Shown here: piece after piece, positions 1-64,000 of the stretch
How positions within the stretch are numbered: position 1 is the first letter of the stretch
Layout: every line of letters begins with the position of its first letter
Position numbers and translations under genes: made by a program
Notes under the pieces: generated by a model
Database searches by the model: none
What the model was told of the DNA's origin: nothing
The model's input: only the letters and a program-made list of their open reading frames with translations
From: a virus
DNA length: 64,000 nt
Direction: 5' to 3' (one strand)
IMG/VR virus record: IMGVR_UViG_3300018026_000007
Location: 1 to 64,000 of that record

Positions 1-255
1 GGTCGGACCCGCGAAGGTTGGACCAGTGAAGATTGGACCCGCGAAGGTCGGACCCGCGAAGGTCGGACTCGCGAAGGTCGGACCCGCGAAGGTCAGACCT
101 GCTAAGGTCGGACCCGCGAAGGTTGGACCAGTGAAGGTCGGACTCGCTAAGGGCGGACCCGCGAAGGTTGGACTCGCTAAGGTCGGACCCGCGAAGGTTG
201 GACCCGCGAAGGTCGGACTCGCTAAGGTCGGACCCGCGAAGGTTGGACCAGTGAA
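1..255. repeat. 15-bp tandem repeat, 17 units
   Basis: Seventeen in-register 15-base units of the type GGTCGGACCCGCGAA fill this stretch, with a few variable positions (ggtc/ggtt, cccgc/ctcgc/ccagt). The 15-base period is five codons and encodes the pentapeptide repeats of the minus-strand gene. The units are nearly identical at DNA level, which suggests recent expansion by slippage or unequal recombination. Confidence 0.95.
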
Positions 256-367
256 GGTTGATGTTTTTTCTTTGTGCGTCAGCAACTGCAGCTTTCATGG
301 AGCCGCCATCATACTCAAACAAAACTGCTCCAAAAACGGATTTGATTTGTATCTTTGTTTTTGCCAT
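1..367 (-). CDS. Pentapeptide-repeat protein, 3' end beyond window
   Basis: The minus strand from ATG 367 is open to the left edge (at least 122 codons). An AAAGGTGA ribosome site lies 4 bases upstream of the ATG. The first 37 residues resemble the usual lead-in of pentapeptide-repeat proteins (a GAVLFEYDGGSMKAAVADA-like helix). They are followed by continuous five-residue repeats of the form (S/N)(D/N)L(R/S/H)(G/E/W), for example SDLRG, SNLRG and SDLSE, which would build a right-handed quadrilateral beta helix. The function is unknown; family members often mimic DNA or act as scaffolds. The same DNA read on the plus strand gives a KVGPA repeat without a family match, so I take the minus frame as real. 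A 22-bp gap separates it from the gene upstream, so the two are probably cotranscribed. Confidence 0.85.
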   Translation of the reverse strand, partial: MAKTKIQIKSVFGAVLFEYDGGSMKAAVADAQRKNINLHWSNLRGSDLSESDLRGSNLRGSDLSESNLRGSALSESDLHWSNLRGSDLSRSDLRGSDLRESDLRGSDLRGSNLHWSNLRGSD

Positions 368-389
368 AGTTCACCTTTTTGAATTTAGA

Positions 390-806
390 TTAACGCCGCA
401 CGATGTGCTGGCGCAGAGAGCCGTCCGAATTGTTTTCAAATCGCCCATACCGAAAGCGGTCGCGGACCAGCACGGCGGCGTCGAAATTGGGATCGTAGAT
501 GTTGCCCGAGACTTTGTTCTTGTCCACCTTGCCATAACCCTTGATGCCGTAGATGAAGCCGAACACGATGTGTACCATGAATGCGCCCGAGCCGCCGATG
601 TCCAGCCGCATGTACTTCGCGCCGCAGTGCCCATGAACCTGATCGTTGGGGTGGGTGAATCCGCTGGTGACGTAGTGCTTTTCGTTGTCGGCGGCCTGCC
701 ATTGCGCCATAACCGCCTCAATTCGATCATACTGGGCTTGAGTCAAGCAGGACGGAATGAACCCCGATATTCCGCCCACCTTGGTTGCTGTCTCTGGAAT
801 CGTCAT
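390..806 (-). CDS. Hypothetical protein (138 aa)
   Basis: I do not recognise this family. The start is ATG 806 because GGAGG lies 8 bases upstream in the leader CATGGAGGCAACACAAATG, a leader shared almost exactly with the genes starting at 8647 and 9922; longer versions starting at 980 or 821 would swallow this ribosome site. The protein has a helical N-terminal part followed by a glycine- and aromatic-rich segment (HGHCGAKYMRLDIGG, FMVHIVFGFIYGIKGYGKV). It heads a minus-strand unit with the pentapeptide-repeat gene, driven by the promoter/operator at 828-872. Confidence 0.7.
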   Translation of the reverse strand: MTIPETATKVGGISGFIPSCLTQAQYDRIEAVMAQWQAADNEKHYVTSGFTHPNDQVHGHCGAKYMRLDIGGSGAFMVHIVFGFIYGIKGYGKVDKNKVSGNIYDPNFDAAVLVRDRFRYGRFENNSDGSLRQHIVRR

Positions 807-827
807 TTGTGTTGCCTCCATGTTCGA

Positions 828-872
828 AGGATACCAAAAGCCCATCCCGAATGCAATAGTACTTTCGTACTG
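828..872 (-). promoter_or_regulatory. Minus-strand promoter with AGTAC operator
   Basis: Read on the minus strand, TTGCAT (851-856) and TATCCT (828-833) are separated by exactly 17 bases. The inverted element TGCAATAGTACTTTCGTACT (852-871) overlaps the -35 box. The promoters at 3620, 8670 and 9944 have the same design, so a shared repressor or activator is likely. Confidence 0.75.
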
Positions 873-946
873 ATAAAGGGTGGGACGATACTCCGCGTGT
901 TCGTCACGTCGGGATGCGGTTGAAACGTCCCTAGCTGCAGACCCGA

Positions 947-968
947 AAGCGACTTGGCCAAGTCGCTT
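947..968. repeat. Perfect 22-bp palindrome
   Basis: Two 11-base arms, AAGCGACTTGG and its exact complement, meet without a spacer. It lies in the 244-bp stretch between the gene at 390-806 and the operator at 1072 that holds no convincing gene. It could be an operator or recombination site; with no loop it is a poor terminator. Confidence 0.8.
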
Positions 969-1047
969 GCGCTGGGTCATGTCCGCATCTCAGCTTGTCG
1001 AAGGGCCTTTCGGGTTACGAGCCCGAGGGTCTTGCTTCAACACCATC

Positions 1048-1092
1048 ATTCTCTCAAATCAGCGAAAACAATGCAATAGTACTTTAGTACCG
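1048..1092 (-). promoter_or_regulatory. AGTAC operator with weak divergent minus promoter
   Basis: TGCAATAGTACTTTAGTAC (1072-1090) repeats the operator seen at 852 and 8694. On the minus strand TTGCAT (1071-1076) is 17 bases from GAGAAT (1048-1053), a poor -10. The operator also sits 10 bases upstream of the ssrA -35, so it may control tmRNA expression instead. Confidence 0.55.
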
Positions 1093-1099
1093 AAAGTTC

Positions 1100-1128
1100 T
1101 TGACAGCGATTCAAGACTTTGTTATCCT
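1100..1128 (+). promoter_or_regulatory. ssrA promoter
   Basis: TTGACA (1100-1105), 17 bases, TATCCT (1123-1128) form a near-consensus sigma-70 promoter directly before the permuted tmRNA gene. The sequence AAGACTTTGTTATCCTAAGT inside it also matches the GACTTT-N6-box motif found before virion genes, so the RNA may be made both early and late. Confidence 0.75.
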
Positions 1129-1134
1129 AAGTGA

Positions 1135-1484
1135 GTCGCGTTTAAGCGCGGCATGGTGGAGGCGGGGCTAAGGCCCCAGCCCTTTACGCACGTCAATACT
1201 TGGTGATTGCTCAGATGGACGGGAGTTCAACTCTCCCCGAGTCCACCAAAGTGCAGATATCTCCCTGCCGATAGTGGGGAGGGGCCCGTGTATCTGCACT
1301 TTGTTGGGCTCGACGGGTTTCGACATTTGAGAACAGTGGCCAGGGGCTCGTGCCGTCCTGACAACGACGTAAAAATAGATCAAACCATAAACGCCAAGCG
1401 AAAGCTGGCTCAAGTGATTGCGTTTCCAGGTGTCTTTGCGGTGGCTTCGGCCCGACCGCAAGCCCTAGCGGCGTAGTTGCGGGG
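1135..1484 (+). ncRNA. ssrA: Circularly permuted (two-piece) tmRNA
   Basis: The tRNA-like half that normally ends tmRNA comes first here. A perfect T-arm (GGGAG-TTCAACT-CTCCC, 1221-1237) is followed by CGAGTCC-A-CCA (1238-1248). After a 57-base intervening segment that folds into a hairpin (AAGTGCAGATA 1249-1259 with TATCTGCACTT 1291-1301), GGGCTCG (1306-1312) pairs with CGAGTCC over all seven positions, including the G3-U70 wobble that marks alanine-accepting RNAs. A GGGTTTCGACA stretch like the tmRNA 5' region and the AAAAATAGAT resume context (1371-1380) follow. The tag frame runs from about CAA 1381 to TAG 1474 (31 codons) and ends in ALAA, the usual proteolysis signal. Processing should give an acceptor piece and a coding piece. 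The exact 5' end is inferred from the promoter. The tag is long compared with typical ones of about 10-25 residues. Confidence 0.9.
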
Positions 1485-1515
1485 AGGGGCCCCAAAAGGG
1501 GCCCTTTCATTTTTA
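1485..1515 (+). terminator. Intrinsic terminator of ssrA
   Basis: AGGGGCCCC, an AAAA loop and GGGGCCCT form a perfect GC-rich stem, followed by a T-rich run (TTTCATTTTT). Confidence 0.9.
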
Positions 1516-1525
1516 GGAGAGCATC

Positions 1526-1756
1526 ATGACCAGCCATAGGTTTGAAGGATTCACACCGATAGACAGCGGACACCTGGACGGCGCAAAGTACGACCCAATC
1601 GGAAAGAAGCTCACCGTCCGCTTCAAGAACGGGTATACCTACGATGTGCATGGAGTCTCGGCGCAGGACCATCAGGACTTCATGGAAGCACCCAGCCAAG
1701 GCGAGCACTTCCACCAGGTCATCAAGAACAACTACCGCGTCGAACGAGTGAAGTAG
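1526..1756 (+). CDS. KTSC-domain protein (76 aa)
   Basis: The whole protein matches the small KTSC domain pattern: a hydrophobic strand with YDPIGKKLTVRFKNG, then YDVHGVSAQDHQDFMEAPSQGEHFHQVI and a basic tail. The biochemical role of this domain is not established; it is common in phages and bacteria as a stand-alone protein. AGGAG lies 8 bases upstream of ATG 1526, just after the tmRNA terminator, so read-through or an unseen promoter must drive it. It meets the minus-strand gene tail to tail at 1756/1757. Confidence 0.8.
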   Translation: MTSHRFEGFTPIDSGHLDGAKYDPIGKKLTVRFKNGYTYDVHGVSAQDHQDFMEAPSQGEHFHQVIKNNYRVERVK

Positions 1757-1993
1757 CTAGTCGAGAAACCGCTCATCAGCGGGCACATATGGCATCTGTC
1801 GTTCTTCCTCGTCCCGCATGACTTGGCGAGTGGTCGGCGCGGGCTGATATCCTTCCAGCACAGCAGCGAACGAAAATGAAACAACCTGATCGCCGTTCAG
1901 CTTGGACAGGACTTGGGCCAGCCGCTTGCGCATCTGACTGACTGTATAGGTCGGGTCCTTGTGTGAGTCGATGTGAATCGTGAGATTTGCCAT
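1757..1993 (-). CDS. Hypothetical protein (78 aa)
   Basis: Not recognised. TAGGAGGCAAC precedes ATG 1993, a strong ribosome site. The sequence has a beta-strand start (ANLTIHIDSHKDPTYTV), a helix (SQMRKRLAQVLSKL) and an acidic/basic tail. It is the last gene of the minus unit with the recombinase and the GHKL ATPase; the stop of the ATPase gene is 8 bases before its start. Confidence 0.7.
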   Translation of the reverse strand: MANLTIHIDSHKDPTYTVSQMRKRLAQVLSKLNGDQVVSFSFAAVLEGYQPAPTTRQVMRDEEERQMPYVPADERFLD

Positions 1994-2001
1994 GTTGCCT
2001 C

Positions 2002-3042
2002 CTAGTGTTGTTCCAGACTTTGAATGATTTCGTCCAACTCTTGCTTTCCGTCATTCGTAAGATAATACCGATGGCGGTTGCGGAATTCCTTCAGTCGTTC
2101 GATGAGTGGTTGGCTGTTGGGGATAAACCAATGCTTGACGTGCCGAAGCATTGCCTTGACTTTTTCAGGCACCAGAACCCACTTCATGCCCGCCGCCGAC
2201 GCACGTTGAATCTCTTCCTGAGTTGAGACGGGAACCGCCCCAAAGCCGTGGCGGCTCACGAAGTAGTTAAAATGAGCATCAGCGAAACCAGGAGTGGCGT
2301 TAACATGAGATTCAACATACTCAACATCGGGGGCTTCGGACTCCAGCAATTCCGATAAGCGTGCAGAGTGACCAGCGGCGGTCCAGAGCTTGGATGTTTC
2401 CCAGGCCAGGTCAAATCCATCCACCATGCCTCGGTCGCGGTCAAGTTTGATGACATCGGGGCGAAAAGAATAGCCGCATTTGAAACCCTTCACAGTCGTG
2501 ACGTAGAGCCCGCCGGCATAGATGCGACCCGCTTCGCCTTCTTCCTCAAGAATGGTGTTGTCTTCGTCGGGATGGGGGCGAATGTTGGACAGGATAAAGT
2601 CGTGGTCTTCGGGGCGAACCCCCGAAATACGGAAGAACGCGCCCTCGACGGTTTCGGCATCCGCTTCGAAAGAGTCGGTATAGATGTTGAGCACGGTCGC
2701 ATTGAAATTCGAATCGTGCTCTAACACGGGAGCCCAGCATTCTCTACCTGTGCGAATGACGACATCGTGCTTCAGGCGCGTCAGAACCAACAGCGCGAGT
2801 TTATAGCCCTCGCCGAACTTGCCGCGCTGATTCTTATTGTCGCGCTTCGATGTCGTGCCTAGAACCAAAGTGCTAGGGTCGAGCGGTCGTCCTTTGGATG
2901 AGAGGATGAGTGACTGTTCGTTTTCGTAGTAAGCGATAACGGCGTCACCCGCGTCGAGCGCGTTCTGGTAAATCTCGCGGACGGCTTCCCAGAGTCCCCA
3001 GTGCTCGCAGTAGCTCGGTGACAGCGGCAGAGTGAATTTCAT
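2002..3042 (-). CDS. GHKL-type (HSP90/histidine-kinase-like) ATPase
   Basis: The N-terminal third carries the Bergerat ATP-binding fold. The N-box is REIYQNALDAGD (residues 22-33, with E23 and N27), and a glycine-rich lid GKFGEGYKLALL starts near residue 74. No histidine-kinase dimerisation or receiver domain is seen, and the C-terminal half (to 346 aa) is not recognised. MutL, gyrase B, HSP90 and MORC-type proteins share this fold, so the true activity is open; stand-alone GHKL ATPases occur in large phages. AGGAG lies 5 bases upstream of ATG 3042. The gene follows the recombinase in the same transcription unit, which is compatible with a role in DNA transactions. Confidence 0.8.
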   Translation of the reverse strand: MKFTLPLSPSYCEHWGLWEAVREIYQNALDAGDAVIAYYENEQSLILSSKGRPLDPSTLVLGTTSKRDNKNQRGKFGEGYKLALLVLTRLKHDVVIRTGRECWAPVLEHDSNFNATVLNIYTDSFEADAETVEGAFFRISGVRPEDHDFILSNIRPHPDEDNTILEEEGEAGRIYAGGLYVTTVKGFKCGYSFRPDVIKLDRDRGMVDGFDLAWETSKLWTAAGHSARLSELLESEAPDVEYVESHVNATPGFADAHFNYFVSRHGFGAVPVSTQEEIQRASAAGMKWVLVPEKVKAMLRHVKHWFIPNSQPLIERLKEFRNRHRYYLTNDGKQELDEIIQSLEQH

Positions 3043-3049
3043 ATGGCTC

Positions 3050-3595
3050 CTATGCTAATTGCAGACTATCCATGGCTTCTTGCGCCAGCATACCATCGTT
3101 CTCTTGCAGGTAAACGAAAGCGGACGAGGGCGAGCGGTGCGCCAGGAACTGAGAAACCGCGCCGATGCGCTTCGTCACATCGAAGACGACCATCGCCGCA
3201 CTGTGTCGGAAGACATGCGAGTGAGCATAGCTGCTGTGAATGCCAGCGGCTTCGGCATATTCCTTGAGCTTCAGGTTAAAGTACTGACGCGACAGACCGC
3301 CGAAGATACGGGACTGGCCTTTCGTGGCAGCCAGGGCAACCAGGGGCGTCATGTCGAACGCTGGGTCCGCATCGATATGCAGCGAGTGAGTGACGACGTT
3401 CCCACGCTTCGCGGCGCGAATCATGATGACCCACTTGCCCTCACGCTCGAAGATATCCTCACCGCGTACGTTCAGCACCTGAGAGATTCGCGCACCAGTA
3501 AAAAAGCCGAGCAGCATGGCGAGATGATGAATCTTGTTCGCGGCATGCGCCGTTCGGAAGAGCTTGGCTAGGTCCTGCTTCGCTAGGTATTGCAT
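3050..3595 (-). CDS. Minimal tyrosine recombinase
   Basis: The conserved residues are in order: R36 in GARISQVL, K63, H127 and R130 in HVFRH, H153 in LAHRS, and Y162 as the likely nucleophile. At 181 residues it is only the catalytic domain; the usual N-terminal core-binding domain is missing. This resembles small XerD-like phage recombinases and may resolve genome multimers or invert DNA rather than integrate. GGGAGG lies 6 bases before ATG 3595, and the operator-type promoter at 3620-3656 is directly upstream. No attachment site is recognisable nearby. Confidence 0.85.
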   Translation of the reverse strand: MQYLAKQDLAKLFRTAHAANKIHHLAMLLGFFTGARISQVLNVRGEDIFEREGKWVIMIRAAKRGNVVTHSLHIDADPAFDMTPLVALAATKGQSRIFGGLSRQYFNLKLKEYAEAAGIHSSYAHSHVFRHSAAMVVFDVTKRIGAVSQFLAHRSPSSAFVYLQENDGMLAQEAMDSLQLA

Positions 3596-3619
3596 TGGGT
3601 GCCTCCCGTTTACATGCCC

Positions 3620-3656
3620 AAGATACCAAACCAGCCATGCGGATGCAATAGTACCA
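3620..3656 (-). promoter_or_regulatory. Recombinase/GHKL promoter with AGTAC half site
   Basis: Minus strand TTGCAT (3643-3648), 17 bases, TATCTT (3620-3625). GTACTATTGCAT overlaps the -35. A second operator copy, AGTACGAGAGTACT, lies at 3673-3686. Confidence 0.7.
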
Positions 3657-3672
3657 ACGGTTCATTTTGAGT

Positions 3673-3686
3673 AGTACGAGAGTACT
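3673..3686. promoter_or_regulatory. AGTAC operator copy
   Basis: AGTACGAGAGTACT is a clean copy of the AGTAC-spacer-AGTACT site, 30 bases upstream of the recombinase -35. It overlaps the stop codon of the 69-aa gene above it. Confidence 0.6.
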
Positions 3687-3894
3687 ATCTACATCGGAGG
3701 GCGAGAGCAGCACCAAGATCATGAAATCCAGGCCGACCGTTGGGTTCTATTCCCATCCGCAGCACCAGAAACCTGGGGAGCCCGTCAAACATGCGGTGCC
3801 AAAGACAATACAAAGTGATGTCCAGTTTGAGGTAGCGGGCGGTGGCTTCCGAAAGGACCGCCCGCTCCCAAGGAGTTGTGACGTGCGTGGTCAT
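3685..3894 (-). CDS. Hypothetical protein (69 aa)
   Basis: Not recognised. ATG 3894 lies one base after the stop codon of the transglycosylase gene, which suggests translational coupling. The sequence is mixed alpha/beta (TARYLKLDITLYCLWHRMF) with no signal peptide. Its 3' end overlaps an operator copy. The antisense frame is also open, so confidence is limited. Confidence 0.45.
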   Translation of the reverse strand: MTTHVTTPWERAVLSEATARYLKLDITLYCLWHRMFDGLPRFLVLRMGIEPNGRPGFHDLGAALALRCR

Positions 3895-3895
3895 C

Positions 3896-4501
3896 TCAGC
3901 GTCGCCCTGCTAGTGCCAGAATTTTCGAGGCATAGCCCGCGTCGCAAGTGTCGCAGCCGACGCCTAGTCCGTTGTACCGCTGGACGCCCGCAGTCATGCC
4001 GTATTGATTGATGAGTCCCGCTTCAATCGTTGCGCCTACGCGGATGTTGGTTTCCCGATTGAGAAGGTTCACGTCGCCCGCGAAGTCGAATTTATCCTTC
4101 CAGACTTTCGGGACAATCTGCATGATGCCGATGGCTCCGCGACTCGACACTGCAAATTGGTTGCAGCCCGACTCGACGCCAATGGTAGCCGCCGCGATGG
4201 CAGGATCGAGCCCCGCATCTATCGCTGCCCGCGCCGTCGAATTGATTAGGTCGGCATCCGCATCGGAGCACCCTTGTGTGCGACCAAAGACTTTGGCCAC
4301 TTCCAGCGGCGCAGTGCGGAATATCGAATACGTGAACGCCTGAGCGGGCGCGCGGGGCGTCTGTCTGCTGGTCACCCACTGCAGAAGTTCCGTCATGCTG
4401 GCCTGGTCGCTGCTCTTTCCGATAGTGGGAAAAGCCAGGACGGCGATCACGGCAAGCTCGATAAGGATTAACAGCAGGCCGATCTTCAGTGTTCGGTTCA
4501 T
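3896..4501 (-). CDS. Membrane-anchored lytic transglycosylase (SLT fold)
   Basis: The protein starts with a basic tip and a hydrophobic segment (residues 7-25), a signal anchor that exports the domain. The catalytic part holds ATIGVESGCNQFAVS with E110 as the catalytic acid, the GAIGIMQI substrate-groove motif and NIRVGA...YNG, as in Slt/MltE/LT domains cleaving the MurNAc-GlcNAc bond. It could act in cell-wall passage during entry or in lysis. The start is ATG 4501 because GGAGACACAAACC precedes it like the other minus leaders; upstream ATGs at 4516 and 4531 lie inside or before that leader. No operon partner besides the 69-aa gene. Confidence 0.85.
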   Translation of the reverse strand: MNRTLKIGLLLILIELAVIAVLAFPTIGKSSDQASMTELLQWVTSRQTPRAPAQAFTYSIFRTAPLEVAKVFGRTQGCSDADADLINSTARAAIDAGLDPAIAAATIGVESGCNQFAVSSRGAIGIMQIVPKVWKDKFDFAGDVNLLNRETNIRVGATIEAGLINQYGMTAGVQRYNGLGVGCDTCDAGYASKILALAGRR

Positions 4502-4521
4502 GGTTTGTGTCTCCATGGAAA

Positions 4522-4550
4522 AGGCTACCAAACCATTGTCGAAAACGCAA
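4522..4550 (-). promoter_or_regulatory. Transglycosylase promoter
   Basis: Minus strand TTGCGT (4545-4550), 17 bases, TAGCCT (4522-4527). It has the same box family and spacing as the operator promoters but only a degenerate AGTGC where the AGTAC site would be. It faces the divergent promoter at 4579. Confidence 0.6.
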
Positions 4551-4578
4551 GCACTTTTTGGGACAGGTCAAAAAGTTC

Positions 4579-4607
4579 TTGACATATAAAAGGACTGTGT
4601 ATATCCT
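4579..4607 (+). promoter_or_regulatory. Leaderless-type promoter
   Basis: TTGACA (4579-4584), 17 bases, TATCCT (4602-4607). A GTG codon in frame with the downstream gene begins 6 bases after the -10, at the expected transcription start (4614). Confidence 0.8.
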
Positions 4608-4613
4608 GGCAAG

Positions 4614-5234
4614 GTGAATGGACTGGGTGCTGCACGTTCTGTAAAGGTGGAAAGTTCACTGATTAAGGCCACGACAGCACCCACCCACTTAGGAGACAAT
4701 ATGCCGCCTAGCATGGGAGACATCGTTATCTATCGGCTGACCCAGAAAGACGCGCAGCAAATCAATCGACGGCGAACAACAGGAGATTCGATCCGTGAGC
4801 GGATCGGGACCCGCATGAATTCTCATACCGAGTACCCCTGTTGGCCGCTCGGGGCCCAGGCGCACATCGGAACACTGGCAAAGCCAGGCATGGACTTCCC
4901 TATGATTGTGGTGAGAGTCTCGGAAGCGGGATACATCAGCGGCCAAGTTTTTCTTGAAGGCAATGACGTGCTGTTCGTGACGCCCGAGTTTGGCGACACG
5001 GATGGAACCTGGCACTGGAAGCCGCAGCCGCTGGTGAACTTGACACAACCGCCCGCCGATCAAGCACAAACGACCTTCACGCCCGTCTGCGCAATCCACA
5101 ACGTCCCGTGCGTTTTACAATCCTATGCGCGCCTGAATATCCCCATGGGAAACGCTTGGATTTGTCCGCGCTGTCAGGAAGCCGCGAAGGAAGTGGTAGA
5201 CCAGATGAAGCCTCGCCGTCCGAATTGTTTTTAG
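4614..5234 (+). CDS. Hypothetical zinc-ribbon protein with two possible starts
   Basis: The gene is open from GTG 4614, which lies at the predicted first transcribed base, and has a second in-frame start, ATG 4701, preceded by AGGAGACAAT. The shorter form (177 aa) is the safer call. It has a beta-rich core (GDIVIYRL, AHIGTLAKPGMDFPMIVVRV, VFLEGNDVLFVTPEFGD, GTWHWKP) of a type common in phage proteins of unknown function, and a C-terminal C-x-x-H/C plus CPRC pair (CAIHNVPC...WICPRCQ) that probably binds zinc. The 29-residue extension of the long form shows no domain. Confidence 0.7.
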   Translation: MNGLGAARSVKVESSLIKATTAPTHLGDNMPPSMGDIVIYRLTQKDAQQINRRRTTGDSIRERIGTRMNSHTEYPCWPLGAQAHIGTLAKPGMDFPMIVVRVSEAGYISGQVFLEGNDVLFVTPEFGDTDGTWHWKPQPLVNLTQPPADQAQTTFTPVCAIHNVPCVLQSYARLNIPMGNAWICPRCQEAAKEVVDQMKPRRPNCF

Positions 5235-5249
5235 TCTAGGAGACCGATC

Positions 5250-5492
5250 ATGAATGAGCAATGTAATAGTTGTGGGTCTTACCAGGATGTTGCGGCGTGC
5301 GCGCACTGTACAGCAACTATGTGTACCCGTTGCATCTACCATCATTCGCATGTCTGCGAAGATAACCAGAAGCGTAAAGCGCGCGGCGAGGGGCCTACGG
5401 TTCGCGAATTGCGAATGCCTGTGCGCCGTCCCGATGTCGTGAGCGATGTGGACCAGGGACTGACTGCTGTTCGCGACTTGTTGGCAGAATAA
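5250..5492 (+). CDS. Small zinc-finger protein (80 aa)
   Basis: The N-terminal half is packed with metal ligands, CNSCGSYQDVAACAHC, CTRC and H-H-x-H-x-C, spaced like a B-box or AN1-type zinc finger with two sites. The C-terminal half is a charged helix. An AGGAGACCGATC leader precedes ATG 5250, 15 bases after the previous stop. Partner unknown; such proteins often bind nucleic acid or host enzymes. Confidence 0.75.
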   Translation: MNEQCNSCGSYQDVAACAHCTATMCTRCIYHHSHVCEDNQKRKARGEGPTVRELRMPVRRPDVVSDVDQGLTAVRDLLAE

Positions 5493-5517
5493 AGACTTTT
5501 GGAGCCATACTTGTATG
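5492..5517 (+). promoter_or_regulatory. GACTTT-class promoter motif
   Basis: GACTTT (5494-5499), 6 bases, CATACT, then TGTATGG. The ATG of the next gene (5515) falls inside the motif, 4 bases after the second box, as at 23207. Confidence 0.55.
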
Positions 5518-5862
5518 GACACCAAGTACTGTCCGCATTGCAAGCGACCGCTGGGGAGCGAGCAGGAAGAGTACATCCGCTGTTGCTTCTTGTGTCGGCG
5601 GTATGGATTGCTGCTAGGGGTTTGGCCAGAGCAAACAGGAAAGGAAATGAGAATGCACCTTACAGATGAGCAGATTGCAAGGTTGTTCGAGTTGTGCGCG
5701 GAGATTACCGCCGTGCGCAATTCCATCCCAGCGGCCCCTACGGGTTTCAATGTGAGCCTGGAGCGCGCCCGATACTTGCGGAATAGCCTGAGCCAGCACG
5801 ACGCGGCTTTGGCGGAACTGGGGATAATGCTACAAAGCGCGGCGGCGAAGTCCCAGAGCTAG
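5515..5862 (+). CDS. Zinc-ribbon protein (115 aa)
   Basis: The first 40 residues hold CPHCKRPL and CCFLCRRYG, a typical zinc ribbon. The rest is a helical region (LTDEQIARLFELCAEITAVRN and on) with no known domain. No ribosome site is close to ATG 5515, which instead sits within a promoter-like motif, so a leaderless message is possible. The last 33 bases overlap the convergent minus gene. Confidence 0.7.
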   Translation: MDTKYCPHCKRPLGSEQEEYIRCCFLCRRYGLLLGVWPEQTGKEMRMHLTDEQIARLFELCAEITAVRNSIPAAPTGFNVSLERARYLRNSLSQHDAALAELGIMLQSAAAKSQS

Positions 5863-6021
5863 GTGCGGTGTGCAGGGCTCCGCGAGAGTCGCACGAATCA
5901 ATCGATCCAAAATATACATCGTCTCCATGGGTGCGCCATTCTGCCCAATCTCGTGGTATTTGATGTGGTTTTGGACGCGCTTCAACTTGGCAATGACGCG
6001 CGTCTTTTGATAGTAGGTCAC
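5830..6021 (-). CDS. Hypothetical protein (63 aa)
   Basis: Not recognised. It starts at GTG 6021, one base after the stop of the preceding gene, with GAGG 8 bases upstream. A basic, helical N-terminus (YYQKTRVIAKLKRVQNHIKYHE) is followed by a hydrophobic helix. Last gene of the minus operon starting at 8647; it converges on and overlaps the zinc-ribbon gene. Confidence 0.55.
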   Translation of the reverse strand: MTYYQKTRVIAKLKRVQNHIKYHEIGQNGAPMETMYILDRLIRATLAEPCTPHLALGLRRRAL

Positions 6022-6022
6022 G

Positions 6023-6217
6023 TTACTTTTCCTCGGTTCTCAGCAACTCTACATATGCGCCATCGTAAAAATCGGCGACGGCGTCGCGCCAATACTCGAT
6101 TGTGTCTTCATCGAGCGATTGGCCATATTGAAATTGGATGCTCACGATTTCTGAGCCTGCGTGGAGACCTGCATCGGGCTCGCCGTCCCAGGCAGCAAAA
6201 AACTTTAAGCGTGTCAT
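6023..6217 (-). CDS. Hypothetical protein (64 aa)
   Basis: Not recognised. ATG 6217 overlaps the previous stop (ATGA), so it is translationally coupled. Acidic small protein with aromatic-rich beta segments (EIVSIQFQYGQ, YWRDAVADFYDGAYVELL). Confidence 0.65.
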   Translation of the reverse strand: MTRLKFFAAWDGEPDAGLHAGSEIVSIQFQYGQSLDEDTIEYWRDAVADFYDGAYVELLRTEEK

Positions 6218-6453
6218 AGTTCACCTCGTTCAATCATGTTGGCGGCTTGGTGGCACCGCTGAATCATTGCGTTAAGGCGGACGATCAGTGCGAGCCCGCC
6301 CGACTTTCTGTAGTAGATGTCGGCAACCAGCATTCGCATCCCTTCGATCTTCAACGCGGCGGCCAGCATGGATTCTTTCGTGTGCTGCCGCCAGGCGTGC
6401 CCGATCACCATTTGCGCCATCTCAATCGGCGCATCACCAAAGATGGTGTCCAT
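6214..6453 (-). CDS. Hypothetical protein (79 aa)
   Basis: Mostly helical and rich in methionine (IEMAQMVIGHAWRQHTKESMLAAALKIEGMRML). ATG 6453 overlaps the previous stop as TAATG, and GAGG is 7 bases upstream, so this start is preferred over the longer frame from 6507. Function unknown. Confidence 0.65.
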   Translation of the reverse strand: MDTIFGDAPIEMAQMVIGHAWRQHTKESMLAAALKIEGMRMLVADIYYRKSGGLALIVRLNAMIQRCHQAANMIERGEL

Positions 6454-6671
6454 TAGTTTTCCTCGGATCGGTCGTCGATGAACGGCGCAACGATTTCTGC
6501 ATGGCACGCATCACACCATGCGCCATCTGTGCCGAACGATTCGTACATCTGAGCTTCGGTGATCTGATCGCTGGCGGGCAGTTTGGCTTCTTCACCGCAT
6601 TCGCGGCAGAGAACGGTTCCACTATCCGCTGGGATGTACGCCGCTACTGTGCTGTATTCGGGTCCGAACAT
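6453..6671 (-). CDS. Zinc-ribbon protein (72 aa)
   Basis: Two CxxC knuckles, LCRECGEEAK and WCDACHAEI, are separated by about 28 residues and should bind one zinc. The ends are acidic. ATG 6671 touches the preceding stop. Part of the minus operon of very small genes; function unknown. Confidence 0.7.
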   Translation of the reverse strand: MFGPEYSTVAAYIPADSGTVLCRECGEEAKLPASDQITEAQMYESFGTDGAWCDACHAEIVAPFIDDRSEEN

Positions 6672-6928
6672 TATCGTATCCCATCCTTTCTTTCTTGCAG
6701 GACTTTGCGGAGTACTTCATCCTGCCGTCTTGCTTTTTCAGAGCAGTCACCATACCCGCCAGTCGTGCCGTTATTGTAATGGAATCCGCCACGGGTCCCG
6801 ATGATTAGTTGGTCGCCGTTTGCAGGATTCGTCAGATTGATTCCCAGGCACGGAGACGGAGTATGCTGAAAGCCAAATTCAAAGGCGACTTGCAGCATGC
6901 GATTGACGACAATGTTGCGGTGTGCCAT
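6671..6928 (-). CDS. Hypothetical protein (85 aa)
   Basis: Not recognised. It starts at ATG 6928 through a TAATG overlap with the zinc-ribbon gene upstream. A short helix is followed by a glycine-rich centre (INLTNPANGDQLIIGTRGGFHYNNG) and a charged C-terminal helix. Confidence 0.6.
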   Translation of the reverse strand: MAHRNIVVNRMLQVAFEFGFQHTPSPCLGINLTNPANGDQLIIGTRGGFHYNNGTTGGYGDCSEKARRQDEVLRKVLQERKDGIR

Positions 6929-7122
6929 TATCGCACCGCCTTCGGCTGCGGGACGTGTTTGACGCTGAAGCACTTCGGTCCAGTGCCTCCGCAGTTCAAA
7001 CACTGGCCACCTGTCGGCCCCCAAGTGATATGGCTCGCCGAGCAGGGCGTTGCCGAGATGGGTAGACTGGCGCGGGCGATATGCGCGCAGCGCGGGCAAT
7101 TGACCAGGGTGATGGTTGACAT
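6928..7122 (-). CDS. Zinc-ribbon protein, 5' end replaced by TnpB element
   Basis: A zinc ribbon is clear (NCPRCAHIA and QCLNCGGTG). The start codon now in use, ATG 7122, belongs to the right end of the TnpB element (GGGGAGGATGTCAACC), and its only ribosome site, GAGGGG, also lies in the element. Before insertion the gene probably began at ATG 8438 (MSIYEHKFD), which overlaps the stop of the 69-aa gene (TAATG) exactly as the other genes of this operon do. If the element is removed at TTTGAC the two pieces can be joined in frame to a protein of roughly 70 residues. Exact junction is inferred. Confidence 0.65.
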   Translation of the reverse strand: MSTITLVNCPRCAHIARASLPISATPCSASHITWGPTGGQCLNCGGTGPKCFSVKHVPQPKAVR

Positions 7123-7270
7123 CCTCCCCGCCCCTCGAAGACTCGGGACGGGGATTCCTACTGCTCTCAAGTGCACGATTGCACAAGAGTAGCTTCGGTG
7201 GGTTCCTGACACGACGCCCTTACCTCAGGCGAAGATGACGAGCAGGCTAAAAAGGCTAATCCAGCCTCTT
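7118..7270 (-). ncRNA. Candidate omega/right-end guide RNA
   Basis: In characterised TnpB systems the guide RNA covers the 3' end of tnpB and the right element end. This interval has the stem-loop at 7126-7152 just inside the right end, so the guide would be the phage sequence just left of about 7118. Ends and expression are inferred from family knowledge. Confidence 0.4.
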
Positions 7271-8381
7271 TGATGTTGAATGCGCCAACAAAGTCCGCAT
7301 TACCAGACCAGCCGCACTTGACACAAACAAACTTCGCTTGCGTCTTGCGGTTATCCTTGGACGTATGCTTGCACTCGGGACACTTGCGGCTGGTGTTTTG
7401 TGGTGGTACGGCAATTAAGATTCCACCGTTCCACAACATCTTGTATTCCAGTTGACGCCGCAATTCGAAGGGGCTTGCGTCCAGGATTGAGCGGTTGAGC
7501 CCTGATTTCTGGGCAACCTTCTTTCCCGGCTTGTCCTTCGTGCCCTTGCTTGACTTGGACATATTGCTAACTTGCAGGTCTTCGACGAAAACAACGGCGT
7601 GGTTTTTGCTGATGTCTGCCGAGACCTTATGAACGAAATCTTTTCTAATGTTGGCAATCTTGCTGTGCAGTTTGGTGATGCGGGCTTTCGCCTTCTTCCA
7701 GTTTTGGCTAAACTTTTTCTTCTTTGCCAGACGGCGCTGTAGCTTTGCCAACTTTGGCAAGAACTGTTTGAGCGGCTGGCATTGGTCTACGACTAGACCG
7801 TCCGATGCTGTTATGAAGTTGACGACTCCCCAATCCAAGCCGATAGACGACTTGGACGGGTGTTCTGGTACCTTGATTTCTTGTAGTGTGCTGACGCTGA
7901 CGAACCACTTTCCGCAGGACTCGCTAACAGTGGCGTTGCGAATCTGTCCGAGTACATCACGACTGTTGCGATAGCGCACCCAGCCAATCTTCGGCAAACG
8001 AATGCGGCTGTTGACTTGGTCTAGCGTGATGCACTTTGGGTCTGACTCACGATACGAAGTACGCTGTCCCTTCTTGTGGAACTTCGGGAAGTCCGCACGT
8101 TTCTTGAAAAAGTTTTGGTATGCCCTGTCCATATCTACCAAGGATTGCTGCAAGGCGTGCGACGGTGTATCTGAAAGCCAAGGCGTCTCTGACTTCCACA
8201 ATGTAAGCAACTTGTCGAGTTGAAACCGCGTATGCGAACGCTTCGTCAGGTCGTACATTTCCTTCTGGAGTGCCAACGCTTTGTTGTAGATATAGCGCAC
8301 ACTTCCAGCGAAGCGGCGCATCAGCCGCTGCTGTTCGCCGTTAGGCATCAACTCGAATTTGAATGCTTGACGCTTTTCCAT
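7167..8381 (-). CDS. tnpB: TnpB RNA-guided endonuclease
   Basis: The 404-residue protein has an N-terminal helix-turn-helix/WED region, then the split RuvC nuclease: D183 in GLDWGV, E267 in VFVEDLQV and D363 in NADFVGAFNI. The zinc finger (CPEC at 334-337, CVKC at 353-356) lies between the last two. All catalytic residues are present, so it should be active. ATG 8381 lies 6 bases after a perfect TATAAT, so the mRNA is probably leaderless; the longer frame from 8567 runs through phage genes and the promoter. Its role is element maintenance by cleaving empty sites; TnpB genes in phages can also act as homing-like nucleases. Confidence 0.92.
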   Translation of the reverse strand: MEKRQAFKFELMPNGEQQRLMRRFAGSVRYIYNKALALQKEMYDLTKRSHTRFQLDKLLTLWKSETPWLSDTPSHALQQSLVDMDRAYQNFFKKRADFPKFHKKGQRTSYRESDPKCITLDQVNSRIRLPKIGWVRYRNSRDVLGQIRNATVSESCGKWFVSVSTLQEIKVPEHPSKSSIGLDWGVVNFITASDGLVVDQCQPLKQFLPKLAKLQRRLAKKKKFSQNWKKAKARITKLHSKIANIRKDFVHKVSADISKNHAVVFVEDLQVSNMSKSSKGTKDKPGKKVAQKSGLNRSILDASPFELRRQLEYKMLWNGGILIAVPPQNTSRKCPECKHTSKDNRKTQAKFVCVKCGWSGNADFVGAFNIKEAGLAFLACSSSSPEVRASCQEPTEATLVQSCT

Positions 8382-8387
8382 TCTTGT

Positions 8388-8416
8388 ATTATACTCTGGT
8401 CTATGGCTAATGTCAA
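8388..8416 (-). promoter_or_regulatory. Consensus tnpB promoter
   Basis: Minus strand TTGACA (8411-8416), 17 bases, TATAAT (8388-8393): both boxes match the sigma-70 consensus exactly. ATG 8381 follows after 6 bases. The -35 may include phage flank (TTTGACA), so the insertion may have completed the promoter. Confidence 0.85.
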
Positions 8417-8437
8417 ACTTGTGTTCGTAGATCGACA

Positions 8438-8647
8438 TTATCGTCCCGCCTTGACGCGGACAGTGTTGGACTCGCTGGCGATTCCTGGTGTGCCGTGCGG
8501 GCCGCCCATGTTCAGAACCCAGCCATGGGGTCCGCGCATCACCGCGCGCCCAGTCTTCGCTTTCCATTCCTGCCCATTGCGTCCGATGCCATTGGGAACC
8601 AGGATGGTCACTTTGTCGCCGTGCTTGATGGATTCGACTAAGGTCAT
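8438..8647 (-). CDS. Hypothetical protein (69 aa)
   Basis: Beta-rich, glycine-rich small protein (HGDKVTILVPNG, KAKTGRAVMRGPHGWVLN, GGPHGTP) resembling a KOW/SH3-like barrel of the sort found in many phage genes of unknown role. The start is ATG 8647 because the shared leader CATGGAGGCAACGCAAATG places GGAGG 8 bases upstream. First gene of the minus operon that the TnpB element interrupts. Confidence 0.7.
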   Translation of the reverse strand: MTLVESIKHGDKVTILVPNGIGRNGQEWKAKTGRAVMRGPHGWVLNMGGPHGTPGIASESNTVRVKAGR

Positions 8648-8669
8648 TTGCGTTGCCTCCATGACCACA

Positions 8670-8713
8670 AGGATATCAAACACCTGATTTCGACGCAATA
8701 GTACTAAAGTACC
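8670..8713 (-). promoter_or_regulatory. Minus-strand promoter with AGTAC operator
   Basis: Minus strand TTGCGT (8693-8698), 17 bases, TATCCT (8670-8675). GCAATAGTACTAAAGTAC (8696-8713) covers the -35. It also overlaps the stop of the JAMM gene. Confidence 0.75.
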
Positions 8714-9093
8714 TTTCTGATGGTACCATCGGCACCAGCAACCCAGGTCTCATGCAGGCTCACGACGTAGATCGGCACCTTCATCCTGACCGCCATCCGC
8801 ACGTCTTGTTGGCTGGGCCTCTCATAGCCCGCATCGGGATGCGTGTGTATTACGGCTACGATGTCAGGATCGCAGGCAAAGAACACATCACCACGCACAC
8901 CGCTGGTAAAGTCGGTCGAGTCGCGGCGCACCAGAAGCGCGGACTCGAATGGTAGATGCTTGACGAATGTGTCCTGGTAGATTGCCTTGATTGAATTCGC
9001 GACATCGTAGCGCGCCAGGACCGCATCGGATGGCGCGGCGCGCAGAGAGACAGCGAACAATAGGATCGCGAGAGTTGTGCATATAAGTCGCAT
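8704..9093 (-). CDS. Secreted JAMM (JAB/MPN) metalloprotease-like protein
   Basis: A 19-residue signal peptide (MRLICTTLAILLFAVSLRA) ends near AAP. The mature part carries the complete JAMM signature H83-T-H85-P-x7-S94-x2-D97 (IHTHPDAGYERPSQQD), with E50 as the probable general base, so a zinc isopeptidase or peptidase fold acting in the periplasm is likely. Total length is 129 aa. Phage tail JAMM proteins (with NlpC/P60) exist, but an exported stand-alone form is unusual. ATG 9093 follows the DUF2786 stop by 4 bases with GGGAG upstream, so they share a transcript. The start at 9141 would lie inside the upstream gene. Confidence 0.75.
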   Translation of the reverse strand: MRLICTTLAILLFAVSLRAAPSDAVLARYDVANSIKAIYQDTFVKHLPFESALLVRRDSTDFTSGVRGDVFFACDPDIVAVIHTHPDAGYERPSQQDVRMAVRMKVPIYVVSLHETWVAGADGTIRKVL

Positions 9094-9097
9094 TGGG

Positions 9098-9922
9098 TTA
9101 TGCTCCCAGGAGACGACTCGCGCGTCCCGTAGTCGCCCCAAAGCGGTTTGGCGAGAGATTCACGGCATTCCCAGTGCGCTGGCCTGCGGCAAATCCGTCT
9201 AGATTTCCTCCGCTTGCACTTACGCCGCGCGACTGGCGCGTTTTCCCTTTCAAGAACTCTTCGACTGCGAGCGCATCGCGCTTGATGTGGACGATGGCGT
9301 TTGATGATATCGCAGCTTGTGCCTTCAGGGTCTCTTCGTATCTCGCCAGCAATCGGGTCGCAATGGCTTCGCCAAAACCAGTTTTCCATGACTCGCGGTA
9401 GTCCTTCATCCAGCGAGCGAACGCGGCTTTTGCCCAGGTTGGGATATTCCAATCGGAAATGCTATTGCGGACATTGAATTTTAGAGTCTGGATTTCGCGA
9501 TTTTCGCGCACCGCTTTGCTCACCAATTCTTCGCCCAACTCCACAAGGTAGAGATACAGGATTTTGGCAAGCTGACGATCAGAAGTGCGTCCGACAAAGA
9601 AGAATGCGGTGCCGCGAGACGCGGAGTTATTCACGACATCGCAGGAATTAACTTTTGCGACGGCTTTGGCAATGCGCACACGCCAGTAAACTTTTGTGCG
9701 GGAACCGCCGCCATTGATTTCGTGACCGTCCACACGCTCCCAGTCGATGGGCTCGCCGTCTTCGCGTGCTTGAAAGTCCACTTCGGACATCTCCAGCTTA
9801 TGCGCGGTCAGCAGGTCCTGAACTTTGGCCGCGAATGCTTCAGCTTCGGCGAGATTGCCGATAGACCGAGCACTGCGCTCATGCGCGATCAGCTTGCGGA
9901 GTTTTTCAATGATTGGGTTCAT
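9098..9922 (-). CDS. DUF2786-domain protein (274 aa)
   Basis: The N-terminal 45 residues (IIEKLRKLIAHERSARSIGNLAEAEAFAAKVQDLLTAHKL) match the helical DUF2786 pattern, followed by a central alpha/beta region and a long helical C-terminus with a glycine/serine-rich tail. Its function is not established in the family. ATG 9922 is chosen because the shared GGAGGCAACGCACATG leader places the ribosome site correctly; the frame is open to 10384 but upstream codons are promoter DNA. Cotranscribed with the JAMM gene. Confidence 0.8.
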   Translation of the reverse strand: MNPIIEKLRKLIAHERSARSIGNLAEAEAFAAKVQDLLTAHKLEMSEVDFQAREDGEPIDWERVDGHEINGGGSRTKVYWRVRIAKAVAKVNSCDVVNNSASRGTAFFFVGRTSDRQLAKILYLYLVELGEELVSKAVRENREIQTLKFNVRNSISDWNIPTWAKAAFARWMKDYRESWKTGFGEAIATRLLARYEETLKAQAAISSNAIVHIKRDALAVEEFLKGKTRQSRGVSASGGNLDGFAAGQRTGNAVNLSPNRFGATTGRASRLLGA

Positions 9923-9943
9923 GTGCGTTGCCTCCATGCTCGA

Positions 9944-9987
9944 AGGATACCAAAAGCCGCGCAGGATTGCAATAGTACGAAAGTACT
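9944..9987 (-). promoter_or_regulatory. Minus-strand promoter with AGTAC operator
   Basis: Minus strand TTGCAA (9967-9972), 17 bases, TATCCT (9944-9949). TTGCAATAGTACGAAAGTAC (9967-9986) is the operator. It is back to back with the plus promoter at 10001, so one site may govern both. Confidence 0.78.
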
Positions 9988-10000
9988 GGTACGAATTTTC

Positions 10001-10028
10001 TTGACAGAATGGGAAAGCATGATAGAGT
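10001..10028 (+). promoter_or_regulatory. Leaderless-type promoter
   Basis: TTGACA (10001-10006), 16 bases, TAGAGT (10023-10028). GTG 10035 begins 6 bases after the -10. Confidence 0.7.
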
Positions 10029-10034
10029 GATTGC

Positions 10035-10181
10035 GTGAGTGAATCGCGCGGACCTTTCTGGTCTTGCCCGAAGTGCAAGACAACTTTGGTGACACACGAT
10101 CCCCCAAGCAAGTCGGGGTATTGTACGCGCTGCGAAAAGCTGATTGATCTGGAGACCTGCAAGAAGCGAGAGACTCTATGA
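10035..10181 (+). CDS. Small zinc-ribbon protein (48 aa), leaderless
   Basis: CPKCKTTL and CTRCEKLI form a four-cysteine zinc ribbon in a 48-residue protein. GTG 10035 is at the predicted transcription start with no ribosome site, and the stop overlaps the next ATG (ATGA). First gene of the plus-strand small-gene run. Confidence 0.7.
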   Translation: MSESRGPFWSCPKCKTTLVTHDPPSKSGYCTRCEKLIDLETCKKRETL

Positions 10182-10381
10182 AGACGCACGATCCGAGAGA
10201 CCGCATGCGAGCACGCGCCAGAGATTTCGACGGATGTGATATTGAATTCGGTCACGAGCCCGCGCATTTTTTCTCCAAGGTTGTGCGCGAACATCTGCCG
10301 CCCGCGCGTAATTGCGGCGCAAACTCGCAGACAAATCGGCGGACACAAATCAAGACTTTTCCTGCTATAAGTGTAGGCTAA
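10178..10381 (+). CDS. Hypothetical protein (67 aa)
   Basis: Not recognised; basic and histidine-rich (HDPRDRMRARARDFDGCDIEFGHEPAHFF). Coupled to the previous gene by ATGA. Its last codons overlap the GACTTT-class promoter at 10352. Confidence 0.5.
   Translation: MKTHDPRDRMRARARDFDGCDIEFGHEPAHFFSKVVREHLPPARNCGANSQTNRRTQIKTFPAISVG
10352..10377 (+). promoter_or_regulatory. GACTTT-class promoter motif
   Basis: GACTTT (10354-10359), 6 bases, TATAAG, TGTAGG: one of the closest matches to the consensus. It precedes the membrane-protein gene at 10429. Confidence 0.65.
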
Positions 10382-10428
10382 CACAGGGATTTAGCGGCAA
10401 AATCGAACCAGACATCGGAGCGGACACA

Positions 10429-10758
10429 ATGACATCGGAAGACCAACTAGGGCTTTTCATTATCGTCATGAACCTGGCAGTCCTGGGTCAATTCTTGGAC
10501 ATCTGGACGACCGCCGTCGCCCTGGCGCACGGGCTGCAGGAAGGCAATCCAATCGCTGCGAAGATCATGGCTAAGATTGGCACCCTCGGCTTCGGACTCA
10601 TCAAAGTTCTTGCCCTGCCCGCCGTTTGTGTTCTCCTGGCAATCACGCAAGGCTGGACCCTGGGCATCATCGTGGCGTCCATTGTTGCGGGTACTGGTTT
10701 CCTGGCGGGCATCCCAAACTATCGGCTGCTCAAGAGCAAAGGCATTCGGCTGCTGTAG
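10429..10758 (+). CDS. Membrane protein, DUF5658-like (109 aa)
   Basis: Three hydrophobic segments (about residues 8-24, 46-67, 70-92) surround FLDIWTTAVALAHGLQEGNPI, the D-x-x-T-T...E-x-N-P pattern of DUF5658-type proteins. Function unknown; an inner-membrane location is expected. GGAG lies 8 bases before ATG 10429, and the start at 10312 would span the promoter. Confidence 0.7.
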   Translation: MTSEDQLGLFIIVMNLAVLGQFLDIWTTAVALAHGLQEGNPIAAKIMAKIGTLGFGLIKVLALPAVCVLLAITQGWTLGIIVASIVAGTGFLAGIPNYRLLKSKGIRLL

Positions 10759-10765
10759 GCGCGAT

Positions 10766-10963
10766 ATGATGACCCTGATTACAGACTTGCGGAAACTGGC
10801 TGCCCAATGGCGTGACCAGACCTGTCTCAACTACGATGGATCGCTGGACAAATGCTGCGGCCACCGAGACTGCGGCACTGCCCGCCGATGTGCAGATGGT
10901 ATTGAGCGGTTGGTCGGCAAAGTAGTCGGAACCGCATTGAATCAATCGAAACGGGGCGACTAA
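10766..10963 (+). CDS. Cysteine-rich protein (65 aa)
   Basis: CLNYDGSLDKCCGHRDCGTARRC contains five cysteines and a histidine and may bind metal. Starts at ATG 10766 or 10769; AGGCG is upstream. Unrecognised family. Confidence 0.6.
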   Translation: MMTLITDLRKLAAQWRDQTCLNYDGSLDKCCGHRDCGTARRCADGIERLVGKVVGTALNQSKRGD

Positions 10964-10964
10964 A

Positions 10965-11105
10965 ATGCGAGATCGAATTTTGCTGTGGGTGTTGGTGGCT
11001 ATCATCGTCGGCCAGGCTTGGATGTATAGACAGCAGAGCAAAGTTGTCGCATACCAGCGGGCAGTAATTGTCGTGTTGGCGCGCGACCTGGGATTGATCC
11101 AATGA
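10965..11105 (+). CDS. Single-span membrane peptide (46 aa)
   Basis: ATG 10965 begins just after the previous stop. An N-terminal hydrophobic helix (ILLWVLVAIIVGQAWMY) follows a short basic head, and the rest is amphipathic. Stop overlaps the next start (ATGA). Confidence 0.55.
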   Translation: MRDRILLWVLVAIIVGQAWMYRQQSKVVAYQRAVIVVLARDLGLIQ

Positions 11106-11284
11106 CAAACACAGAATTTGAAAAGCTGATTCGAAGCACACTAGATCAATGCGATCTAGCCGATCTGGCCGACTTCTTGGGAGTTAGCAAGCCGACCATA
11201 GAGCGATGGAGCCGAGGGCAGAATCTGCTGTGCATGAGCCTGCGGGTTCCAATTGTCGCAGCAATAGGGGTGTTTCTGCTATGA
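11102..11284 (+). CDS. Small helix-turn-helix protein (60 aa)
   Basis: LADLADFLGVSKPTIERWSRG reads as a helix-turn-helix (Cro/C1 or XRE-like), preceded by one helix. The C-terminal 15 residues are hydrophobic. It is a candidate regulator of the AGTAC operators, with no direct evidence. ATGA overlaps on both sides. Confidence 0.65.
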   Translation: MTNTEFEKLIRSTLDQCDLADLADFLGVSKPTIERWSRGQNLLCMSLRVPIVAAIGVFLL

Positions 11285-11448
11285 CTTGGCAAGCACTGAC
11301 AATCGCGATGGTTGGCTTGGGCGCGGGACTCTGCCTGGGCGTTTATCTCGGCATCTGGCTAGAGACCTGGGCATTAGTCACCAAGTTGAAAGACGCTGAT
11401 CGGCTAGATGATTTCCTGGACATCTTGGATTCGATAAAGGACAAGTGA
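11281..11448 (+). CDS. Single-span membrane protein (55 aa)
   Basis: A glycine-rich transmembrane helix (LTIAMVGLGAGLCLGVYLGIW) is followed by an acidic cytoplasmic helix. ATG 11281 overlaps the previous stop. Confidence 0.6.
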   Translation: MTWQALTIAMVGLGAGLCLGVYLGIWLETWALVTKLKDADRLDDFLDILDSIKDK

Positions 11449-11633
11449 TGACGATTCAAATTACCGATGGGCCAAGTTTACTGGACCCGCTTGGGATCGC
11501 TCCAATTCATGTGTTAGGGGCCCTGCCTGGCAATCGGCGAGTAGTTGTGCTGACCGCTAGGACGTGGCGAGTCCGACTGGCCATCTGGTTGTTGCGGGCG
11601 TATGTTAATACGGCAATTGCGAGCGCAAAGTGA
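11448..11633 (+). CDS. Hypothetical protein (61 aa)
   Basis: Not recognised. TGATG overlap with the previous gene. Beta-strand start (TIQITDG), basic amphipathic C-terminus (TWRVRLAIWLLRAYV). Confidence 0.55.
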   Translation: MTIQITDGPSLLDPLGIAPIHVLGALPGNRRVVVLTARTWRVRLAIWLLRAYVNTAIASAK

Positions 11634-11758
11634 GTACAAGCGCATATCTGCGCGGGGTGCCGCCAGGAATAGAAATCTGGGAGCGCATTGGCTTTCGCGG
11701 ACAAGAAGCCGTTTCATGGGAACAATCATTCGACCTTGGCAACCTGGACAGCGACTGA
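11630..11758 (+). CDS. Small protein (42 aa)
   Basis: GTG 11630 overlaps the previous stop (GTGA). Short acidic protein (RGVPPGIEIWERIGFRG and on). Unknown function; supported by coupling only. Confidence 0.5.
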   Translation: MSTSAYLRGVPPGIEIWERIGFRGQEAVSWEQSFDLGNLDSD

Positions 11759-11951
11759 GTACAACGATGCCTGTCTACGTGGGCAGCAGAATCGATTGGA
11801 GAATCCGCCAGTCGAAGACGCGATCTACCTTGCTCGGGTAGCATGGTGTCATCTTCTGCAGTATGGCTTTCCGATACAGTCTGGCGCGCCACGAACGGCT
11901 GCGCTCGGAGGGGCGGATGGACACGCAACACGAACTGAGCATTCTGACTAA
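11736..11951 (+). CDS. Hypothetical protein (about 71 aa), start uncertain
   Basis: The frame is open from ATG 11688; TTG 11736 is an alternative giving less overlap with the preceding gene. The protein-like part is EYNDACLRGQQNRLENPPVEDAIYLARVAWCHLLQYGF. It overlaps the next gene by 35 bases. No ribosome site decides the start. Confidence 0.35.
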   Translation: MATWTATEYNDACLRGQQNRLENPPVEDAIYLARVAWCHLLQYGFPIQSGAPRTAALGGADGHATRTEHSD

Positions 11952-12150
11952 TGACGGCTGGGTGATTACGCTTCTTGCGGACCAGCCGCTGAGTTTCGAC
12001 GACGCCGTGATATCGTCCATAATTGTCCAGCCGAAGGAAGACTATGCCAAAGGACTCGGGCAGCGTGGCTTTGGACGGCAACGCAGGATGTACCGACTGA
12101 ACCGCAGGGGCGTGGTGGTCTACCAGGATGGAGACGAAATATCGCTGTGA
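11917..12150 (+). CDS. Hypothetical protein (77 aa)
   Basis: GGAGG lies 5 bases before ATG 11917, deciding this start over 11863. Contains HELSILTNDGWVITLLADQPLSFDDAVISSIIV and a basic C-terminus (QRGFGRQRRMYRLNRRG). Family unknown. Confidence 0.6.
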   Translation: MDTQHELSILTNDGWVITLLADQPLSFDDAVISSIIVQPKEDYAKGLGQRGFGRQRRMYRLNRRGVVVYQDGDEISL

Positions 12151-12287
12151 ACGCGGCGCGCGGTCGGCACTTCAGATGGGCTGCAGGGCTATTCCAGATG
12201 TGCATCATTCCAAACAACAAACGGGGGGCAACAGTGATCTTTCAGTCCTGCCCGCGATCCAGTAGAGAGAAGGGAGACATACAGACA

Positions 12288-12482
12288 ATGGTAGAGAAGA
12301 TATGGGATGACGATCTTACAGCGGCAGAACGAACGCTATTGTTGCTGGCCGCGTATAAAGGCGAAGCTCGCCGTCTTCAAGGTTATGAGGCAGGAGTATT
12401 GTGGTATCGGCTGCCGTCCGATCTTCGGCGAGCTTTGCGAAACGTGAACTGGGCCATGGTGCTGGATCGCAACGTCGGATGA
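12288..12482 (+). CDS. Hypothetical helical protein (64 aa)
   Basis: All-helical (DDDLTAAERTLLLLAAYKGEARRLQGYEAG). AAGGGAGAC lies 12-17 bases before ATG 12288. The frame is open upstream to GTG 12147, which overlaps the previous stop, so a 111-aa form is possible. A 23-codon frame starts at ATG 12479 by ATGA overlap. Confidence 0.5.
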   Translation: MVEKIWDDDLTAAERTLLLLAAYKGEARRLQGYEAGVLWYRLPSDLRRALRNVNWAMVLDRNVG

Positions 12483-12670
12483 CTGCGACCCTCGCGTCGG
12501 GTGATTGCGCTCGTCAAATCACGCTGGGGTTCCTCGACGGCAGTCGGTGACAGGTAGGTAGATTTTACGCGAATCGAGTGACGGCAGTTCGGCACTTCGC
12601 GAGCCAAATTTTGGTTGGTGCCGACATTTCGGCACTTCCAAATATGGAATATTCTATGATTTTGCGGATT

Positions 12671-12679
12671 TGATACAAT
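12671..12679 (+). promoter_or_regulatory. Possible extended -10 promoter
   Basis: TGATACAAT is an extended -10 element (TG-N-TACAAT) with no good -35, 32 bases before the ATG at 12712, in an AT-rich patch. Confidence 0.4.
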
Positions 12680-12711
12680 TTCCCATATATTTGATTCGAA
12701 AGGGAACAACC

Positions 12712-12816
12712 ATGACAGTCTGCAGACAGCCAGTCGAGAAGTTGCAGTTGATTCGAGTCGGCACGAAGGTGTATTTGTGCCGCGGCTGCGGTCAGAAGAT
12801 CGTGCGCATCCGCTAA
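12712..12816 (+). CDS. Tiny zinc-knuckle protein (34 aa)
   Basis: AAAGGGA lies 6 bases upstream of ATG 12712. Cys4 and a CRGC pair (YLCRGCGQKIVRIR) resemble half of a zinc ribbon. Isolated in a gene-poor stretch. Confidence 0.5.
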   Translation: MTVCRQPVEKLQLIRVGTKVYLCRGCGQKIVRIR

Positions 12817-13161
12817 GTCCAACACCGCCATTACATTATTCGGAATCAGTATTTTGGCATAGTCGCGGCGTGTGTGCTAAGTCGTTTGGATTGATGCGAT
12901 GCGCACGCCGCCCGCGCCTGGGCTCGTGATTGGAATGCGATTACTCTGCGCGCCCCGCGCGTCCTGTTGATAACACAAGAGTTAAAAGTATTCTGCGCGT
13001 TTGGCACGCGACGTGTTGTGGTCATCGGCGTGCGGGGCAGCAAGTAGGGGTCCCTTTGAAAACTGATTTTGTAACTTTTCTACCCCGTCAACGTCTCCTG
13101 CTACGCAGAGCTTGATTACCCCCCTATGACTTGTTCCGTTAATGTTGGTTACACATTTTCC

Positions 13162-13190
13162 TTGACAAATAAAACGGGTTCTGGCAATAT
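13162..13190 (+). promoter_or_regulatory. Promoter of the GIY-YIG gene
   Basis: TTGACA (13162-13167), 17 bases, CAATAT (13185-13190); the predicted start is about 9 bases before ATG 13206, leaving almost no leader and no ribosome site. Confidence 0.65.
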
Positions 13191-13205
13191 GGGTCCCATA
13201 AGCCG

Positions 13206-14579
13206 ATGAGTACTATAGCCAGAGAAATTACCCCAGGTCTCCAAAACCCCGACATGCCTCCAGGTATGCGTAAGACCCGTGTTCTACAGCCTGCGCCAAA
13301 TTATATGAGGCCGAATGGGTATGAGATTAAGGATTTGACTGGCATGGTGTTTGGTCGGCTTACGGCACTCAGATATGAGGGGCGAAGTGATAACGGCAAA
13401 GCTCTTTGGATTTGTCGGTGCTCGTGTGATGGGAACGAGCGCGCGTACCTGGGTCTTCGGATTCGTTCTGGTCATACTACCAGTTGCGGGTGCTATCGGC
13501 AAGAAGTGATGAGAATACGGCAACAAACTCAAGCGGAAATTGGGGCATTAGCAAGAGCCCGCAAGGCAGTCGCGAAATCCAACCAGCCCCTGCTCCGAAA
13601 TCCCGTCGCAATTTATGAATTGACTGATCCCCGAGGGTTGCCGTGGGTTTATGTAGGGGCGTCGGAACATCCCGTCTCTCGGTACAGCAGTCACTGCACG
13701 TCTTCGTCGGCGACGAATTTGAAGATGCAGCGGTGGATTACTGAACTACGAGAGGCGGATTTGAGACCTAATTTTCGGGTTCGGGGTTGGGTGGAGCGAG
13801 AGGCTGCAGGTGATATGGAGTTGCAGGCGATTGCAGAAGCGCGCAGGCAGTTCAAACGCTATTGTCTTAACACAAAGAGAAGTCCTGCATACGGTCGTGT
13901 TCATGAATCAAAGGAGGCACCAAAATCCCCAAAGCCTACATATGGTGTTTGTCGGACAATGGAATGTATCCAGGTAGCTACACATAGCACAGGCTGGTGC
14001 GACTCCTGTTATCGTCTGCGCGAAGCCGTGCGGGATGAAGCGAAAAGACAGGCAGGAAATCCGACCATTGCTCCGCGCGGTAAGGGGACAGGGCTATGTC
14101 ATGATTGTCGGGACCCTATTCCCTTTAATACAAGCCGCTGCGTGAATTGTCGTCGGGATATGGGGGTCCTCGTCTGCCGACCATGCGGGATATGCGGGCG
14201 AGATTTCAAACCATATAGTACACACCCTAATGAAGTATGCTCGGACGCCTGCCGTGAACAACGGAAGAACCCGCTAGGTTTGACGATCCAAGAACGGCGA
14301 AGGATCGGCGCAAAGAAAGCAGCAAAAACTCAGAAAGCCCGAGGTAGTGGTCTCTATAGTCTGTCCTCCGAACAGCGGTCAGCTAATGCAATTAAAGCAA
14401 TAGAACACCAAAGAGAGACTGGTACTGGTTTTTTCGGGCATACAAAAGAACAAAAGGCTGTTTTCGGAAGAAAGGGAGGCATGAGCCGTCAAGCATCAAT
14501 GACGCCCGAGCAAAGGAAATATCTATCACAAAAAGCTCGTGCCTCTCAAATCCATCATTGCAACCAATACTCTACTTAA
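13206..14579 (+). CDS. GIY-YIG homing-type endonuclease with zinc fingers
   Basis: The 457-residue protein is modular. Residues 40-98 (GMVFGRLTALRYEGR, LWICRCSCDGN, SGHTTSCGC) match the zinc-binding N-terminal module seen ahead of AP2/HNH homing enzymes. Residues about 137-225 (IYELTDPRGLPWVYVGAS, R, H, E) form the GIY-YIG nuclease core. Further CxxC pairs follow (CDSCYR, CHDCRDPIP, CVNCRRD, CGICGRDF...CSDAC), and the C-terminus has NUMOD3-like basic repeats (KKAAKTQKARG, GRKGGMSRQAS). It is free-standing, with its own promoter, and the region is less GC-rich than its neighbours. This suggests a mobile, transferred gene that cuts related phage genomes. Confidence 0.82.
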   Translation: MSTIAREITPGLQNPDMPPGMRKTRVLQPAPNYMRPNGYEIKDLTGMVFGRLTALRYEGRSDNGKALWICRCSCDGNERAYLGLRIRSGHTTSCGCYRQEVMRIRQQTQAEIGALARARKAVAKSNQPLLRNPVAIYELTDPRGLPWVYVGASEHPVSRYSSHCTSSSATNLKMQRWITELREADLRPNFRVRGWVEREAAGDMELQAIAEARRQFKRYCLNTKRSPAYGRVHESKEAPKSPKPTYGVCRTMECIQVATHSTGWCDSCYRLREAVRDEAKRQAGNPTIAPRGKGTGLCHDCRDPIPFNTSRCVNCRRDMGVLVCRPCGICGRDFKPYSTHPNEVCSDACREQRKNPLGLTIQERRRIGAKKAAKTQKARGSGLYSLSSEQRSANAIKAIEHQRETGTGFFGHTKEQKAVFGRKGGMSRQASMTPEQRKYLSQKARASQIHHCNQYST

Positions 14580-14597
14580 TGTCTGTTACGAATTTCC

Positions 14598-14626
14598 TTG
14601 ACAAGTTTTCCCGACTCTGGTAATCT
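14598..14626 (+). promoter_or_regulatory. Leaderless-type promoter
   Basis: TTGACA (14598-14603), 17 bases, TAATCT (14621-14626); ATG 14633 begins 6 bases later. Confidence 0.75.
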
Positions 14627-14632
14627 CCGCAT

Positions 14633-14824
14633 ATGCTATTTCACCGATGCGACCGACTGTTCTACACGCGGCAGCAAGCGGCGTATCATTTGCATGCGTT
14701 GCATCCTCTGCAGTGTATCAGCGGCTGGCGCGCCGCCACCGAGAAAGAGTACGCTCAGGCACCAGAGCAAGCACTAGAAACCCCGAGTACCTTGGGGAAG
14801 CCTACTACAGAGGAGAAATCGTAA
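14633..14824 (+). CDS. Hypothetical protein (63 aa), leaderless
   Basis: FHRCDRLFYTRQQAAYHLHALHPLQC includes Cys/His residues that could bind zinc; the C-terminus is charged. ATG 14633 coincides with the predicted transcription start and has no ribosome site. Its stop overlaps the next ATG. Confidence 0.6.
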   Translation: MLFHRCDRLFYTRQQAAYHLHALHPLQCISGWRAATEKEYAQAPEQALETPSTLGKPTTEEKS

Positions 14825-15111
14825 TGGGTGACGGATTACAGCGCGCATGGGCCGCGACGCATGGCGTCAAGATCGGCCAGCTTTGGCAGGACAACGATCC
14901 TCGGTACAAGAAGGTTCGAACCCTACGAATCGATGAACTGTGGGTGAATAGTCGCGGAGAGCTTCGAGCCCGCTGCCATGTCTTGGAAACGGGCCGCGCG
15001 GCATTCATTGCTGTCCGCCGATTCAAGCCGACTAGCACGGGGTATCGTCTCGTGAAGGAAGCCCCGCCGTTGTGGCCTCTGGTCGAAGAGACGCTCCCGA
15101 AGGTATTCTAG
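14824..15111 (+). CDS. Hypothetical protein (95 aa)
   Basis: A compact beta-rich protein (KIGQLWQDNDPRYKKVRTLRI, ELRARCHVLETGRAAFI, RRFKPTSTGYRLV) of a type common in phage small-gene clusters, where it is unnamed. GAGGAG is 8-13 bases before ATG 14824, which overlaps the previous stop. Confidence 0.65.
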   Translation: MGDGLQRAWAATHGVKIGQLWQDNDPRYKKVRTLRIDELWVNSRGELRARCHVLETGRAAFIAVRRFKPTSTGYRLVKEAPPLWPLVEETLPKVF

Positions 15112-15205
15112 ACGAGTTACTGGGTTCGAATCCCAGCAATGTGGAGCCCCAGCATTGATGACCCAACTGGTGGTTGGGCGCGGCGGTTTGAGTCCGCCAG
15201 GGGCA
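15112..15205 (+). ncRNA. tRNA-like structured stretch, type unresolved
   Basis: A canonical T-arm (CTGGG-TTCGAAT-CCCAG, 15120-15136) is followed directly by CAATG (15137-15141), which pairs with CATTG (15153-15157). Then come two hairpins: CCCAA-CTGGTGG-TTGGG (15162-15178) and GGCGG-TTTGAGT-CCGCC (15182-15198). The order T-arm, acceptor-like stem, D-like arm, anticodon-like arm (TGA in the loop) would fit a permuted tRNA. The acceptor pairing is imperfect and no CCA is present, so a decayed tRNA pair is equally possible. No protein gene fits this 116-bp gap. Confidence 0.35.
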
Positions 15206-15227
15206 TAAAATTTCAGGAGGTGTCGTA

Positions 15228-15518
15228 ATGGCACAATGGTCTGAAACACGAATCCAAGCGGAGAAGGCTCTGAAGGCAGAGTCCCAGAAGAAACGGCTGG
15301 CATTGATTCTCGCCGAGCGCGCCAAGTTGTTCAAACAATTTCGGGACGGCGGCTGGCAGATCAAGGTATTGAATCCCATCATGCGAGAGTTTGCAGTCCT
15401 GCCCGATGACTTTCCGACAGATGATCCCGACTATCTGGTCAAGATGCCAGGGGCCCATCCCATGCGTATCAGGACCGAAGCCCAGCTTCGTCGGCCGGTG
15501 AAAGGGGTGGTGGCGTGA
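15228..15518 (+). CDS. Hypothetical protein (96 aa)
   Basis: Helical basic N-terminus (IQAEKALKAESQKKRLALILAERAKLFKQF), then mixed region. AGGAGG is 8 bases before ATG 15228. Not recognised. Confidence 0.65.
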   Translation: MAQWSETRIQAEKALKAESQKKRLALILAERAKLFKQFRDGGWQIKVLNPIMREFAVLPDDFPTDDPDYLVKMPGAHPMRIRTEAQLRRPVKGVVA

Positions 15519-15697
15519 TAGACTACGACAAGACCGCACTTGAGCGGGCAGCCGCCAAGCGGACGCAAAAGAATCTGACCAGGGTTTTGAACTCATTCCT
15601 GGGCGGCTTCAAGTACTCGCCCGCGACTCAATCCCATCCAGACGGCCCGACCAGCACTCGGGGCGAACGGCGGCGCGCGAAGTTGGGGCGAACATGA
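15515..15697 (+). CDS. Hypothetical basic protein (60 aa)
   Basis: GTG 15515 overlaps the previous stop (GTGA). Basic, low-complexity C-terminus (GERRRAKLGRT). Not recognised. Confidence 0.55.
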   Translation: MIDYDKTALERAAAKRTQKNLTRVLNSFLGGFKYSPATQSHPDGPTSTRGERRRAKLGRT

Positions 15698-15828
15698 AGT
15701 GGCAAGCGATGGTTCAACCAATCGGCATATTTCAGGTTCTCGTATTGGTGATTCGGGGCGGCGCATGGGTTTACGAGTACCAACCGATGATGCTGTACCG
15801 CGCCGTCAACGTGCTGGTGAAGGCATGA
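15694..15828 (+). CDS. Small hydrophobic protein (44 aa)
   Basis: ATG 15694 and the stop at 15828 both overlap neighbours by 4 bases. One hydrophobic segment (IGIFQVLVLVI). Confidence 0.5.
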   Translation: MKWQAMVQPIGIFQVLVLVIRGGAWVYEYQPMMLYRAVNVLVKA

Positions 15829-15977
15829 AGATCGTCGGCATCATGATTGCGCTGGCTCTGTTCGCCGAACTGGCTGGTGAGATCGGCGGCGACTGGGCGG
15901 CGATGGCTGCTCTGTTGTTCGGGGCTGGGATTATTTCCTGGCTCCGCATTCGAAGGGACTCAAGGTGGGGACGATGA
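15825..15977 (+). CDS. Membrane protein (50 aa)
   Basis: Two short hydrophobic stretches (IVGIMIALALFAELA, WAAMAALLFGAGIISWL) and a basic tail (RIRRDSRWGR). ATGA overlaps both sides. Confidence 0.55.
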   Translation: MKIVGIMIALALFAELAGEIGGDWAAMAALLFGAGIISWLRIRRDSRWGR

Positions 15978-16132
15978 GAGAACTGATTGACATCCTGACG
16001 AGCTACGAAGGCGCACTGCAGGACGTTGAAGAAGATCGCTCGGACGAGAATCTCGAAGCTCTGAAGAACGCTCGCGCCGAGTTGTTGGAAGTTCTGCAGG
16101 TCGCCCGCGAGTGGGAGAAGGCAAAATCATGA
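15974..16132 (+). CDS. Small coiled-coil protein (52 aa)
   Basis: Almost wholly helical and acidic, with heptad-like leucines (ELIDILTSYEGALQDVEEDR). ATGA-coupled at both ends. Confidence 0.5.
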   Translation: MRELIDILTSYEGALQDVEEDRSDENLEALKNARAELLEVLQVAREWEKAKS

Positions 16133-16326
16133 AATCTATTCCAATTGCGGCAGCAAAACAGATCGCAGAACGCTATGGATACGACCAGGTGATTATCATC
16201 GCCCGCGCTGTCGGCCAGGGCGAGCATGTTACGACGTACGGCAAAGACAAAGCCAACTGCGACGTGGCAGCCCGCATCGGTGATTTCCTGAAATACAAAG
16301 TCATGGGTTGGGTGAAAGACCATTAG
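16129..16326 (+). CDS. Conserved phage small protein (65 aa)
   Basis: The sequence KQIAERYGYDQVIIIARAVGQGEHVTTYGKDK recalls a small alpha/beta protein common in phage genomes, without known function. ATG 16129 overlaps the previous stop, deciding it over 16111. Confidence 0.65.
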   Translation: MKSIPIAAAKQIAERYGYDQVIIIARAVGQGEHVTTYGKDKANCDVAARIGDFLKYKVMGWVKDH

Positions 16327-16335
16327 AGAGGAATC

Positions 16336-16746
16336 ATGAGCACTGTTCTAAAACCTTGGGTCGAAAACATTCCGTGGAAGCAACAGTCCATTCTGTTCTC
16401 GGGGCTGCGCGGACCCGACAATCAATTCTGCAAGCACATCAAAGCGGTCGGACGCTGGATGCGCTCAGTCTCACAAAACAACGCCGACCCGTCGAAAGAC
16501 TACATGCGGAACGATCCGCTGCCGATATTCGCCGACTTGGACAAGGAACTGGAAAACCAGCCCGCGCATTTCGTCCACCACTTCGCCAGCGCCCTGCGCG
16601 TGATTGCAATTCATCATCCTCAACTCAAAGTACGATCCTATGCTCAGTCGATTCACGACCAGATCGCTATCGAGTTGTTTCACTTCAAACCAGAATCTGA
16701 TTCTGAGTTTTTGTATCGGCACCGAGACAAAGTCGAGCACGACTAG
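16336..16746 (+). CDS. Hypothetical protein (136 aa)
   Basis: GAGAGGAATC leads to ATG 16336. Helical protein with PWKQQSILFSGLRGPD near the N-terminus, HFVHHFASALRVIAIHHP in the middle and a charged end. The N-terminal pattern is familiar from phage early regions but has no function. Confidence 0.65.
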   Translation: MSTVLKPWVENIPWKQQSILFSGLRGPDNQFCKHIKAVGRWMRSVSQNNADPSKDYMRNDPLPIFADLDKELENQPAHFVHHFASALRVIAIHHPQLKVRSYAQSIHDQIAIELFHFKPESDSEFLYRHRDKVEHD

Positions 16747-16754
16747 GAGGAACC

Positions 16755-16928
16755 ATGGAGCGAGCAGTCTACAACGAAGAACTCGGGCAGTGGCACCGCG
16801 AAGGCGAGCATCCGTTTGAGGGCGTGACGGCGACTTCGTATCCCGAAGCATTCGAGAAATTGTTCGGGCATCCCGTGCCAATCCCGCCGCCCGTGCGGGA
16901 GCCGCGCAGAAGTCAGGAGGCGTTATGA
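16755..16928 (+). CDS. Hypothetical protein (57 aa)
   Basis: AGGAGG lies 5 bases before ATG 16755. Acidic, ending in a proline-rich tail (GHPVPIPPPVREPRR). ATGA overlap with the next gene. Confidence 0.6.
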   Translation: MERAVYNEELGQWHREGEHPFEGVTATSYPEAFEKLFGHPVPIPPPVREPRRSQEAL

Positions 16929-17125
16929 CATCCGAAGAAATCCGAAACATGCACATGGATAATGTGTCAGACGATGGGTTTGAAATAGGTCTAAGGCTGC
17001 AAGAAATCGCATACCAGCTTGCTCTACTCAACGAGACCATCCTACCAATTCTGCAGGAAGAGGCCGCTCAAACTAAGAAGTGGCGAGCCGACCAAGCTGC
17101 CTTCATGAATCGAGACCGAAAATGA
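16925..17125 (+). CDS. Hypothetical helical protein (66 aa)
   Basis: Long amphipathic helix (LRLQEIAYQLALLNETILPILQEEAAQTKK). ATG 16925 has AGGAGG 5 bases upstream and overlaps the previous stop. Confidence 0.6.
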   Translation: MTSEEIRNMHMDNVSDDGFEIGLRLQEIAYQLALLNETILPILQEEAAQTKKWRADQAAFMNRDRK

Positions 17126-17379
17126 AAACCGCAATCTACATCGAAGATGGGCGCACACAATTTGTGTTGACGCCCGAGACCGAGATCGACAAGAAGGTGC
17201 TCACCGAACTTGAGAGCACAAAACTCAAAACGTATCGCGGTCAGTTCTATTCCTGCAAGGGCGGCTGGACCCGATGGGATAATTCGTTCGGGGTGAACAT
17301 CGTCGGGCATGATACAAACATTGACCACAGTCTGATCTTCGTGATTGACAAAGAAACCCCAGGGGCAGAACAGTCATGA
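17122..17379 (+). CDS. Hypothetical protein (85 aa)
   Basis: Beta-rich (KTAIYIEDGRTQFVLTPET, YRGQFYSCKGGWTRW, DHSLIFVID). Common style in phage small-gene arrays; function unknown. ATGA overlaps at both ends. Confidence 0.6.
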   Translation: MKTAIYIEDGRTQFVLTPETEIDKKVLTELESTKLKTYRGQFYSCKGGWTRWDNSFGVNIVGHDTNIDHSLIFVIDKETPGAEQS

Positions 17380-17588
17380 GCCGCTTCGAGCAAGTGTTGG
17401 ATGAAGCTGCTGAAAAAGTCGCGTTGATGAAAGAAGTTCGATCACTGACGCCAGAGCAAATCAGGCGAGCTACCGAGATTTTGCGCCTGTTGAAAGCGGG
17501 ACGGCACGTCATCTCGCATGCGCCGAATCACGCGGCCTGGTGCCCCGTCAGCAATGGATGTTGTGAATGCGGATTGGAGAATGTATGA
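17376..17588 (+). CDS. Hypothetical protein (70 aa)
   Basis: Helical N-terminus, then a HAPNHAAWCPVSNGCCECGL ending with several Cys/His that may bind zinc. ATGA-coupled to the next gene. Confidence 0.6.
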   Translation: MSRFEQVLDEAAEKVALMKEVRSLTPEQIRRATEILRLLKAGRHVISHAPNHAAWCPVSNGCCECGLENV

Positions 17589-18145
17589 TTCAAGAAACTT
17601 TCGGCATGCTGTTGCGCAATCGCGCGCACTGGGAATTCGAACTGTTCCTGATGCTGCTGTTCGATGGACTGATCGCGGGGATACTCATCCCGCTCGGCCA
17701 CAAGCACTGGAAGCATCATCTTGCCCGCGACGAGCGCGAACGCTGGGCGGGTATAGGGTTATCACATGTTCAAGACCAGATTGCAGCCGAACAAAATGGC
17801 GTCGATCCATTGCCGCCGCTTTGGTCGATGGCGTATCCCAGCCACGTCGCAATCCCAGAGTGTGGCGAGGCGCAAACTCGCGTAGGTTGGTGGTGTACTC
17901 GGGAGATTGGACACGAAGGACCCTGCGCGGCTATCTCGTTTTTGGATTGGGCGGCGCGGAACGGAAGAAACCCCGCCCCCGAGATTTGTACTGGCTGCCA
18001 TGGCACATTCGCATCGGTGTCGGAGTACATCGAGCGTTGTACTGGTTGCGGCCAGGTTCGACAAATGTCGCTGGACGGGACATGGTTCTACTGGGGTGGT
18101 GAAAACCCCGCAAAAAACCATGACGAAACCCTGACCCCGTCCTGA
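17585..18145 (+). CDS. Membrane-anchored zinc-ribbon protein (186 aa)
   Basis: One hydrophobic helix near residues 20-38 (FLMLLFDGLIAGILIPLG) anchors the protein. The soluble part ends in a zinc ribbon, CTGCHGTF...CTGCGQ, with additional cysteines (CGEAQ, WWCTREIGHEGPC). Start ATG 17585 overlaps the previous stop. No known family. Confidence 0.65.
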   Translation: MIQETFGMLLRNRAHWEFELFLMLLFDGLIAGILIPLGHKHWKHHLARDERERWAGIGLSHVQDQIAAEQNGVDPLPPLWSMAYPSHVAIPECGEAQTRVGWWCTREIGHEGPCAAISFLDWAARNGRNPAPEICTGCHGTFASVSEYIERCTGCGQVRQMSLDGTWFYWGGENPAKNHDETLTPS

Positions 18146-18162
18146 AATCGCATTACAGGTTT

Positions 18163-18188
18163 TTGACTTTTTATTCTAAAGGTAGGAG
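18163..18188 (+). promoter_or_regulatory. GACTTT-class promoter motif
   Basis: TTTTTGACTTT, 6 bases, TAAAGG, TAGG. It also provides the AGGAG for ATG 18196. Confidence 0.55.
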
Positions 18189-18195
18189 CACTCAC

Positions 18196-18558
18196 ATGAG
18201 CATGTGGCAGAAGTTCATCCGCTGGTGGAACTGCGAAGACGAGATAGACCTATTGCTGTCGCAGTACGTCCAAGCCCAGCGAAATTTCAACCAGAGCCAG
18301 TTTTTGCTTGAGTCCGCGCCGATGATTGATGCGCCGCTGAGTCCAGTGGATGCGTGTTCGCGATTTGCAGCCATCCGATCCAAGTACGGGTTTATTCATC
18401 CCGCGACAATGAGCAAATACATGGGCTGGATATCGAGAGACGATCATGCCATTTTTCCTGGATCGCCAACCAAGTGGCTCTTGACACCGCTGATGCCAGA
18501 GAATCGGATTCTGATGACACCCATGCCGATGCCGTTTCTGAACGCGGCGAAGAAGTAG
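18196..18558 (+). CDS. Hypothetical protein (120 aa)
   Basis: Tryptophan-rich start (MWQKFIRWWNC), helical middle, proline/methionine-rich end (PLMPENRILMTPMPMPF). GGTAGGAGCACTC precedes ATG 18196; the frame from 18163 begins inside the promoter. Not recognised. Confidence 0.65.
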   Translation: MSMWQKFIRWWNCEDEIDLLLSQYVQAQRNFNQSQFLLESAPMIDAPLSPVDACSRFAAIRSKYGFIHPATMSKYMGWISRDDHAIFPGSPTKWLLTPLMPENRILMTPMPMPFLNAAKK

Positions 18559-18560
18559 CC

Positions 18561-18740
18561 ATGATCGGAACCGACATACTGCAGTGGCGGGGCCCCATTA
18601 CCGTGAGTCGGCGCGCCGATTCTGATGCGATCCCGACGTTACATGAAGTCGATATGCCGTCGAATTGGTTCTACTGGGAACGTCTGATTTTAATTGAGGC
18701 GTTAGAGCGGTGGTTGGAGTCGCTGGAGGCTATCCTATGA
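18561..18740 (+). CDS. Hypothetical protein (59 aa)
   Basis: Starts 2 bases after the previous stop. Ends in an amphipathic helix (RLILIEALERWLESLEAIL). Not recognised. Confidence 0.5.
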   Translation: MIGTDILQWRGPITVSRRADSDAIPTLHEVDMPSNWFYWERLILIEALERWLESLEAIL

Positions 18741-18904
18741 GCATCCCACGAATCTTTGTTACTGGCACTCGATTTCGGATCACAGAGCACCCAGGATATC
18801 TCAAAGCGCATCTCAATGGCTGGATGGGCTGGACTTCAGTCTGGGCAACGACAGGCGAAGCCCTGGTGCGACGCATCAAGCAGATCAGGAGTGGCGGCCA
18901 ATGA
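18737..18904 (+). CDS. Hypothetical protein (55 aa)
   Basis: ATGA-coupled on both sides. Small basic protein with WMGWTSVWATTGEALVRRI. Not recognised. Confidence 0.55.
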   Translation: MSIPRIFVTGTRFRITEHPGYLKAHLNGWMGWTSVWATTGEALVRRIKQIRSGGQ

Positions 18905-19143
18905 AAATCAAGAAATACGGCATCGTCATTTTGACGGAAGGTCCCGTGCGCATCGAAGGCTGGCAGGTGGAGTCCGAGCCGAGCGACCCGCCCGATGCAA
19001 AACCTGAGCAACTACTGACTGCGCTTGCCATCGATTGGGCGAAAGCGCGATTGACGGCGGCAACCAACCAAGCGATTCAAGACGCGGTGAAAGAACGCCA
19101 TCGCCAAATACTGGCGGGCTCGATGCCGAAGCTAGTGCAATGA
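18901..19143 (+). CDS. Hypothetical protein (80 aa)
   Basis: A beta-strand start (IKKYGIVILTEGPVRIEGW) followed by an acidic linker and a long helix. ATGA-coupled to the next gene. Not recognised. Confidence 0.6.
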   Translation: MKIKKYGIVILTEGPVRIEGWQVESEPSDPPDAKPEQLLTALAIDWAKARLTAATNQAIQDAVKERHRQILAGSMPKLVQ

Positions 19144-19424
19144 AGTACATCATTCGGCTGAATCCGCGCGCGTTCAATCCGCTCACGCGGAAGGTCATCG
19201 CCGAGCGATTGTGGGAAGTCGAGCAGTGCGCGACGCGAGATAGCGAGAAAGTGATTTGGCACTGCGCGGACATTCGAATTAACTTGACACCGATCCGCGA
19301 GTTGTATACACTACCGAAACCAGGTGAAAAAGTTTGGGAGTGGGAAGGCTTCGGGATTTGCGTTCGCGGGCAAGACAATGCCGTGGAGATCAAGACAGGA
19401 CCCCACGATGCGTCAGGAAACTAG
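19140..19424 (+). CDS. Hypothetical protein (94 aa)
   Basis: Alpha/beta protein (YIIRLNPRAF, KVIWHCADIRINLTPI, VWEWEGFGICVRG). ATGA overlap sets the start at 19140. Not recognised. Confidence 0.6.
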   Translation: MKYIIRLNPRAFNPLTRKVIAERLWEVEQCATRDSEKVIWHCADIRINLTPIRELYTLPKPGEKVWEWEGFGICVRGQDNAVEIKTGPHDASGN

Positions 19425-19433
19425 GAGAAGATT

Positions 19434-20195
19434 ATGAAACGGCTTCTGGCAATGATCGCGGCTCTTCTGTTTGCCATCAACTCTTTTGCGGCAGGTCCGA
19501 TGCGACCGCCCAAGGGATTCGCGGGCCAGGTATACGCGGGCACATTCGTTCTGTACGATGAGTACGAAAATAAGCTCCAGATGCTCTGCACCGCCGCCGC
19601 GTACGAATCGACCCCAGGCGGATATCATTTGCTGACCGCAGGCCATTGCATTCAGGAGACGCCAGCCGAAGTTGCGCTCTTTGTTTCCGAAGAAATCGGC
19701 GGCACCCTCATGCCAGTAACTGTTGTGAAATCCTTCGTGGGAAATGGCATCGACTTTGCGACTCTCGAACTGCGAACCCCAAGGAAGTATCCTGTGTTCT
19801 CGCTCGGGGACGAAAGGGATTTGAGAATTGGCGACGCCACGCTGATGGTAGCCTTCTCGGAAGGTGTTGTGAAACAGTTTGGATACGGTACAGTTGCGTC
19901 TGAACCATTCGTTGAATCTCCCGAGTGCAATGTTGATTGCAGCGGTGACCTCTTTGTTCAAACCTATGGATCGGGCGGGGCGTCTGGGGCGCTCATCTTT
20001 TCAGCCAAGACCCATAAAGTTGTGGGGATATTCCGAGCGATGTTCACCAGTCGTGTTGGCACTACAGGCGCGGTAGTTGAGCCGATTTCAAAGTTTACGA
20101 CCTTTCGCGGTCTGCCAGGGCAGACACGACCGTCGATGAGCGACCTACGCGACCCCGAAGATGATGATCCCGCAGTCACGGAGCCAAAGAAGTAG
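19434..20195 (+). CDS. Secreted trypsin-like serine protease
   Basis: A clear Sec signal peptide (MKRLLAMIAALLFAINSFAA) is followed by a chymotrypsin-fold protease with H71 in LLTAGHC, D107 in GNGIDFATLEL and S184 in GSGGASGALIFS. The Gly before the serine is replaced by Ala-Ser context but the oxyanion region looks intact. The tail (res. 225-253) is acidic and proline-rich. At 253 residues it is a full domain. AGGAG lies 5 bases before ATG 19434. A phage-encoded exported protease could process host envelope or superinfecting phage proteins; the substrate is unknown. Confidence 0.82.
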   Translation: MKRLLAMIAALLFAINSFAAGPMRPPKGFAGQVYAGTFVLYDEYENKLQMLCTAAAYESTPGGYHLLTAGHCIQETPAEVALFVSEEIGGTLMPVTVVKSFVGNGIDFATLELRTPRKYPVFSLGDERDLRIGDATLMVAFSEGVVKQFGYGTVASEPFVESPECNVDCSGDLFVQTYGSGGASGALIFSAKTHKVVGIFRAMFTSRVGTTGAVVEPISKFTTFRGLPGQTRPSMSDLRDPEDDDPAVTEPKK

Positions 20196-20197
20196 CC

Positions 20198-20509
20198 ATG
20201 GTGTTACTCGACAAAAACCAGACGCTCCAGCCGCCCGAAGGGTATACACTGCGAGCCGTAGCGGCGGACGGCGCGTATTTAAGAGCGACGTATGACAAAA
20301 CGCTGCGACCTCACGTTGTCTCCAAAGTGGTCGTCTACCTAAACGATCAGGGTCGAGAAGTGGCGCGCTCGATTGACGAAACGGACTATTCGGCGTTCGC
20401 GCCCAAACCCGAGCCGCCACCTGCGCCGCGTCGGTTCAGATTTCGCAACGGATTTCTAATCGCCCTCCAGGGCTTACAGGAGATGTTGAAATGTCTAAGC
20501 AAGTCGTGA
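20198..20509 (+). CDS. Hypothetical protein (103 aa)
   Basis: Starts 2 bases after the protease stop. Beta-rich first half (YTLRAVAADGAYLRATYDK, VSKVVVYLNDQGREVARS), proline linker, then an amphipathic helix. Not recognised. Confidence 0.55.
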   Translation: MVLLDKNQTLQPPEGYTLRAVAADGAYLRATYDKTLRPHVVSKVVVYLNDQGREVARSIDETDYSAFAPKPEPPPAPRRFRFRNGFLIALQGLQEMLKCLSKS

Positions 20510-20778
20510 GTCAACGCATGAAGCAAACCTGCGACGGCTGCGGGTCATCGAAAGAATGGGAGTTGGTAGGTGCCGATGCCGACCCGAATATTCTGGCCGA
20601 AATGCAATGCTGGTTTGTCGTCGCTCGTAAGATCGTGAACGATAGAGGCGAGATGGTGGCTTTGAGTGCCGATGCGTGTTCCGTGGCTTGCGTTTCAACG
20701 ATTGCGGAAAAGCTCATGAAGCTGCCAGAGTCCGAACCTGCGGACAAGATCGACCTGGCGTCTTTGCGCATCAACTAA
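20491..20778 (+). CDS. Hypothetical zinc-binding protein (95 aa)
   Basis: CDGCGSSKEWEL at the start and C-x3-C later (ACSVAC) suggest one metal site. Overlaps the previous gene by 19 bases with AGGAG just before ATG 20491. Confidence 0.6.
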   Translation: MSKQVVSQRMKQTCDGCGSSKEWELVGADADPNILAEMQCWFVVARKIVNDRGEMVALSADACSVACVSTIAEKLMKLPESEPADKIDLASLRIN

Positions 20779-20801
20779 CTTTTCGGTCGGAGCGAACGGA
20801 A

Positions 20802-22400
20802 ATGAGCAAACTGATTCGACATGGCGCGGACGCTCGTGAAGCTCTCTTGCGCGGCGTTGATTTTCTCGCGGATGCGGTGAAGATCACCGAAGGTCCCCGA
20901 GGGCGAAATTGCATTCTGGGGCAGCGGGCCCTGGGTCAATCCCCGAAGGTCACGCGCGATGGTGTGACCGTCTCCAATTACGCCGACCCATCTGACCCGA
21001 CCGAACAACTCGGTGCCGACCTTATCCGCGAAGCCGCACAGAAGACCGATAACGCGGTAGGCGACGGCACCACGGCATCTATCGTCCTGGCTCAGTCCAT
21101 GATTCACGCGGGATTCGACCTGATCGCAAAAGGAGCGAACCCGATGGCGATGGAGCGCGGCATCCACAAAGCCACCGATGCAGTAATCAAACGACTCTGC
21201 GACATGTCCGTTCCCGTCGCAGGGGTAAAGGTCTTCCAGGTCGCCACGGTCTCGGCTCATGGGGACACGGAAATCGGTCGTCTTGTTGCAGACGCGGTCT
21301 ACAAGGCAGGCAAAGAGGGGGTAGTCACCGCCGAGCCGTCATCGACATCGGAAACCTACGTGGAAACCGTCGTCGGGCTCGAACTTGAAAAATCCAATCT
21401 CATCTCGACGGCATTCATCACGCACCCCGAAGACATGAAGGCGGAACTGCACGATTGTCGCATTCTCCTGTGGGAAGGGGTGATTGCCACGGCGAAATCC
21501 GTTGTGCCGCTGTTAAAGCAGGTGAACGACGCGGGCGGTGCGAGTCCTCTTTTGATTATTGCAGGCGGATACGAAGCGGAAGCTCTCGCCTGTATCATCA
21601 AGAACAAGACCGCCCTCGCGCTGCCACTTATCGCTGTCCGCATGGAAGCATACGGCGAACGGCGAAAGGAATTGATGCGCGATATCGCGGCGTTGACGGG
21701 CGGTAAGGCATATACCGAGGACCTGGGTCTGAAGATCGAGAGCATCAAGCTCGCCGAACTCGGCCAGGCACGCAAGGTCATCACGAATATGTCCAAGACT
21801 CAAATCATCGAAGGCCGAGGCAACCAGACTGAATTGATGGGGCGTTTGAACCTCATCACCACGGCTCTGGAAACTGCCGCGCCGATGGAAAAAACGATTC
21901 TGCGCAAGCGATACGCCGCGCTGGTTGGTGGCATCACGGTCATCAAAGTTGGCGGGGTCACCGTGACCGAGATGGAAGAAAAGAAAGACCGTGTCGTGGA
22001 TGCGATGTCTGCAGCAAAGGCAGCAGTTGAGTCGGGCATTGTTTCTGGCGGCGGAATTGCACTACTGCATGCGTCGGGGGTTATCGCGGCGTTGAAACTT
22101 CCCGCCGAAGAGCGCGCAGGGCTTGAAGTTGTTTACACCGCCTGCCGCGCCGTTGCACGCCAGATTGCCGAGAACGCGGGAATCGATGCCGATGGTTTGA
22201 TGAATCAACTGATGGCGACTCCCGATCTTGGCTATAATGCGCTGACAGGTGAATTCGAAAATCTCATCGACTCAGGCATCATCGACCCCTTGGCTGTTGT
22301 CATCGAGTCCCTGAAAAACGCAGCCGCAGTTTCCTGCAGTATCCTGACCATGGGCGCAACCGTGGCAGAGAAAGTGACGGAGAGAATCGCCAATGTCTAA
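20802..22400 (+). CDS. groEL: Phage chaperonin GroEL
   Basis: At 532 residues this is a full-length group I chaperonin subunit. ATP-site motifs are present: KITEGPRGRNC, PKVTRDGVTVSNY, VGDGTTASIV and the late KKDRVVDAMSAAKAAVESGIVSGGG. The apical domain is more divergent than bacterial GroEL, and the C-terminal GGM tail is absent. It would assemble a folding chamber with the GroES encoded right after (8-bp overlap). Its position just before the morphogenesis genes suggests it folds capsid or tail proteins. ATG 20802 starts the family-like sequence; the frame from 20676 runs through the previous gene. Confidence 0.95.
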   Translation: MSKLIRHGADAREALLRGVDFLADAVKITEGPRGRNCILGQRALGQSPKVTRDGVTVSNYADPSDPTEQLGADLIREAAQKTDNAVGDGTTASIVLAQSMIHAGFDLIAKGANPMAMERGIHKATDAVIKRLCDMSVPVAGVKVFQVATVSAHGDTEIGRLVADAVYKAGKEGVVTAEPSSTSETYVETVVGLELEKSNLISTAFITHPEDMKAELHDCRILLWEGVIATAKSVVPLLKQVNDAGGASPLLIIAGGYEAEALACIIKNKTALALPLIAVRMEAYGERRKELMRDIAALTGGKAYTEDLGLKIESIKLAELGQARKVITNMSKTQIIEGRGNQTELMGRLNLITTALETAAPMEKTILRKRYAALVGGITVIKVGGVTVTEMEEKKDRVVDAMSAAKAAVESGIVSGGGIALLHASGVIAALKLPAEERAGLEVVYTACRAVARQIAENAGIDADGLMNQLMATPDLGYNALTGEFENLIDSGIIDPLAVVIESLKNAAAVSCSILTMGATVAEKVTERIANV

Positions 22401-22671
22401 GACCTATCTGGAACCCGCAGGGGATCATTTGCTTGTCGCGGACAGCCCGCGAGAGACAACGCTGGACGGCATTACTCTGCCCGACAATGTGCGCCAGCAA
22501 GAGATGGTGTTCGGTACTGTGGTATTCGTGGGACCCCAAGCTGTCGCCACTAAACCAGAAGACCGCATCTGCTACGGCCCGTATGCGGGCAAGACAGTGG
22601 CAATTGACGGCATGGAGTTTCGCCTTCTGCGCGAAGGCCAGATCGAAGGATACATCCGAAAGACCGACTAA
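22393..22671 (+). CDS. groES: Phage co-chaperonin GroES
   Basis: The 92-residue protein follows the Cpn10 plan: LEPAGDHLLVADSP, a mobile loop (ETTLDGITLPDN), FGTVVFVGPQ, then CYGPYAGKTVAIDGMEFRLLREGQIEGYI. The loop retains the hydrophobic I-T-L tip that contacts GroEL. The gene overlaps groEL by 8 bases, so the pair is translated together. The dome-loop region is shorter than in E. coli GroES. Confidence 0.9.
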   Translation: MSKTYLEPAGDHLLVADSPRETTLDGITLPDNVRQQEMVFGTVVFVGPQAVATKPEDRICYGPYAGKTVAIDGMEFRLLREGQIEGYIRKTD

Positions 22672-22672
22672 C

Positions 22673-23185
22673 ATGACCGACCTATCGAGACGGCTGCCGC
22701 TGGCGGAACTGCAGAACACTCAAGAATATCAGCGGCTGACCCAAAAACAAAAACTGTTTGTCGCCACATACTGCGAAGGCGGCATGGTGGATGGGAACTA
22801 TGATCCTGTCGCAGCCACGCAGACGGCATATGCCTGCAAGACGCTGGAGATTGCCCGTGTCATGTCATACGCGCTGATGTCGAACATCCGCGTGGTTGCA
22901 GTGCTGAATCGGCACTTCAACGCCGAGCCGATTGAAGAATTTTTGGTGCTGCTCGACCGCGCCATCAACAATAAGCATCTCACCCTGGCGCAACTGCAGG
23001 CATTGAAACTCAAGTGTGACATCTTGGGCTACGCGAACCGACTCCCTGGGGCTCCTGGCATTCCGCGCAACGTCATCCCGCCCGACATCGCCGAAGCGTC
23101 GAAGCAAGCGCGCAAGTCGAAGCGCAAGACTCCCGAGAAGCACGCCAAGTCTGAACCCGAACCTTCCTTCGGTCAATACTTTTAA
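22673..23185 (+). CDS. Probable terminase small subunit
   Basis: TQKQKLFVATYCEGG...DPVAATQTAYACKTLEIARVMSYALMSNIRVVAVLNRHF follows the pattern of terminase small subunits (a helix-turn-helix after L-x-x-K-Q-x-x-F-V). The C-terminal part is basic and disordered. It would recognise packaging DNA and deliver it to the large subunit at 34058. ATG 22673 lies 1 base after groES. The 11-kb gap to the large subunit is unusual. Confidence 0.7.
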   Translation: MTDLSRRLPLAELQNTQEYQRLTQKQKLFVATYCEGGMVDGNYDPVAATQTAYACKTLEIARVMSYALMSNIRVVAVLNRHFNAEPIEEFLVLLDRAINNKHLTLAQLQALKLKCDILGYANRLPGAPGIPRNVIPPDIAEASKQARKSKRKTPEKHAKSEPEPSFGQYF

Positions 23186-23210
23186 GACTTTCCTTTCCAT
23201 TTGTGTATGG
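23183..23210 (+). promoter_or_regulatory. GACTTT-class promoter motif
   Basis: GACTTT (23186-23191), CCTTTC, CATTTG, TGTATGG. ATG 23207 lies within it, 4 bases past the second box. Confidence 0.65.
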
Positions 23211-23530
23211 ACACTTTGCCGATTCCTGGACTCGGGATGCTTGGGCAACCGCGCCTGGGCTCTATCTTTGATGAGACGGGTACGCCCGACTCTGGGTATG
23301 AGGAAAACGGCCCATACCACTGTGAAGATTGCGTTCACAAGACGGCCATGGATGAGCCGTTCTGCATTCATCCGCGAGTGGTTGGGGACCATCGACTTCA
23401 GGATCGGCTGGTTTCAATTGATGGCCGTCCTGCAGTGAAAGTTGATATGTGCCACGGCTGTTGCAAGTTTGTGCGGCAGGCGCGAGAAGAAGAGCACGAG
23501 GATAAAGACAATGGCCGAGAAAATGAGTAA
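23207..23530 (+). CDS. Cysteine-rich hypothetical protein (107 aa)
   Basis: CEDCVHKTAMDEPFC and CHGCCKF suggest a metal-binding core between a glycine/proline-rich N-terminus and a highly charged tail. No ribosome site precedes ATG 23207 (TTG 23201 is in frame); it lies inside a promoter motif, so the message may be leaderless. Confidence 0.65.
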   Translation: MDTLPIPGLGMLGQPRLGSIFDETGTPDSGYEENGPYHCEDCVHKTAMDEPFCIHPRVVGDHRLQDRLVSIDGRPAVKVDMCHGCCKFVRQAREEEHEDKDNGRENE

Positions 23531-23675
23531 GGCAGCCGCTTTTCACGAAGTCTTCCACGACAAACCGAGCACGGTCGATACCAGCAAGTCGGCCAAGGGT
23601 CAGCGCAAGCAAATGATCGCCATCGCATTGTCGAAGGCGGGTTTATCAAAGCCAGGGAAGAAAGCCAAGAAATAA
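23511..23675 (+). CDS. Small basic protein (54 aa)
   Basis: Lysine-rich C-terminus (KGQRKQMIAIALSKAGLSKPGKKAKK) of the kind seen in small virion or DNA-binding phage proteins. A GAGGATAAAGACA leader precedes ATG 23511; overlaps the previous gene by 20 bases. Confidence 0.6.
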   Translation: MAEKMSKAAAFHEVFHDKPSTVDTSKSAKGQRKQMIAIALSKAGLSKPGKKAKK

Positions 23676-23689
23676 TTTGGCCAGGCGCA

Positions 23690-24952
23690 ATGATTTCGTT
23701 CTCCAAACGAACGACGGCAGCCGTCACTGTTTTTGCCTGCATATTTGCGAATAGAGATGCGCTATCCCTGACAACAGATGTCTCTCAAGTCTCTGCCCTG
23801 TCTTTGAATTATGCGCGCTTGAATTGCGTTTACCGCCAGTTGATTCATCAAGACATAGAGCATCAGGCGATAGTTTTGGCACATATCATTGCCAGCGCGC
23901 GCCATGCGATTTGTAAGCTGAATCAAACTGTTCTGGCCATTACGCCGACGCCGCAAACCGCAGTAGCGTTGGCTCTAGTTCAATCCAAAGTCGGAGATGC
24001 ACTCTATGTGATGGCAAGCGCGGAGTTGATGGGGATCGCCACGATAGGAGACAACATGCAAGTTCAAACTTCTCGGGTAGTTCATACCGTTACGACGGAA
24101 GACATCATAAACGGGTTCATCCCCGTGCCCGTTGTGTGGCAGACACCTTTTGCAGACAACAACTACACCGCTGTGTTTGCAGTCCATGATCTCGAGAGTA
24201 CGATTGATTTGAGTGTTGGCGTACTAGATATTCACAATAAGACAGCATCTGGAATGACTGCCGTTGCGTTGTTGGCCGCTGCGTTGCCCCTGGCACAAGG
24301 AACACTCGATGCTCTCGACGTGAACACAAATCAATCGATGGTGTTTGTTGCTCCGCTTTCTACGCTCTATCAGCTTACGTTCTATATCGCGTCGCACAAT
24401 ACTGGGTCTGCGGACCAACTTTTACAATTGAACGCGGTCTACACCGATGGTAGCGGACTAGGTCAGCAATCATTTGCTCCTGTTCTTGGGGCGGTCAATG
24501 GGAATAGCACGCCACTCAACAGCCAAAATTTTTCGATTCCTTTATTTGCCGTCGCGGGGTCTCCCATCGCCATTTCGGCAGTGTTTCTGGCAAAGGTTAC
24601 GGGCACTGTTACAAGCGGGGTATTTGTGCTGGGCGAAGAAGTTAAGCAAGCCAACACGAACGCGACTTCATATTTATTGGGCGGCGGATTCGAATATACA
24701 CCCACTGGCAGTGCTCCGATGTACTTGGATTCTAGCCGTATGACTGGAGCGCCCGACGCCAGTCACGCATGGACTGGGCAGACGAGCGGAGCCATTTACA
24801 CCCCGTCATCCGCGCCAATCGTCTCGCCGTTTGCCTTTGATTTCTCAGTCCGAATTGTGCAGATGCCCAGTAATGCGATCACGGTCGTACCTGGAGACCA
24901 ATTTGAAATAGACGCCATTGGGGTGGCCGACCGCACACCCTGCGGCACATAG
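23690..24952 (+). CDS. Probable virion structural protein (420 aa)
   Basis: A helical N-terminal third (SALSLNYARLNCVYRQLIHQDIEHQ and on) is followed by beta-rich sequence with alternating hydrophobic strands (AVFAVHDLESTIDLSVGVLDI, MVFVAPLSTLYQLTFYIAS, PIAISAVFLAKVTG), typical of head or tail surface proteins. No enzyme motif. Located at the start of the virion gene run; exact role unknown. Confidence 0.6.
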   Translation: MISFSKRTTAAVTVFACIFANRDALSLTTDVSQVSALSLNYARLNCVYRQLIHQDIEHQAIVLAHIIASARHAICKLNQTVLAITPTPQTAVALALVQSKVGDALYVMASAELMGIATIGDNMQVQTSRVVHTVTTEDIINGFIPVPVVWQTPFADNNYTAVFAVHDLESTIDLSVGVLDIHNKTASGMTAVALLAAALPLAQGTLDALDVNTNQSMVFVAPLSTLYQLTFYIASHNTGSADQLLQLNAVYTDGSGLGQQSFAPVLGAVNGNSTPLNSQNFSIPLFAVAGSPIAISAVFLAKVTGTVTSGVFVLGEEVKQANTNATSYLLGGGFEYTPTGSAPMYLDSSRMTGAPDASHAWTGQTSGAIYTPSSAPIVSPFAFDFSVRIVQMPSNAITVVPGDQFEIDAIGVADRTPCGT

Positions 24953-24967
24953 GATTGGAAGACGATC

Positions 24968-25381
24968 ATGCTCGCCGCTCTGCTCGCCACGCGGTCTGTA
25001 TCGCCGCCTCGGGGATTTCGCTACACCAATCGGTTGGTGGCCGAAACAACTACGTTCACCTGCATTACGGTCACCAAGAAAGCGGCATTCATCACCACCA
25101 GTCTGCCGATTCGCCAGCAGTTGAGTGTCTCTATGCCTGGCCAGGAGTCGATTCTTGACCAGTTGAATCGCCAGTTCTACCAGATGATTAACCAGTACGC
25201 GCTGGATGGCACCGACTATCTGAGCGCGCTTATCGCCCAGGTGATCGCAATCGATGTTGTCTTGACCCCCATCCTACAGACCATGCCAGTGGCTCCGCAG
25301 AATGTGCCGTTTTTGATTCGTCTGCAGCGGGAACTGGCACGCGCGCTGGCGGTTCTGCAGTCCCTGGCCGTCCCGATCTAG
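24968..25381 (+). CDS. Hypothetical protein (137 aa)
   Basis: Beta-rich N-terminus (NRLVAETTTFTCITVTKKAAFITT), helical C-terminus (LDQLNRQFYQMINQY, LIAQVIAIDVVLTPIL, LQRELARALAVLQSL). The helical half resembles the N-terminal helices of the preceding protein. Role unknown. Confidence 0.6.
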   Translation: MLAALLATRSVSPPRGFRYTNRLVAETTTFTCITVTKKAAFITTSLPIRQQLSVSMPGQESILDQLNRQFYQMINQYALDGTDYLSALIAQVIAIDVVLTPILQTMPVAPQNVPFLIRLQRELARALAVLQSLAVPI

Positions 25382-25384
25382 AAC

Positions 25385-25409
25385 AAGACTTTTCCTTTCA
25401 TAAGTGGAG
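25385..25409 (+). promoter_or_regulatory. GACTTT-class promoter motif
   Basis: AAGACTTTTCCTTTCATAAG with TGG following; second box CATAAG matches the consensus exactly. It precedes the large tail-type gene. Confidence 0.7.
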
Positions 25410-25427
25410 TCTTGCACTCTACCACCT

Positions 25428-28400
25428 ATGTCTACGCCTGCCATCATTGCCGTCACTCCAGGCACAGGGATATTGCTTGACGCCGTGAGCCTGGTTGTCG
25501 GCGCGAATACTGTCGTCCGCGAGACGATGGTAATCGCCGACCCGTCCAATCCTACCCGCTTAGCCAACGTGACGGCGGCTGGTGCGCTGCAGGTTGATGG
25601 GTCCGCAGCGTTGCAGCCTGTCTCGACCATCGGGCAGACGATAGCAGTGACGAACGCGGGTGTTTTCGCCGTTCAGGATTCTGCTGCCGAAGGTTACCTG
25701 GGGACAATCGCAGGAGCCATTTCCGCCAGCACAATGACGGTGACGGGAACAGTCACGGCCAACATCGGAACCACGAACGGGCTGGCTCTGGATTCTTCGC
25801 TCTCAACCATCGACGCGGACATCAAGAGCAACATCACGCTGCATGCTGGAACCAATCTTATTGGCAAAGTAGAAGTCAGCGATGGCACGAATGTGCTGTT
25901 CACTGTGGGCAATCCTGGCTATGTGCAGGGCACCATCAGTATCGGCAGCGGACCCTTTGCTGTCACGCAATCGACTTCGCCGTGGATTGTGGCGGGTGGT
26001 GGTACCGCAGGCTCGCCAGGAACAGCCGTTCTCACGGTTCAGGGTATCAGCGGCGGCCAGGCGGTGCCTGTTAGCGGAACCTTCTATCAAACTACGCAGC
26101 CCGTTTCAATTGCATCGGGGCAGGTCGCGAGCGGGGCATTTGCATCGGGCTCGATTGCTTCGGGAGCTATCGCATCGGGTGCGGCAGTCTCAGGTGCATT
26201 CGCTGACGGGTCTCTTGTTACGCTTGGTGCTGAGTCCGACGCGAAAAATTCCGCAACCGATAATACCGCCGTTACAATCATGTCCGTGTTGAAGGAAATT
26301 AGCTACATGGCGCAGAATCCTGCGGCTGTGTCTGCAACAAACAACATTGCAAACGTATCGGCAGTCGTGAATGCGGCGAATAGCAGTACTTCTGCGCTCA
26401 ATGCGGGCGTATCGTTTACAGGCACTGTGGTTGATTTGATTAGCGTGATGTATACCGCAATTCAAGTTCAACTGTTGACCGATCAAAACGGGATTCTAAA
26501 AATTCAATTCAGCACAGATAACAGCCATTGGGACCATACGGTTTCTGGACTCGTCACTGCAAATGAATCGACCAGCCTAAGCACAGGTATTCATGGTCGC
26601 TACATGCGTGTGATGATGACCAATACATCCGCCAGCAATCAAACATTCTTGCGGCTTCAGACGCTGCTCGTCCCGATTCCCGTTCAGCCTACTATCAAGG
26701 ATTTAGATACAGCGGTCGGCAACGACGACAACGCCATGGTTACACATACCGTAATTACAGGTATAGTGCGCTCGGCTGCCGGGTCCTTTGAGAATGTTGA
26801 GGTTTCTCCATCAGGGGCATTGCTGATAGCAACAGAAGGCTCGGTTCTGGGTGATACTGTAACAACTGCGCGCCGTAACCAAATCGAAATAAATTTTTCT
26901 AGCTCTGATGCGACAGACGCCACACTCATCACTAACACAACGTCTGGTACGGGAGCGATTACACAGGCGAATGGCGAAGCTCTATACTCAACGGGTACGG
27001 GGGCGGCAGGCGAAGCGCAAGGCGTGACAGTTGCCTCCATTCGCTATCGTCCTGCAAACGACATTTACGCAGAATTCACTGCCGCATTTACAACACCTAC
27101 GGATGCAACTGCCGCCAACGACTATCAACGAGTTGGTGTCTATGATACAAACAACGGCTTATTCATTGGATATGAAGGGACCGCATTTGGAGTCACAATT
27201 CGTCGCGCCACGGTCGATACGCGAGTATTATTAGCAAACTTTAATCTGGACCCGCTCGACGGTTCTGCGGATTCTGACTTCACTCGTGCGGGAGTGCCGG
27301 AAGCAGTCGATTTTACAAAATTAAATATATTTCGCATTCGGTTCGCTTGGTTTGGCGCGGGTCCCGTCTTTTTTGATATCTTCACTCCTGATGGCGCATG
27401 GTTGCCGTTTCAGATGGTTCGCAACCCCAATCTCTCAAATACGCCATACATCGCGACCCCGAATCTGCCACTAACGATAGACGCATTCAAAACTTCATCG
27501 GACAGCACCAATCTGCAAATTCGACTCGGCTGCATGGCGGCGGGCGTGACCGAGTCTGCTATTCGTTTGTCCGATCCGATGGTCAACTCTACTCTGGCTA
27601 TTCCTACTCGGTCGATTCTTGTGGGTCAGAATCCTTCCGGGTCGTACACAAACGTGGGGGTGGATGTCACCGGCTCCCTGAGTATCGGCACAATTACCGC
27701 TGAGACGAATTCCGCAACTTCGGCGGCTTGGACTCATGCAACAGCAGGAAATACGACACTGGTCGCATCCGCCATTGGTTTTGCCAACGCGACTTTTGGA
27801 TTCTCTCTGTCTGGGGGTGTCATTGCCAGCGGAGTCATTCAGTTTGAAGGGACGGTTGACGGTACCAATTGGATTGCTCTGTCTGTGGAACCTATCGCTG
27901 GACAGACCAATCCGGTTACGAGCTATAGCCTTGCCGCTGCCGCGAATAACATTTGGCAAACCTTCATAGGCGGACTTTATCAGGTTCGCATCCGCCTGAG
28001 TACAGGCATTTCAATTTCATCCGGTTCTCCGGTTGCAACTGTCTGGATTCGTCCTTCATTTGCGACAACAGAACCCACAGGATTAGTTTTTCAACCAACA
28101 GGCTCTAATCTTCATGTCGTTGTAGATTCTCCGTTGCCTTCTTTAGCCGCTGGTTCTCAAATCATCGGGCAGATCAAACTGGTAGACGGGCCGGGAAGCG
28201 TCAACCAAGCGATGGTAAAGGCTGCATCTACGCAGTCGGCATCCACCGACACCTCGTTAGTTGTTCAGATAAATCCGAACCAGCCAAACCTATCTACAGC
28301 CTTGAACGTGAGCGCAAGCATCGCGGCAGCCCAAACACTGGCGACAGTTACTACCGTCTCTACGGTCACCACAGTAACGAATCCAGTATCAACGCGACCC

Positions 28401-28730
28401 GCGTCACCCACGACATCTACTTGGAGTCAGGCTGCTATTAGTTTCAGCGGCAGCGGTGCAAATATACTTGTGGCGGGCGTGGGTGGTCAGACCGTTCGGA
28501 TTATGCGGCTCTTTATAGTGAATTCGGATGCAGCGACCGCGACAAACATCACCATTCAAGACACAACTCCGACCTCGTTTTCGGGAGCCTTCAGACTGGC
28601 ATCGGGGGGTAGTTGGTCTGGCGATGGCGCTGGTGATCCACTCTACACTACCGCAACAGGCAAGGGATTTCAGTTAAATAGCTCGGTGGCGGTTCAGATT
28701 TCAGGAACGGTGTGGTACACGCAATCCTAA
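25428..28730 (+). CDS. Large tail/appendage-type structural protein (1100 aa)
   Basis: The protein is low in charge and rich in Thr/Ser/Ala/Gly, as in tail-associated beta proteins. Residues about 225-275 contain the ASGAFASGSIASGAIASGA repeat found in many phage structural proteins, preceding a helix (VTIMSVLKEISYMAQNP). A later stretch (FYQTT, FEGTVDGTNWIALSV) resembles phage adhesin-like beta sandwiches. No enzymatic motif. ATG 25428 has no good ribosome site; GTG 25404 inside the promoter motif is an alternative. It likely forms part of the tail fibre or baseplate. Confidence 0.65.
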   Translation: MSTPAIIAVTPGTGILLDAVSLVVGANTVVRETMVIADPSNPTRLANVTAAGALQVDGSAALQPVSTIGQTIAVTNAGVFAVQDSAAEGYLGTIAGAISASTMTVTGTVTANIGTTNGLALDSSLSTIDADIKSNITLHAGTNLIGKVEVSDGTNVLFTVGNPGYVQGTISIGSGPFAVTQSTSPWIVAGGGTAGSPGTAVLTVQGISGGQAVPVSGTFYQTTQPVSIASGQVASGAFASGSIASGAIASGAAVSGAFADGSLVTLGAESDAKNSATDNTAVTIMSVLKEISYMAQNPAAVSATNNIANVSAVVNAANSSTSALNAGVSFTGTVVDLISVMYTAIQVQLLTDQNGILKIQFSTDNSHWDHTVSGLVTANESTSLSTGIHGRYMRVMMTNTSASNQTFLRLQTLLVPIPVQPTIKDLDTAVGNDDNAMVTHTVITGIVRSAAGSFENVEVSPSGALLIATEGSVLGDTVTTARRNQIEINFSSSDATDATLITNTTSGTGAITQANGEALYSTGTGAAGEAQGVTVASIRYRPANDIYAEFTAAFTTPTDATAANDYQRVGVYDTNNGLFIGYEGTAFGVTIRRATVDTRVLLANFNLDPLDGSADSDFTRAGVPEAVDFTKLNIFRIRFAWFGAGPVFFDIFTPDGAWLPFQMVRNPNLSNTPYIATPNLPLTIDAFKTSSDSTNLQIRLGCMAAGVTESAIRLSDPMVNSTLAIPTRSILVGQNPSGSYTNVGVDVTGSLSIGTITAETNSATSAAWTHATAGNTTLVASAIGFANATFGFSLSGGVIASGVIQFEGTVDGTNWIALSVEPIAGQTNPVTSYSLAAAANNIWQTFIGGLYQVRIRLSTGISISSGSPVATVWIRPSFATTEPTGLVFQPTGSNLHVVVDSPLPSLAAGSQIIGQIKLVDGPGSVNQAMVKAASTQSASTDTSLVVQINPNQPNLSTALNVSASIAAAQTLATVTTVSTVTTVTNPVSTRPASPTTSTWSQAAISFSGSGANILVAGVGGQTVRIMRLFIVNSDAATATNITIQDTTPTSFSGAFRLASGGSWSGDGAGDPLYTTATGKGFQLNSSVAVQISGTVWYTQS

Positions 28731-28742
28731 GTTGAGGATTTC

Positions 28743-31421
28743 ATGACGATAGTAATAAACAATCCTGGCGCGAGCGTTCCGCTAACAACATACGGCGATA
28801 CGCTCTATGAAAACGGAACTCCTGCGCCCGCTCGATTGCCTGGAAATATAAACCCGACACGCCGGTATCTCAGCGAACTGGGTGCGTCGGCTCTTACGCC
28901 AACTTTGGTGCAGTCCGCTAAGAACGTCGATGTGACAGGAACGACCCATCTGACGTTTGCACAAGCGTTTTCAAACAACAATACGGCAGGAAACCTTTTG
29001 TTTGTCTCGGTAACGTGGTATGGCGCGGGCTATACCGCGTCGGTTGCGGATTCCCAAGGCAATTCAGGATGGACCCCCGTCGCGGCCAAAGTGACAAACA
29101 CCACGACGACCCAGGCTTTCTACTGCCCGAACTGCAAAGCTGGCGCAAATACGATAACAGTCACTTTTAGTAATTCCTCCGCGTCGTATCAGACACTCAC
29201 CATCGCCGAATTCTCAAATGTCAACACACTGGAGACCGAGGCTCAAACGACTGGAAGCGGCACGACGGCGGCAGGCGGGTCCATCGCCCCTACAGCAACA
29301 ACATCGCTTGTGGTCGGTTATGCTGGCTCGAACATCAACGGGTATAATAGTCCGAGTGCTCCATGGGCTTTGATTGGGAGCGGTGCCAGTTGTGACGGCC
29401 AAGTAGAATATCAAGTGGCTGCTGCGGGCACTTATGCGGCGGCGTTTCCGCTCGTCGGCACTGATTCATGGCAGGGGGGCACCGCCAGTTTTTATTTGGC
29501 TCCAGCGGCATTTGTGCAGGCGACCGATGCTTACGATGGATCGGGCGGTGCCAACACCACTTACAGCAAAGCGTTTGGCTCAAATAACACAGCAGGAAAT
29601 TTGTTGTTTGTTGTCATCTCCTACGAGACGGGTGTTTCGATATCATCCCTATCGGATACGAACGGCAACGCTTATGTGCCGCTGCCCGCTGTCACAAGTT
29701 CCACTCATATTACCCAGACGTTCTATGCTCTGGGGTGTAGAGCGGGAGCCAATACAGTCACGGTTGCATTCTCGGGCGCAGGGGCAACGTATCCCGATTT
29801 GATTATCAGCGAATACTCGGGCGTGAACGCCGTAGGCTCCTATACGACAGCCACGGGAAGCAGCAATGCGCCAGCCAGCGGCAACATCACGGCAGCCCCA
29901 TGGTCTTTAATTTTGGGATATGGCGACGAAGGTTCGTGTAACTGGACGGCAGGAACAAGCTGGACTTTACGCTCAACGGCGGGGAGTCGTCGAAGCGCGC
30001 TGGAAGACCAGTTGAACGTGGCATCGGGAACATATAGCGCGACTTTTTCGATAAACGTCTCGTCATCGTGGAGGGCGGGTATCGTCTGTTTCTACCAGAC
30101 ATTCACAGGAACGGGCGCGCCAGCTTGGTCAACTCCGTCCGCCGCCGATTTAGCCAACGGCACCACAGGATCGGGAGCGGTTGTTTTGGCAACGTCGCCG
30201 ACATTAGTAACGCCCAATATCGGTGCCGCCACGGCGACCACACCAACGGCAGGCGATAGCTCTACCAAAGTCGCCACGACCGCTTTTGTTTCATCGGCGT
30301 CCGCAAATACGCTTAATGTGAATGGTTCGGTGGTGGTGACCCCGTTTGATGTGAACGCCCTAGTGAATGGTAACGGTGTTGGCGGACAGGTGAACGTAAA
30401 TGGGACGCCCGTTGAAACCGCCATTTCATGTATGATCGAGAATCCCGTCAACTTAGTAAATGGGCAGCGGGCCATAGGAACCACCTACTACAACAACACG
30501 GGATTGCCGATGCTTGTGATTGTTTCGGTCTTTTCGGATACGGCGAATGTGGTTTACACGGCGGCGGCTGATAGCAGTGCCAATCCCTCGACGGTCGTTT
30601 ATAAGACCGTAGGAGACAACAACTCATCCTACAACGACGTGTCCTTGACTTTCTTCGTCATGCCTGGACAATTCTACTCGGTGACTGCGAGTGCGGGATC
30701 GACCACAATTGAAGGATGGAGAGAATTCATTTGTCAGCGAGGTGCGATGACCGATAGCGGGGATATCCACACCACTCCAGGTCGTGCGCTCGCCACCGTT
30801 TATCAGAATACTTCAGGAAAAACCATGTTCGTGGTGGCCCAAGTGGCGTCAGTAAACGCGGCTAGTGCGGTGCTGGGTCTCTCTGATTCGTCTCCCGCCC
30901 CGACAAATGTGGTCGATAGTTTTATGCAAAACTCTAGCGGAGCCAACACCGTCACCGTCATCATGATTGTGCCCAACGGGCATTACTATGAAGTGACTGC
31001 GGCATCGGGCTCACTGGCGTTATGGCATGAGTACTCATGGGCTATCTCATGCCAGAAATCGACCGATTTGATTTTGACATCGGGGAGCGGGCAATTGCGA
31101 ACGGGTGCTGGTTCCGCCGCACAGGTAAACACTGGGTCGAGCACATCTACGTTCGGTTCGCAGCAATACTGGCAGAACAATACTCAAGCTGTTCGGTGGG
31201 TTCAAGTGATTACGACGAGCGGCGCAGCGGATAGTTTTTGTCAAATTGCGGCGGGCGACGGAATTCCGCCGTACCAGATTTTGTCGGTTTGCAGGAGACA
31301 TACGGCGGCTAGTTCTCGCCACACGTATGGACCCGTTTTGCCAGGAAAAACGTATGCATTTCTTGATACGACGAACAGTACTTTGACGCAATCCCATTGG
31401 TGGGAGTACCAACTAGGATAG
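28743..31421 (+). CDS. Tail fibre-like protein with duplicated domain (892 aa)
   Basis: Two consecutive copies of a ~200-residue beta domain occupy about residues 55-255 and 258-455; both begin with AFxxNNTAGNLLFV and share GANTxTVxF and LxIxEYS/FSNVN blocks. The middle has the AATATTPTAGDSSTKVATTA segment typical of tail-fibre stalks. The C-terminal 350 residues hold further repeated beta segments (ATVYQNTSGKTMFVVAQV resembling RAIGTTYYNNTGLPMLVIVSV). It probably makes the distal receptor-binding structure. Starts 12 bases after the previous gene with GAGGATTTC upstream. Confidence 0.7.
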   Translation: MTIVINNPGASVPLTTYGDTLYENGTPAPARLPGNINPTRRYLSELGASALTPTLVQSAKNVDVTGTTHLTFAQAFSNNNTAGNLLFVSVTWYGAGYTASVADSQGNSGWTPVAAKVTNTTTTQAFYCPNCKAGANTITVTFSNSSASYQTLTIAEFSNVNTLETEAQTTGSGTTAAGGSIAPTATTSLVVGYAGSNINGYNSPSAPWALIGSGASCDGQVEYQVAAAGTYAAAFPLVGTDSWQGGTASFYLAPAAFVQATDAYDGSGGANTTYSKAFGSNNTAGNLLFVVISYETGVSISSLSDTNGNAYVPLPAVTSSTHITQTFYALGCRAGANTVTVAFSGAGATYPDLIISEYSGVNAVGSYTTATGSSNAPASGNITAAPWSLILGYGDEGSCNWTAGTSWTLRSTAGSRRSALEDQLNVASGTYSATFSINVSSSWRAGIVCFYQTFTGTGAPAWSTPSAADLANGTTGSGAVVLATSPTLVTPNIGAATATTPTAGDSSTKVATTAFVSSASANTLNVNGSVVVTPFDVNALVNGNGVGGQVNVNGTPVETAISCMIENPVNLVNGQRAIGTTYYNNTGLPMLVIVSVFSDTANVVYTAAADSSANPSTVVYKTVGDNNSSYNDVSLTFFVMPGQFYSVTASAGSTTIEGWREFICQRGAMTDSGDIHTTPGRALATVYQNTSGKTMFVVAQVASVNAASAVLGLSDSSPAPTNVVDSFMQNSSGANTVTVIMIVPNGHYYEVTAASGSLALWHEYSWAISCQKSTDLILTSGSGQLRTGAGSAAQVNTGSSTSTFGSQQYWQNNTQAVRWVQVITTSGAADSFCQIAAGDGIPPYQILSVCRRHTAASSRHTYGPVLPGKTYAFLDTTNSTLTQSHWWEYQLG

Positions 31422-31432
31422 GAGAAAATTCG

Positions 31433-31963
31433 ATGGCACAGACAATCAACTGGAGTGGCACAACACCCGCCGCCCCCGCAAACGCAATCAACGTGGCCTG
31501 GCAGAATGACAGCAGCACGCCTCCGAACATTTCGGCGAACGTGCCGAGTGGTGTCGGCGGTGCGGCCAATATCGTTGCCCGTAAAGTTCTTACCGCTCAG
31601 ACGGCGGCGCAGAGTAGCGTTAGCCTTTTGTCGGTGCCGTCCAGCGGAGCGGGATTCTACAAGGTTCACTACGTCGCTACAATCACCACGGCGGCGACGA
31701 CTGGCGCGGCCACCTCTACTTTGGGTGGCTCAGCGGGCTTCCAGTTGGTCTATACCAACGGAAACGGCGACGCTGTCTCCAAAACGACAGTCGGAACCGT
31801 AAACAACTCAACGGCAAACACGACTGGCACATCGATATCGGGGTGTGTCGCCGCCTATTGCTCGGCGTCTTCAACCTTGGCATTCAGTTTTGGCTATGCC
31901 AGCAATACGGCGGCACAGATGGCTTACGATCTTGCAATCTTTGTCGAATTCGTGGGAGCCTAA
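31433..31963 (+). CDS. Probable virion beta-protein (176 aa)
   Basis: AGGAG is 9 bases before ATG 31433, deciding it over 31397. Ala/Thr/Ser-rich beta protein (SSGAGFYKVHYVATITTAATTGAATSTLGGSAGF, MAYDLAIFVEFVG) resembling small phage capsid-decoration or tail proteins. Role unknown. Confidence 0.6.
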   Translation: MAQTINWSGTTPAAPANAINVAWQNDSSTPPNISANVPSGVGGAANIVARKVLTAQTAAQSSVSLLSVPSSGAGFYKVHYVATITTAATTGAATSTLGGSAGFQLVYTNGNGDAVSKTTVGTVNNSTANTTGTSISGCVAAYCSASSTLAFSFGYASNTAAQMAYDLAIFVEFVGA

Positions 31964-31972
31964 TTCTAAAAT

Positions 31973-31998
31973 AAGACTTTCCGTTCCATAGGTAGGAG
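31973..31998 (+). promoter_or_regulatory. GACTTT-class promoter motif
   Basis: AAGACTTTCCGTTCCATAGG followed by TAGG; leads into the ribosome site of ATG 32006. Confidence 0.65.
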
Positions 31999-32005
31999 AA
32001 GGACT

Positions 32006-32371
32006 ATGCCGAACAGTATTGCCGACACTTTGAGCGCGGCGAAGGGCGCGCTTGTTCATGCAAACGCTGCATTTCCGAGCCCATCCACCCCGAAGGCGGC
32101 ACCTGCCGCACCGAAACCAGCGGCCAAAGCCGCACCGTCACTCGGCGAAGAACTAGCTGTCAAAAAGAGCATGGTGGATAAAGCGGTATCCGCGCTGCCG
32201 AAAATGCATGACGGCGGGCCCATCCTCGCGGACGGAGGCTATCAGTTGAAAGCTGGGGAGCATGTCTTGACCGCGCCGCAGGCAAAGATGGCACGCAAGC
32301 ACGCGCTGATGGCTGTTGGACTAAAATCCTTGAGCAAACCAGGCAAGACAAGTTCAAAAAAGAGGGCATAA
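32006..32371 (+). CDS. Hypothetical virion-region protein (121 aa)
   Basis: Alanine/proline linker, then MHDGGPILADGGYQLKAGEHVLTAPQAKMARKHALM, a glycine motif common in phage structural-region proteins, and a basic tail. TAGGAGAAGG precedes the ATG. Confidence 0.6.
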   Translation: MPNSIADTLSAAKGALVHANAAFPSPSTPKAAPAAPKPAAKAAPSLGEELAVKKSMVDKAVSALPKMHDGGPILADGGYQLKAGEHVLTAPQAKMARKHALMAVGLKSLSKPGKTSSKKRA

Positions 32372-32373
32372 CA

Positions 32374-32673
32374 ATGAAATCGAATAGCGGACACGAGAAA
32401 GCCCCGCAACCCAAATCGGTTATGGTATTCAAGGGCATCAAGGGGCTCGTCGCTTCGGGACCAGGAACCAAAAAAGCCGTTGTCCATGCGAAGGTGCGCC
32501 CCGAGCAGAACGAGGGTGCAAAAATCCCGCAGGACGCGACGAAGAAAACGCCTACCATGACCGCATCCAAAACGGCCATGAAGACCATGCCGCATGGCAA
32601 GGTCAATGTCTCGTCGAACATTCGACCAGAAGGCGCGATTAAACGCGACGCCGCGAGCGTCGTGAAGCTGTAA
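32374..32673 (+). CDS. Small basic protein (99 aa)
   Basis: Lysine-rich and probably disordered (VMVFKGIKGLVASGPGTKKAVVHAKVRPEQNEGAKIP...). Two bases after the previous stop. May be a virion DNA-binding or internal protein; not recognised. Confidence 0.55.
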   Translation: MKSNSGHEKAPQPKSVMVFKGIKGLVASGPGTKKAVVHAKVRPEQNEGAKIPQDATKKTPTMTASKTAMKTMPHGKVNVSSNIRPEGAIKRDAASVVKL

Positions 32674-32689
32674 CTAGGGAGAATCTCAT

Positions 32690-33349
32690 ATGGGATCGAT
32701 TAGAACACTCGGGCTTGCCACTGCTGTCACAGGGACGCCGACGCCCGCCGTCTTGGCTGCCGCATACTACACCAGTTCGAATTTGGCAACGCCTGGAGTG
32801 GTGATTGCCGCTGTGTCATTCTCAATCAAGAACAACATCGCAACCATTGTGATGGGCTCTCTGCCGACGAACGGCTACAACGGTCCCAACGGCTATCCGA
32901 CCGCCAACGCGACCACGGGATCGCGGTTCGATCTTCAGTCGGTATCTCCTGCAGCGAATGGCCAGAAGGTTGTTCTGTGGGGCTTCTCAACCGCGACGTA
33001 TTTCAACGGCAAGGTTGTGACGGTTCGGGACTGCGACCCATCCACTCTATCATTCAGTTTTTATTTCAAGCATGCCGATGTCAACAGCACAAACGACACA
33101 GGAAATACCGCGCCAGCCCCCGCCCAGCACTATCGGGCCATTCGGCTCGAATGCGGCCAGTCACTCAGCACCGACCTCATCTATGTCGGTGACGGCAACG
33201 TGTCTTCGACGCAGTATATGGCCTGCTTGTCCCTTGCGGGGCAACTCGCCATCGAGATCGCGTCGGACAACATCCCGCCCGAAGGAATTTGGATTGATAC
33301 CAGCGGGTCGTCATCTAACGACCAAGTCATGGTGACAGTGATTTACTAA
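32690..33349 (+). CDS. Probable structural protein (219 aa)
   Basis: Beta-rich (VVIAAVSFSIKNNIATIVMGSL, KVVLWGFSTATYFNGKVVTV, AIEIASDNIPPEGIWIDTSGS). CTAGGGAG precedes ATG 32690. Resembles small phage head/tail proteins in composition only. Confidence 0.55.
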   Translation: MGSIRTLGLATAVTGTPTPAVLAAAYYTSSNLATPGVVIAAVSFSIKNNIATIVMGSLPTNGYNGPNGYPTANATTGSRFDLQSVSPAANGQKVVLWGFSTATYFNGKVVTVRDCDPSTLSFSFYFKHADVNSTNDTGNTAPAPAQHYRAIRLECGQSLSTDLIYVGDGNVSSTQYMACLSLAGQLAIEIASDNIPPEGIWIDTSGSSSNDQVMVTVIY

Positions 33350-33366
33350 GTCAGGAAAGATGAGCC

Positions 33367-33726
33367 ATGCCCGTCCTGCATTACTCTATTAGTGGCAATG
33401 TCGGGGTGGCGGCTGCAGGCGCGACGGTAACCCTCTCGGGCGCAGCCAGTGCAACAACGACTGCCGATATTGCAGGGAACTACACGTTCGGCGGTCTTCT
33501 GAATGGCGCGTATTTTATCACACCTGCCCTGGCGGGATTTGTTTTTACCCCACACAGCGCGGCTAGATCGATATCGGGGGCAAATGTCACGGGCGTAAAT
33601 TTCACGCCGTCGCCGATAGTCATACCGCCCGCATCCGTAGTTTTTAAGACAGAAATCTCCGCGCGGATTACCTCGGCGCGCACGGAGCTTGTGGGAACAA
33701 ATTTAGGCACAAGAACCATGAGGTAG
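33367..33726 (+). CDS. Ig-like/carboxypeptidase-regulatory-like domain protein (119 aa)
   Basis: One domain of the SdrD-B/carboxypeptidase-regulatory type: ISGNVGVAAAGATVTLSG, TADIAGNYTFGGLLNGAYFITP, GFVFTPHSAARSISGANVTGVNFTP. Such domains decorate phage virion surfaces. The C-terminal 30 residues are an extension without a match. Confidence 0.7.
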   Translation: MPVLHYSISGNVGVAAAGATVTLSGAASATTTADIAGNYTFGGLLNGAYFITPALAGFVFTPHSAARSISGANVTGVNFTPSPIVIPPASVVFKTEISARITSARTELVGTNLGTRTMR

Positions 33727-33733
33727 GTGGAGC

Positions 33734-34030
33734 ATGTTACCGTTCGGAGCATGGATACGCAGTGCGTTTTCGGAGTCAGATGGCACGGGGTCTTCGTCAC
33801 GAATTCTCTTTGCGTCCGCAATGGGAATCACGCTTGTCCTGATAATCATCATTTGTGGCGTCCATCTTCGCCAGCACGTCGATACCGTGATAACCAAAGA
33901 GACGTTGGACGGCTTTCGCGATTTCGTTGGCATCGCATGGGGTCCGTACGCAGCCAACAAAATAACTACCGTCGCGACCAGCATATTTGGCAACAAGGGT
34001 GGTGCAGGGGATCAGCCGTCAGAGCACTAG
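33734..34030 (+). CDS. Single-span membrane protein (98 aa)
   Basis: One strong transmembrane helix (ILFASAMGITLVLIIIICGVHL) lies between a polar N-terminus and a soluble C-terminus (ETLDGFRDFVGIAWGPYAANK). It resembles a small membrane protein often found next to terminase genes. A holin is possible but there is no endolysin neighbour. ATG 33734 is 7 bases after the previous stop with GTGGAG upstream. Confidence 0.6.
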   Translation: MLPFGAWIRSAFSESDGTGSSSRILFASAMGITLVLIIIICGVHLRQHVDTVITKETLDGFRDFVGIAWGPYAANKITTVATSIFGNKGGAGDQPSEH

Positions 34031-34057
34031 ACGTTTTTTGATGCGGGAGCAGCCGCC

Positions 34058-35965
34058 ATGTTTGTATTACCTGAAAAAGAACAACCCATTTTTGAGCAGT
34101 ACTGCAGGTCGGTGGACCTGACCAACTTCCCTAAAAAGTTTGTGAAGTCCTTTGAGGGTTTTGACGAAACGACCAGGCAGAAATGGTATCTCGGGCGGTA
34201 TCGGTGTCTGAAGGACCCGCTCTACTTGAGCGGTTATGCCGTTGCCGAAAAAGCGGGAGACGACCATCTGCCTGAGAGTTACAAGCCCATTCTAGGAATG
34301 GATTTTCAGACGGACCCACATGAACTTTTGTTCAAACAGTTTCTGCAGAAACGACCAGGCGAAGGGCTCGTCGTCTCGGACCTAGACACGGTCACCAAAA
34401 AGCGGATGATTCTCTGGCCGCGCGGTATCTTCAAAACGTCCGCCATCATTGTCGATATCGTTCAAACCATTCTGAACTACCCCAATATCCGCATATGCTT
34501 TCTGACGGGCGGCGATCAACTCGCCAAGCGTCAATTGGCGCGCGTAAAGCGTGTCTTTGAGAGACCATCCGAACTGTTCAAGTGGCTGTTTCCTGAATTC
34601 TGTCTGAAGAGTGTTCGAAACAAGAAAATCCAGGACGAGAGTAACCCCCGAGCCTGGTCTGATGAACTCTGCAAGATGGGGACGGCTCATGAATTTACAG
34701 TTCCGTGTCGCACCAACGACACGTTCGCCGAGCCGACCTTTGCAATCTCTACCGCGAAGTCAGTCAAGGCGGGATCGCACTTTGAACTCATCTATATCGA
34801 TGACTTGGTGAACGACCAGAACTATCGCAGCGTCAAAGCCCTTGAAAAATGCTATCAGGATTATCTCGACATCTGCCCTGTGCTCGATCCAGCGGGCTTC
34901 ATCGTCATGACGGGAACTCGCTACTCGTTTGGCGACACATATGAGCGGCTTCAAGACCTAGCCAAAGAAGAAGAGAAGTTGATGGGCCAGACGATCTGGA
35001 AATTCTCCATCCGCGATTGCTGGAGTTGGGGCTGCAAAACCTGCGGGCACTCCAGCGTGTATCACGACACCGACAAAAACATTCTCGAACCCCCATGCAC
35101 CAAGGTTGGATGCCCCTGCAGGGGATTTCAATCGAGTGGTTCGAAGGGGGTGTTGTTCCCGCAGACTCGAACTTTCGATAAACGGGTGATCGGGCACACT
35201 CTGGATTTCTTAGAGGGCGAGCGGATTCGCCTGGGCAACGAATTTTTTGCGAATCAGTATGAAAATAAACCCATCGCGACGGGCGCGCAGACGTTTGATG
35301 AGGTGATGATAGGCGGCCAGACCCTGCACGATCTATCTCAAATCCCGTCCTATCAGCAGTCGTTCACATTCATGGTGGGTGACTTGGCGTATGTGGGGCA
35401 AGATGGACGGGACGACTCCGTGTTGTTCATCTGCAGGAAGTTTCAAGGCCAGATTTTCATCTTCGACTGCGACTTTGGGAACTGGGATGCCGCGCAAGTG
35501 GCCGAACATACGGTCAACAATCTGTTAAAGCATCGCCCTCAGATGATTTATTACGAAAAGTTCAATGGCTGGGAAGCGTACGAGAACATTATCACCGCCC
35601 ATGCAGCCACGCGCGGGATCATGAAGCTCCCGATTCAATGGGAGAAGGGGTCGCAGGCTCCGAAGGCGAAGGTGACTCGCATCGGCGCAGTCAAGGGACC
35701 CTTAATTGCAAAGCGATTGTGGTTCTATGCAGGCATGCCAGGTTATTCGCGGCTCTCCGACCAGTTGGTGAAGTGGCCGAAGCTGGGACGCCACGATGAT
35801 TTTGCCGACTGCGCGGGCATGGTAATGGCTGCACCGACAGGATATCAGCTTGAGACGCCGCCCGAAGTGCTTCTGCCGTCGAATTGGTTGCGTAAGCTCA
35901 ATCAGTCCGAGCCGATAGACGACTCGTACGGCGACAACGGGTGCGGGACAGGCATAGTTTGCTGA
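34058..35965 (+). CDS. terL: Terminase large subunit
   Basis: The 635-residue protein has a phage packaging ATPase with Walker A-like WPRGIFKTSAI (K126) and Walker B LIYIDDLV (D247, D248), then an RNase H-like nuclease with VGDLAYVG...DDS near residue 450 and HDDFADCAGMV near 595. Between them is an insertion with paired cysteines (CWSWGCKTCGHSS, CTKVGCPC, about 322-368), likely a zinc module not usual in TerL. It cleaves and pumps DNA through the portal encoded next. GGGAGCAGCC precedes ATG 34058. Confidence 0.92.
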   Translation: MFVLPEKEQPIFEQYCRSVDLTNFPKKFVKSFEGFDETTRQKWYLGRYRCLKDPLYLSGYAVAEKAGDDHLPESYKPILGMDFQTDPHELLFKQFLQKRPGEGLVVSDLDTVTKKRMILWPRGIFKTSAIIVDIVQTILNYPNIRICFLTGGDQLAKRQLARVKRVFERPSELFKWLFPEFCLKSVRNKKIQDESNPRAWSDELCKMGTAHEFTVPCRTNDTFAEPTFAISTAKSVKAGSHFELIYIDDLVNDQNYRSVKALEKCYQDYLDICPVLDPAGFIVMTGTRYSFGDTYERLQDLAKEEEKLMGQTIWKFSIRDCWSWGCKTCGHSSVYHDTDKNILEPPCTKVGCPCRGFQSSGSKGVLFPQTRTFDKRVIGHTLDFLEGERIRLGNEFFANQYENKPIATGAQTFDEVMIGGQTLHDLSQIPSYQQSFTFMVGDLAYVGQDGRDDSVLFICRKFQGQIFIFDCDFGNWDAAQVAEHTVNNLLKHRPQMIYYEKFNGWEAYENIITAHAATRGIMKLPIQWEKGSQAPKAKVTRIGAVKGPLIAKRLWFYAGMPGYSRLSDQLVKWPKLGRHDDFADCAGMVMAAPTGYQLETPPEVLLPSNWLRKLNQSEPIDDSYGDNGCGTGIVC

Positions 35966-35969
35966 AAAT

Positions 35970-35992
35970 AAGACTTTTCGCTCTTAGATGAG
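35970..35992 (+). promoter_or_regulatory. GACTTT-class promoter motif (weaker)
   Basis: AAGACTTTTCGCTCTTAGAT: first box exact, second degenerate. It lies between terL and the portal gene. Confidence 0.5.
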
Positions 35993-35999
35993 ACTATTT

Positions 36000-38234
36000 A
36001 TGGCTGATACACCGACAACCGAGATTACAGCTACCAGTCATTTCGAAGATAAAGGTCAAATCCGCGTCCAAGACCTGCCTGGAGCCGTGCCATACGGCGA
36101 GACCGCGCTTCCCATTGGTGCTACAGAGGTTGCCTTCCCCGACCAGGGTCGCTCAGACCTGTCGCTGATGAAGGAAGCGAACCTGAATCGCGAAGAATCC
36201 GAGAATTTTATCGCGACGCGGGGTCTGATCGGGCGTTGGAACATGGCGGAAATCATGTTGCGCGCCTGGGTCGAGCCAATCAAGTGGAAAGGCAGTGAAC
36301 AATTCCGCTCTCACTTGGGCGTGCCCTTGGTTGCAGAGCAATTCTACAGCATTCACAGTGTGGTGAACCAAACGCTGTTCGGCGGCTATCAAGTTTTCAA
36401 AATCGACGCCACTTCTGGCACGCCGCTCGAATGCGCGCTGGCTCAACAGGCCATTCTGAACGCGCAATTGAAAACATGCGGGTACAAGGGCGTTTCCGCG
36501 AAGACCGAGTTTCGCGAAATTACCTACGACGGATTGTTTTATGGGTTCGGGGTTGCGCACTACGGCTGGAAGACAGTCAAAAAGAACATCATCAAGAAAG
36601 TTCCCCGCGTTCATACTCAGACGACCAGTGTCAATGGAAACCTGATTCAAATTCCTACTGAGTCAAAGGACGAAGATGATTTTGTCGAAAAGATTGTCGG
36701 CATTTTGGAAATCAATCAACCCATGCTTGAGCATGTGCCGATTCGCAGATTTCGATATGCGCCCGATCTTCGCCGAGGTGATCCGCGATGCTCAGAGTGG
36801 TGCGGTCGGCTCATTTATGTGACAGGATATGACCTGGACGCCCTTCGTAACACCGAAGGCTGGAATATCCCTACCCGCGCTCAACTCGTCGCACTGACAA
36901 CTCCGCAGATGCAGAGCCAGGCGGCAACCAATCCACTGGAGACGCTTGGTTCCAATACTGGCAATCCCGTCTTTCAGCAGACCACGACGCCACAAAAAGC
37001 GTATCCAGAGAATTACACGGAGCGGACAGCGCATGACCCCCTGATGCGCAAATTCGAAGTCTTCGACTATTGGACTGCAGACCGTCATGCGGTTATTCTT
37101 GGCAAAGAGTACGTGCTGCTGAACGAGACGCACAAATTTGGGCGTCCGCCGTTTCTTGGATTCTGTTTCCGCAATGCGCCCGACTCGGCGCACGGCTACG
37201 GCATCGCATTTTGGCTGACCGATTTCCAGCGCGTCTGCCAGGGCGTCATCAATGCTTTCTTGGATGACATGAACTTGAACTTGATGGGTACCTACACGGC
37301 TCCTGCGGGCACTACGAACAGTGCGCAGGCGCAGTGGATTTTCCCAGGTAAGGTTTTCAAGACCGATGCCGCAGGTAAGGTTGAGCCGATGACGCGCAAC
37401 GCGGTCAATGCTCAAGAGCCGCTCTCGGTAATCGCCCAGATGAAACAATGGGCGGCTTCGATCACAGGGGCGGGGCCGAGTACTCTCGGGGCGGCTCCTG
37501 GTCCGTCTGGCGCGATGCGGACTCCCGCAGGTGCAGAGGCGGTCTCTGGCGGCGAGTCGGTCAAGCTCCAAGACTTGGTGGATGTGATTTCGGAACAGAT
37601 ATTCATTCCGTTCATCGAATTCTGTATCGAGCAGAATCAAAAGCTCAAGCCATCTCAAGTACGCGCGATGCTTTCGCAGGCCCTGGGTGATGCATTCAAG
37701 GCCACGCCGCTCGATATTCTTAACGGTTCTTACCGAGTCGATATTTCTGCGGCGACGAAACTCGCGGCGCGGGAAGCACTGAACAAATACATGGGCGTGC
37801 TGCAGACATTCCTGCAATCGCCAGGCACGGTAGAAAATCTTGCCGTCCAGGCCATGAAGCTCGACTACAACGCCATGTTCGAAGCTCTCTACGATTCCTT
37901 CGGCGTGCCGTACAAGGAAAAGATTATCGTGCCGATGAACGACGAAGACAAGGCGCGCATGGCCGCACAGACACAACAGGCCGCCGCGCAGGGCAAACTG
38001 GCACTGGTGCAGGCGCAAGGTGAAGTGAAGAAAGATGTGGACAACAACCAGGCCGAAAATCGGATGTTGATTGAAACAGGCAAGCACACACTGAAGACGC
38101 ATGGAGCAGACCATCAGGCGAGTATCGACGCGGCGCAGGCGAAAGCCGAAGCCGCGACACCGCAAGCCCAGGGTCTCGACCGAGCCGCGAAGGGTGCGTT
38201 TGCGACGATGGACAAATCAGCTTTCGGGCAGTAA
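36000..38234 (+). CDS. Portal protein
   Basis: The position after terL, the 744-residue length and the pattern fit a portal: an N-terminal clip/wing region with WNMAEIMLRAWVEP, LVAEQFYSIHSVVNQTLF, a central conserved stem-like part with FWLTDFQRVCQGVINAFLDDMNLNL, then MKQWAASITGAGPSTLGAAPGPSGAMRTPAGAEAV and long C-terminal coiled helices (AAQTQQAAAQGKLALVQAQGE). It forms the dodecameric DNA gate. ATG 36000 is preferred; the start at 35988 lies inside the promoter motif. Confidence 0.8.
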   Translation: MADTPTTEITATSHFEDKGQIRVQDLPGAVPYGETALPIGATEVAFPDQGRSDLSLMKEANLNREESENFIATRGLIGRWNMAEIMLRAWVEPIKWKGSEQFRSHLGVPLVAEQFYSIHSVVNQTLFGGYQVFKIDATSGTPLECALAQQAILNAQLKTCGYKGVSAKTEFREITYDGLFYGFGVAHYGWKTVKKNIIKKVPRVHTQTTSVNGNLIQIPTESKDEDDFVEKIVGILEINQPMLEHVPIRRFRYAPDLRRGDPRCSEWCGRLIYVTGYDLDALRNTEGWNIPTRAQLVALTTPQMQSQAATNPLETLGSNTGNPVFQQTTTPQKAYPENYTERTAHDPLMRKFEVFDYWTADRHAVILGKEYVLLNETHKFGRPPFLGFCFRNAPDSAHGYGIAFWLTDFQRVCQGVINAFLDDMNLNLMGTYTAPAGTTNSAQAQWIFPGKVFKTDAAGKVEPMTRNAVNAQEPLSVIAQMKQWAASITGAGPSTLGAAPGPSGAMRTPAGAEAVSGGESVKLQDLVDVISEQIFIPFIEFCIEQNQKLKPSQVRAMLSQALGDAFKATPLDILNGSYRVDISAATKLAAREALNKYMGVLQTFLQSPGTVENLAVQAMKLDYNAMFEALYDSFGVPYKEKIIVPMNDEDKARMAAQTQQAAAQGKLALVQAQGEVKKDVDNNQAENRMLIETGKHTLKTHGADHQASIDAAQAKAEAATPQAQGLDRAAKGAFATMDKSAFGQ

Positions 38235-38277
38235 TCATGGCCGTGGTAATTAACATGGCCATGGGACGGAGCATAAC

Positions 38278-38700
38278 ATGAGCAGCAATCCCAATCCCAT
38301 CATTGAAGGGGGCTCGCCCTTTCAAACAACCACGACCCCAACAATCGAGCGGGCGAACCGCCTGATGGGCCTTCGCGCGCATCCAGGGTTCGCCGACCTG
38401 GTGCGGATTTCGCAGGAGATGGTGCAAACAGCGGCGGATCAGTGCGCTGATTATCCTGGCTGGGACCCGCTGCAAATCACCGTTCTGAAAGTTCGCATGC
38501 AAGTCGCGAAAGAGCATCATCAACTTCTGTTGGCCCGAGTTAATATGGCAATCGAAGCGGGAGTCGAAGAAGCCCGCGCGTTCGTTTCATCCCTGCCCGC
38601 CGTCTCCCCCGAAGAAGCCGTTAACAATGGAGACCTGGTTCGCCAAAAAGTGCTGGAACAATTCGAAAACATGGAAATGCGGCCAGCAGGGTCATACTAG
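38278..38700 (+). CDS. Hypothetical morphogenesis-region protein (140 aa)
   Basis: Mostly helical (FADLVRISQEMVQTAADQCAD, VLKVRMQVAKEHHQLLLARVNMAIEAGVEEARAF). GGACGGAGC precedes ATG 38278. A 14-codon frame (38237-38281) overlaps its start by ATGA and contains a CATGGCC/GGCCATG stem. Between portal and scaffold; may be a head-tail or chaperone protein. Confidence 0.6.
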   Translation: MSSNPNPIIEGGSPFQTTTTPTIERANRLMGLRAHPGFADLVRISQEMVQTAADQCADYPGWDPLQITVLKVRMQVAKEHHQLLLARVNMAIEAGVEEARAFVSSLPAVSPEEAVNNGDLVRQKVLEQFENMEMRPAGSY

Positions 38701-38727
38701 ACCAGTTGCTGAAATCTTATTACAAGT

Positions 38728-38755
38728 TTTTGACTTTCCTTTCCATTAGTGTAAG
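38728..38755 (+). promoter_or_regulatory. GACTTT-class promoter motif
   Basis: TTTTTGACTTTCCTTTCCATTAG followed by TGTAAG (GACTTT at 38732-38737); close to the consensus. Drives the scaffold-like gene. Confidence 0.7.
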
Positions 38756-38778
38756 TTCACTTTAGGGAGCGTCCAGCA

Positions 38779-39855
38779 ATGAGCACTAATCCAGTTGTCC
38801 TGAATCCCGTAGTCATGAATGACGAGTTGGCGAAGGCTGTCCACGGCGCGCTTGACCCCGAAGATATCAAAGCCGCGATTCTGGCAGAAGCGGCCAAACA
38901 GACCACTGCGGCCACGCAGACGGCGGCTGATACTGCGGCACAAAAAGCGGCGGCGGACAAAGCGGCTGCCGATGCCGTTGTAGCCACGGAGCCTTTCAAG
39001 CGCGTGGAAGTGATCGGCGGACGAGAGTTTACATTCGAAGCCGAGAGCGAGCTTGAACTGGAGCGCGCGGTCAACAACGCTTATAAAGTTGCCTACGCGG
39101 TTCAGGAGTCTGCGCCAGTGGCTGCAGCGACCCCTGCCGCCCCTGTGGTGCCACAAAAGACTGCAGAAGAAATTGCAGCAGAGCGCGCAGAGTTGGACCT
39201 GAAGTTTAAGCGCGGAGATATCTCAACAAAAGAATATCTTGAGCAGTCTGGAGCCGTGGCGGATTACTTGGCCAGCCAGGGGATTTCAATCGATAGGCTA
39301 AAGTCCACAGTTGACCAAAACGAAAATACGCAGTATAAACAGTCATGGGAACAAGCCACTGACTCATTTTTGAACAGCACTGCGGGCGCAGATTGGCCAG
39401 GCGGCACAAAGAATCTCAAACTGATCGGCAGAATTATTGCGGCTGATCCGAAATTGGCTGAGGCGGAAGACAAAGTCGCCGCGTTGGCGCAAGCCTATAA
39501 TCAAATGAAAGCGGATGGTACGGTTTTTCCGCCCGAAGACCCCACACTTGTGGATGCAACTCAGACGCCCGCTGCACCCCCCACTCCAGTAGTTGTGCCT
39601 GCAACCCCCGCTCCCGTAGTCGCGGCTCCTGCGGCTCCTGCGCCGCGCGTAGCGGCAACATCGTCTTCTCTCTTCGGAGCAAGTTCAGGCGTAAGCGCAA
39701 ATACCGCCGTGCCAGCAGCAACAACCACCAAAGTGGATGTCCCTTCAAATGCAACACCAGAAGAAATTCTCGATGCGTGGAAAAAGGCACAGGTCGCCGC
39801 AGGAAAAAATCCCGACGACGCTTTCAAAGAGACCTTTTCTGCCCGTCGTGCGTAG
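38779..39855 (+). CDS. Probable capsid scaffolding protein (358 aa)
   Basis: It is placed directly before the major capsid gene and is rich in Ala, Glu, Lys and Pro. A helical N-terminal half (KAVHGALDPEDIKAAILAEAAKQ, TAADTAAQKAAADKAAADA), a central YLEQSGAVADYLASQG region and a Pro/Ala linker before a C-terminal helix (TPEEILDAWKKAQVAAGKNPDD) fit a scaffold with a C-terminal capsid-binding part. Not matched to a named family. AGGGAGCG precedes the ATG. Confidence 0.65.
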   Translation: MSTNPVVLNPVVMNDELAKAVHGALDPEDIKAAILAEAAKQTTAATQTAADTAAQKAAADKAAADAVVATEPFKRVEVIGGREFTFEAESELELERAVNNAYKVAYAVQESAPVAAATPAAPVVPQKTAEEIAAERAELDLKFKRGDISTKEYLEQSGAVADYLASQGISIDRLKSTVDQNENTQYKQSWEQATDSFLNSTAGADWPGGTKNLKLIGRIIAADPKLAEAEDKVAALAQAYNQMKADGTVFPPEDPTLVDATQTPAAPPTPVVVPATPAPVVAAPAAPAPRVAATSSSLFGASSGVSANTAVPAATTTKVDVPSNATPEEILDAWKKAQVAAGKNPDDAFKETFSARRA

Positions 39856-39866
39856 GCATTCGAGCG

Positions 39867-39888
39867 TGCTGGCCACACGCTTTTAGGC
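39867..39888 (+). terminator. Possible terminator after scaffold gene
   Basis: GCGTG and CACGC flank a 7-base loop and are followed by TTTTA. A second hairpin, GGGGAGTG with CGCTCCCC (about 39896-39917), lies downstream without a T-run. Together they separate the scaffold and capsid units. Confidence 0.45.
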
Positions 39889-39935
39889 GCGTACGGGGAG
39901 TGCAAAGACGCTCCCCACGCAGCCCCTTCCAAAGT

Positions 39936-39963
39936 TTTTGACTTTCCTTTCCTATAGTGTAGG
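39936..39963 (+). promoter_or_regulatory. GACTTT-class promoter of the capsid gene
   Basis: TTTTTGACTTTCCTTTCCTATAG then TGTAGGG: the best copy of the motif in the window, 50 bases before the capsid start. Confidence 0.75.
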
Positions 39964-40011
39964 GACTTGAATTGAGCAGTTAGCCCATACTGGGCACAAG
40001 GAAATACGACC

Positions 40012-41007
40012 ATGATTTTACCGCCTGGCGTGCAGAGTACGACTCTTGCCGCTTTCCCACAGATCGCATACGACCGAACCGCCATTCTTGAGTGGCAGTT
40101 CAACACTCCGTTCCTGGAAGAGCTTTGCGACTTCCGACCTCTGCCGCGTCGGTCTGGTCGGACGCTCCAGTTCTACGGGCAAACTCCGTATGCTGCCGCG
40201 ACCTACGACCTGTCTGAAGGTATCCCAGGGCCGTCACTCCAGTTGAACCAAGTTTTCAGCGATGCATTCGCCGATGAATACGGCGACTGGATCGGCATTT
40301 CGAACGTCGCACAGCAAATGTTCCTTGCGGACATCACGCTGGACGCGAGTCGCAACCTGTCGTATCGGGGTGCTCTGACGAGCAACCTGATCGCGATTAA
40401 CGGCTTCGAAGCCGCTGCGACCGCTCAGGCTTCCGCCCGCATCGACTTGCTCGACAACGAATTCATGCTTTCCAACACGATTCGGAAGTGCGAGTCCCAG
40501 TTGATGGGCAACGCGGTTCCTGGTCGCGATGGTGGGCTCTATACGTCGGCTCAGCACCCGTACGTTGTGTACGACTTCATGTCGGACAACAGCGCGGGCT
40601 CTGCCGTCGATACGCTGAAGCGATCCGAATCGGGTGCGAATGTCCTGAAGTCGGACATGACGCGCGGCTACACCGTCCTGGAATGGGCGGGCGTCCGCAT
40701 CATCCGTACCCAGACCGTGCCGACCTACACCAACTACCCGTCCACGGGCAAGACTGGTTATGCGTCGTACGTTGTGGGCCGCGAAGCCATGATGGCTTCC
40801 GAGTTGCTGGGCCAGCGCGTTCCGCGCAACCCCAGCTTCAAGGTGAACGTCAAGACCTTCGGCGATAACGACATCGACCTCAGCAACCCCATGTTGCAGA
40901 CACGAGCAATCGTGAGCTACGACTGGTTCCTGGGAGTCGTTGCCCGTCCGAATACGAACAACACTCCTGGCTTCCGCCGAGTGCGCTGCGAAGTCAGCGC
41001 GGTGTAG
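40012..41007 (+). CDS. Major capsid protein (likely)
   Basis: The 331-residue protein has its own strong promoter, follows the scaffold-like gene and uses a biased set of codons as expected for an abundant protein. Sequence is HK97-fold-like in order: an N-terminal arm (AILEWQFNTPFLEELCDFRPLPRR), beta-rich E-loop region (LQFYGQTPYAAATYDLSEG), spine helix with NLIAINGFEAAATAQAS, and a beta P-domain ending in TRAIVSYDWFLGVVARP. No exact family name is claimed. An AAGGAAATACGACC leader precedes ATG 40012. A truncated paralogue of its N-terminus lies at 41789. Confidence 0.78.
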   Translation: MILPPGVQSTTLAAFPQIAYDRTAILEWQFNTPFLEELCDFRPLPRRSGRTLQFYGQTPYAAATYDLSEGIPGPSLQLNQVFSDAFADEYGDWIGISNVAQQMFLADITLDASRNLSYRGALTSNLIAINGFEAAATAQASARIDLLDNEFMLSNTIRKCESQLMGNAVPGRDGGLYTSAQHPYVVYDFMSDNSAGSAVDTLKRSESGANVLKSDMTRGYTVLEWAGVRIIRTQTVPTYTNYPSTGKTGYASYVVGREAMMASELLGQRVPRNPSFKVNVKTFGDNDIDLSNPMLQTRAIVSYDWFLGVVARPNTNNTPGFRRVRCEVSAV

Positions 41008-41046
41008 TCGGGACCTGAAACCAAGATCGGTTTTTGCACGACAAAT

Positions 41047-41085
41047 TCGTAGGTGGGTTGAAATCCCCACCCCGAGATTTTCTTT
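41047..41085 (+). terminator. Hairpin between capsid and next gene
   Basis: GGTGGG and CCCACC surround an 8-base loop and are followed by CCGAGATTTTC. It may be a weak terminator or an RNA-processing/stability hairpin that sets the capsid to downstream ratio. Confidence 0.4.
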
Positions 41086-41105
41086 GAATTGACAGGAGAA
41101 CTACC

Positions 41106-41717
41106 GTGTCTAACGCTTCAACCATTCGTCGGCAAGTCGCAGGAACCCAGCAATTGACTCTCGCGTCGTTGCTCGGCTCGACAATTACCACAACGGAGAC
41201 CGCGTTCAAGCTGAACGATAACGGTCTGACCTTGACTGGCGGGGGCGTCGTGCCTCTGGCTGCAGGGAACACTGGGCTGTACGCGGGCACTGGCCAGGTT
41301 ATTTGGATTCACGCTGCGGGTACGATTACGGGCGGAACCGCCAGTTCTACCTCGCTGATTCTCAAACTGTACGAAGTTCCTGCGTCTTTGCTGCCCATCG
41401 CCGATACGCTGGCTGGTCAGCAAACCTTCACAAGCTGGAACCTGATTGCCACGTCGGCGCCGGGAGTCCTCAGTTCGGGTGTCACCGCTGGAAACTTCTC
41501 CGTGGACGCTTATGTCCAATTGGACTCGCAGTACAATCTCGACGGTTGGTTCGAATCGCAGGTATTTGCGTCTACGACTGGCGCAAAGACCGCCATCACT
41601 GCAGTCAAGGGTCTGGTCGGCGAAGCGGATTTGAACTTTGCTCTGACCACCACCTTGGGCGGAACCGAAGCGGGCGTTACCGTCAACCTGAACGAATTCG
41701 AACTCTCGCTCGTGTAG
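41106..41717 (+). CDS. Probable capsid decoration or structural protein (203 aa)
   Basis: ACAGGAGAACTACC precedes the start, read as GTG/ATG at 41106. Beta-rich, low-charge protein (VIWIHAAGTITGGTASSTSLILKLYEV, NLDGWFESQVFASTTG, EAGVTVNLNEFELSLV) cotranscribed with the capsid gene. It resembles head-surface proteins by composition only. Confidence 0.6.
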   Translation: MSNASTIRRQVAGTQQLTLASLLGSTITTTETAFKLNDNGLTLTGGGVVPLAAGNTGLYAGTGQVIWIHAAGTITGGTASSTSLILKLYEVPASLLPIADTLAGQQTFTSWNLIATSAPGVLSSGVTAGNFSVDAYVQLDSQYNLDGWFESQVFASTTGAKTAITAVKGLVGEADLNFALTTTLGGTEAGVTVNLNEFELSLV

Positions 41718-41750
41718 TCCTGAGCGAGCAACAATTTCTTGACACCTCCA

Positions 41751-41789
41751 CCCCTCAGCACCAGTATGGCACTGAGGGGTTTTCTTTTA
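41751..41789 (+). terminator. Strong intrinsic terminator of the capsid operon
   Basis: CCCCTCAG and CTGAGGGG form a perfect 8-bp stem with a 13-base loop, followed by TTTTCTTTT. Confidence 0.92.
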
Positions 41790-41989
41790 TGCTGCCGCTT
41801 GATGATGTCGCGTACGATTCCATCTCAATAGAAGAATGGAAAATGAACACGATGTTTGACAGTTTTCTGGACTTTCGTCCCCTGCCGCGCCGATACAAAA
41901 GCATCTGGCGCGTGCTGCATGTGGATGGTTTCGAAGCTGGAAAACCCGTCATGTTCAAGACTTTTTCTTCCATAAGTGAACCTGAATGA
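41789..41989 (+). pseudogene. Truncated paralogue of the major capsid N-terminus
   Basis: The 66-residue frame (LPLDDVAYDSISIEEWKMN, FDSFLDFRPLPRRYKSIWRVL) aligns with capsid residues about 2-50, sharing AYD-x-x-x-I-x-EW, a -FRPLPRR- core and the basic run after it; nothing of the rest of the capsid remains. Its ATG is directly behind the terminator, and the only ribosome-like sequence (GAGGGG) is inside the terminator stem, so translation is doubtful. The 3' end contains the promoter motif at 41957 used by the tRNAs. It looks like a duplication remnant, although a small capsid-interacting peptide cannot be excluded. Confidence 0.65.
41957..41981 (+). promoter_or_regulatory. GACTTT-class promoter of the tRNA unit
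   Basis: AAGACTTTTTCTTCCATAAG then TGAACC, 15 bases before tRNA-Met. Confidence 0.65.
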
Positions 41990-41994
41990 ACAGG

Positions 41995-42071
41995 TGCGGA
42001 GTGGAGCAGTCAGGTAGCTCGTCTGCCTCATAAGCAGAAGGTCGCAGGTTCAAATCCTGCCTCCGCAACCA
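41995..42071 (+). tRNA. tRNA-Met (CAT)
   Basis: Full cloverleaf of 77 bases with CCA encoded. Acceptor TGCGGAG pairs with CTCCGCA, anticodon loop CTCATAA on a TCTGC/GCAGA stem, T-arm GCAGG-TTCAAAT-CCTGC. The 1-72 pair is T-A, unlike the C-A mismatch of E. coli initiator tRNA. Confidence 0.95.
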
Positions 42072-42073
42072 AA

Positions 42074-42149
42074 GCACGAGTAGCTCAGACGGCAGAGCGG
42101 CTGTTTTGTAAACAGCGGGTCGGTGGTTCGATTCCATCCTCGTGCTCCA
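42074..42149 (+). tRNA. tRNA-Thr (TGT)
   Basis: Full cloverleaf of 76 bases with CCA encoded. Acceptor GCACGAG/CTCGTGC, anticodon loop TTTGTAA on a GCTGT/ACAGC stem, T-arm with GGTTCGATTCC. Two bases after tRNA-Met, so both come from one transcript. Confidence 0.95.
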
Positions 42150-42167
42150 AATTTGTGATAGGATAGA

Positions 42168-42785
42168 ATGATGTTCAACATGGACCCATCTCGGACAAAA
42201 ATCGGCTACCTAGTTCGCCATGGTGAGTTGAAGAACATGCGGATTTGGGATGGCTGGGGTGACTTTGATTTGTCCGAAGAAGGCAAACGCCAAGCCGAGA
42301 AGGCTGCGCAGTGGCTTTCATTCGAACATTTCGGTCGCGTGGTTTCATCCGATGTGCCGCGCACGATGCACACCGCGCAATATTTGATGGACTCTGGCTC
42401 GGTTGACTGCCAGTACATGGTGTGCGACCCGAACCTGCGACCATGGAACGTGTCGGATTTTACGGGCAAGGAAAAAACGCCCGAGCGGATCGCTGAATTC
42501 AAGAAGTACATTGATGACCCAACGCTGCCGATCCCTGGCGGCGAGAGTCGCAATCAACTCAAGGATCGCGTGCAAGTCCTGTGGCAGTACTTCATGGCTC
42601 CGTACAAGGGTCTTCCGACCGTGGGATTCATTCACAACTCGGTGCTGAAATCGTTGATGGGAATCGATGACGTGCGAGATGCCGTGTCGCCAGGCGGGAT
42701 CGTCGCCGTTTATATGACCGAAAAGGGCGAGATTGAATTTCAAATCGTAATGGGCGAAGTCAATTTTGAAAAGGGAGTTTCGTAA
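42168..42785 (+). CDS. Histidine phosphatase superfamily protein
   Basis: The catalytic LVRHGE motif (residues 15-20), SSDVPRTMHTAQYL with the second arginine, E in a PGGES segment and GFIHNSV with the second histidine give the full phosphoglycerate mutase-like set (205 aa). Substrate unknown; cobalamin/ribazole, nucleotide and RNA-end phosphatases share the fold. The gene follows the two tRNAs by 18 bases with AGGATAGA upstream, so it is cotranscribed with them. ATG 42171 and 42180 are also in frame. Confidence 0.82.
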   Translation: MMFNMDPSRTKIGYLVRHGELKNMRIWDGWGDFDLSEEGKRQAEKAAQWLSFEHFGRVVSSDVPRTMHTAQYLMDSGSVDCQYMVCDPNLRPWNVSDFTGKEKTPERIAEFKKYIDDPTLPIPGGESRNQLKDRVQVLWQYFMAPYKGLPTVGFIHNSVLKSLMGIDDVRDAVSPGGIVAVYMTEKGEIEFQIVMGEVNFEKGVS

Positions 42786-43366
42786 TGGCATCCCCAACCC
42801 CGCCGCTTACTGACCTCGCCGCGCCGATTCTCGCGGGCGATCCCATTCTGTCCGACGAGAACCGTGCCGACCTGTGGGACACGTTCCACAGTTCCAAAAG
42901 TCCCGAAGAACTTATTCAGCACCTGCAGCCATTGGTAATCCCCGACGATACCAAGAAGCGGCTGTACGACGCCAAAAGGCAATCGATGCCCGTGGTCGGA
43001 CCGATAGACAAAGTCACAACCGCCATGCAGCAACTGGCTCAGATAGACCCCAAAATACTGGATGTCGCGGAAGCGCATCCGAATGTCCTGAAGGCACTCA
43101 CCAGCGCGGCTACGACCCCCGAAAAAGGGGCTACAGCGACTTCTGGCGCATCGACACCTGCGGGGAAGGGAAAGACACCAGCCGCTGGCTCTGCGCCCGC
43201 CCCTGTCGCCCTACCGCCAAGACCCGATGGTTTAGAGCACATGCCGCCGATTCCTGAAGGTCATAAGCGCGTCCAAGCCAGCGATGGTGGGATTCATGAC
43301 ATCCCCGAAGAGAACTTGCCCAAGGCATTTGAACTGGACCCCCGACTGCATGTAATGAATCCATAG
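42785..43366 (+). CDS. Hypothetical protein (193 aa)
   Basis: ATG 42785 overlaps the previous stop (TAATG) with GGGAG upstream. Helical N-terminal part (RADLWDTFHSSKSPEELIQHLQPL) and a Pro/Ala linker, then EHMPPIPEGHKRVQASDGGIHDIPEENLPKAFELDPRLHVM, which recalls short internal motifs of phage virion proteins. Probably acts with the polyvalent protein that follows. Confidence 0.6.
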   Translation: MASPTPPLTDLAAPILAGDPILSDENRADLWDTFHSSKSPEELIQHLQPLVIPDDTKKRLYDAKRQSMPVVGPIDKVTTAMQQLAQIDPKILDVAEAHPNVLKALTSAATTPEKGATATSGASTPAGKGKTPAAGSAPAPVALPPRPDGLEHMPPIPEGHKRVQASDGGIHDIPEENLPKAFELDPRLHVMNP

Positions 43367-43375
43367 GGAGCCTTT

Positions 43376-46300
43376 GTGGCCGACGATCAAACACCGACTC
43401 AGACACCTGCTGCGCCGCCCGCCGAACCTGCCGAAGGGGTTCTTCATTCCCTCGCAACTTCGGTTGGTATTGATCCCGAAGCGGTCAAGAGTGCCTGGCG
43501 CACGATTAAGGCGGACCCTGTCCAAGCGGCCAAGGAAATCGGCGGGGCGCAGGTCGATGAGTTTGTCGAAGCCGCCAAACATCCCGTGGGCGCAGCTATG
43601 CTCGCGCTTCATGGTGTTGTAAACTCCATTACTAACCCCGAAGCCCAGGCGCAAGCCAAAGCGCGACTGCACTCGCCAGGCATCATGAATAAGCTGATCG
43701 GGGCTCAAGAGTACCTGACCAGCGGAATTCCGTTTGTTGGTGGTGGGTATGCGAAAGCCGAAGAGCAGGGCGCGCGCGGCAATCTCCCTGGCGCGATAGG
43801 TACAATCGTCGGTACTACGGCTCCGATTTTGGCAGGCGAAGCCGCACGAGTACCAGAAGCCATTCATGAAGCTGGGGCAGAAGCCCGTGCAAGCATGGCC
43901 GCTCGGCATGAAGCGCGCATCGCCGAAGCCAAGACGGGTGACGTTATCACTGTCCGCCCAGACGAACAAACTCTGCCGCCAGCCCCTGCAGAAGCCGCGC
44001 CAGAAGCTAAAGCGGCTGCAGCACCAGAAGCTAAAGTTGCCCCCGAAGGTGGAGTGGTTCCCACTCACATTGATTTCAGCAAGATCGGCGGCATCGAGCG
44101 TCGGGGCCCGACTACCTTTGGTCGCGGTCAGGGCTCGTTTCCCGACACAGTCAACACGACATTTCAAATCATGCGCGAACTCGAAACGCCGACTGGCACC
44201 GCGCCCGAGGCACCTGAGATTCGCACCGAAGGTCCTACGTGGGATCGCATGCATAGCGCGTACGTGGGTGATGAAAAAGTCGGCTCGGTCGGGTATAAAC
44301 TCGATCCCGAAGGCGAAGCCAAGATTTATGGCTCCCAAGTGAAGCCCGAGCTTCGCGGCAAGGGCATCGGCCAGAAGCTCTATCGGTCAGCGATTGAAGA
44401 AGCGCGCAACGCGGGCGCGACTCGCATCATGAGCGATCCGACCCATCTATCGCCCGACGCGGCGCGCGTGTGGGAGCGGCTACAAGGTCGCGGTCTGCCT
44501 GTCGAAAGCATTACACACCCCACGGGCGAGCCAGGGTATCAGATTGATTTCGAGAAACAAGCAGAACCGCCAGCCGCGACGCCCGAGCCTCAGTTCGAGC
44601 AAACTCTTGCCCGTCGTGGTCAACTGCCGAACCAAAAAGTGAATCTGAGCGACGCATATGGTGCCACTGGCAAGTATGTCGGCGGACTGGTGGATTATCG
44701 ACCTCCCGCAGACATGCCTGCCGCCAGCCCGCTGGAAGCAGCGAACAAACTGCATGGCGTGACACACGGTCCAGAACTGTTGCCGATTCCCGAGCATCTA
44801 ATGACGCCTGGCGGAACATCGCATGATACCATCACTCACGAACTGGCGCATGGCGTGGTTGCCGACTTAGTAGGGCTACCCACGGAAGGCGCAGAAGTTT
44901 ACAGTCATTTGCATCCCGTGGCGACGGCGCGGGGGTCCGCCGCGACTATCGACCTCCCGTACCATAAGATTCCAGGCACTAGACAGGATTTTCTCAGCGG
45001 TGATGTGCATTTTCCGCGCCCCGTCCTGGAAGCAACCTGGCCGAAGTTCATTCCGACATATTTGGCTGGTGGCGTGGCGCAAGAACTTGTCCACGGCATT
45101 CCCTTCGAAAAGAATGAGGGAATGTATGGGGACTTGGAAGGGCTGCACCATATTGGCAAGATGATGGGCTTCACGCGCGCCGAAACGCAGGACATGATTA
45201 ACGCAGGCATTCAGCAGACGCGCGACCTATTGAACCATCCCGAGACTCTTGAGATACTCAGGAAATCGGCGGGCGAGCGCGAAGAAGGTCTGCCGAGAAC
45301 GCTGCATGCCAGCGCGGATAAAGTTCAAGATGTTATTCGACAAGTAAGGGAGGCACGACATGAACCAATCATTACTGAAGCTGGGGCTGAACATGGCGCA
45401 GTCCCTGCGGAAGCTGAACCCCGAGCAGCAGGAGCAGGCGCGGAAAAAGATGTACGAGAAGACTACGGGCAAGGAATATCGCCCCGCGCAGAAGCAAGAA
45501 AAGTAGGTGCGGAATACCATCCCGACCTGCAAAAATTGGCAGATCAATTTGGCGTCGATTCCGATGCCGAGAAAATACGAAACGGCGCGTCATTCATCGC
45601 ACCAGACGGAAAGTTCATTCATTTAAGTGGTGGGGCAACACATGACGCAGCGATTGATTGGGCGACGGGGCGGGGAGTCACCAAAGAAGCTCCCGATAAT
45701 CGAGTGGCGTTTTTGCGCGATACGGGTGCAGTTCGCACTCGCTTCACAACTGGCAAAGCAGGCAACCAACTTGCCGTTTCTGTTCCGAAGGCTGGTATTA
45801 CGCCCGAGCAAGTGAATGCTCTCAAACAGGCGGTCGGTCAAGGGCTAGGCCGAAACGGAAATCTCACGATGGAAATCGGAGAGCCAAGCGGAGCGGCGGC
45901 GGGGCCTAAAGAATTTGCCACTCCAAAAGATGTCGAGCCAATGTTGAAACAGATTGGCGCACATCCCGAACAAGCCGTTACCCCGAAGCTAGATGCTCGC
46001 AAGCGCGCCGCCATTCAGAATAACGTCACGCCGATTGAACATACCACAGCAAACGACCTGATGTTCGAGCAGGGGAAGAAAGATTGGGCGGCCCGCGCGG
46101 CAGAGTCTGTCAAGACGGGCGGCTTCACGATTCATCCAGAGACTGGTCATATTCCTGAAGAGGGGCATGTGATTGAAGTGGCACCTGAGCAGCGCAAAGC
46201 GTTGCCAGCCACCCCAACCAAGGAAGACATCGAACAGTTTCATGCAGAGCGCAAGCCGCTGTTCCAACAGCATCCCGAGTTGCATGTGGGCGGCTACGGG

Positions 46301-48949
46301 AATGAATTAAATGTGAGCGCGGTCGGCACACCCGAAGGTGCGAAGCTGGTCGGCAACAAACTGGACCAGGAAGCGGGCTGGGATGCCAAGAATAAAGAAC
46401 TCGTGCCGTATGAAGGTAAAGGTAAACAGACTTCGTTCCCTGGCTATCCGCTTGAGCAGCGACTGAAGGAACTCGGGACGCCAGAAGGTGGCACGATTTC
46501 TCCGATTCTTGAGGCGCGCAAAGCACCAGAAGAGCCGACGCTGCCGCTGTCCCAATTCAAAATCATTGGCGGCAAAGAAGAAGAATTCCAACAGGCAGTG
46601 AAGAACTCCCCGTTCGCGGGCATTAGCAAGCGCGGGCTGACCGTGAACTTGACACGATTCCAGAAGCCAGAACAGAAGGGTGAACAAGCTGGGCGTGGTG
46701 GCGTCTTCTATTTGGGCGGCGAAGGCGGAGCAGGTTACTATGCTCGCAAAACAGTGGGCGGAATGCCTGTGCCATACGGCGGCCCAGAAGAAATGCGCGG
46801 ACGAACTACGTTCCAGAACCCGCTGATTGTGAAGGGTGGATTTGGCGGGCATATGCAAGAAAAAGCCATAGATGCATTATCTGGTGGGGCCAAAACACTG
46901 AGGGGACTTTTCATTGCCGCTCATACTGCAGCACAATTCAAAGCGGGCGATGAACAAGTTCAGGCAATCGCCGATGTATTGAAACAATATGGTGGAAATC
47001 CTCAATCCGCTTATGATATATGGGCGGGGTCAAGAAGCACTCAGCAAATAGCCGCAGCGGTCTACGACCATGTGGTAGGACAAATGGCAAAAGACGCAGG
47101 ACATGATGCCATCATTGGCTACTACAAAAAGCCAGGTGGCGGCTATCGTATTTCGGAAGTCTTCGACCTAACTGCTGAAACATTCCCAGAGAAGTCAGAA
47201 CCCAAGGGTGCGACGACGGTGCTGCAAAAGCATCCGCTTGTAATCGAAGGGACGGGACCTGGCGGACGTACGACGGTCGTCGATTTGGCAAGCGCGTTGA
47301 ACGAATGGTCGCAAGCGGGATTGAAACCCAAGAAGGAAATCAGTGTTGCTCTTGACCGCGCTCGGGCCGAACTACAATATCAATTGGCGCAGGACAACAG
47401 CGGGCTAAACTGGTACAAGTCCGATGTGAAAGACGCCATCGGGCACCTGCAGGCAAATGGATTCCCTGAGTTGAAAGACCCTGTCCAGGACAAACTATTC
47501 CGCGTTCTGTGGGGAGTCACTTCGTACGGCGTTGACCCCGATGTCAATCTGACTTCGGCGGCGGAAGCCTGGAAGCAATACAAGGAAACTGGCAAGATTC
47601 CGCTCAAGGCGGACGCGAAAACTAACTGGCCTGGCTACAGCGGCATCAAGGGTAGCATCACGCTCTTGAACAAACTGATCGACGAGAAGGGCGAACAGGG
47701 CGCGGTCGATTGGCTGCTCTCGAAGCATCCCGTGAGCGAGATTCGCGAACAGAAATTGAAGACCCATGAAGTTCATGGTGTAGCTGGAAAAGCGGGCGAA
47801 GAAAAATATGGAGCCTTTATCTTCGGTCCCAAAGGCGGACCATACACACTCAGTCTGCAGGGTATTACTGACCACACGACCGTTGACGTGTGGGGCGCGC
47901 GCATGATTCGTCGTTGGACTGGCACGCTGACGCCCGAGAGCATGATCCAGCCCGTGACGCCAGGAGAGGCGCGGAAGTTTCATCAGGTAGTTGAGAACGT
48001 CGGCAAAGAGTTTGGACTTGACACGTCGGATGTCCAGGCGGTACTATGGGGGTACGAGCACGATCTATACGAAGCTCACGGCGCGGGCGAAGCCGCGAAG
48101 AGTTACAAGGGAGCAGCAGAAAAATATGTCACAAGACAAAAAGAAGGAAACACCCGAGACTTCATCCGAGAGCAATCAGGTCTTTTCGCCGAAAAATATG
48201 CAAGACCGATGGAACAAGCTCAAGGCGGCAGGGAAAGTGCCCCCGCTGGCGGACCTGCTGAAAGTCGTACAGAAGGGCTGATGGAGGGTCTCTCCCGTCT
48301 CGGCAAGCCCGCTGAACCAAGCGAAGCTGCCGAGCCCGAAGAGGGCGATACTTCCTTTCAGTTTGGCGCGAATGTTCTCAAGGGCTTGGAAAAACCTGGC
48401 TCCGCAGCCAAGAAGCCCATCCCAACAAAACTCAAGCAAACCAAGACGGTCGCGGATAATATGAACGATCCCGACACCCGTTTCAATGCTGCCCGTCATG
48501 AGGCAGCGCACGCCGTCATTAGCGAAGCACTGAATCCTGGCTCTGTCAACATGACTGGACTCACGGCTGGTGGTGGCGTGACCGACATCCAGCCGCCCGC
48601 TGGAAAGCAAACCGTGGGTCAACTCTCGCCCGACGAGGTTCGCAATATGATCGCCACGTCGTACGCGGGTGGTCTCTCGGAACAGGGCGGCACGACCGCG
48701 CGGCATGCGAGCGGCGATGTGGCAGCACGAGCCCAGGTCCTGGCGGGCAGGGGAACAGCGGCATTTGGGCAGGCTCCTGAACTGCAGGCGGAAGCGCGGG
48801 CCCGTGTGAATGCGTTGCTGGCTGATCCTGCGGTGCAACAGCACATCAACACGTTGACGACACACATCACGACCAAGGGAAAGCTCTCGGGTGATGAAGT
48901 CCGCGCGATTTTGAAGGGGCAAACGCAGTCCTTGACACCCGTGCGGTAA
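43376..48949 (+). CDS. Large polyvalent protein (1857 aa)
   Basis: A multi-domain protein of the polyvalent type, joined by Ala/Pro/Glu linkers. In order I see: a helical N-terminus; a GNAT acetyltransferase-like segment (VKPELRGKGIGQKLYRSAI, about residue 325); a metallopeptidase motif HELAH (about 485, THELAHGVV); alternating conserved blocks of unknown type; an ADP-ribosyltransferase-like region (RGGVFYLGGEGGAGYYAR, RTTFQNPLIVKGG, HDAIIGYYKKPG, about 1105-1255); and a C-terminal M41/FtsH-like zinc motif HEAAHAVI (about 1703). Such proteins are thought to be packaged and injected to act on the new host. GTG/ATG context at 43376 has GGGAGCC upstream. Domain boundaries are read by eye; the whole may be processed. 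Confidence 0.7.
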   Translation: MADDQTPTQTPAAPPAEPAEGVLHSLATSVGIDPEAVKSAWRTIKADPVQAAKEIGGAQVDEFVEAAKHPVGAAMLALHGVVNSITNPEAQAQAKARLHSPGIMNKLIGAQEYLTSGIPFVGGGYAKAEEQGARGNLPGAIGTIVGTTAPILAGEAARVPEAIHEAGAEARASMAARHEARIAEAKTGDVITVRPDEQTLPPAPAEAAPEAKAAAAPEAKVAPEGGVVPTHIDFSKIGGIERRGPTTFGRGQGSFPDTVNTTFQIMRELETPTGTAPEAPEIRTEGPTWDRMHSAYVGDEKVGSVGYKLDPEGEAKIYGSQVKPELRGKGIGQKLYRSAIEEARNAGATRIMSDPTHLSPDAARVWERLQGRGLPVESITHPTGEPGYQIDFEKQAEPPAATPEPQFEQTLARRGQLPNQKVNLSDAYGATGKYVGGLVDYRPPADMPAASPLEAANKLHGVTHGPELLPIPEHLMTPGGTSHDTITHELAHGVVADLVGLPTEGAEVYSHLHPVATARGSAATIDLPYHKIPGTRQDFLSGDVHFPRPVLEATWPKFIPTYLAGGVAQELVHGIPFEKNEGMYGDLEGLHHIGKMMGFTRAETQDMINAGIQQTRDLLNHPETLEILRKSAGEREEGLPRTLHASADKVQDVIRQVREARHEPIITEAGAEHGAVPAEAEPRAAGAGAEKDVREDYGQGISPRAEARKVGAEYHPDLQKLADQFGVDSDAEKIRNGASFIAPDGKFIHLSGGATHDAAIDWATGRGVTKEAPDNRVAFLRDTGAVRTRFTTGKAGNQLAVSVPKAGITPEQVNALKQAVGQGLGRNGNLTMEIGEPSGAAAGPKEFATPKDVEPMLKQIGAHPEQAVTPKLDARKRAAIQNNVTPIEHTTANDLMFEQGKKDWAARAAESVKTGGFTIHPETGHIPEEGHVIEVAPEQRKALPATPTKEDIEQFHAERKPLFQQHPELHVGGYGNELNVSAVGTPEGAKLVGNKLDQEAGWDAKNKELVPYEGKGKQTSFPGYPLEQRLKELGTPEGGTISPILEARKAPEEPTLPLSQFKIIGGKEEEFQQAVKNSPFAGISKRGLTVNLTRFQKPEQKGEQAGRGGVFYLGGEGGAGYYARKTVGGMPVPYGGPEEMRGRTTFQNPLIVKGGFGGHMQEKAIDALSGGAKTLRGLFIAAHTAAQFKAGDEQVQAIADVLKQYGGNPQSAYDIWAGSRSTQQIAAAVYDHVVGQMAKDAGHDAIIGYYKKPGGGYRISEVFDLTAETFPEKSEPKGATTVLQKHPLVIEGTGPGGRTTVVDLASALNEWSQAGLKPKKEISVALDRARAELQYQLAQDNSGLNWYKSDVKDAIGHLQANGFPELKDPVQDKLFRVLWGVTSYGVDPDVNLTSAAEAWKQYKETGKIPLKADAKTNWPGYSGIKGSITLLNKLIDEKGEQGAVDWLLSKHPVSEIREQKLKTHEVHGVAGKAGEEKYGAFIFGPKGGPYTLSLQGITDHTTVDVWGARMIRRWTGTLTPESMIQPVTPGEARKFHQVVENVGKEFGLDTSDVQAVLWGYEHDLYEAHGAGEAAKSYKGAAEKYVTRQKEGNTRDFIREQSGLFAEKYARPMEQAQGGRESAPAGGPAESRTEGLMEGLSRLGKPAEPSEAAEPEEGDTSFQFGANVLKGLEKPGSAAKKPIPTKLKQTKTVADNMNDPDTRFNAARHEAAHAVISEALNPGSVNMTGLTAGGGVTDIQPPAGKQTVGQLSPDEVRNMIATSYAGGLSEQGGTTARHASGDVAARAQVLAGRGTAAFGQAPELQAEARARVNALLADPAVQQHINTLTTHITTKGKLSGDEVRAILKGQTQSLTPVR
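45360..45506 (+). CDS. Embedded out-of-frame small gene (48 aa)
   Basis: AAGGGAGG (45346-45353) sits exactly 6 bases before ATG 45360, the strongest ribosome site in the area. The product (NQSLLKLGLNMAQSLRKLNP, EQARKKMYEKTTGKEYRP) reads as a natural basic helical protein, whereas the polyvalent frame here is an Ala/Glu/Gly linker. It lies in a different frame wholly inside the polyvalent gene. Confidence 0.5.
   Translation: MNQSLLKLGLNMAQSLRKLNPEQQEQARKKMYEKTTGKEYRPAQKQEK
48126..48281 (+). CDS. Second embedded out-of-frame small gene (51 aa)
   Basis: AAGGGAG lies 12 bases before ATG 48126. The product has a charged head (SQDKKKETPETSSE) and a folded-looking tail (NMQDRWNKLKAAGKVPPLADLL). 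Its stop overlaps, as TGATG, an in-frame ATG (48281) of the polyvalent frame, just ahead of the C-terminal peptidase-like part, which could therefore also be made as a separate chain. Confidence 0.4.
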   Translation: MSQDKKKETPETSSESNQVFSPKNMQDRWNKLKAAGKVPPLADLLKVVQKG

Positions 48950-48966
48950 GCGTGTAACATAGGGGT

Positions 48967-49212
48967 ATGTTCGACCACGTCCTGCTGGTCTTACTTCTCC
49001 TAGCCGACATCCTGTGCTGGTATGAAGCGCGGCGGTCGGGCAATGTCATGCAACTCTATTTTAGGGAGCGGCATCGATGGTACGCAGCGAGAGCCAAAAA
49101 GACCGAGCCAAAGACCTCCGAATCCAGCGTAAATTTGGCATCACTCTCGCCGACCGTAACGAGCGAGCCCGCCAACAAGACGGCAAATGCAAAATCTGCG
49201 GTGGTCCCCTAG
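48967..49212 (+). CDS. Possible membrane peptide overlapping endonuclease VII
   Basis: An N-terminal hydrophobic helix (DHVLLVLLLLADILCW) and TAGGGGT upstream of ATG 48967 argue for translation. The C-terminal 45 residues are antisense-like low complexity where the frame overlaps the next gene by 136 bases, so it may be shorter or not real. Confidence 0.3.
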   Translation: MFDHVLLVLLLLADILCWYEARRSGNVMQLYFRERHRWYAARAKKTEPKTSESSVNLASLSPTVTSEPANKTANAKSAVVP

Positions 49213-49544
49213 ATGCGCATGGGCACCCGTGTGTGGATCACTTCCATTTTAAGGTGTGCGCGACCAGGCAAACCGATCCCCATATGATCGCTATGGGTTT
49301 GAAATGGTTCGCCCAAGGTTGCGACGAACAGCGCAAAGTTGTTTTTTCGAAACACGCGCGCACCAAAGCGGCAGCAATCGCAGGTGTGAAAAAAGAAATG
49401 ATGCCGCAGTCGATTCGAGGAATTCTGTGCGGGAAGTGCAACTACGGGTTGGGATACATCGAGCGATTTTTCGATGCAGCGGCGCATCCAGAAAATTTGC
49501 AGCCCGTGATGGATTATCTCTTTGCTCGACTAAAAAAGTCTTGA
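49077..49544 (+). CDS. Recombination endonuclease VII-like (HNH)
   Basis: The 155-residue protein has the family zinc/active site set: CKICGGPL, CVDHFHF (the DH of the beta-beta-alpha-metal motif) and RGILCGKCNYGLGYI. A spacer of about 60 residues between the DH and the second cysteine pair contains CDEQRK. T4 endonuclease VII resolves branched DNA before packaging; the same job is likely. AGGGAGCG precedes ATG 49077. Confidence 0.85.
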   Translation: MVRSESQKDRAKDLRIQRKFGITLADRNERARQQDGKCKICGGPLDAHGHPCVDHFHFKVCATRQTDPHMIAMGLKWFAQGCDEQRKVVFSKHARTKAAAIAGVKKEMMPQSIRGILCGKCNYGLGYIERFFDAAAHPENLQPVMDYLFARLKKS

Positions 49545-49571
49545 CATTGGGCTAGTACTGCCGCACTATAT
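49541..49571 (+). promoter_or_regulatory. Probable promoter
   Basis: TTGACA (49541-49546) with CACTAT or ACTATA 17-18 bases on; AGTAC at 49554 is a half operator. ATG 49588 follows with CTGGAG. Confidence 0.6.
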
Positions 49572-49587
49572 AGACCTGGAGACTAAA

Positions 49588-50328
49588 ATGTCCGATACAC
49601 CTGCCATGTCCTTCCTGAAAACCCATGAACGTCTAATTATTATTGTTTTGAGCTTGTTGGCCAGTCTGTATTTTGTGCATCGCGGCTTGAACGCCTGGGA
49701 AGCTCACGACCAGCGAACCGACATCTTGGCTCATGCCAAGCTCCAAGCGGACACCGATGCCGTCAAACAGATTGCGGCGGATAATGCGAAAGCTGCCGCC
49801 CAATACCAGACTCTCGCGACCCAACTCGCCGCTGCAAACAAGGCACTGGCGAACGCGCAGGCTACACGCAACGCCGTGACGCAAACTCAACAAGCCGCCG
49901 ACCGAACACTCCCCCCGAATGAACTGGGCAAACGATGGGCAGCTTTGTTGAATGCTGCGCCTGAGTCCATTCAAGTCGAGCCTGGGGGTAAGGGTATTCC
50001 CGATGCATTGTTGGTGACACCCGCAGCGGCGATAGAAACGGTCGTGCAACTCGAAAGTGTGCCGACTCTGCAGGCCGACCTGAAGGACGAACAGACCATC
50101 GCCACCAATCAGACAACGCAACTCACGAGCCTGGCATCCATTAACGTCGGGCTGAATAAGCAAATCGATGCACTGAACATCGAGAATGTCGCGGCAGCAA
50201 ATGCATGCACTGACGACAAAAATTTACTGAAGGCGCAGGCACGCAAATCCAAGCTGCATTGGTTCGAAGCGGGCGTTGTTGTTGGGTTCATCGGACGCCA
50301 AATAATCAAGACTTATACTGGCTTTTAA
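49588..50328 (+). CDS. Two-span membrane protein with coiled coil (246 aa)
   Basis: A transmembrane helix at residues 16-32 (LIIIVLSLLASLYFVHRG), a long Ala/Gln-rich coiled coil (about 45-105), a small middle domain, a second coiled coil (about 165-205) and a second hydrophobic segment near the C-terminus (FEAGVVVGFIGRQI). The layout recalls spanin or tail-tape-like membrane proteins, but no lysis neighbours exist. Role unknown. Confidence 0.6.
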   Translation: MSDTPAMSFLKTHERLIIIVLSLLASLYFVHRGLNAWEAHDQRTDILAHAKLQADTDAVKQIAADNAKAAAQYQTLATQLAAANKALANAQATRNAVTQTQQAADRTLPPNELGKRWAALLNAAPESIQVEPGGKGIPDALLVTPAAAIETVVQLESVPTLQADLKDEQTIATNQTTQLTSLASINVGLNKQIDALNIENVAAANACTDDKNLLKAQARKSKLHWFEAGVVVGFIGRQIIKTYTGF

Positions 50329-50336
50329 GGGGGCTT

Positions 50337-50642
50337 ATGCCGCTACCTGCGGGTTTCAGAGTGAACGGGGCGAAAGTCTTGTCCACAAATCAGATGCCGA
50401 TCCCTCCAATGGTTCAGAAAATCATCGCGTTTCTTGATAAGTTGCCGTTCGGTGATATCGTGACGACTATGGAACTTGGAGAGCAGATGGGCCTGTCACC
50501 ATCAGGCTCTCAACTCCGACATCCCATTCTGCGAGACTACCGCGAGAAGGTTGACCAGAAACTGTTCTGGGGCAGCACAAAGAGCATTGCAAAGTTGCGT
50601 GCGCAGTTGACAGAACCCGAGGAAACCAATGGCGAAAATTAA
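50337..50642 (+). CDS. Small protein with winged-helix-like pattern (101 aa)
   Basis: FGDIVTTMELGEQMGLSPSGSQLRHPILRDYREKV could form a winged helix-turn-helix. AAGGGGGC precedes ATG 50337. It is the first gene of the unit with the phosphoesterase (14-bp overlap). Confidence 0.55.
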   Translation: MPLPAGFRVNGAKVLSTNQMPIPPMVQKIIAFLDKLPFGDIVTTMELGEQMGLSPSGSQLRHPILRDYREKVDQKLFWGSTKSIAKLRAQLTEPEETNGEN

Positions 50643-51684
50643 GGATGTAGTGGCAAAAGCAAAACCCGTCTCCGAAAAGGCAAAAGTTGATCTTGCTCTG
50701 CAGGCGTTGCGGGACAAGCGTGAAGGGAAAGAAGTCCAAATCCATGCGCTGCAGGAGAAAGTGGTGCAACTCGAAACTGAGTTGCATACGATTACCGACT
50801 TCCGCCAGTTAACTCCCCAGGCATCCGAGATTCACCCCCACGTATCGACGGGCACGAGCGAATCGGCAGCGGTCGCGGTATGGTCCGACCACCACAATGA
50901 AGAGAAAGTGGACCCAGGTCAAGTCAGCGGCAAGAATGAATTCAATCTCGAAATCTATGACCGCCGATTCTCCCAGTTGGTTCATGGTACGTTGGCGTGG
51001 CTGGGCATCGAGCAACAAAAAACAAATATCCACACTCTGGTCATTGCACTACTGGGCGACTTTTTCAACAACAACATTCACGAAGACGCGGCTGAGTCCA
51101 ATCTTCTCGCGCCAATGGATGCGGCGTACAATGCGCAGAATCACTTGATCGGCGGCATCGATTACATTCTGGCGCACACCCCAAAAGACCTGGAGCTTCT
51201 CGTTGTCTGCCACAGCGGCAATCACGCGCGGACAACAAAGAAACAGCGCATCGCAACCGAAGCGGGAAACTCGCTGGAAAACTACATGTACTACGTGATG
51301 CGGGACCACTACAAAGACAACCCGCGCATAAAATTCCAGGTCGCGACTGGCTATCACTCGTATGTCACCTTCTTCGACAAGTATGTGGTGCGGTTCCACC
51401 ATGGACACCAGATTAACTACCAGGGAGGCGTTGGAGGCATAACCATCCCCGTGAACAAGGCCATCGCGCAGTGGAACAAAGCGCGGGTCGCGAATCTCGA
51501 CGTGTTCGGCCACTTCCACACCAAATTTGACGGCGGAAATTTCATTTGCAACGGTAGCCTGATCGGCTATAATGCTTACGCTGTTTCGATCAAGGCATCG
51601 TTTGAGAAGCCGAGCCAAACTATCTTCCTTGTGAACAAAAAGTTCATGGAGAAGACGATGACTGCACCAATTTTCCTTGAGTAG
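50629..51684 (+). CDS. Calcineurin-like metallophosphoesterase (351 aa)
   Basis: After a coiled-coil N-terminus (residues 20-60), the metal-binding motifs follow in order: VWSDHHNEE, LLGDFFNNNIH, CHSGNHART (the G-N-H core), FHHGH and FGHFHT. This is the SbcD/Mre11-type dimetal fold; a DNA nuclease or end-processing role would fit the RecA gene just downstream. No SbcC partner is in the window. Overlaps the previous gene by 14 bases. Confidence 0.85.
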   Translation: MAKIKDVVAKAKPVSEKAKVDLALQALRDKREGKEVQIHALQEKVVQLETELHTITDFRQLTPQASEIHPHVSTGTSESAAVAVWSDHHNEEKVDPGQVSGKNEFNLEIYDRRFSQLVHGTLAWLGIEQQKTNIHTLVIALLGDFFNNNIHEDAAESNLLAPMDAAYNAQNHLIGGIDYILAHTPKDLELLVVCHSGNHARTTKKQRIATEAGNSLENYMYYVMRDHYKDNPRIKFQVATGYHSYVTFFDKYVVRFHHGHQINYQGGVGGITIPVNKAIAQWNKARVANLDVFGHFHTKFDGGNFICNGSLIGYNAYAVSIKASFEKPSQTIFLVNKKFMEKTMTAPIFLE

Positions 51685-51705
51685 TCGCCCAGTTCGGAGG
51701 CATCC

Positions 51706-52722
51706 GTGAGCAGCAAAGACGAAGTGTCTACAAATCTATCTGACGTGGTCGCAGGCATCGAAAAGCAACACGGCAAGGGTTCTATCATGATGCTGGGCAG
51801 CAAGGAATTTGTGCCCATCGATGTGATCCCCACGTCATCGCTGGCTCTCGACGAAGCTCTGGGCGTCGGCGGGCTTCCACGCGGGCGCGTTGTTGAAATC
51901 TACGGGCCCGAGTCGGGCGGCAAGACCACTCTGGCACTCCACATCATCGCCGAAGCGCAAAAACTCGGCGGTAAGGCAGCCTTCGTAGACGCCGAGCATG
52001 CCCTGGACCCAGTCTACGCTCGCAAGCTGGGCGTCGATGTTGACCACCTGCTGGTGTCTCAGCCCGATAACGGAGAACAGGCACTGGAAATCACAGAGTC
52101 CTTGATTCAGTCGGGCAAAATCGCCATCATCGTGGTTGATTCGGTGGCGGCCCTAGTGCCGAAGGCCGAACTTGAAGGCGATATGGGTGATCCGCAGATG
52201 GGACTTCAGGCGCGCCTGATGTCACAAGCTCTGCGCAAGCTCACGGGCATCACGAATCAGACCAAGACGGTGCTGATTTTCATCAATCAGATTCGCGAAA
52301 AGATCGGCGTGATGTTCGGCAATCCCGAGACAACGACGGGCGGGCGCGCTCTGAAGTTTTATGCATCCGTCCGCCTAGATATCCGCAAGATCGGGGTCAT
52401 CAAAGATGGCGACAAGGTGATTGGTGCCGACACCCGTATCAAAGTTGTCAAGAATAAAGTTGCCAGCCCATTTCGTGAAGCGGAAGTCCGCATCCTGTAT
52501 GGGTACGGCATCTCGCACGAGACTGATTTGCTGCGCCTGGGCGAGCAGCATAAGGTTCTCGAAAAGAGCGGCACTTGGTTTTCATATAGGGACGAGCGAC
52601 TGGGACAAGGGGAAGAAAGAGCCCGTTTGTTTTTGGTCGAACATCCCGAAGTCGCGGGCAAGATTGAAACAGAACTGCGCAAGCTAATCTTCAAAAACGA
52701 GGTGAAAGATGTCTCAAAGTGA
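51706..52722 (+). CDS. recA: RecA recombinase
   Basis: A complete RecA core of 338 residues: Walker [10 protein letters not shown] (normally GPESSGKTT), [10 protein letters not shown], Walker [21 protein letters not shown], the L1/L2 loops ([42 protein letters not shown]) and a short C-terminal domain. It forms filaments on ssDNA for strand exchange. Start is GTG 51706 with GGAGG 7 bases upstream. It heads a unit with the nucleotide-pool genes; the last 14 bases overlap the next gene. Confidence 0.95.
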
Positions 52723-53164
52723 AAAAGCAACGTATTTTGTTTCCAGCGGAAACTCTGGCCCGATAATCGCGCCTGGGCATATAATCGCGCCTGGGCATAT
52801 AATCTGCGTTACAAATCCGCTTCTGCCTGCCGACCCCCAAGAACGGAAGCAGATTCCGATAGGGACAGGAGTGCTGGACTATTTCCCAGCCGCTCTGGCC
52901 GAAGTCGCCAAGGTCTCGTTTCATGGCAACCAGCAGCATAATCCTGGCGAGCCGCTACATTGGGCGCGCGGGAAGAGCACCGACCAGGCCGATACCATTG
53001 TCCGCCACTACCTGGAGCGTGGCAAGATCGATACTGATGGCATGCGGCACTCCGCGAAGCTCGCATGGCGTGCCCTGGCCTTGCTGCAACTCGAACTCGA
53101 AGCCGAAGGCGCGCCTATTGCGCGTGGTGCCAAGCTCCCAGACGTTAAAGTGGAGGGGAAATAA
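52709..53164 (+). CDS. dATP/dGTP diphosphohydrolase-like protein (DUF5664 type)
   Basis: [60 protein letters not shown] matches the phage family annotated as dATP/dGTP diphosphohydrolase N-terminal domain (DUF5664). Its chemistry in this lineage is not proven. At 151 aa it lacks a second domain, but the MazG-like gene that follows may supply it. An 18-bp tandem duplication (52760-52800) encodes a repeated IIAPGH. Overlaps recA by 14 bases. Confidence 0.72.
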
Positions 53165-53610
53165 TGAGCACTCTTAGCGACCGTTTCATTACTGCCTTTG
53201 AAGATTTTCAAGCCGAAGCGGCGACCATTAACCAGAAAAACGGGTTCACCAATCAAGATTCCCGTCTCAGACAACTACAAGCCTACCTCATTGGCCTGGA
53301 TCGATGTGAATTTCTTCCGCTTCTAGAGCAATATGAGAACGCCCGCATTGGTTTGAAGCTGGCTCTTGTCACGAGTGAACTCAGCGAAGCCCTCGAAGCA
53401 GTCAGGACAAACGCGGAGGCGGACGATCATATCCCTGACTTCACAGCAGAAGAGGCCGAGATTGCTGACGCCGTGATCCGTCTCATGAACTACGCCACCG
53501 ACCGCAAGTTGCGACTAGCGGACGCCATCGTGGCGAAGAATGAGTACAACCGCAATCGTCCCGACCACCGCCCAGAAAATCGTGCGTTCCCCCACGGCAA
53601 AAAATTCTAA
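53164..53610 (+). CDS. MazG-like NTP pyrophosphohydrolase
   Basis: A compact all-helical MazG-like domain: LKLALVTSELSEALEAVR (E-x-x-E), then AEEAEIADAVIRLMNYATDRK (E-x-x-D) and LADAIVAKNEYNRNRPDH. The four acidic residues bind magnesium for hydrolysing (d)NTPs to monophosphates. TAATG overlap with the previous gene suggests joint action. Confidence 0.8.
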   Translation: MSTLSDRFITAFEDFQAEAATINQKNGFTNQDSRLRQLQAYLIGLDRCEFLPLLEQYENARIGLKLALVTSELSEALEAVRTNAEADDHIPDFTAEEAEIADAVIRLMNYATDRKLRLADAIVAKNEYNRNRPDHRPENRAFPHGKKF

Positions 53611-53621
53611 CGGAGATGACC

Positions 53622-54050
53622 ATGAAACCATTGAAAGTCTATTTGGCTGCGCCGTATTTAATGAAGGACGAGATTCAAGCGCGGGCAGAAGAACTGCGCG
53701 CGAGCGGGATCGTTGTCACGTCCAGTTGGCTCACCGAGCCGCATGCTCCGAGCACGCAAATGGCTGACATCACTCCCGAGCAGCACCGCACCTACGCCAT
53801 TCAGGACATGAAAGACGTGCGTGCAGCGGATATCCTGGTCTTTTGGACCGATCCGACCAAAACAATCATCCGCGCGGGGCGGCATGTCGAATTCGGTGTT
53901 GCGCTCGGCATCGGGCTCACGCGCAAGATACCGATCTTCGTTGTAGGTACCGAGTATGAGAACATCTTTCACTACATGCCCCAGGTCACGCATTTCGACT
54001 CGTGGGAGAAGGTGAAGGACCTGCTGTGCGCGATGGCAGTTCCCGCATAG
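53622..54050 (+). CDS. Nucleoside 2-deoxyribosyltransferase-like protein
   Basis: KVYLAAPYLMKDEIQARAEELRASGIVVTSSW, AIQDMKDVRAADILVFWTDP, GGRHVEFGVALGIG-like and PIFVVGTEYENIFHY follow the Rossmann-like 2-deoxyribosyltransferase family, with D (AADILV) and E (HVEFG) as the expected catalytic pair. Could act in base exchange or as a nucleotide N-hydrolase. Start ATG 53622 has GGAG 7 bases upstream; ATG 53616 is also in frame. Confidence 0.75.
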   Translation: MKPLKVYLAAPYLMKDEIQARAEELRASGIVVTSSWLTEPHAPSTQMADITPEQHRTYAIQDMKDVRAADILVFWTDPTKTIIRAGRHVEFGVALGIGLTRKIPIFVVGTEYENIFHYMPQVTHFDSWEKVKDLLCAMAVPA

Positions 54051-54058
54051 GACATTCT

Positions 54059-56329
54059 GTGGCCTATCAAGTTCTTTATGCCGACTACGAAACCTTCTCC
54101 CTCATTGACCTGAAGGAAGTTGGTCTCGATAACTACGCCAAGCATCCGTCTACTGGGATATCGATGCTGGCGTGGGCTCTGGACGACGAAGAGATTGAAG
54201 TGTGGCTGCCGCACCAGGGCCCCATGCCTGAGAAGTTGTTCAACGCGCTGTACGATCACAAAATCATCAAAGTGGCGTGGCATGCTGCGTTTGAACGCGC
54301 GATCACGAAATATGTTCTCCCCCGATACGTCGGGGATTGGCCTGCCCCGCCGATATCGGAATTCCGCGACCCCATTGTCTTGGCACATGCGCTCTCTCTC
54401 CCAGGGCATCTGAAAGACGTAGCTGAAATTCTTCGGATGAAAAATCAGAAAGACCCGCGCGGCGAAGAATTGGTTCATATGTTTTGCAACCCCGTTAGCC
54501 AGGGTGGGGAGATGACGCTGTTCGGTATTGCGCCACCACTCTTTCGCACCCATGAGAGCCATCCACGCGAGTTTGCAGAATACATCGAGTACTGCAGACA
54601 GGATGTGCGCGCCGAGCGAGACTTGTGGCATCGATTGCGCAAGATCGCACTCCCCGAACGCGAGTGGCGGGGATGGCTGTTAGACCAAAAAATCAATATC
54701 TTCGGCATCCCTATACGCCGCGACCTTGCCGAGAAAGGGCTGCGGCTGGCTCTGCGCTTCATTAAGGATCAGCGGGACCTGCTGAAAGAGGCGACGGGGC
54801 TGGAGAATCCCAACTCTGACGTGCAAATGAAAGAGTGGGTCGCCGCGCGCGGGTACAAATGGAACTCGCTGCGGGCCCCGACCGTCAAAGCAGAAATCGA
54901 TAATCCCGCGTCCCCCATTACCCCAGAGTGCCGTGCGGCATTAAAGTTGCGTTCTTCTGCCCGTAAGTCATCATACACAAAGATTGAAAAGCTCCTGGCA
55001 TTACTCTCGGCGGATGACCGTCTGCGCTACCAGTTCCGCTATATGGGCGCGCCCCGCACGGGGCGCTGGGCGAGTGGCGGCGGGGAAGACACATCGATGC
55101 AGGTTCAGAATCTCCCTCGGGGCGAGAAAGCGGTCAAGAAAAAATTAGCCCTGGCACTCGATCTTCTGGACCGCGAAGACTACGATGGGATTATCCGAGA
55201 ATTTACGAACACTCCGAATCCCAAAGACTCAATCACGGTCGTCGAATTCGTTATTACGCTGTTGCGGTCGCTCTTCCAAGCGACGCCTGGGAAAGTCTTT
55301 CACGTCGCCGACAAGAACGCCATTGAAAATCGCGTCCTGGGGTGGGCATCTGGCTGCCAGAAAATCCTTGATGTTTTCAGGCAAGGTCGCTGCCCCTATA
55401 TGTCATTTGGGGTTGAACTGTACGGGATTCCGTACGAAGAGTGGATCAAAATCGACGAGCACGGCAATCACAAACCGAAAAATGCCGAATTTGAAGAGCG
55501 ACGCCAAAACTCAAAGCCGCCTGTGCTCGGCGGCGGGTATGGTCTGGGCGGCGGCGAGATGTATTTCAATGAATACGGCGACGAAGTGCGCGGCGGGCTA
55601 TGGGGTTATGCTTTGTCCGTCTGCGGCGTTGACATGCCCAAAGAATTGGCTCATAAAGCCGTGAAGATTTTGCGCGACGCCTGGCCAGAAGTCGTCCAGT
55701 TCTGGACGGACTTGGAAGAAGCCTTCAAGCAGGTTTTCAAGCATGGCGGCGTCATCAAAGTCGGTGAAGTGACCTGGGACAAAAAGGCAAAGGAATGGGT
55801 TGAGCATCCGACCAAAGGCAAGCAATGTGTCATTACGTTTCGGCGTAAAAAAATGGAAGATGGCGGCTACATGATTCAGATGGTGCTGCCATCGGGACGC
55901 GCGCTCCACTATCTCAATGTCTCGCTCGAAGAAGAAAAGCGCACCAGCCAGAAGACGGGCCAGCCGTACACGGCGTACACGATCTATTACGACGGCATCG
56001 AGCACAGTGCGATACAGGGTGCAGACGGCAAGAACATTAAGAAACGGCACAAGTGGGGGCGGGTCAAGACGTACGGCGGGAAGCTCTGCGAGAACGCGGT
56101 GCAGGCAATCTCGCGCGACGATCTCCTGAACAGCATGTTCCTGGCCGACGAGATGGGCTTTAATATCTGGGGATTGTTCCACGACGAAATCGCGACGGAA
56201 GATAACGACGACCCCTTCGGGCTGCGGCTCGATGACTTGATCTGGTGCATGACGCAGGTGCCTGACTGGGCCCCTGGTTTGATTTTAGGCGCGGAAGGGT
56301 ACACCAGCCAGGTTTACAAGAAAGGCTAA
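54059..56329 (+). CDS. Family A DNA polymerase
   Basis: The 756-residue protein has a 3'-5' exonuclease domain (YADYETFS with D-E, WHAAFERAIT, YCRQDVRAERDL) followed by the polymerase. Motif A is ADKNAIENRVLGW (the usual S-x-I-E replaced by N-A-I-E), motif B KPPVLGGGYGLGGG with a preceding R, and motif C FHDEIATE. There is no 5' nuclease domain. It replicates the phage genome with the RecA, SSB and prim-pol proteins. Start is GTG 54059 with AGGA 7 bases upstream; the longer frame to 54002 overlaps the previous gene. Confidence 0.92.
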   Translation: MAYQVLYADYETFSLIDLKEVGLDNYAKHPSTGISMLAWALDDEEIEVWLPHQGPMPEKLFNALYDHKIIKVAWHAAFERAITKYVLPRYVGDWPAPPISEFRDPIVLAHALSLPGHLKDVAEILRMKNQKDPRGEELVHMFCNPVSQGGEMTLFGIAPPLFRTHESHPREFAEYIEYCRQDVRAERDLWHRLRKIALPEREWRGWLLDQKINIFGIPIRRDLAEKGLRLALRFIKDQRDLLKEATGLENPNSDVQMKEWVAARGYKWNSLRAPTVKAEIDNPASPITPECRAALKLRSSARKSSYTKIEKLLALLSADDRLRYQFRYMGAPRTGRWASGGGEDTSMQVQNLPRGEKAVKKKLALALDLLDREDYDGIIREFTNTPNPKDSITVVEFVITLLRSLFQATPGKVFHVADKNAIENRVLGWASGCQKILDVFRQGRCPYMSFGVELYGIPYEEWIKIDEHGNHKPKNAEFEERRQNSKPPVLGGGYGLGGGEMYFNEYGDEVRGGLWGYALSVCGVDMPKELAHKAVKILRDAWPEVVQFWTDLEEAFKQVFKHGGVIKVGEVTWDKKAKEWVEHPTKGKQCVITFRRKKMEDGGYMIQMVLPSGRALHYLNVSLEEEKRTSQKTGQPYTAYTIYYDGIEHSAIQGADGKNIKKRHKWGRVKTYGGKLCENAVQAISRDDLLNSMFLADEMGFNIWGLFHDEIATEDNDDPFGLRLDDLIWCMTQVPDWAPGLILGAEGYTSQVYKKG

Positions 56330-56333
56330 ACCA

Positions 56334-56543
56334 ATGAATTGGGATGCGTACGAAAAGAAAGTGGTAAAGCAAATCGACGGACATTGGTGCAATGACTGGG
56401 ATGGACTGGCAGTTAGTGCTTGGACCTACGAGTATGATTGCTGCGCCGATTTCAAAAAGACTCTGTTGGGGAGAGTAATCAATCAATTCGTGATGTGGCG
56501 CTTTTCCTTCGGCTGGTGGTGGTATATCGGACGGCGGCAATAA
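56334..56543 (+). CDS. Small conserved phage protein (69 aa)
   Basis: NWDAYEKKVVKQIDGHWCNDWDGLAVSAWTYEYDCC is a pattern seen in phage small proteins beside replication genes, without known function. The C-terminus is aromatic-rich (MWRFSFGWWWYIG). It begins 4 bases after the polymerase stop. Confidence 0.65.
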   Translation: MNWDAYEKKVVKQIDGHWCNDWDGLAVSAWTYEYDCCADFKKTLLGRVINQFVMWRFSFGWWWYIGRRQ

Positions 56544-56550
56544 AAAGTTC

Positions 56551-56579
56551 TTGACAATGCAATGGTACTTTTGTACTAT
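56551..56579 (+). promoter_or_regulatory. Operator-bearing leaderless promoter
   Basis: TTGACA (56551-56556), 17 bases, TACTAT (56574-56579). TGCAATGGTACTTTTGTACT lies between the boxes, so a bound protein would block polymerase. GTG 56586 begins 6 bases after the -10. Confidence 0.8.
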
Positions 56580-56585
56580 AGGTGA

Positions 56586-57818
56586 GTGAGCAGTACCGAC
56601 TCATTTCTTGACATGGCCCGAAAAGAGGTAGTCGCTGCGGGCGGCGAGTGGGATGGTTTGCAAATTCCATTCGGGGAATCTGATCCTACTCCCGCCACGA
56701 TTCATTTTTATCATCGCCCGACAAGTCGGCACTTAACGGTATCTGCGAATTTATTGATTGATACCCGAGACTGGGTTGCACAACAAATTCAAGAAGCGAT
56801 TACAGGGAAAAAGGTTCCTAATAGGAGAAGTTCTATGACACTGCGCGAGAAGCTGATTCAGGTTTACGAAGAGATTGACCACATTGAAAAGCTGGGGACG
56901 AATAGCAAGCAAAATTACTCGTACGTGCGCGCCGCCGACATGGTTCGCGCCGTGCGCAAGACCCTTCTGAAGCTCAAGGTCTATGCCGAAATCAACATGG
57001 TCAATGAGCGGCAGTATACCATCGCCCGAGCGAAAGATGTGAATGCCCCTTTCAACGCCGTCGATGTACGTTGCACTATCGTGTTTCATGACGCCGAGTC
57101 GGAAGAGATGCTGACTTCTAGCGGTCTCGGGACTGGCGCGGATACGGGCGACAAAGCCATCTACAAGGCCCAGACGGGCGCAATCAAGTACGCGCTACGA
57201 AATAGCTTCCTAGTGCCCGATGAAGCGGACCCAGAAGCCGATCCAGTTGTGGATGGCGCGCCAGAGCCCGAAGGCTACTCTCCAGCCGAGCCCCCTGACT
57301 TCCAGGATGCCCGCCACGCGGCTCCGCGCGCTCCAGCCGCCGCTGCCGCCCCAGCGCAGCGGGTTTTGGAGACGACCGATGTCCCTTTAGGGCCCGCCCA
57401 GCCCGAGAATGCTCCTGCCTCGGCTGGGCCCAGCCAGCCTGTCCCCTCCACGGGGACTCAACAATCATCTGGTGCGGCACCTGCGGCTGCCCCGTCGCAG
57501 ATGAAGAATGCACAGGCTGCGGCTGACGACACACTGCCGACCGAAGAAGAACTGACGCAGTATCGCAAGGCGTTCAGCACCCTGGGCGACGACTTGACGG
57601 CCAAGGGGAAACTGAAGTCCAGCAAGGGGCTGCCCGTCAATCGCAAACTGCTGGCATTCTTGCTGTTCATCACTGGCGCGGCGGAAGCCAAGAGCATCAC
57701 GAAGGCGCAATGGGATGATTTCTTCCAGCGCGTGGATCACGTCAAGGGCTTGGAAGACGGTTTGGTTGGTCTCGCCAAGCTGGTGAACAAGGCCAACGGA
57801 GTTGAAGAGAAGAAGTAA
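56586..57818 (+). CDS. ERF-family single-strand annealing protein, two starts
   Basis: The frame is open from GTG 56586 (leaderless position) and from ATG 56835 (AGGAGAAG upstream). The second start yields a typical ERF protein: MTLREKLIQVYEE, NYSYVRAADMVRAVR, TIVFHDAESEEMLTSSGLGTGADTGDKAIYKAQTGAIKYALRNSF, followed by a Pro/Ala linker and a C-terminal helical domain. ERF anneals complementary ssDNA in Red-like recombination. The first 83 residues (AAGGEWDGLQIPFGESDP, FYHRPTSRHLTVSANLL) form a separate N-terminal module of unknown role in the 410-aa form. Confidence 0.85.
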   Translation: MSSTDSFLDMARKEVVAAGGEWDGLQIPFGESDPTPATIHFYHRPTSRHLTVSANLLIDTRDWVAQQIQEAITGKKVPNRRSSMTLREKLIQVYEEIDHIEKLGTNSKQNYSYVRAADMVRAVRKTLLKLKVYAEINMVNERQYTIARAKDVNAPFNAVDVRCTIVFHDAESEEMLTSSGLGTGADTGDKAIYKAQTGAIKYALRNSFLVPDEADPEADPVVDGAPEPEGYSPAEPPDFQDARHAAPRAPAAAAAPAQRVLETTDVPLGPAQPENAPASAGPSQPVPSTGTQQSSGAAPAAAPSQMKNAQAAADDTLPTEEELTQYRKAFSTLGDDLTAKGKLKSSKGLPVNRKLLAFLLFITGAAEAKSITKAQWDDFFQRVDHVKGLEDGLVGLAKLVNKANGVEEKK

Positions 57819-57860
57819 CGTCACGGCTCGCAAGAGCAAACTCAAAAAGGAAGGTGTAGC

Positions 57861-58307
57861 ATGGCAATGTCAGTGAACAAGGCAATCGTAATCGGTCGGC
57901 TCGGGAAAGACCCCGAAGTCCGTTTTACAGGAAGCGGCGCGGCGGTGGCGAGTTTCAGTCTCGCAACCGACGAGTCGTACAAGAACAAGGACGGCGAAAA
58001 GGTTCAGAAGACAGAGTGGCACAATCTTGTTGTCTGGGGAAACTCCGTCGAAGCGTTCGTTCAGAAATATCTCCACAAGGGCGACCTGATCTACGCCGAA
58101 GGCAAACTGCAGACCCGATCCTGGGATGACAAAGACGGCAACAAGCGATACACGACCGAAATCAATGTGACCGACATCAAAAAGCTGTCCGATGCGAGCG
58201 GCGAGAAGCAAAACCCCGCGCAGAATCGCCAGGCCAGCAAGCCAGCGGCTCGACCCGCGTCGCGCCCCACAGCCCAGCCCGTTGACGACGACGATATCCC
58301 GTTCTAG
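57861..58307 (+). CDS. ssb: Single-stranded DNA-binding protein
   Basis: An OB-fold SSB of bacterial type: NKAIVIGRLGKDPEVRF, AVASFSLATDESYKNKDG, TEWHNLVVWG, YAEGKLQTRSW, then a Gln/Pro/Ala linker and the acidic tip DDDDIPF that recruits partner enzymes. AAGGAAGG precedes ATG 57861. It follows the ERF gene by 42 bases. Confidence 0.95.
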   Translation: MAMSVNKAIVIGRLGKDPEVRFTGSGAAVASFSLATDESYKNKDGEKVQKTEWHNLVVWGNSVEAFVQKYLHKGDLIYAEGKLQTRSWDDKDGNKRYTTEINVTDIKKLSDASGEKQNPAQNRQASKPAARPASRPTAQPVDDDDIPF

Positions 58308-58314
58308 CGAGATT

Positions 58315-58462
58315 GAAGCAGCCCTAGTGACCAAGCGGAGCTATAGGGAAGCAACCTGACACGGGGCTCGTACGGCTGACCACAGAGATGCCTACCGTGG
58401 CTGCTTCATGGGGCGGTGTAAAGGGCCGACCTGATAAATCGGACTCCAGCACCGCCTCTCCA
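58315..58462 (+). ncRNA. Candidate structured RNA, two stacked helical domains
   Basis: A 9-bp helix (GAAGCAGCC 58315-58323 with GGCTGCTTC 58399-58407) encloses two further stems (CCCTA with TAGGG; ACGG with CCGT), forming a multi-way junction. Two bases later a 7-bp helix (GGGGCGG 58410-58416 with CCGCCTC 58452-58458) carries T-CCA at its 3' end and an inner hairpin whose loop, CTGATAA, is identical to a tRNA-Ile (GAT) anticodon loop, but no D or T arm exists. I know no family that fits. The stretch has no gene, between ssb and a 56-aa gene. Confidence 0.5.
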
Positions 58463-58478
58463 ATTTCTGAGGTGATTC

Positions 58479-58649
58479 ATGCTTCGTGATATTTTGCGGC
58501 TTGTCTGGGCTGGTCTCTGGCAAGGCTTCGGGGTAGAGTTGTCTTTCTTTGTGCTCTGGGTTGGCTGGCACTTCCTTCACGGGAAGGTGGCACACAAGCT
58601 CGACCCAGAGCACTGGTTTCACCGCATTCATGACTACTTCGCGAATTGA
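58479..58649 (+). CDS. Small membrane protein (56 aa)
   Basis: GAGGTG lies 5 bases before ATG 58479. One hydrophobic segment (LSFFVLWVGWHFL) with aromatic and histidine residues around it. Stop is 6 bases before the helicase start. Confidence 0.6.
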   Translation: MLRDILRLVWAGLWQGFGVELSFFVLWVGWHFLHGKVAHKLDPEHWFHRIHDYFAN

Positions 58650-58655
58650 GGCCCC

Positions 58656-60236
58656 ATGCTGGAGTTGAATCCAGATCAACAGCGGGTTGTTACGGACTAC
58701 CGAGGCGCGCGGTCGGTGATCGCGTGTCCTGGCTCGGGTAAAACAGCCACCATGACCGCTTTAATTAACAAGTTGATCGATTCTGGTGTCTCCCCATCTG
58801 AAATCCGCGCAGTGACGTTTTCGAAAGAGATGTCATCTGCCCTAGAGAAACGGGCAGGTGTGAAGGGCGTCGTATCCACCTTCCATAGCCTGGGCTATCT
58901 GATTTGTTCCGAGACTGAACGCAAACCCGTCGATCCCGAGTTACGGCACCGACTGATGTGCAAGCTCGTGCGCAAGTATCATCTGGATTACAAGGAACTG
59001 GATGGCTTCATCGCACGCATGCGGCGCAACAACATTTCGCCAGACGAAGCCGTGAACGGCATGAACGATTTTGATTACGGCATGGCGCGAGGGTACGCGG
59101 AATACGAGCAGACCCGCGCAACCGAAGGCTGGATGGACTTCGATTCCATGTTGGCCGATTCTGTGCAATCACTAGAAAATGCACAAACTCGTGCAAGGTG
59201 GTCTCCGAAGTATTTGATTGTCGATGAAGCCCAAGACACGGACGACCTGCAGTGGCGCATGATGCAACTGATGGCCGAGAAGCATGGAAACATTACAGTA
59301 GTCGGGGACCCAGGACAGGCGATTTACAGTTTTCGTGGCGCGAAGCCTGACAACATCACGAACTTTCAGCAGTGGTTTCCGCAAGGTAAATACTATTACT
59401 TGGGGCGCAATTACCGCAGCACACAAACGATAGTACAGTTCATCCGAGAGAACGCGCCGCCTGGTACCCCGAAAGAGTTGCTAGATCGAATGGTGGCCGC
59501 CCGCAAAGATGTAGGCACGCCTATTGGCTTGCGGATGTACTGGACAGACGATGCCGAAGCTGAGTCCGCGTTGAAACTTTCGCAGCGGGACCCACTTAAC
59601 AGCATCATTCTTGCCCGCACGAACCGCATGGTTGGATTGCTGGAGCGGCTGTGCGCGCGGTATAATCTTCGATATCATTTGCTGGGCAAGTCGGGATTCT
59701 GGAAACAGAACGAAATCCGCAAAGCCATCGAAGCCCTGAAACAGTATCCCTTGATTTCGACCGAAGCTGGATTGAATTTAACCATACCAGGAGTCGAAAA
59801 ACACTACGCTGTTGAAGATCGTACGGAGCGCGACAACGACGCCCTGGAAAACCTGAAGACACTGCAATTGATCGGAAAAGATTTTCGGATGGCGAAGGAT
59901 TTTGTCGTCTACGCGAACAAGATGATGCATCGACGCAACGACCCGCGCGGCGTGTCAATCTCCACGGTTCACCAGGCGAAGGGCGGTGAGTGGAAGAATG
60001 TTTACATCATCGGTGCGAACGCCAAGGGCTTCCCGCACGCTAAGGGCGATCCGATGGAAGAGCGAAGAATTTGGTTCGTGGCAATCAGTCGGCCAATCGA
60101 CATGCTGCGCATTTCGTTCGCAGGAACACCGTCGCCGTACCTACGGCGATATCTAAACGACGAAATTTTGGACAAGTTGCGCGAGAAGGCAACAGAAGTT
60201 GACCACCTACAGGAACAGGCGAACCTTTTTTCTTGA
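58656..60236 (+). CDS. UvrD/Rep-like superfamily 1 helicase
   Basis: All SF1A motifs are present in 526 residues: NPDQQRVV, ACPGSGKTATM (Walker A), TFHSLGY, LIVDEAQDTD (Walker B), VVGDPGQAIYSFRGA, YLGRNYRSTQTI, STVHQAKGGEWKNVYIIG and WFVAISRPIDML. The C-terminus ends QANLFS, close to the Q-x-x-L-F sliding-clamp-binding motif. A 3'-5' helicase role in replication or recombination is likely. Start ATG 58656 is preceded by GAGGCCCC. Confidence 0.92.
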   Translation: MLELNPDQQRVVTDYRGARSVIACPGSGKTATMTALINKLIDSGVSPSEIRAVTFSKEMSSALEKRAGVKGVVSTFHSLGYLICSETERKPVDPELRHRLMCKLVRKYHLDYKELDGFIARMRRNNISPDEAVNGMNDFDYGMARGYAEYEQTRATEGWMDFDSMLADSVQSLENAQTRARWSPKYLIVDEAQDTDDLQWRMMQLMAEKHGNITVVGDPGQAIYSFRGAKPDNITNFQQWFPQGKYYYLGRNYRSTQTIVQFIRENAPPGTPKELLDRMVAARKDVGTPIGLRMYWTDDAEAESALKLSQRDPLNSIILARTNRMVGLLERLCARYNLRYHLLGKSGFWKQNEIRKAIEALKQYPLISTEAGLNLTIPGVEKHYAVEDRTERDNDALENLKTLQLIGKDFRMAKDFVVYANKMMHRRNDPRGVSISTVHQAKGGEWKNVYIIGANAKGFPHAKGDPMEERRIWFVAISRPIDMLRISFAGTPSPYLRRYLNDEILDKLREKATEVDHLQEQANLFS

Positions 60237-60260
60237 CATTCTCCAGTACTTTAGTACTAT
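60233..60260 (+). promoter_or_regulatory. Operator-bearing promoter of the nuclease/primase unit
   Basis: TTGACA (60233-60238), 16 bases, TACTAT (60255-60260); AGTACTTTAGTACT (60246-60259) lies between and over the -10. An 18-codon frame (ATG 60287) precedes the nuclease gene. Confidence 0.8.
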
Positions 60261-60305
60261 TGACGCCAGAGAACAGAAGAAGTAAGATGGGCGTGGCTAA
60301 AGAGC

Positions 60306-61445
60306 ATGAGCAGCATGAAACCGCACTTGTACATCAACAGTAAGGGGTACTTCGTCACCCGCCATAGTTATAGCGGGTCCGACTCGTTCACCTACTGCGC
60401 CCGCAAGTACTATCTGGAGCGCGTGCAGGGTTGGACCGAAAAAATCCAACGGTCGTCTACACACTTCGGCACCGCGCTGGAGAAGGCCATCACATTCTGG
60501 CACCAGCACCGCCAGGACACGGCGGCGGCTGTCGCGGAATTTGTGCGGCTCTGGGCCGCGCACAACGACAAGCCGTACACGTATTCCAAGACGGACAAGG
60601 ACTGGAACAACCTGAATCTGAACGGCCAGGACCTGGTGCGTCTCTACGCTATCCGCTATCCGACGTTTCCATACGTCGTGAACAATCCCATGGACTTTCA
60701 GGTCGAGACCAACTTTGAGGTGTTTCCAGACACGAAGTTGGCTGGGATTGAATTCACATCCTACATTGATGTGGTGGTGACTGACAAAGCCACGGGCGAG
60801 CCTGAGATTGTTGATATGAAGACATCGGGCGACGATGTGCCTGAATTTACGGTGCTGGACCCACAGCTTCGCAGCTATGCGTGGGTGAAATGGCGTCCCG
60901 AAGACACCAGCAAGCTCGTCGCGTTCTTGTGGTTCCGCAAGATGGGGCGGTCTATTTCTCGGGGCGACACGGTTACATTCCTGGAGCCCTACGCCGACCT
61001 GCAGCCTGGTGATAACGCCATCGTGTTGGCGAAGGATGAATTCGGCATCTGGGTTACACAGAACCAGCGTGTCGTTGATGAAATGGACGCGCAATTCGTC
61101 GGCGAGAGCAAGGCGGTAAAGGCGGCGCGCCAGCAATACATCGAGGCAAACGCCAAGCATGCGCCCGAGCGGGTCATCACCAAGCAGCGTGTACAATTCA
61201 AATCGGCGGTCATCACAAAAGAAAGCGCGGAAGATATCGGACGCAAGATCAAGCGCGACATCGTGAACATCGTGCGGGCAAACGAGAACGAAGACTGGGC
61301 CATGAATTCTGGGGTCCGATTTCCGAATGAGCGGTGCCCGAACTGCCCGATGCGGGGCATCTGCGCTAATCGTCCCGAGTTGCGGGACATGCTTCTGGTT
61401 CGCAAGCAAGAAGATGAGCTTGACTTCGGTAAAGAATCGGAGTAG
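60306..61445 (+). CDS. RecB/Cas4-like PD-(D/E)XK nuclease
   Basis: The 379-residue protein carries SYSGSDSFTYCARKYYLE, HFGTALEKAITFW, then the core IDVVVTDKATGEPEIVDMKTSGDD (D...D-x-K) and QLRSYAWVKW. The C-terminal CPNCPMRGICANR cluster with Cys near the N-terminus suggests an iron-sulfur cluster as in Cas4/AddB nucleases. It probably processes DNA ends with the helicase and ERF protein. ATG 60306 overlaps an upstream 18-codon frame; ATG 60315 is an alternative. No CRISPR array is in the window. Confidence 0.88.
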   Translation: MSSMKPHLYINSKGYFVTRHSYSGSDSFTYCARKYYLERVQGWTEKIQRSSTHFGTALEKAITFWHQHRQDTAAAVAEFVRLWAAHNDKPYTYSKTDKDWNNLNLNGQDLVRLYAIRYPTFPYVVNNPMDFQVETNFEVFPDTKLAGIEFTSYIDVVVTDKATGEPEIVDMKTSGDDVPEFTVLDPQLRSYAWVKWRPEDTSKLVAFLWFRKMGRSISRGDTVTFLEPYADLQPGDNAIVLAKDEFGIWVTQNQRVVDEMDAQFVGESKAVKAARQQYIEANAKHAPERVITKQRVQFKSAVITKESAEDIGRKIKRDIVNIVRANENEDWAMNSGVRFPNERCPNCPMRGICANRPELRDMLLVRKQEDELDFGKESE

Positions 61446-61456
61446 TCTACACTCTC

Positions 61457-63289
61457 ATGCTCGAAAATATCCCTGCGATACTCAAGCAGTATCCGAATTG
61501 GGTCGTCTGGAAGTCTGTCGTCCGCGATGGTAAGGCGACCAAAATTCCCTTCGATGCCAAGACTGGCAGCATGGCGAAATCCAATGACGCCATGACCTGG
61601 GCAACATTCGAACAAGCCATCAAAACTGGGGACGTGCTGGAAGGCTCCGACTACAACGGTGTGGGATTCGAACTGCATGGAACTTCGATAGTTGGGATCG
61701 ATTTCGACAACGCCATCAATCATAAAGGTGTCATTGATCCATACGTGTTGGAGATTCTGAGCTTATTGGGGGACCCATACACAGAAAAATCCCCGAGCGG
61801 GACAGGGCTTCATGCTTTTGTAGATTGCGCCGCGTTGCCCGAGGGCGGCAGAAAATTATCACAGGCGCACAGCGGAATTGAAATATATCACGGTCAAGAG
61901 GGCGGTCGCTATTTCACAATGACTGGGGAAAAGGTGCTCGGCGACGGAATCCCAAAAATCGCGGACATCACACTGCCGTATCTCCTGATAACCCAGAACA
62001 AAGATAAAAAGTTCAAATCCGCATGGCTGGGAGATACATCACTGTTTAACGGCGACGACTCCAGTGCGGATTTCTATCTATTGACTCGGCTTGCCGCGCT
62101 CACACAAAACAACCCGCTGAAAATGGAATCATTCTTTAGTGTGTCCAAGCCAGGGCATCGGGAGAAATGGCACAACCGAAAAGATTATCGTGAGCGATCC
62201 ATCAAAGCGGCTATTGGCACCAATCTTACTGGTAAGCCTGTGTCAGTATCTGCCGCGATTGAATTTCACACCCCTGCGCGCCCTGATCCAGATGGGGAAT
62301 ATGTGATTGCACCTATGGCTGGTCAAGATGATGGATGGTTCCCTCTTGGCGACATCAGTCTGATTGGTGGAGCCAGCGGTACGGGAAAGACAACGTGGAT
62401 TTTTGAAATGCTGCACAAACAGAAGCAAGGCTACCCCATACACGATCACCGCACTCATGGATATTTGTTTCAAGTTCTGGCATACGACCGAGGCAGGAAT
62501 GCGTTCGCCCGCACGATGCGGCGATTGAACCTGCTTCCATCGGATATACCTACGACGCCGCTACCGCTTGCTTTCGGCACCGAGGCAGTGCAAAGCGTCA
62601 TCAATGAAATCGAAAAGATGAATCCAACCCCCAACATCATCTTCATTGAGGGGCTGGATATGCTTCTCGACGACGCCAACAAAAAATCAGTCGTTTCCCC
62701 CTTCATGCGCCAACTACAAGAAACGGCAGCCCACTTCCATATAGCCTTAATTTGTAGCGTCGGGGCTCCTAAGACCAAGCGCGGGGAAGATTACGCAGCC
62801 AAGCGCGACAAACTGTCAGGCAGCGAAGCCTGGGGCCGCAATTGTGAAACCGTCTGCGTTCTGGAATTCGCGGAGGATGATGACGGCACCGCGCCACAGA
62901 GAATTTTGACGATCCTTCCACGAAACGCCCCTGCTGAGAAGTTCACGCTGCAGTTTGAGGGTGGGCGTTTGGTGCCCGTTCAGGCAACAGAAGACCCGAA
63001 ACAGGACCCTGGCGGGCGGCCACCTGAATCACTTCAGAAAGCCATCAATTTCCTTGAGCGCGAGCTTCAAGATGGGCCGCGCCTGGGCAAAGAAATCATC
63101 GTTCTTGCACGGGATTTGGAAAACATCAGTCGTGCGACTCTCTATCGGGCCGCCGAGGTTGCACACGTTCAAAAGGATGTTCGCATAGCGGGAAAATTGT
63201 GTTGGAAACTTACCCCTATGAACGAAACCAACGATCCACAAGAGGACGAAGAGGCGGGGCCGACCAGCACGGAGTTTAAGTATGAGTGA
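61457..63289 (+). CDS. Prim-pol/replicative helicase-type protein (610 aa)
   Basis: The N-terminal half resembles phage primase-polymerases: ILKQYPNWVVWKSVVRDGKATKIPFDAKTG, GVGFELHGTSIVGIDFDNA (metal-binding D-x-D), SPSGTGLHAFVD and GIEIYHGQEGGRYFTMTG. The C-terminal half is a RecA-like P-loop ATPase with LIGGASGTGKTTW (about residue 305), NIIFIEGLDMLL and CSVGAPK. This is the likely primase-helicase of the replisome. It follows the nuclease gene by 11 bases; ATG 61457 has only a weak GGAG upstream. Confidence 0.85.
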   Translation: MLENIPAILKQYPNWVVWKSVVRDGKATKIPFDAKTGSMAKSNDAMTWATFEQAIKTGDVLEGSDYNGVGFELHGTSIVGIDFDNAINHKGVIDPYVLEILSLLGDPYTEKSPSGTGLHAFVDCAALPEGGRKLSQAHSGIEIYHGQEGGRYFTMTGEKVLGDGIPKIADITLPYLLITQNKDKKFKSAWLGDTSLFNGDDSSADFYLLTRLAALTQNNPLKMESFFSVSKPGHREKWHNRKDYRERSIKAAIGTNLTGKPVSVSAAIEFHTPARPDPDGEYVIAPMAGQDDGWFPLGDISLIGGASGTGKTTWIFEMLHKQKQGYPIHDHRTHGYLFQVLAYDRGRNAFARTMRRLNLLPSDIPTTPLPLAFGTEAVQSVINEIEKMNPTPNIIFIEGLDMLLDDANKKSVVSPFMRQLQETAAHFHIALICSVGAPKTKRGEDYAAKRDKLSGSEAWGRNCETVCVLEFAEDDDGTAPQRILTILPRNAPAEKFTLQFEGGRLVPVQATEDPKQDPGGRPPESLQKAINFLERELQDGPRLGKEIIVLARDLENISRATLYRAAEVAHVQKDVRIAGKLCWKLTPMNETNDPQEDEEAGPTSTEFKYE

Positions 63290-63294
63290 GTGTG

Positions 63295-63326
63295 AGCGCA
63301 ACCCCCTGCCTTCAGGCATGGGGTCA
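63295..63326 (+). mobile_element. Left end of IS200/IS605 element
   Basis: CCCC-TGCC-TTCA-GGCA-T-GGGG (63303-63323) is an imperfect hairpin of the type TnpA recognises at IS200/IS605 left ends, just after the prim-pol stop. The element (tnpA, tnpB) continues past the right edge. Confidence 0.7.
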
Positions 63327-63349
63327 AGCGAGTAGTTTGCACAAAGAAA

Positions 63350-63382
63350 CCTATTGCAATAGGTAGCGGAGACTGGTATAAT
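63350..63382 (+). promoter_or_regulatory. tnpA promoter with 14-bp palindrome
   Basis: TTGCAA (63354-63359), 17 bases, TATAAT (63377-63382). The -35 is the centre of the perfect palindrome CCTATTGCAATAGG (63350-63363). ATG 63388 follows 5 bases after the -10. Confidence 0.8.
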
Positions 63383-63387
63383 GCATC

Positions 63388-63786
63388 ATGCTCGAAGGAT
63401 ACAAGTCAAACAACAACGTCGTGTACTCCAGCAAATATCACGTCGTCTGGTGCCCGAAGTATCGACGCGAGGTGCTGGATGGTCCGATAGCGAGACGATG
63501 CGAACAGGTCCTGCGACAGACATGCAAGAAGTATCGAGCCGAAATCATCGCCTTAGAGATTATGCCCGACCACGTACATCTGCTGGTCGAAGTGGACCCA
63601 CAATTTGGGATACATCGACTTGTCAAAAATCTCAAAGGTGTGTCGTCGCATACACTGCGCAAAGAATTTGCCAGTTTGGTTTCACGTCTGCCGACGCTCT
63701 GGACAAATTCGTATTTCGTTTCGACAGTCGGTGGTGCTCCGCTTTCAGTGATTAAACAGTACGTTGAAAATCAGAAGAACGTCTGA
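63388..63786 (+). CDS. tnpA: TnpA Y1 transposase, IS200/IS605 family
   Basis: All catalytic features are present in 132 residues: the HUH motif in PDHVHLLVEV (H62, H64) and nucleophile Y125 in QYVENQKN. N-terminal SSKYHVVWCPKYRREVL is typical. It moves single-stranded circular element DNA during replication. ATG 63388 lies at the transcription start of its promoter (leaderless). Its stop overlaps the tnpB ATG (TGATG). It could also mobilise the tnpB-only element at 7-8 kb. Confidence 0.95.
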   Translation: MLEGYKSNNNVVYSSKYHVVWCPKYRREVLDGPIARRCEQVLRQTCKKYRAEIIALEIMPDHVHLLVEVDPQFGIHRLVKNLKGVSSHTLRKEFASLVSRLPTLWTNSYFVSTVGGAPLSVIKQYVENQKNV

Positions 63787-64000
63787 TGATTCAAGCGCAA
63801 CTCAAACTTCGGCTCAACACCAAACAGGATGCCATTCTGACGGGCTGGCTGTGGAACCTCACGGGTGTGTGGAACTGGGCGGTCAAGAAAATAGAATTGG
63901 ATGCGAAGGATAAGATTTTCTACTCCCCGAAAGAATTTCACAATCTGCTGGCAGGGCACAGCGAAAAGATGGAGATTCCCAGCCACACCCTGCAGGGCAT
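63786..64000 (+). CDS. tnpB: TnpB, N-terminus only (window edge)
   Basis: ATG 63786 overlaps the tnpA stop. The 71 visible residues (QAQLKLRLNTKQDAILTGWLWNLTGVWNWAVKKIE) match the TnpB N-terminal domain; the RuvC part lies beyond the window. It is different in sequence from the TnpB at 7167, so the two elements are not recent copies. Confidence 0.85.
   Translation, partial: MIQAQLKLRLNTKQDAILTGWLWNLTGVWNWAVKKIELDAKDKIFYSPKEFHNLLAGHSEKMEIPSHTLQG

Follow-up and report, generated by a model that had tools for sequence, protein, structure and literature searches.

The window analysed here, a stretch of 64,000 nucleotides from a virus record of 74,896 bp, carries genes for a terminase large subunit, a portal protein, a major head protein, a DNA polymerase, UvsX and a primase, which bears out the description of the locus in the first-pass annotation as phage-encoded. 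The features at the locus (Table 1) very probably make up a circularly permuted (two-piece) tmRNA gene that is functional and of a broadly betaproteobacterial type, followed by a gene for a KTSC-domain protein. The form of the gene, its structure, the tag frame, the selection on the tag and the conservation in relatives were all computed here.

Table 1 Features of the tmRNA locus, with positions in the window.
Feature	Position	Strand	Basis
Repeated box AATGCAATAGTACTTTAGTACCG, just 5' of the tmRNA promoter	1070-1092	+	Repeat scan
Sigma70-type promoter TTGACA-17-TATCCT, TG ahead of the -10 box	1100-1128	+	Sequence
P2 helices, 5' strands, and anticodon-like stem, 5' strand (first, acceptor piece)	1188-1217	+	RF04321 alignment, covariation
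T-stem and loop, acceptor 3' strand CGAGTCC, encoded ACCA end	1221-1248	+	ARAGORN, RF04321, covariation
Intervening segment, long hairpin continuing the acceptor stem	1249-1305	+	Fold
Acceptor 5' strand GGGCTCG (1306-1312), D-region, partner strand of the anticodon-like stem	1306-1331	+	ARAGORN, RF04321, covariation
P2 helices, 3' strands, then hairpin CGTC/GACG	1340-1369	+	RF04321 alignment, covariation
Tag reading frame AKRKLAQVIAFPGVFAVASARPQALAA and stop codon TAG	1393-1476	+	ARAGORN; protein-level conservation in relatives
Intrinsic terminator, 3' hairpin (stem 1483-1508) with T-run	1483-1514	+	Sequence, RF04321 alignment
KTSC-domain protein gene, 76 aa, 3' of the tmRNA	1526-1756	+	Pfam PF13619, linkage, fold match

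ARAGORN reported a permuted tmRNA (tmRNA*) at 1156-1567 with a tag ending in ALAA, and the Rfam family tmRNA_permuted (RF04321) matched positions 1188-1476 end to end with 71.1 bits (cut-off 47), corresponding to E = 1.1e-12 in a scan of 6 kb against all families and E = 3.1e-15 in the whole virus record. Of the lineage models, beta_tmRNA (RF01850) fitted best, yet with 51.5 bits the window stays below the cut-off of 84 and is not a member by score; four relatives reached 29-71 bits with this model. The acceptor 3' strand together with the ACCA end (1238-1248) lies upstream of the acceptor 5' strand, all seven acceptor pairs form, including the alanine identity pair G3-U70 (1308-1242), and the joining segment folds into a hairpin that extends the acceptor stem. 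The first-pass annotation had read the order of the strands, the seven pairs and the hairpin correctly from the letters. By analogy with known two-piece tmRNAs, this hairpin is expected to be absent from the mature RNA. The fold of the 375-nt precursor has a z-score of -6.1.

The promoter and the terminator that had been proposed for the gene were likewise recovered. Similar TTGACA promoters are located 5' of the tmRNA in four of five relatives, and the terminator hairpin also corresponds to the 3' hairpin conserved in the beta_tmRNA model. The looser core of the upstream box, GCAATNGTACTTTNGTAC, has eight matches in the window with up to three mismatches (three of them exact) against 0.25 expected, among them 850-872, 1070-1092 and 56556-56578, and is likely, judging by this repetition, to represent a phage operator or regulatory site. 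Positions 905-1055, which contain a perfect palindrome of 18 bp, gcgacttggccaagtcgc, might form a structured RNA, although one that is only mildly stable (z -2.46). Elsewhere in the window we noted an array of 15-bp tandem repeats at 1-365, whose minus strand can be read as a pentapeptide-repeat protein running off the window start, a transposase (phrog_506; 7167-8567, minus strand) that is possibly part of an insertion sequence, and a GroEL chaperonin (phrog_5725; 20676-22400, plus strand) with about 39-41% identity to its best matches in phage records.

Conservation of the RNA and its place among known tmRNAs

Relatives were collected from IMG/VR via the terminase or via the neighbouring protein encoded at 2002-3042 and then searched with RF04321. 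For those found via the terminase the identity is 50-73%, one near-identical fragment aside. Four large relatives carry a permuted tmRNA above the RF04321 cut-off and a fifth was found through the KTSC gene alone, with scores of the relatives between 57 and 81 bits. In an alignment of the window with four related viral contigs, i.e. five sequences, 95.3% of the pair cells hold a standard pair and both partners have changed in 17 of 34 pairs, which none of 500 shuffles equalled, whereas sliding the alignment by one to three columns left only 25-47% paired. The acceptor 5' strand occurs as GGGCTCG, GGGCCTG or GGGTCGG, each with a matching partner strand, and G3-U70 is invariant in all five aligned sequences. 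Since the compensatory pairing exceeds that of all shuffles, we conclude that the gene is maintained as an RNA; the covariance model and the pairing kept in related phages thus uphold the initial reading of a phage-encoded permuted tmRNA. At the DNA level, a similarity search with 1100-1530 against cultured phages returned nothing meaningful, and no viral contig contained an exact 25-mer taken from the window. The core motif of the clade was found in three viral contigs only and in none of 84,980 species genomes of bacteria and archaea.

The first-pass annotation had considered the permuted form unfamiliar in phages. It was, however, already described in 2022, when 53 two-piece genes were counted among 133 distinct, mostly aquatic phage tmRNAs, including a two-piece tmRNA in phage Melnitz (PMC9004378), and a curated tmRNA database holds 79 bacteriophage sequences (PMC11915505). 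Our pattern scan of IMG/VR returned at least 120 viral stretches, and about 110 among the 120 matches listed have a permuted ARAGORN call. These matches are impure, with at least one (L025, IMGVR_UViG_3300028800_002381) being a one-piece tmRNA at 657-1019 behind a tRNA-like stretch; a distant KTSC gene follows about 2 kb further on. The tmRNA of the window therefore adds to an already known class of phage two-piece tmRNAs. Mycobacteriophage tmRNA genes (Bxz1, Wildcat and others) have the standard one-piece form and are not permuted, unlike that of the window. They are phage-encoded, as in the window (PMC4131195). Melnitz, a phage of OM43, and other aquatic phages share with the window a complete circularly permuted ssrA gene (PMC9004378), but the Melnitz tmRNA has an alphaproteobacterial affinity and a predicted glutamine riboswitch, whereas in the window beta_tmRNA is the best lineage model and no riboswitch was found. 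With the betaproteobacterial permuted tmRNA (RF01850/RF04321) the window has in common the order of the parts, the tRNA-like domain, the PK1 region, the CAUAAAC-GCC resume site and the 3' hairpin. RF04321 itself was built from alphaproteobacterial, betaproteobacterial and cyanobacterial genes (PMC11915505). In contrast to the 10-aa tag of the ANDERFALAA type in betaproteobacteria, the window encodes a tag of 27 aa with KLAQVxxF instead, and it scores below the RF01850 cut-off.

The tag peptide and the neighbouring KTSC gene

The tag frame runs from the resume codon GCC at 1393 to the stop codon TAG at 1474-1476 and comprises 27 sense codons, not the 31 counted originally, while the ALAA end was correctly predicted and is given by the ARAGORN translation. 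The tag had also been called unusually long, which holds with respect to the commonest tmRNA tag length of 10 (PMC11915505) but less so among viral permuted tags, since 16 of 63 distinct ones among the matches listed have at least 20 aa. Its length is thus uncommon, but not unique. The corresponding number for bacteria is 4 of 31, in a set that includes doubtful ARAGORN tags, so that a greater length of viral permuted tags than of bacterial ones is suggestive only. Other long viral permuted tags occur among the matches listed (e.g. ANADTFDFSAMSFTGNTVSGKSKVALAA). A second family of long tags has the pattern TF[DE]F...[SN]FTGN.V before the degron (L012, L015, L018, L027, L042, L070, L076, L100, L102 and L121), and the tags of L029 and L043 have another stretch, TFKFMQV, in common.

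All six tags of the clade are 24-27 aa long and end in A[LM]AA, with KLAQVxxF near the start and an unconstrained linker in between. The tags of four relatives are VKQTLAKVIEFVVPVRSRELAMAA, AMPKKLAQVVMFAQRPAAFVPQALAA, AKNKLAQVVMFAKRAVVVPARQYAMAA and AKTKMAKVLAFPAMRTVAPARQFALAA; the sixth member, L282, has a tmRNA of 76.5 bits (RF04321) and the tag AKTKLAQVVMFASRTNVASARRLAMAA. Because the scan that led to L282 used the KTSC protein without information on the tmRNA, this tag confirms the pattern independently. In the N-terminal module, K[LM]A[QK]V..F, second codon positions are nearly invariant and nearly all third positions variable; the A[LM]AA codons follow the same pattern, and the middle of the tag is variable at nearly every site. 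We tested for selection on the six sequences by shuffling bases within codon columns. The amino acid identity of the N- and C-terminal modules together is 0.728 compared to 0.434 after permutation (p < 1/3000), and the middle of the tag is not clearly different from the permutation (p 0.08). This conservation at the codon level suggests that the peptide is probably translated and that its N-terminal part matters as a peptide. What may be new here is the clade-specific long tag in two parts that is conserved at the protein level. We also considered QVVMF in the tag as a sliding-clamp-binding motif and dropped this reading, because QVIAF and KVIEF of other tags do not fit.

The KTSC protein matches PF13619 with 56.1 bits (cut-off 25), and its fold matches the KTSC structures 7x8c and 4rgi in Foldseek (TM 0.81-0.86). 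Each of the six clade members has this gene on the 3' side of the tmRNA; four of them keep it about 50-60 bp from the tag, and the other two 0.5-0.8 kb away. For jumbo phages, it has been proposed that KTSC proteins assist in ribosome rescue (PMC7824862), and a KTSC domain also ends the HerA helicase of a SIR2/HerA anti-phage complex. The linkage may nevertheless reflect simple shared descent, since an integrase gene and another gene are also conserved nearby, since a terminase relative of 99.7 kb (G011) has KTSC and no permuted tmRNA match, which we count against the explanation favored below, and since the other viral loci listed showed no KTSC-tmRNA link beyond the clade, L025 apart. In view of G011, the tmRNA may not be essential throughout the group.

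Possible role of the phage tmRNA and alternative explanations

Most likely, the phage supplies an ordinary trans-translation RNA that works with the SmpB and the alanyl-tRNA synthetase of the host, on the assumption that it is compatible with these host factors. From the features of the gene we infer its expression, processing, charging, SmpB use, tagging and degradation as well as a role of the N-terminal module, along the following lines. A single transcript would start from the gene's own promoter, and excision of the intervening hairpin would yield two pieces, one for the acceptor and one for the coding part, which base pairing would keep joined. The host enzyme would charge the RNA with alanine through G3-U70, and host SmpB, which we propose because no SmpB gene was found in the phage or in seven relatives, would be loaded on it. 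During infection, the RNA might then enter ribosomes stalled on broken mRNAs, the 27-residue tag would be translated and its ALAA end would mark the product for ClpXP-type proteolysis. The KLAQVxxF module could act as a second signal at the protein level, read most likely by a protease adaptor or by some other partner. It is possible, although we regard it as doubtful, that the C-terminal degron and a KLAQVxxF module recruiting a specific partner, such as a protease adaptor of phage or host or another target, form a two-signal tag that operates with the linked KTSC protein as a dedicated RNA-binding accessory factor in a phage-specific ribosome-rescue module.

The tag lacks the AND... start typical of bacterial tags, which counts against an ordinary tmRNA and would suit an RNA that mainly competes with or inhibits the host tmRNA, by titrating SmpB or by a tag unreadable to host adaptors, rather than rescuing ribosomes. 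A tagless mycobacteriophage tmRNA-like RNA indeed inhibits endogenous tmRNA (PMC11915505, PMC4131195). A pure inhibitor would, however, need neither an intact tag frame under selection at the protein level nor an A[LM]AA end, so that we consider this role unlikely. Still less probable is that the tmRNA is a by-product of integration, i.e. a host copy captured by a temperate phage with an attachment site in ssrA and without a role in infection. A tyrosine-recombinase gene at 3050-3595 (Pfam Phage_integrase), near the tmRNA in five of six clade members, points in this direction, as does the common use of tmRNA genes as integration sites (PMC11915505), but attachment remnants are usually partial, whereas here the whole gene is present, along with a promoter and a terminator of its own. 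Moreover, the phage clade has a tag family that differs from the sampled bacterial tags, tag and helices are under selection, and no integrated copy was seen in the species genomes searched for the clade core motif. The score below the RF01850 cut-off could finally hint at a similarity due to chance or at the decayed remains of a tmRNA, which is next to inconceivable in view of the RF04321 E-value of 3e-15, the promoter and terminator and the open, selected tag frame; the permuted tmRNAs in relatives, the covariation and the L282 tag refute it. A trans-translation RNA supplied by the phage thus accounts best for the locus. That a clade conserves the tag peptide itself in two modules, beyond the RNA, offers a concrete handle on the purpose of phage tmRNAs and raises the question of what a phage gains from a 27-residue label of its own.

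A permuted tmRNA in the cultured phage Tunturi_3

The nearest cultured relative by terminase, with only 23.5% identity, is the Tunturiibacter phage Tunturi_3, which infects an acidobacterium. Its UvsX is 57% identical to that of the window and its portal protein is also related, but overall it is a distant relative. Like the window, Tunturi_3 has a permuted tmRNA above the RF04321 cut-off (63.3 bits; PP885686.1, 88172-88396, minus strand; locus L286, 1501-1725) with a long tag, VNKIDRSVVAVVPASRKVRVAQFATMLAA, of 29 aa when its start is set by the homologous resume site; unlike in the window, no KTSC gene was found and KLAQVxxF is not clearly present. This tmRNA is unannotated in the PP885686 record, was missed by ARAGORN and is without mention in the paper on the phage (PMC11924767). 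Since the three main clades with permuted tmRNA genes exclude Acidobacteriota (PMC11915505), the form of the Tunturi_3 tmRNA may differ from that of its host. With the KTSC linkage in the clade and a permuted tmRNA in a cultivable phage, the question of what the phage gains is open to experiment. Tunturi_3 also encodes a release-factor-like protein with an RF-1 domain (gp125).
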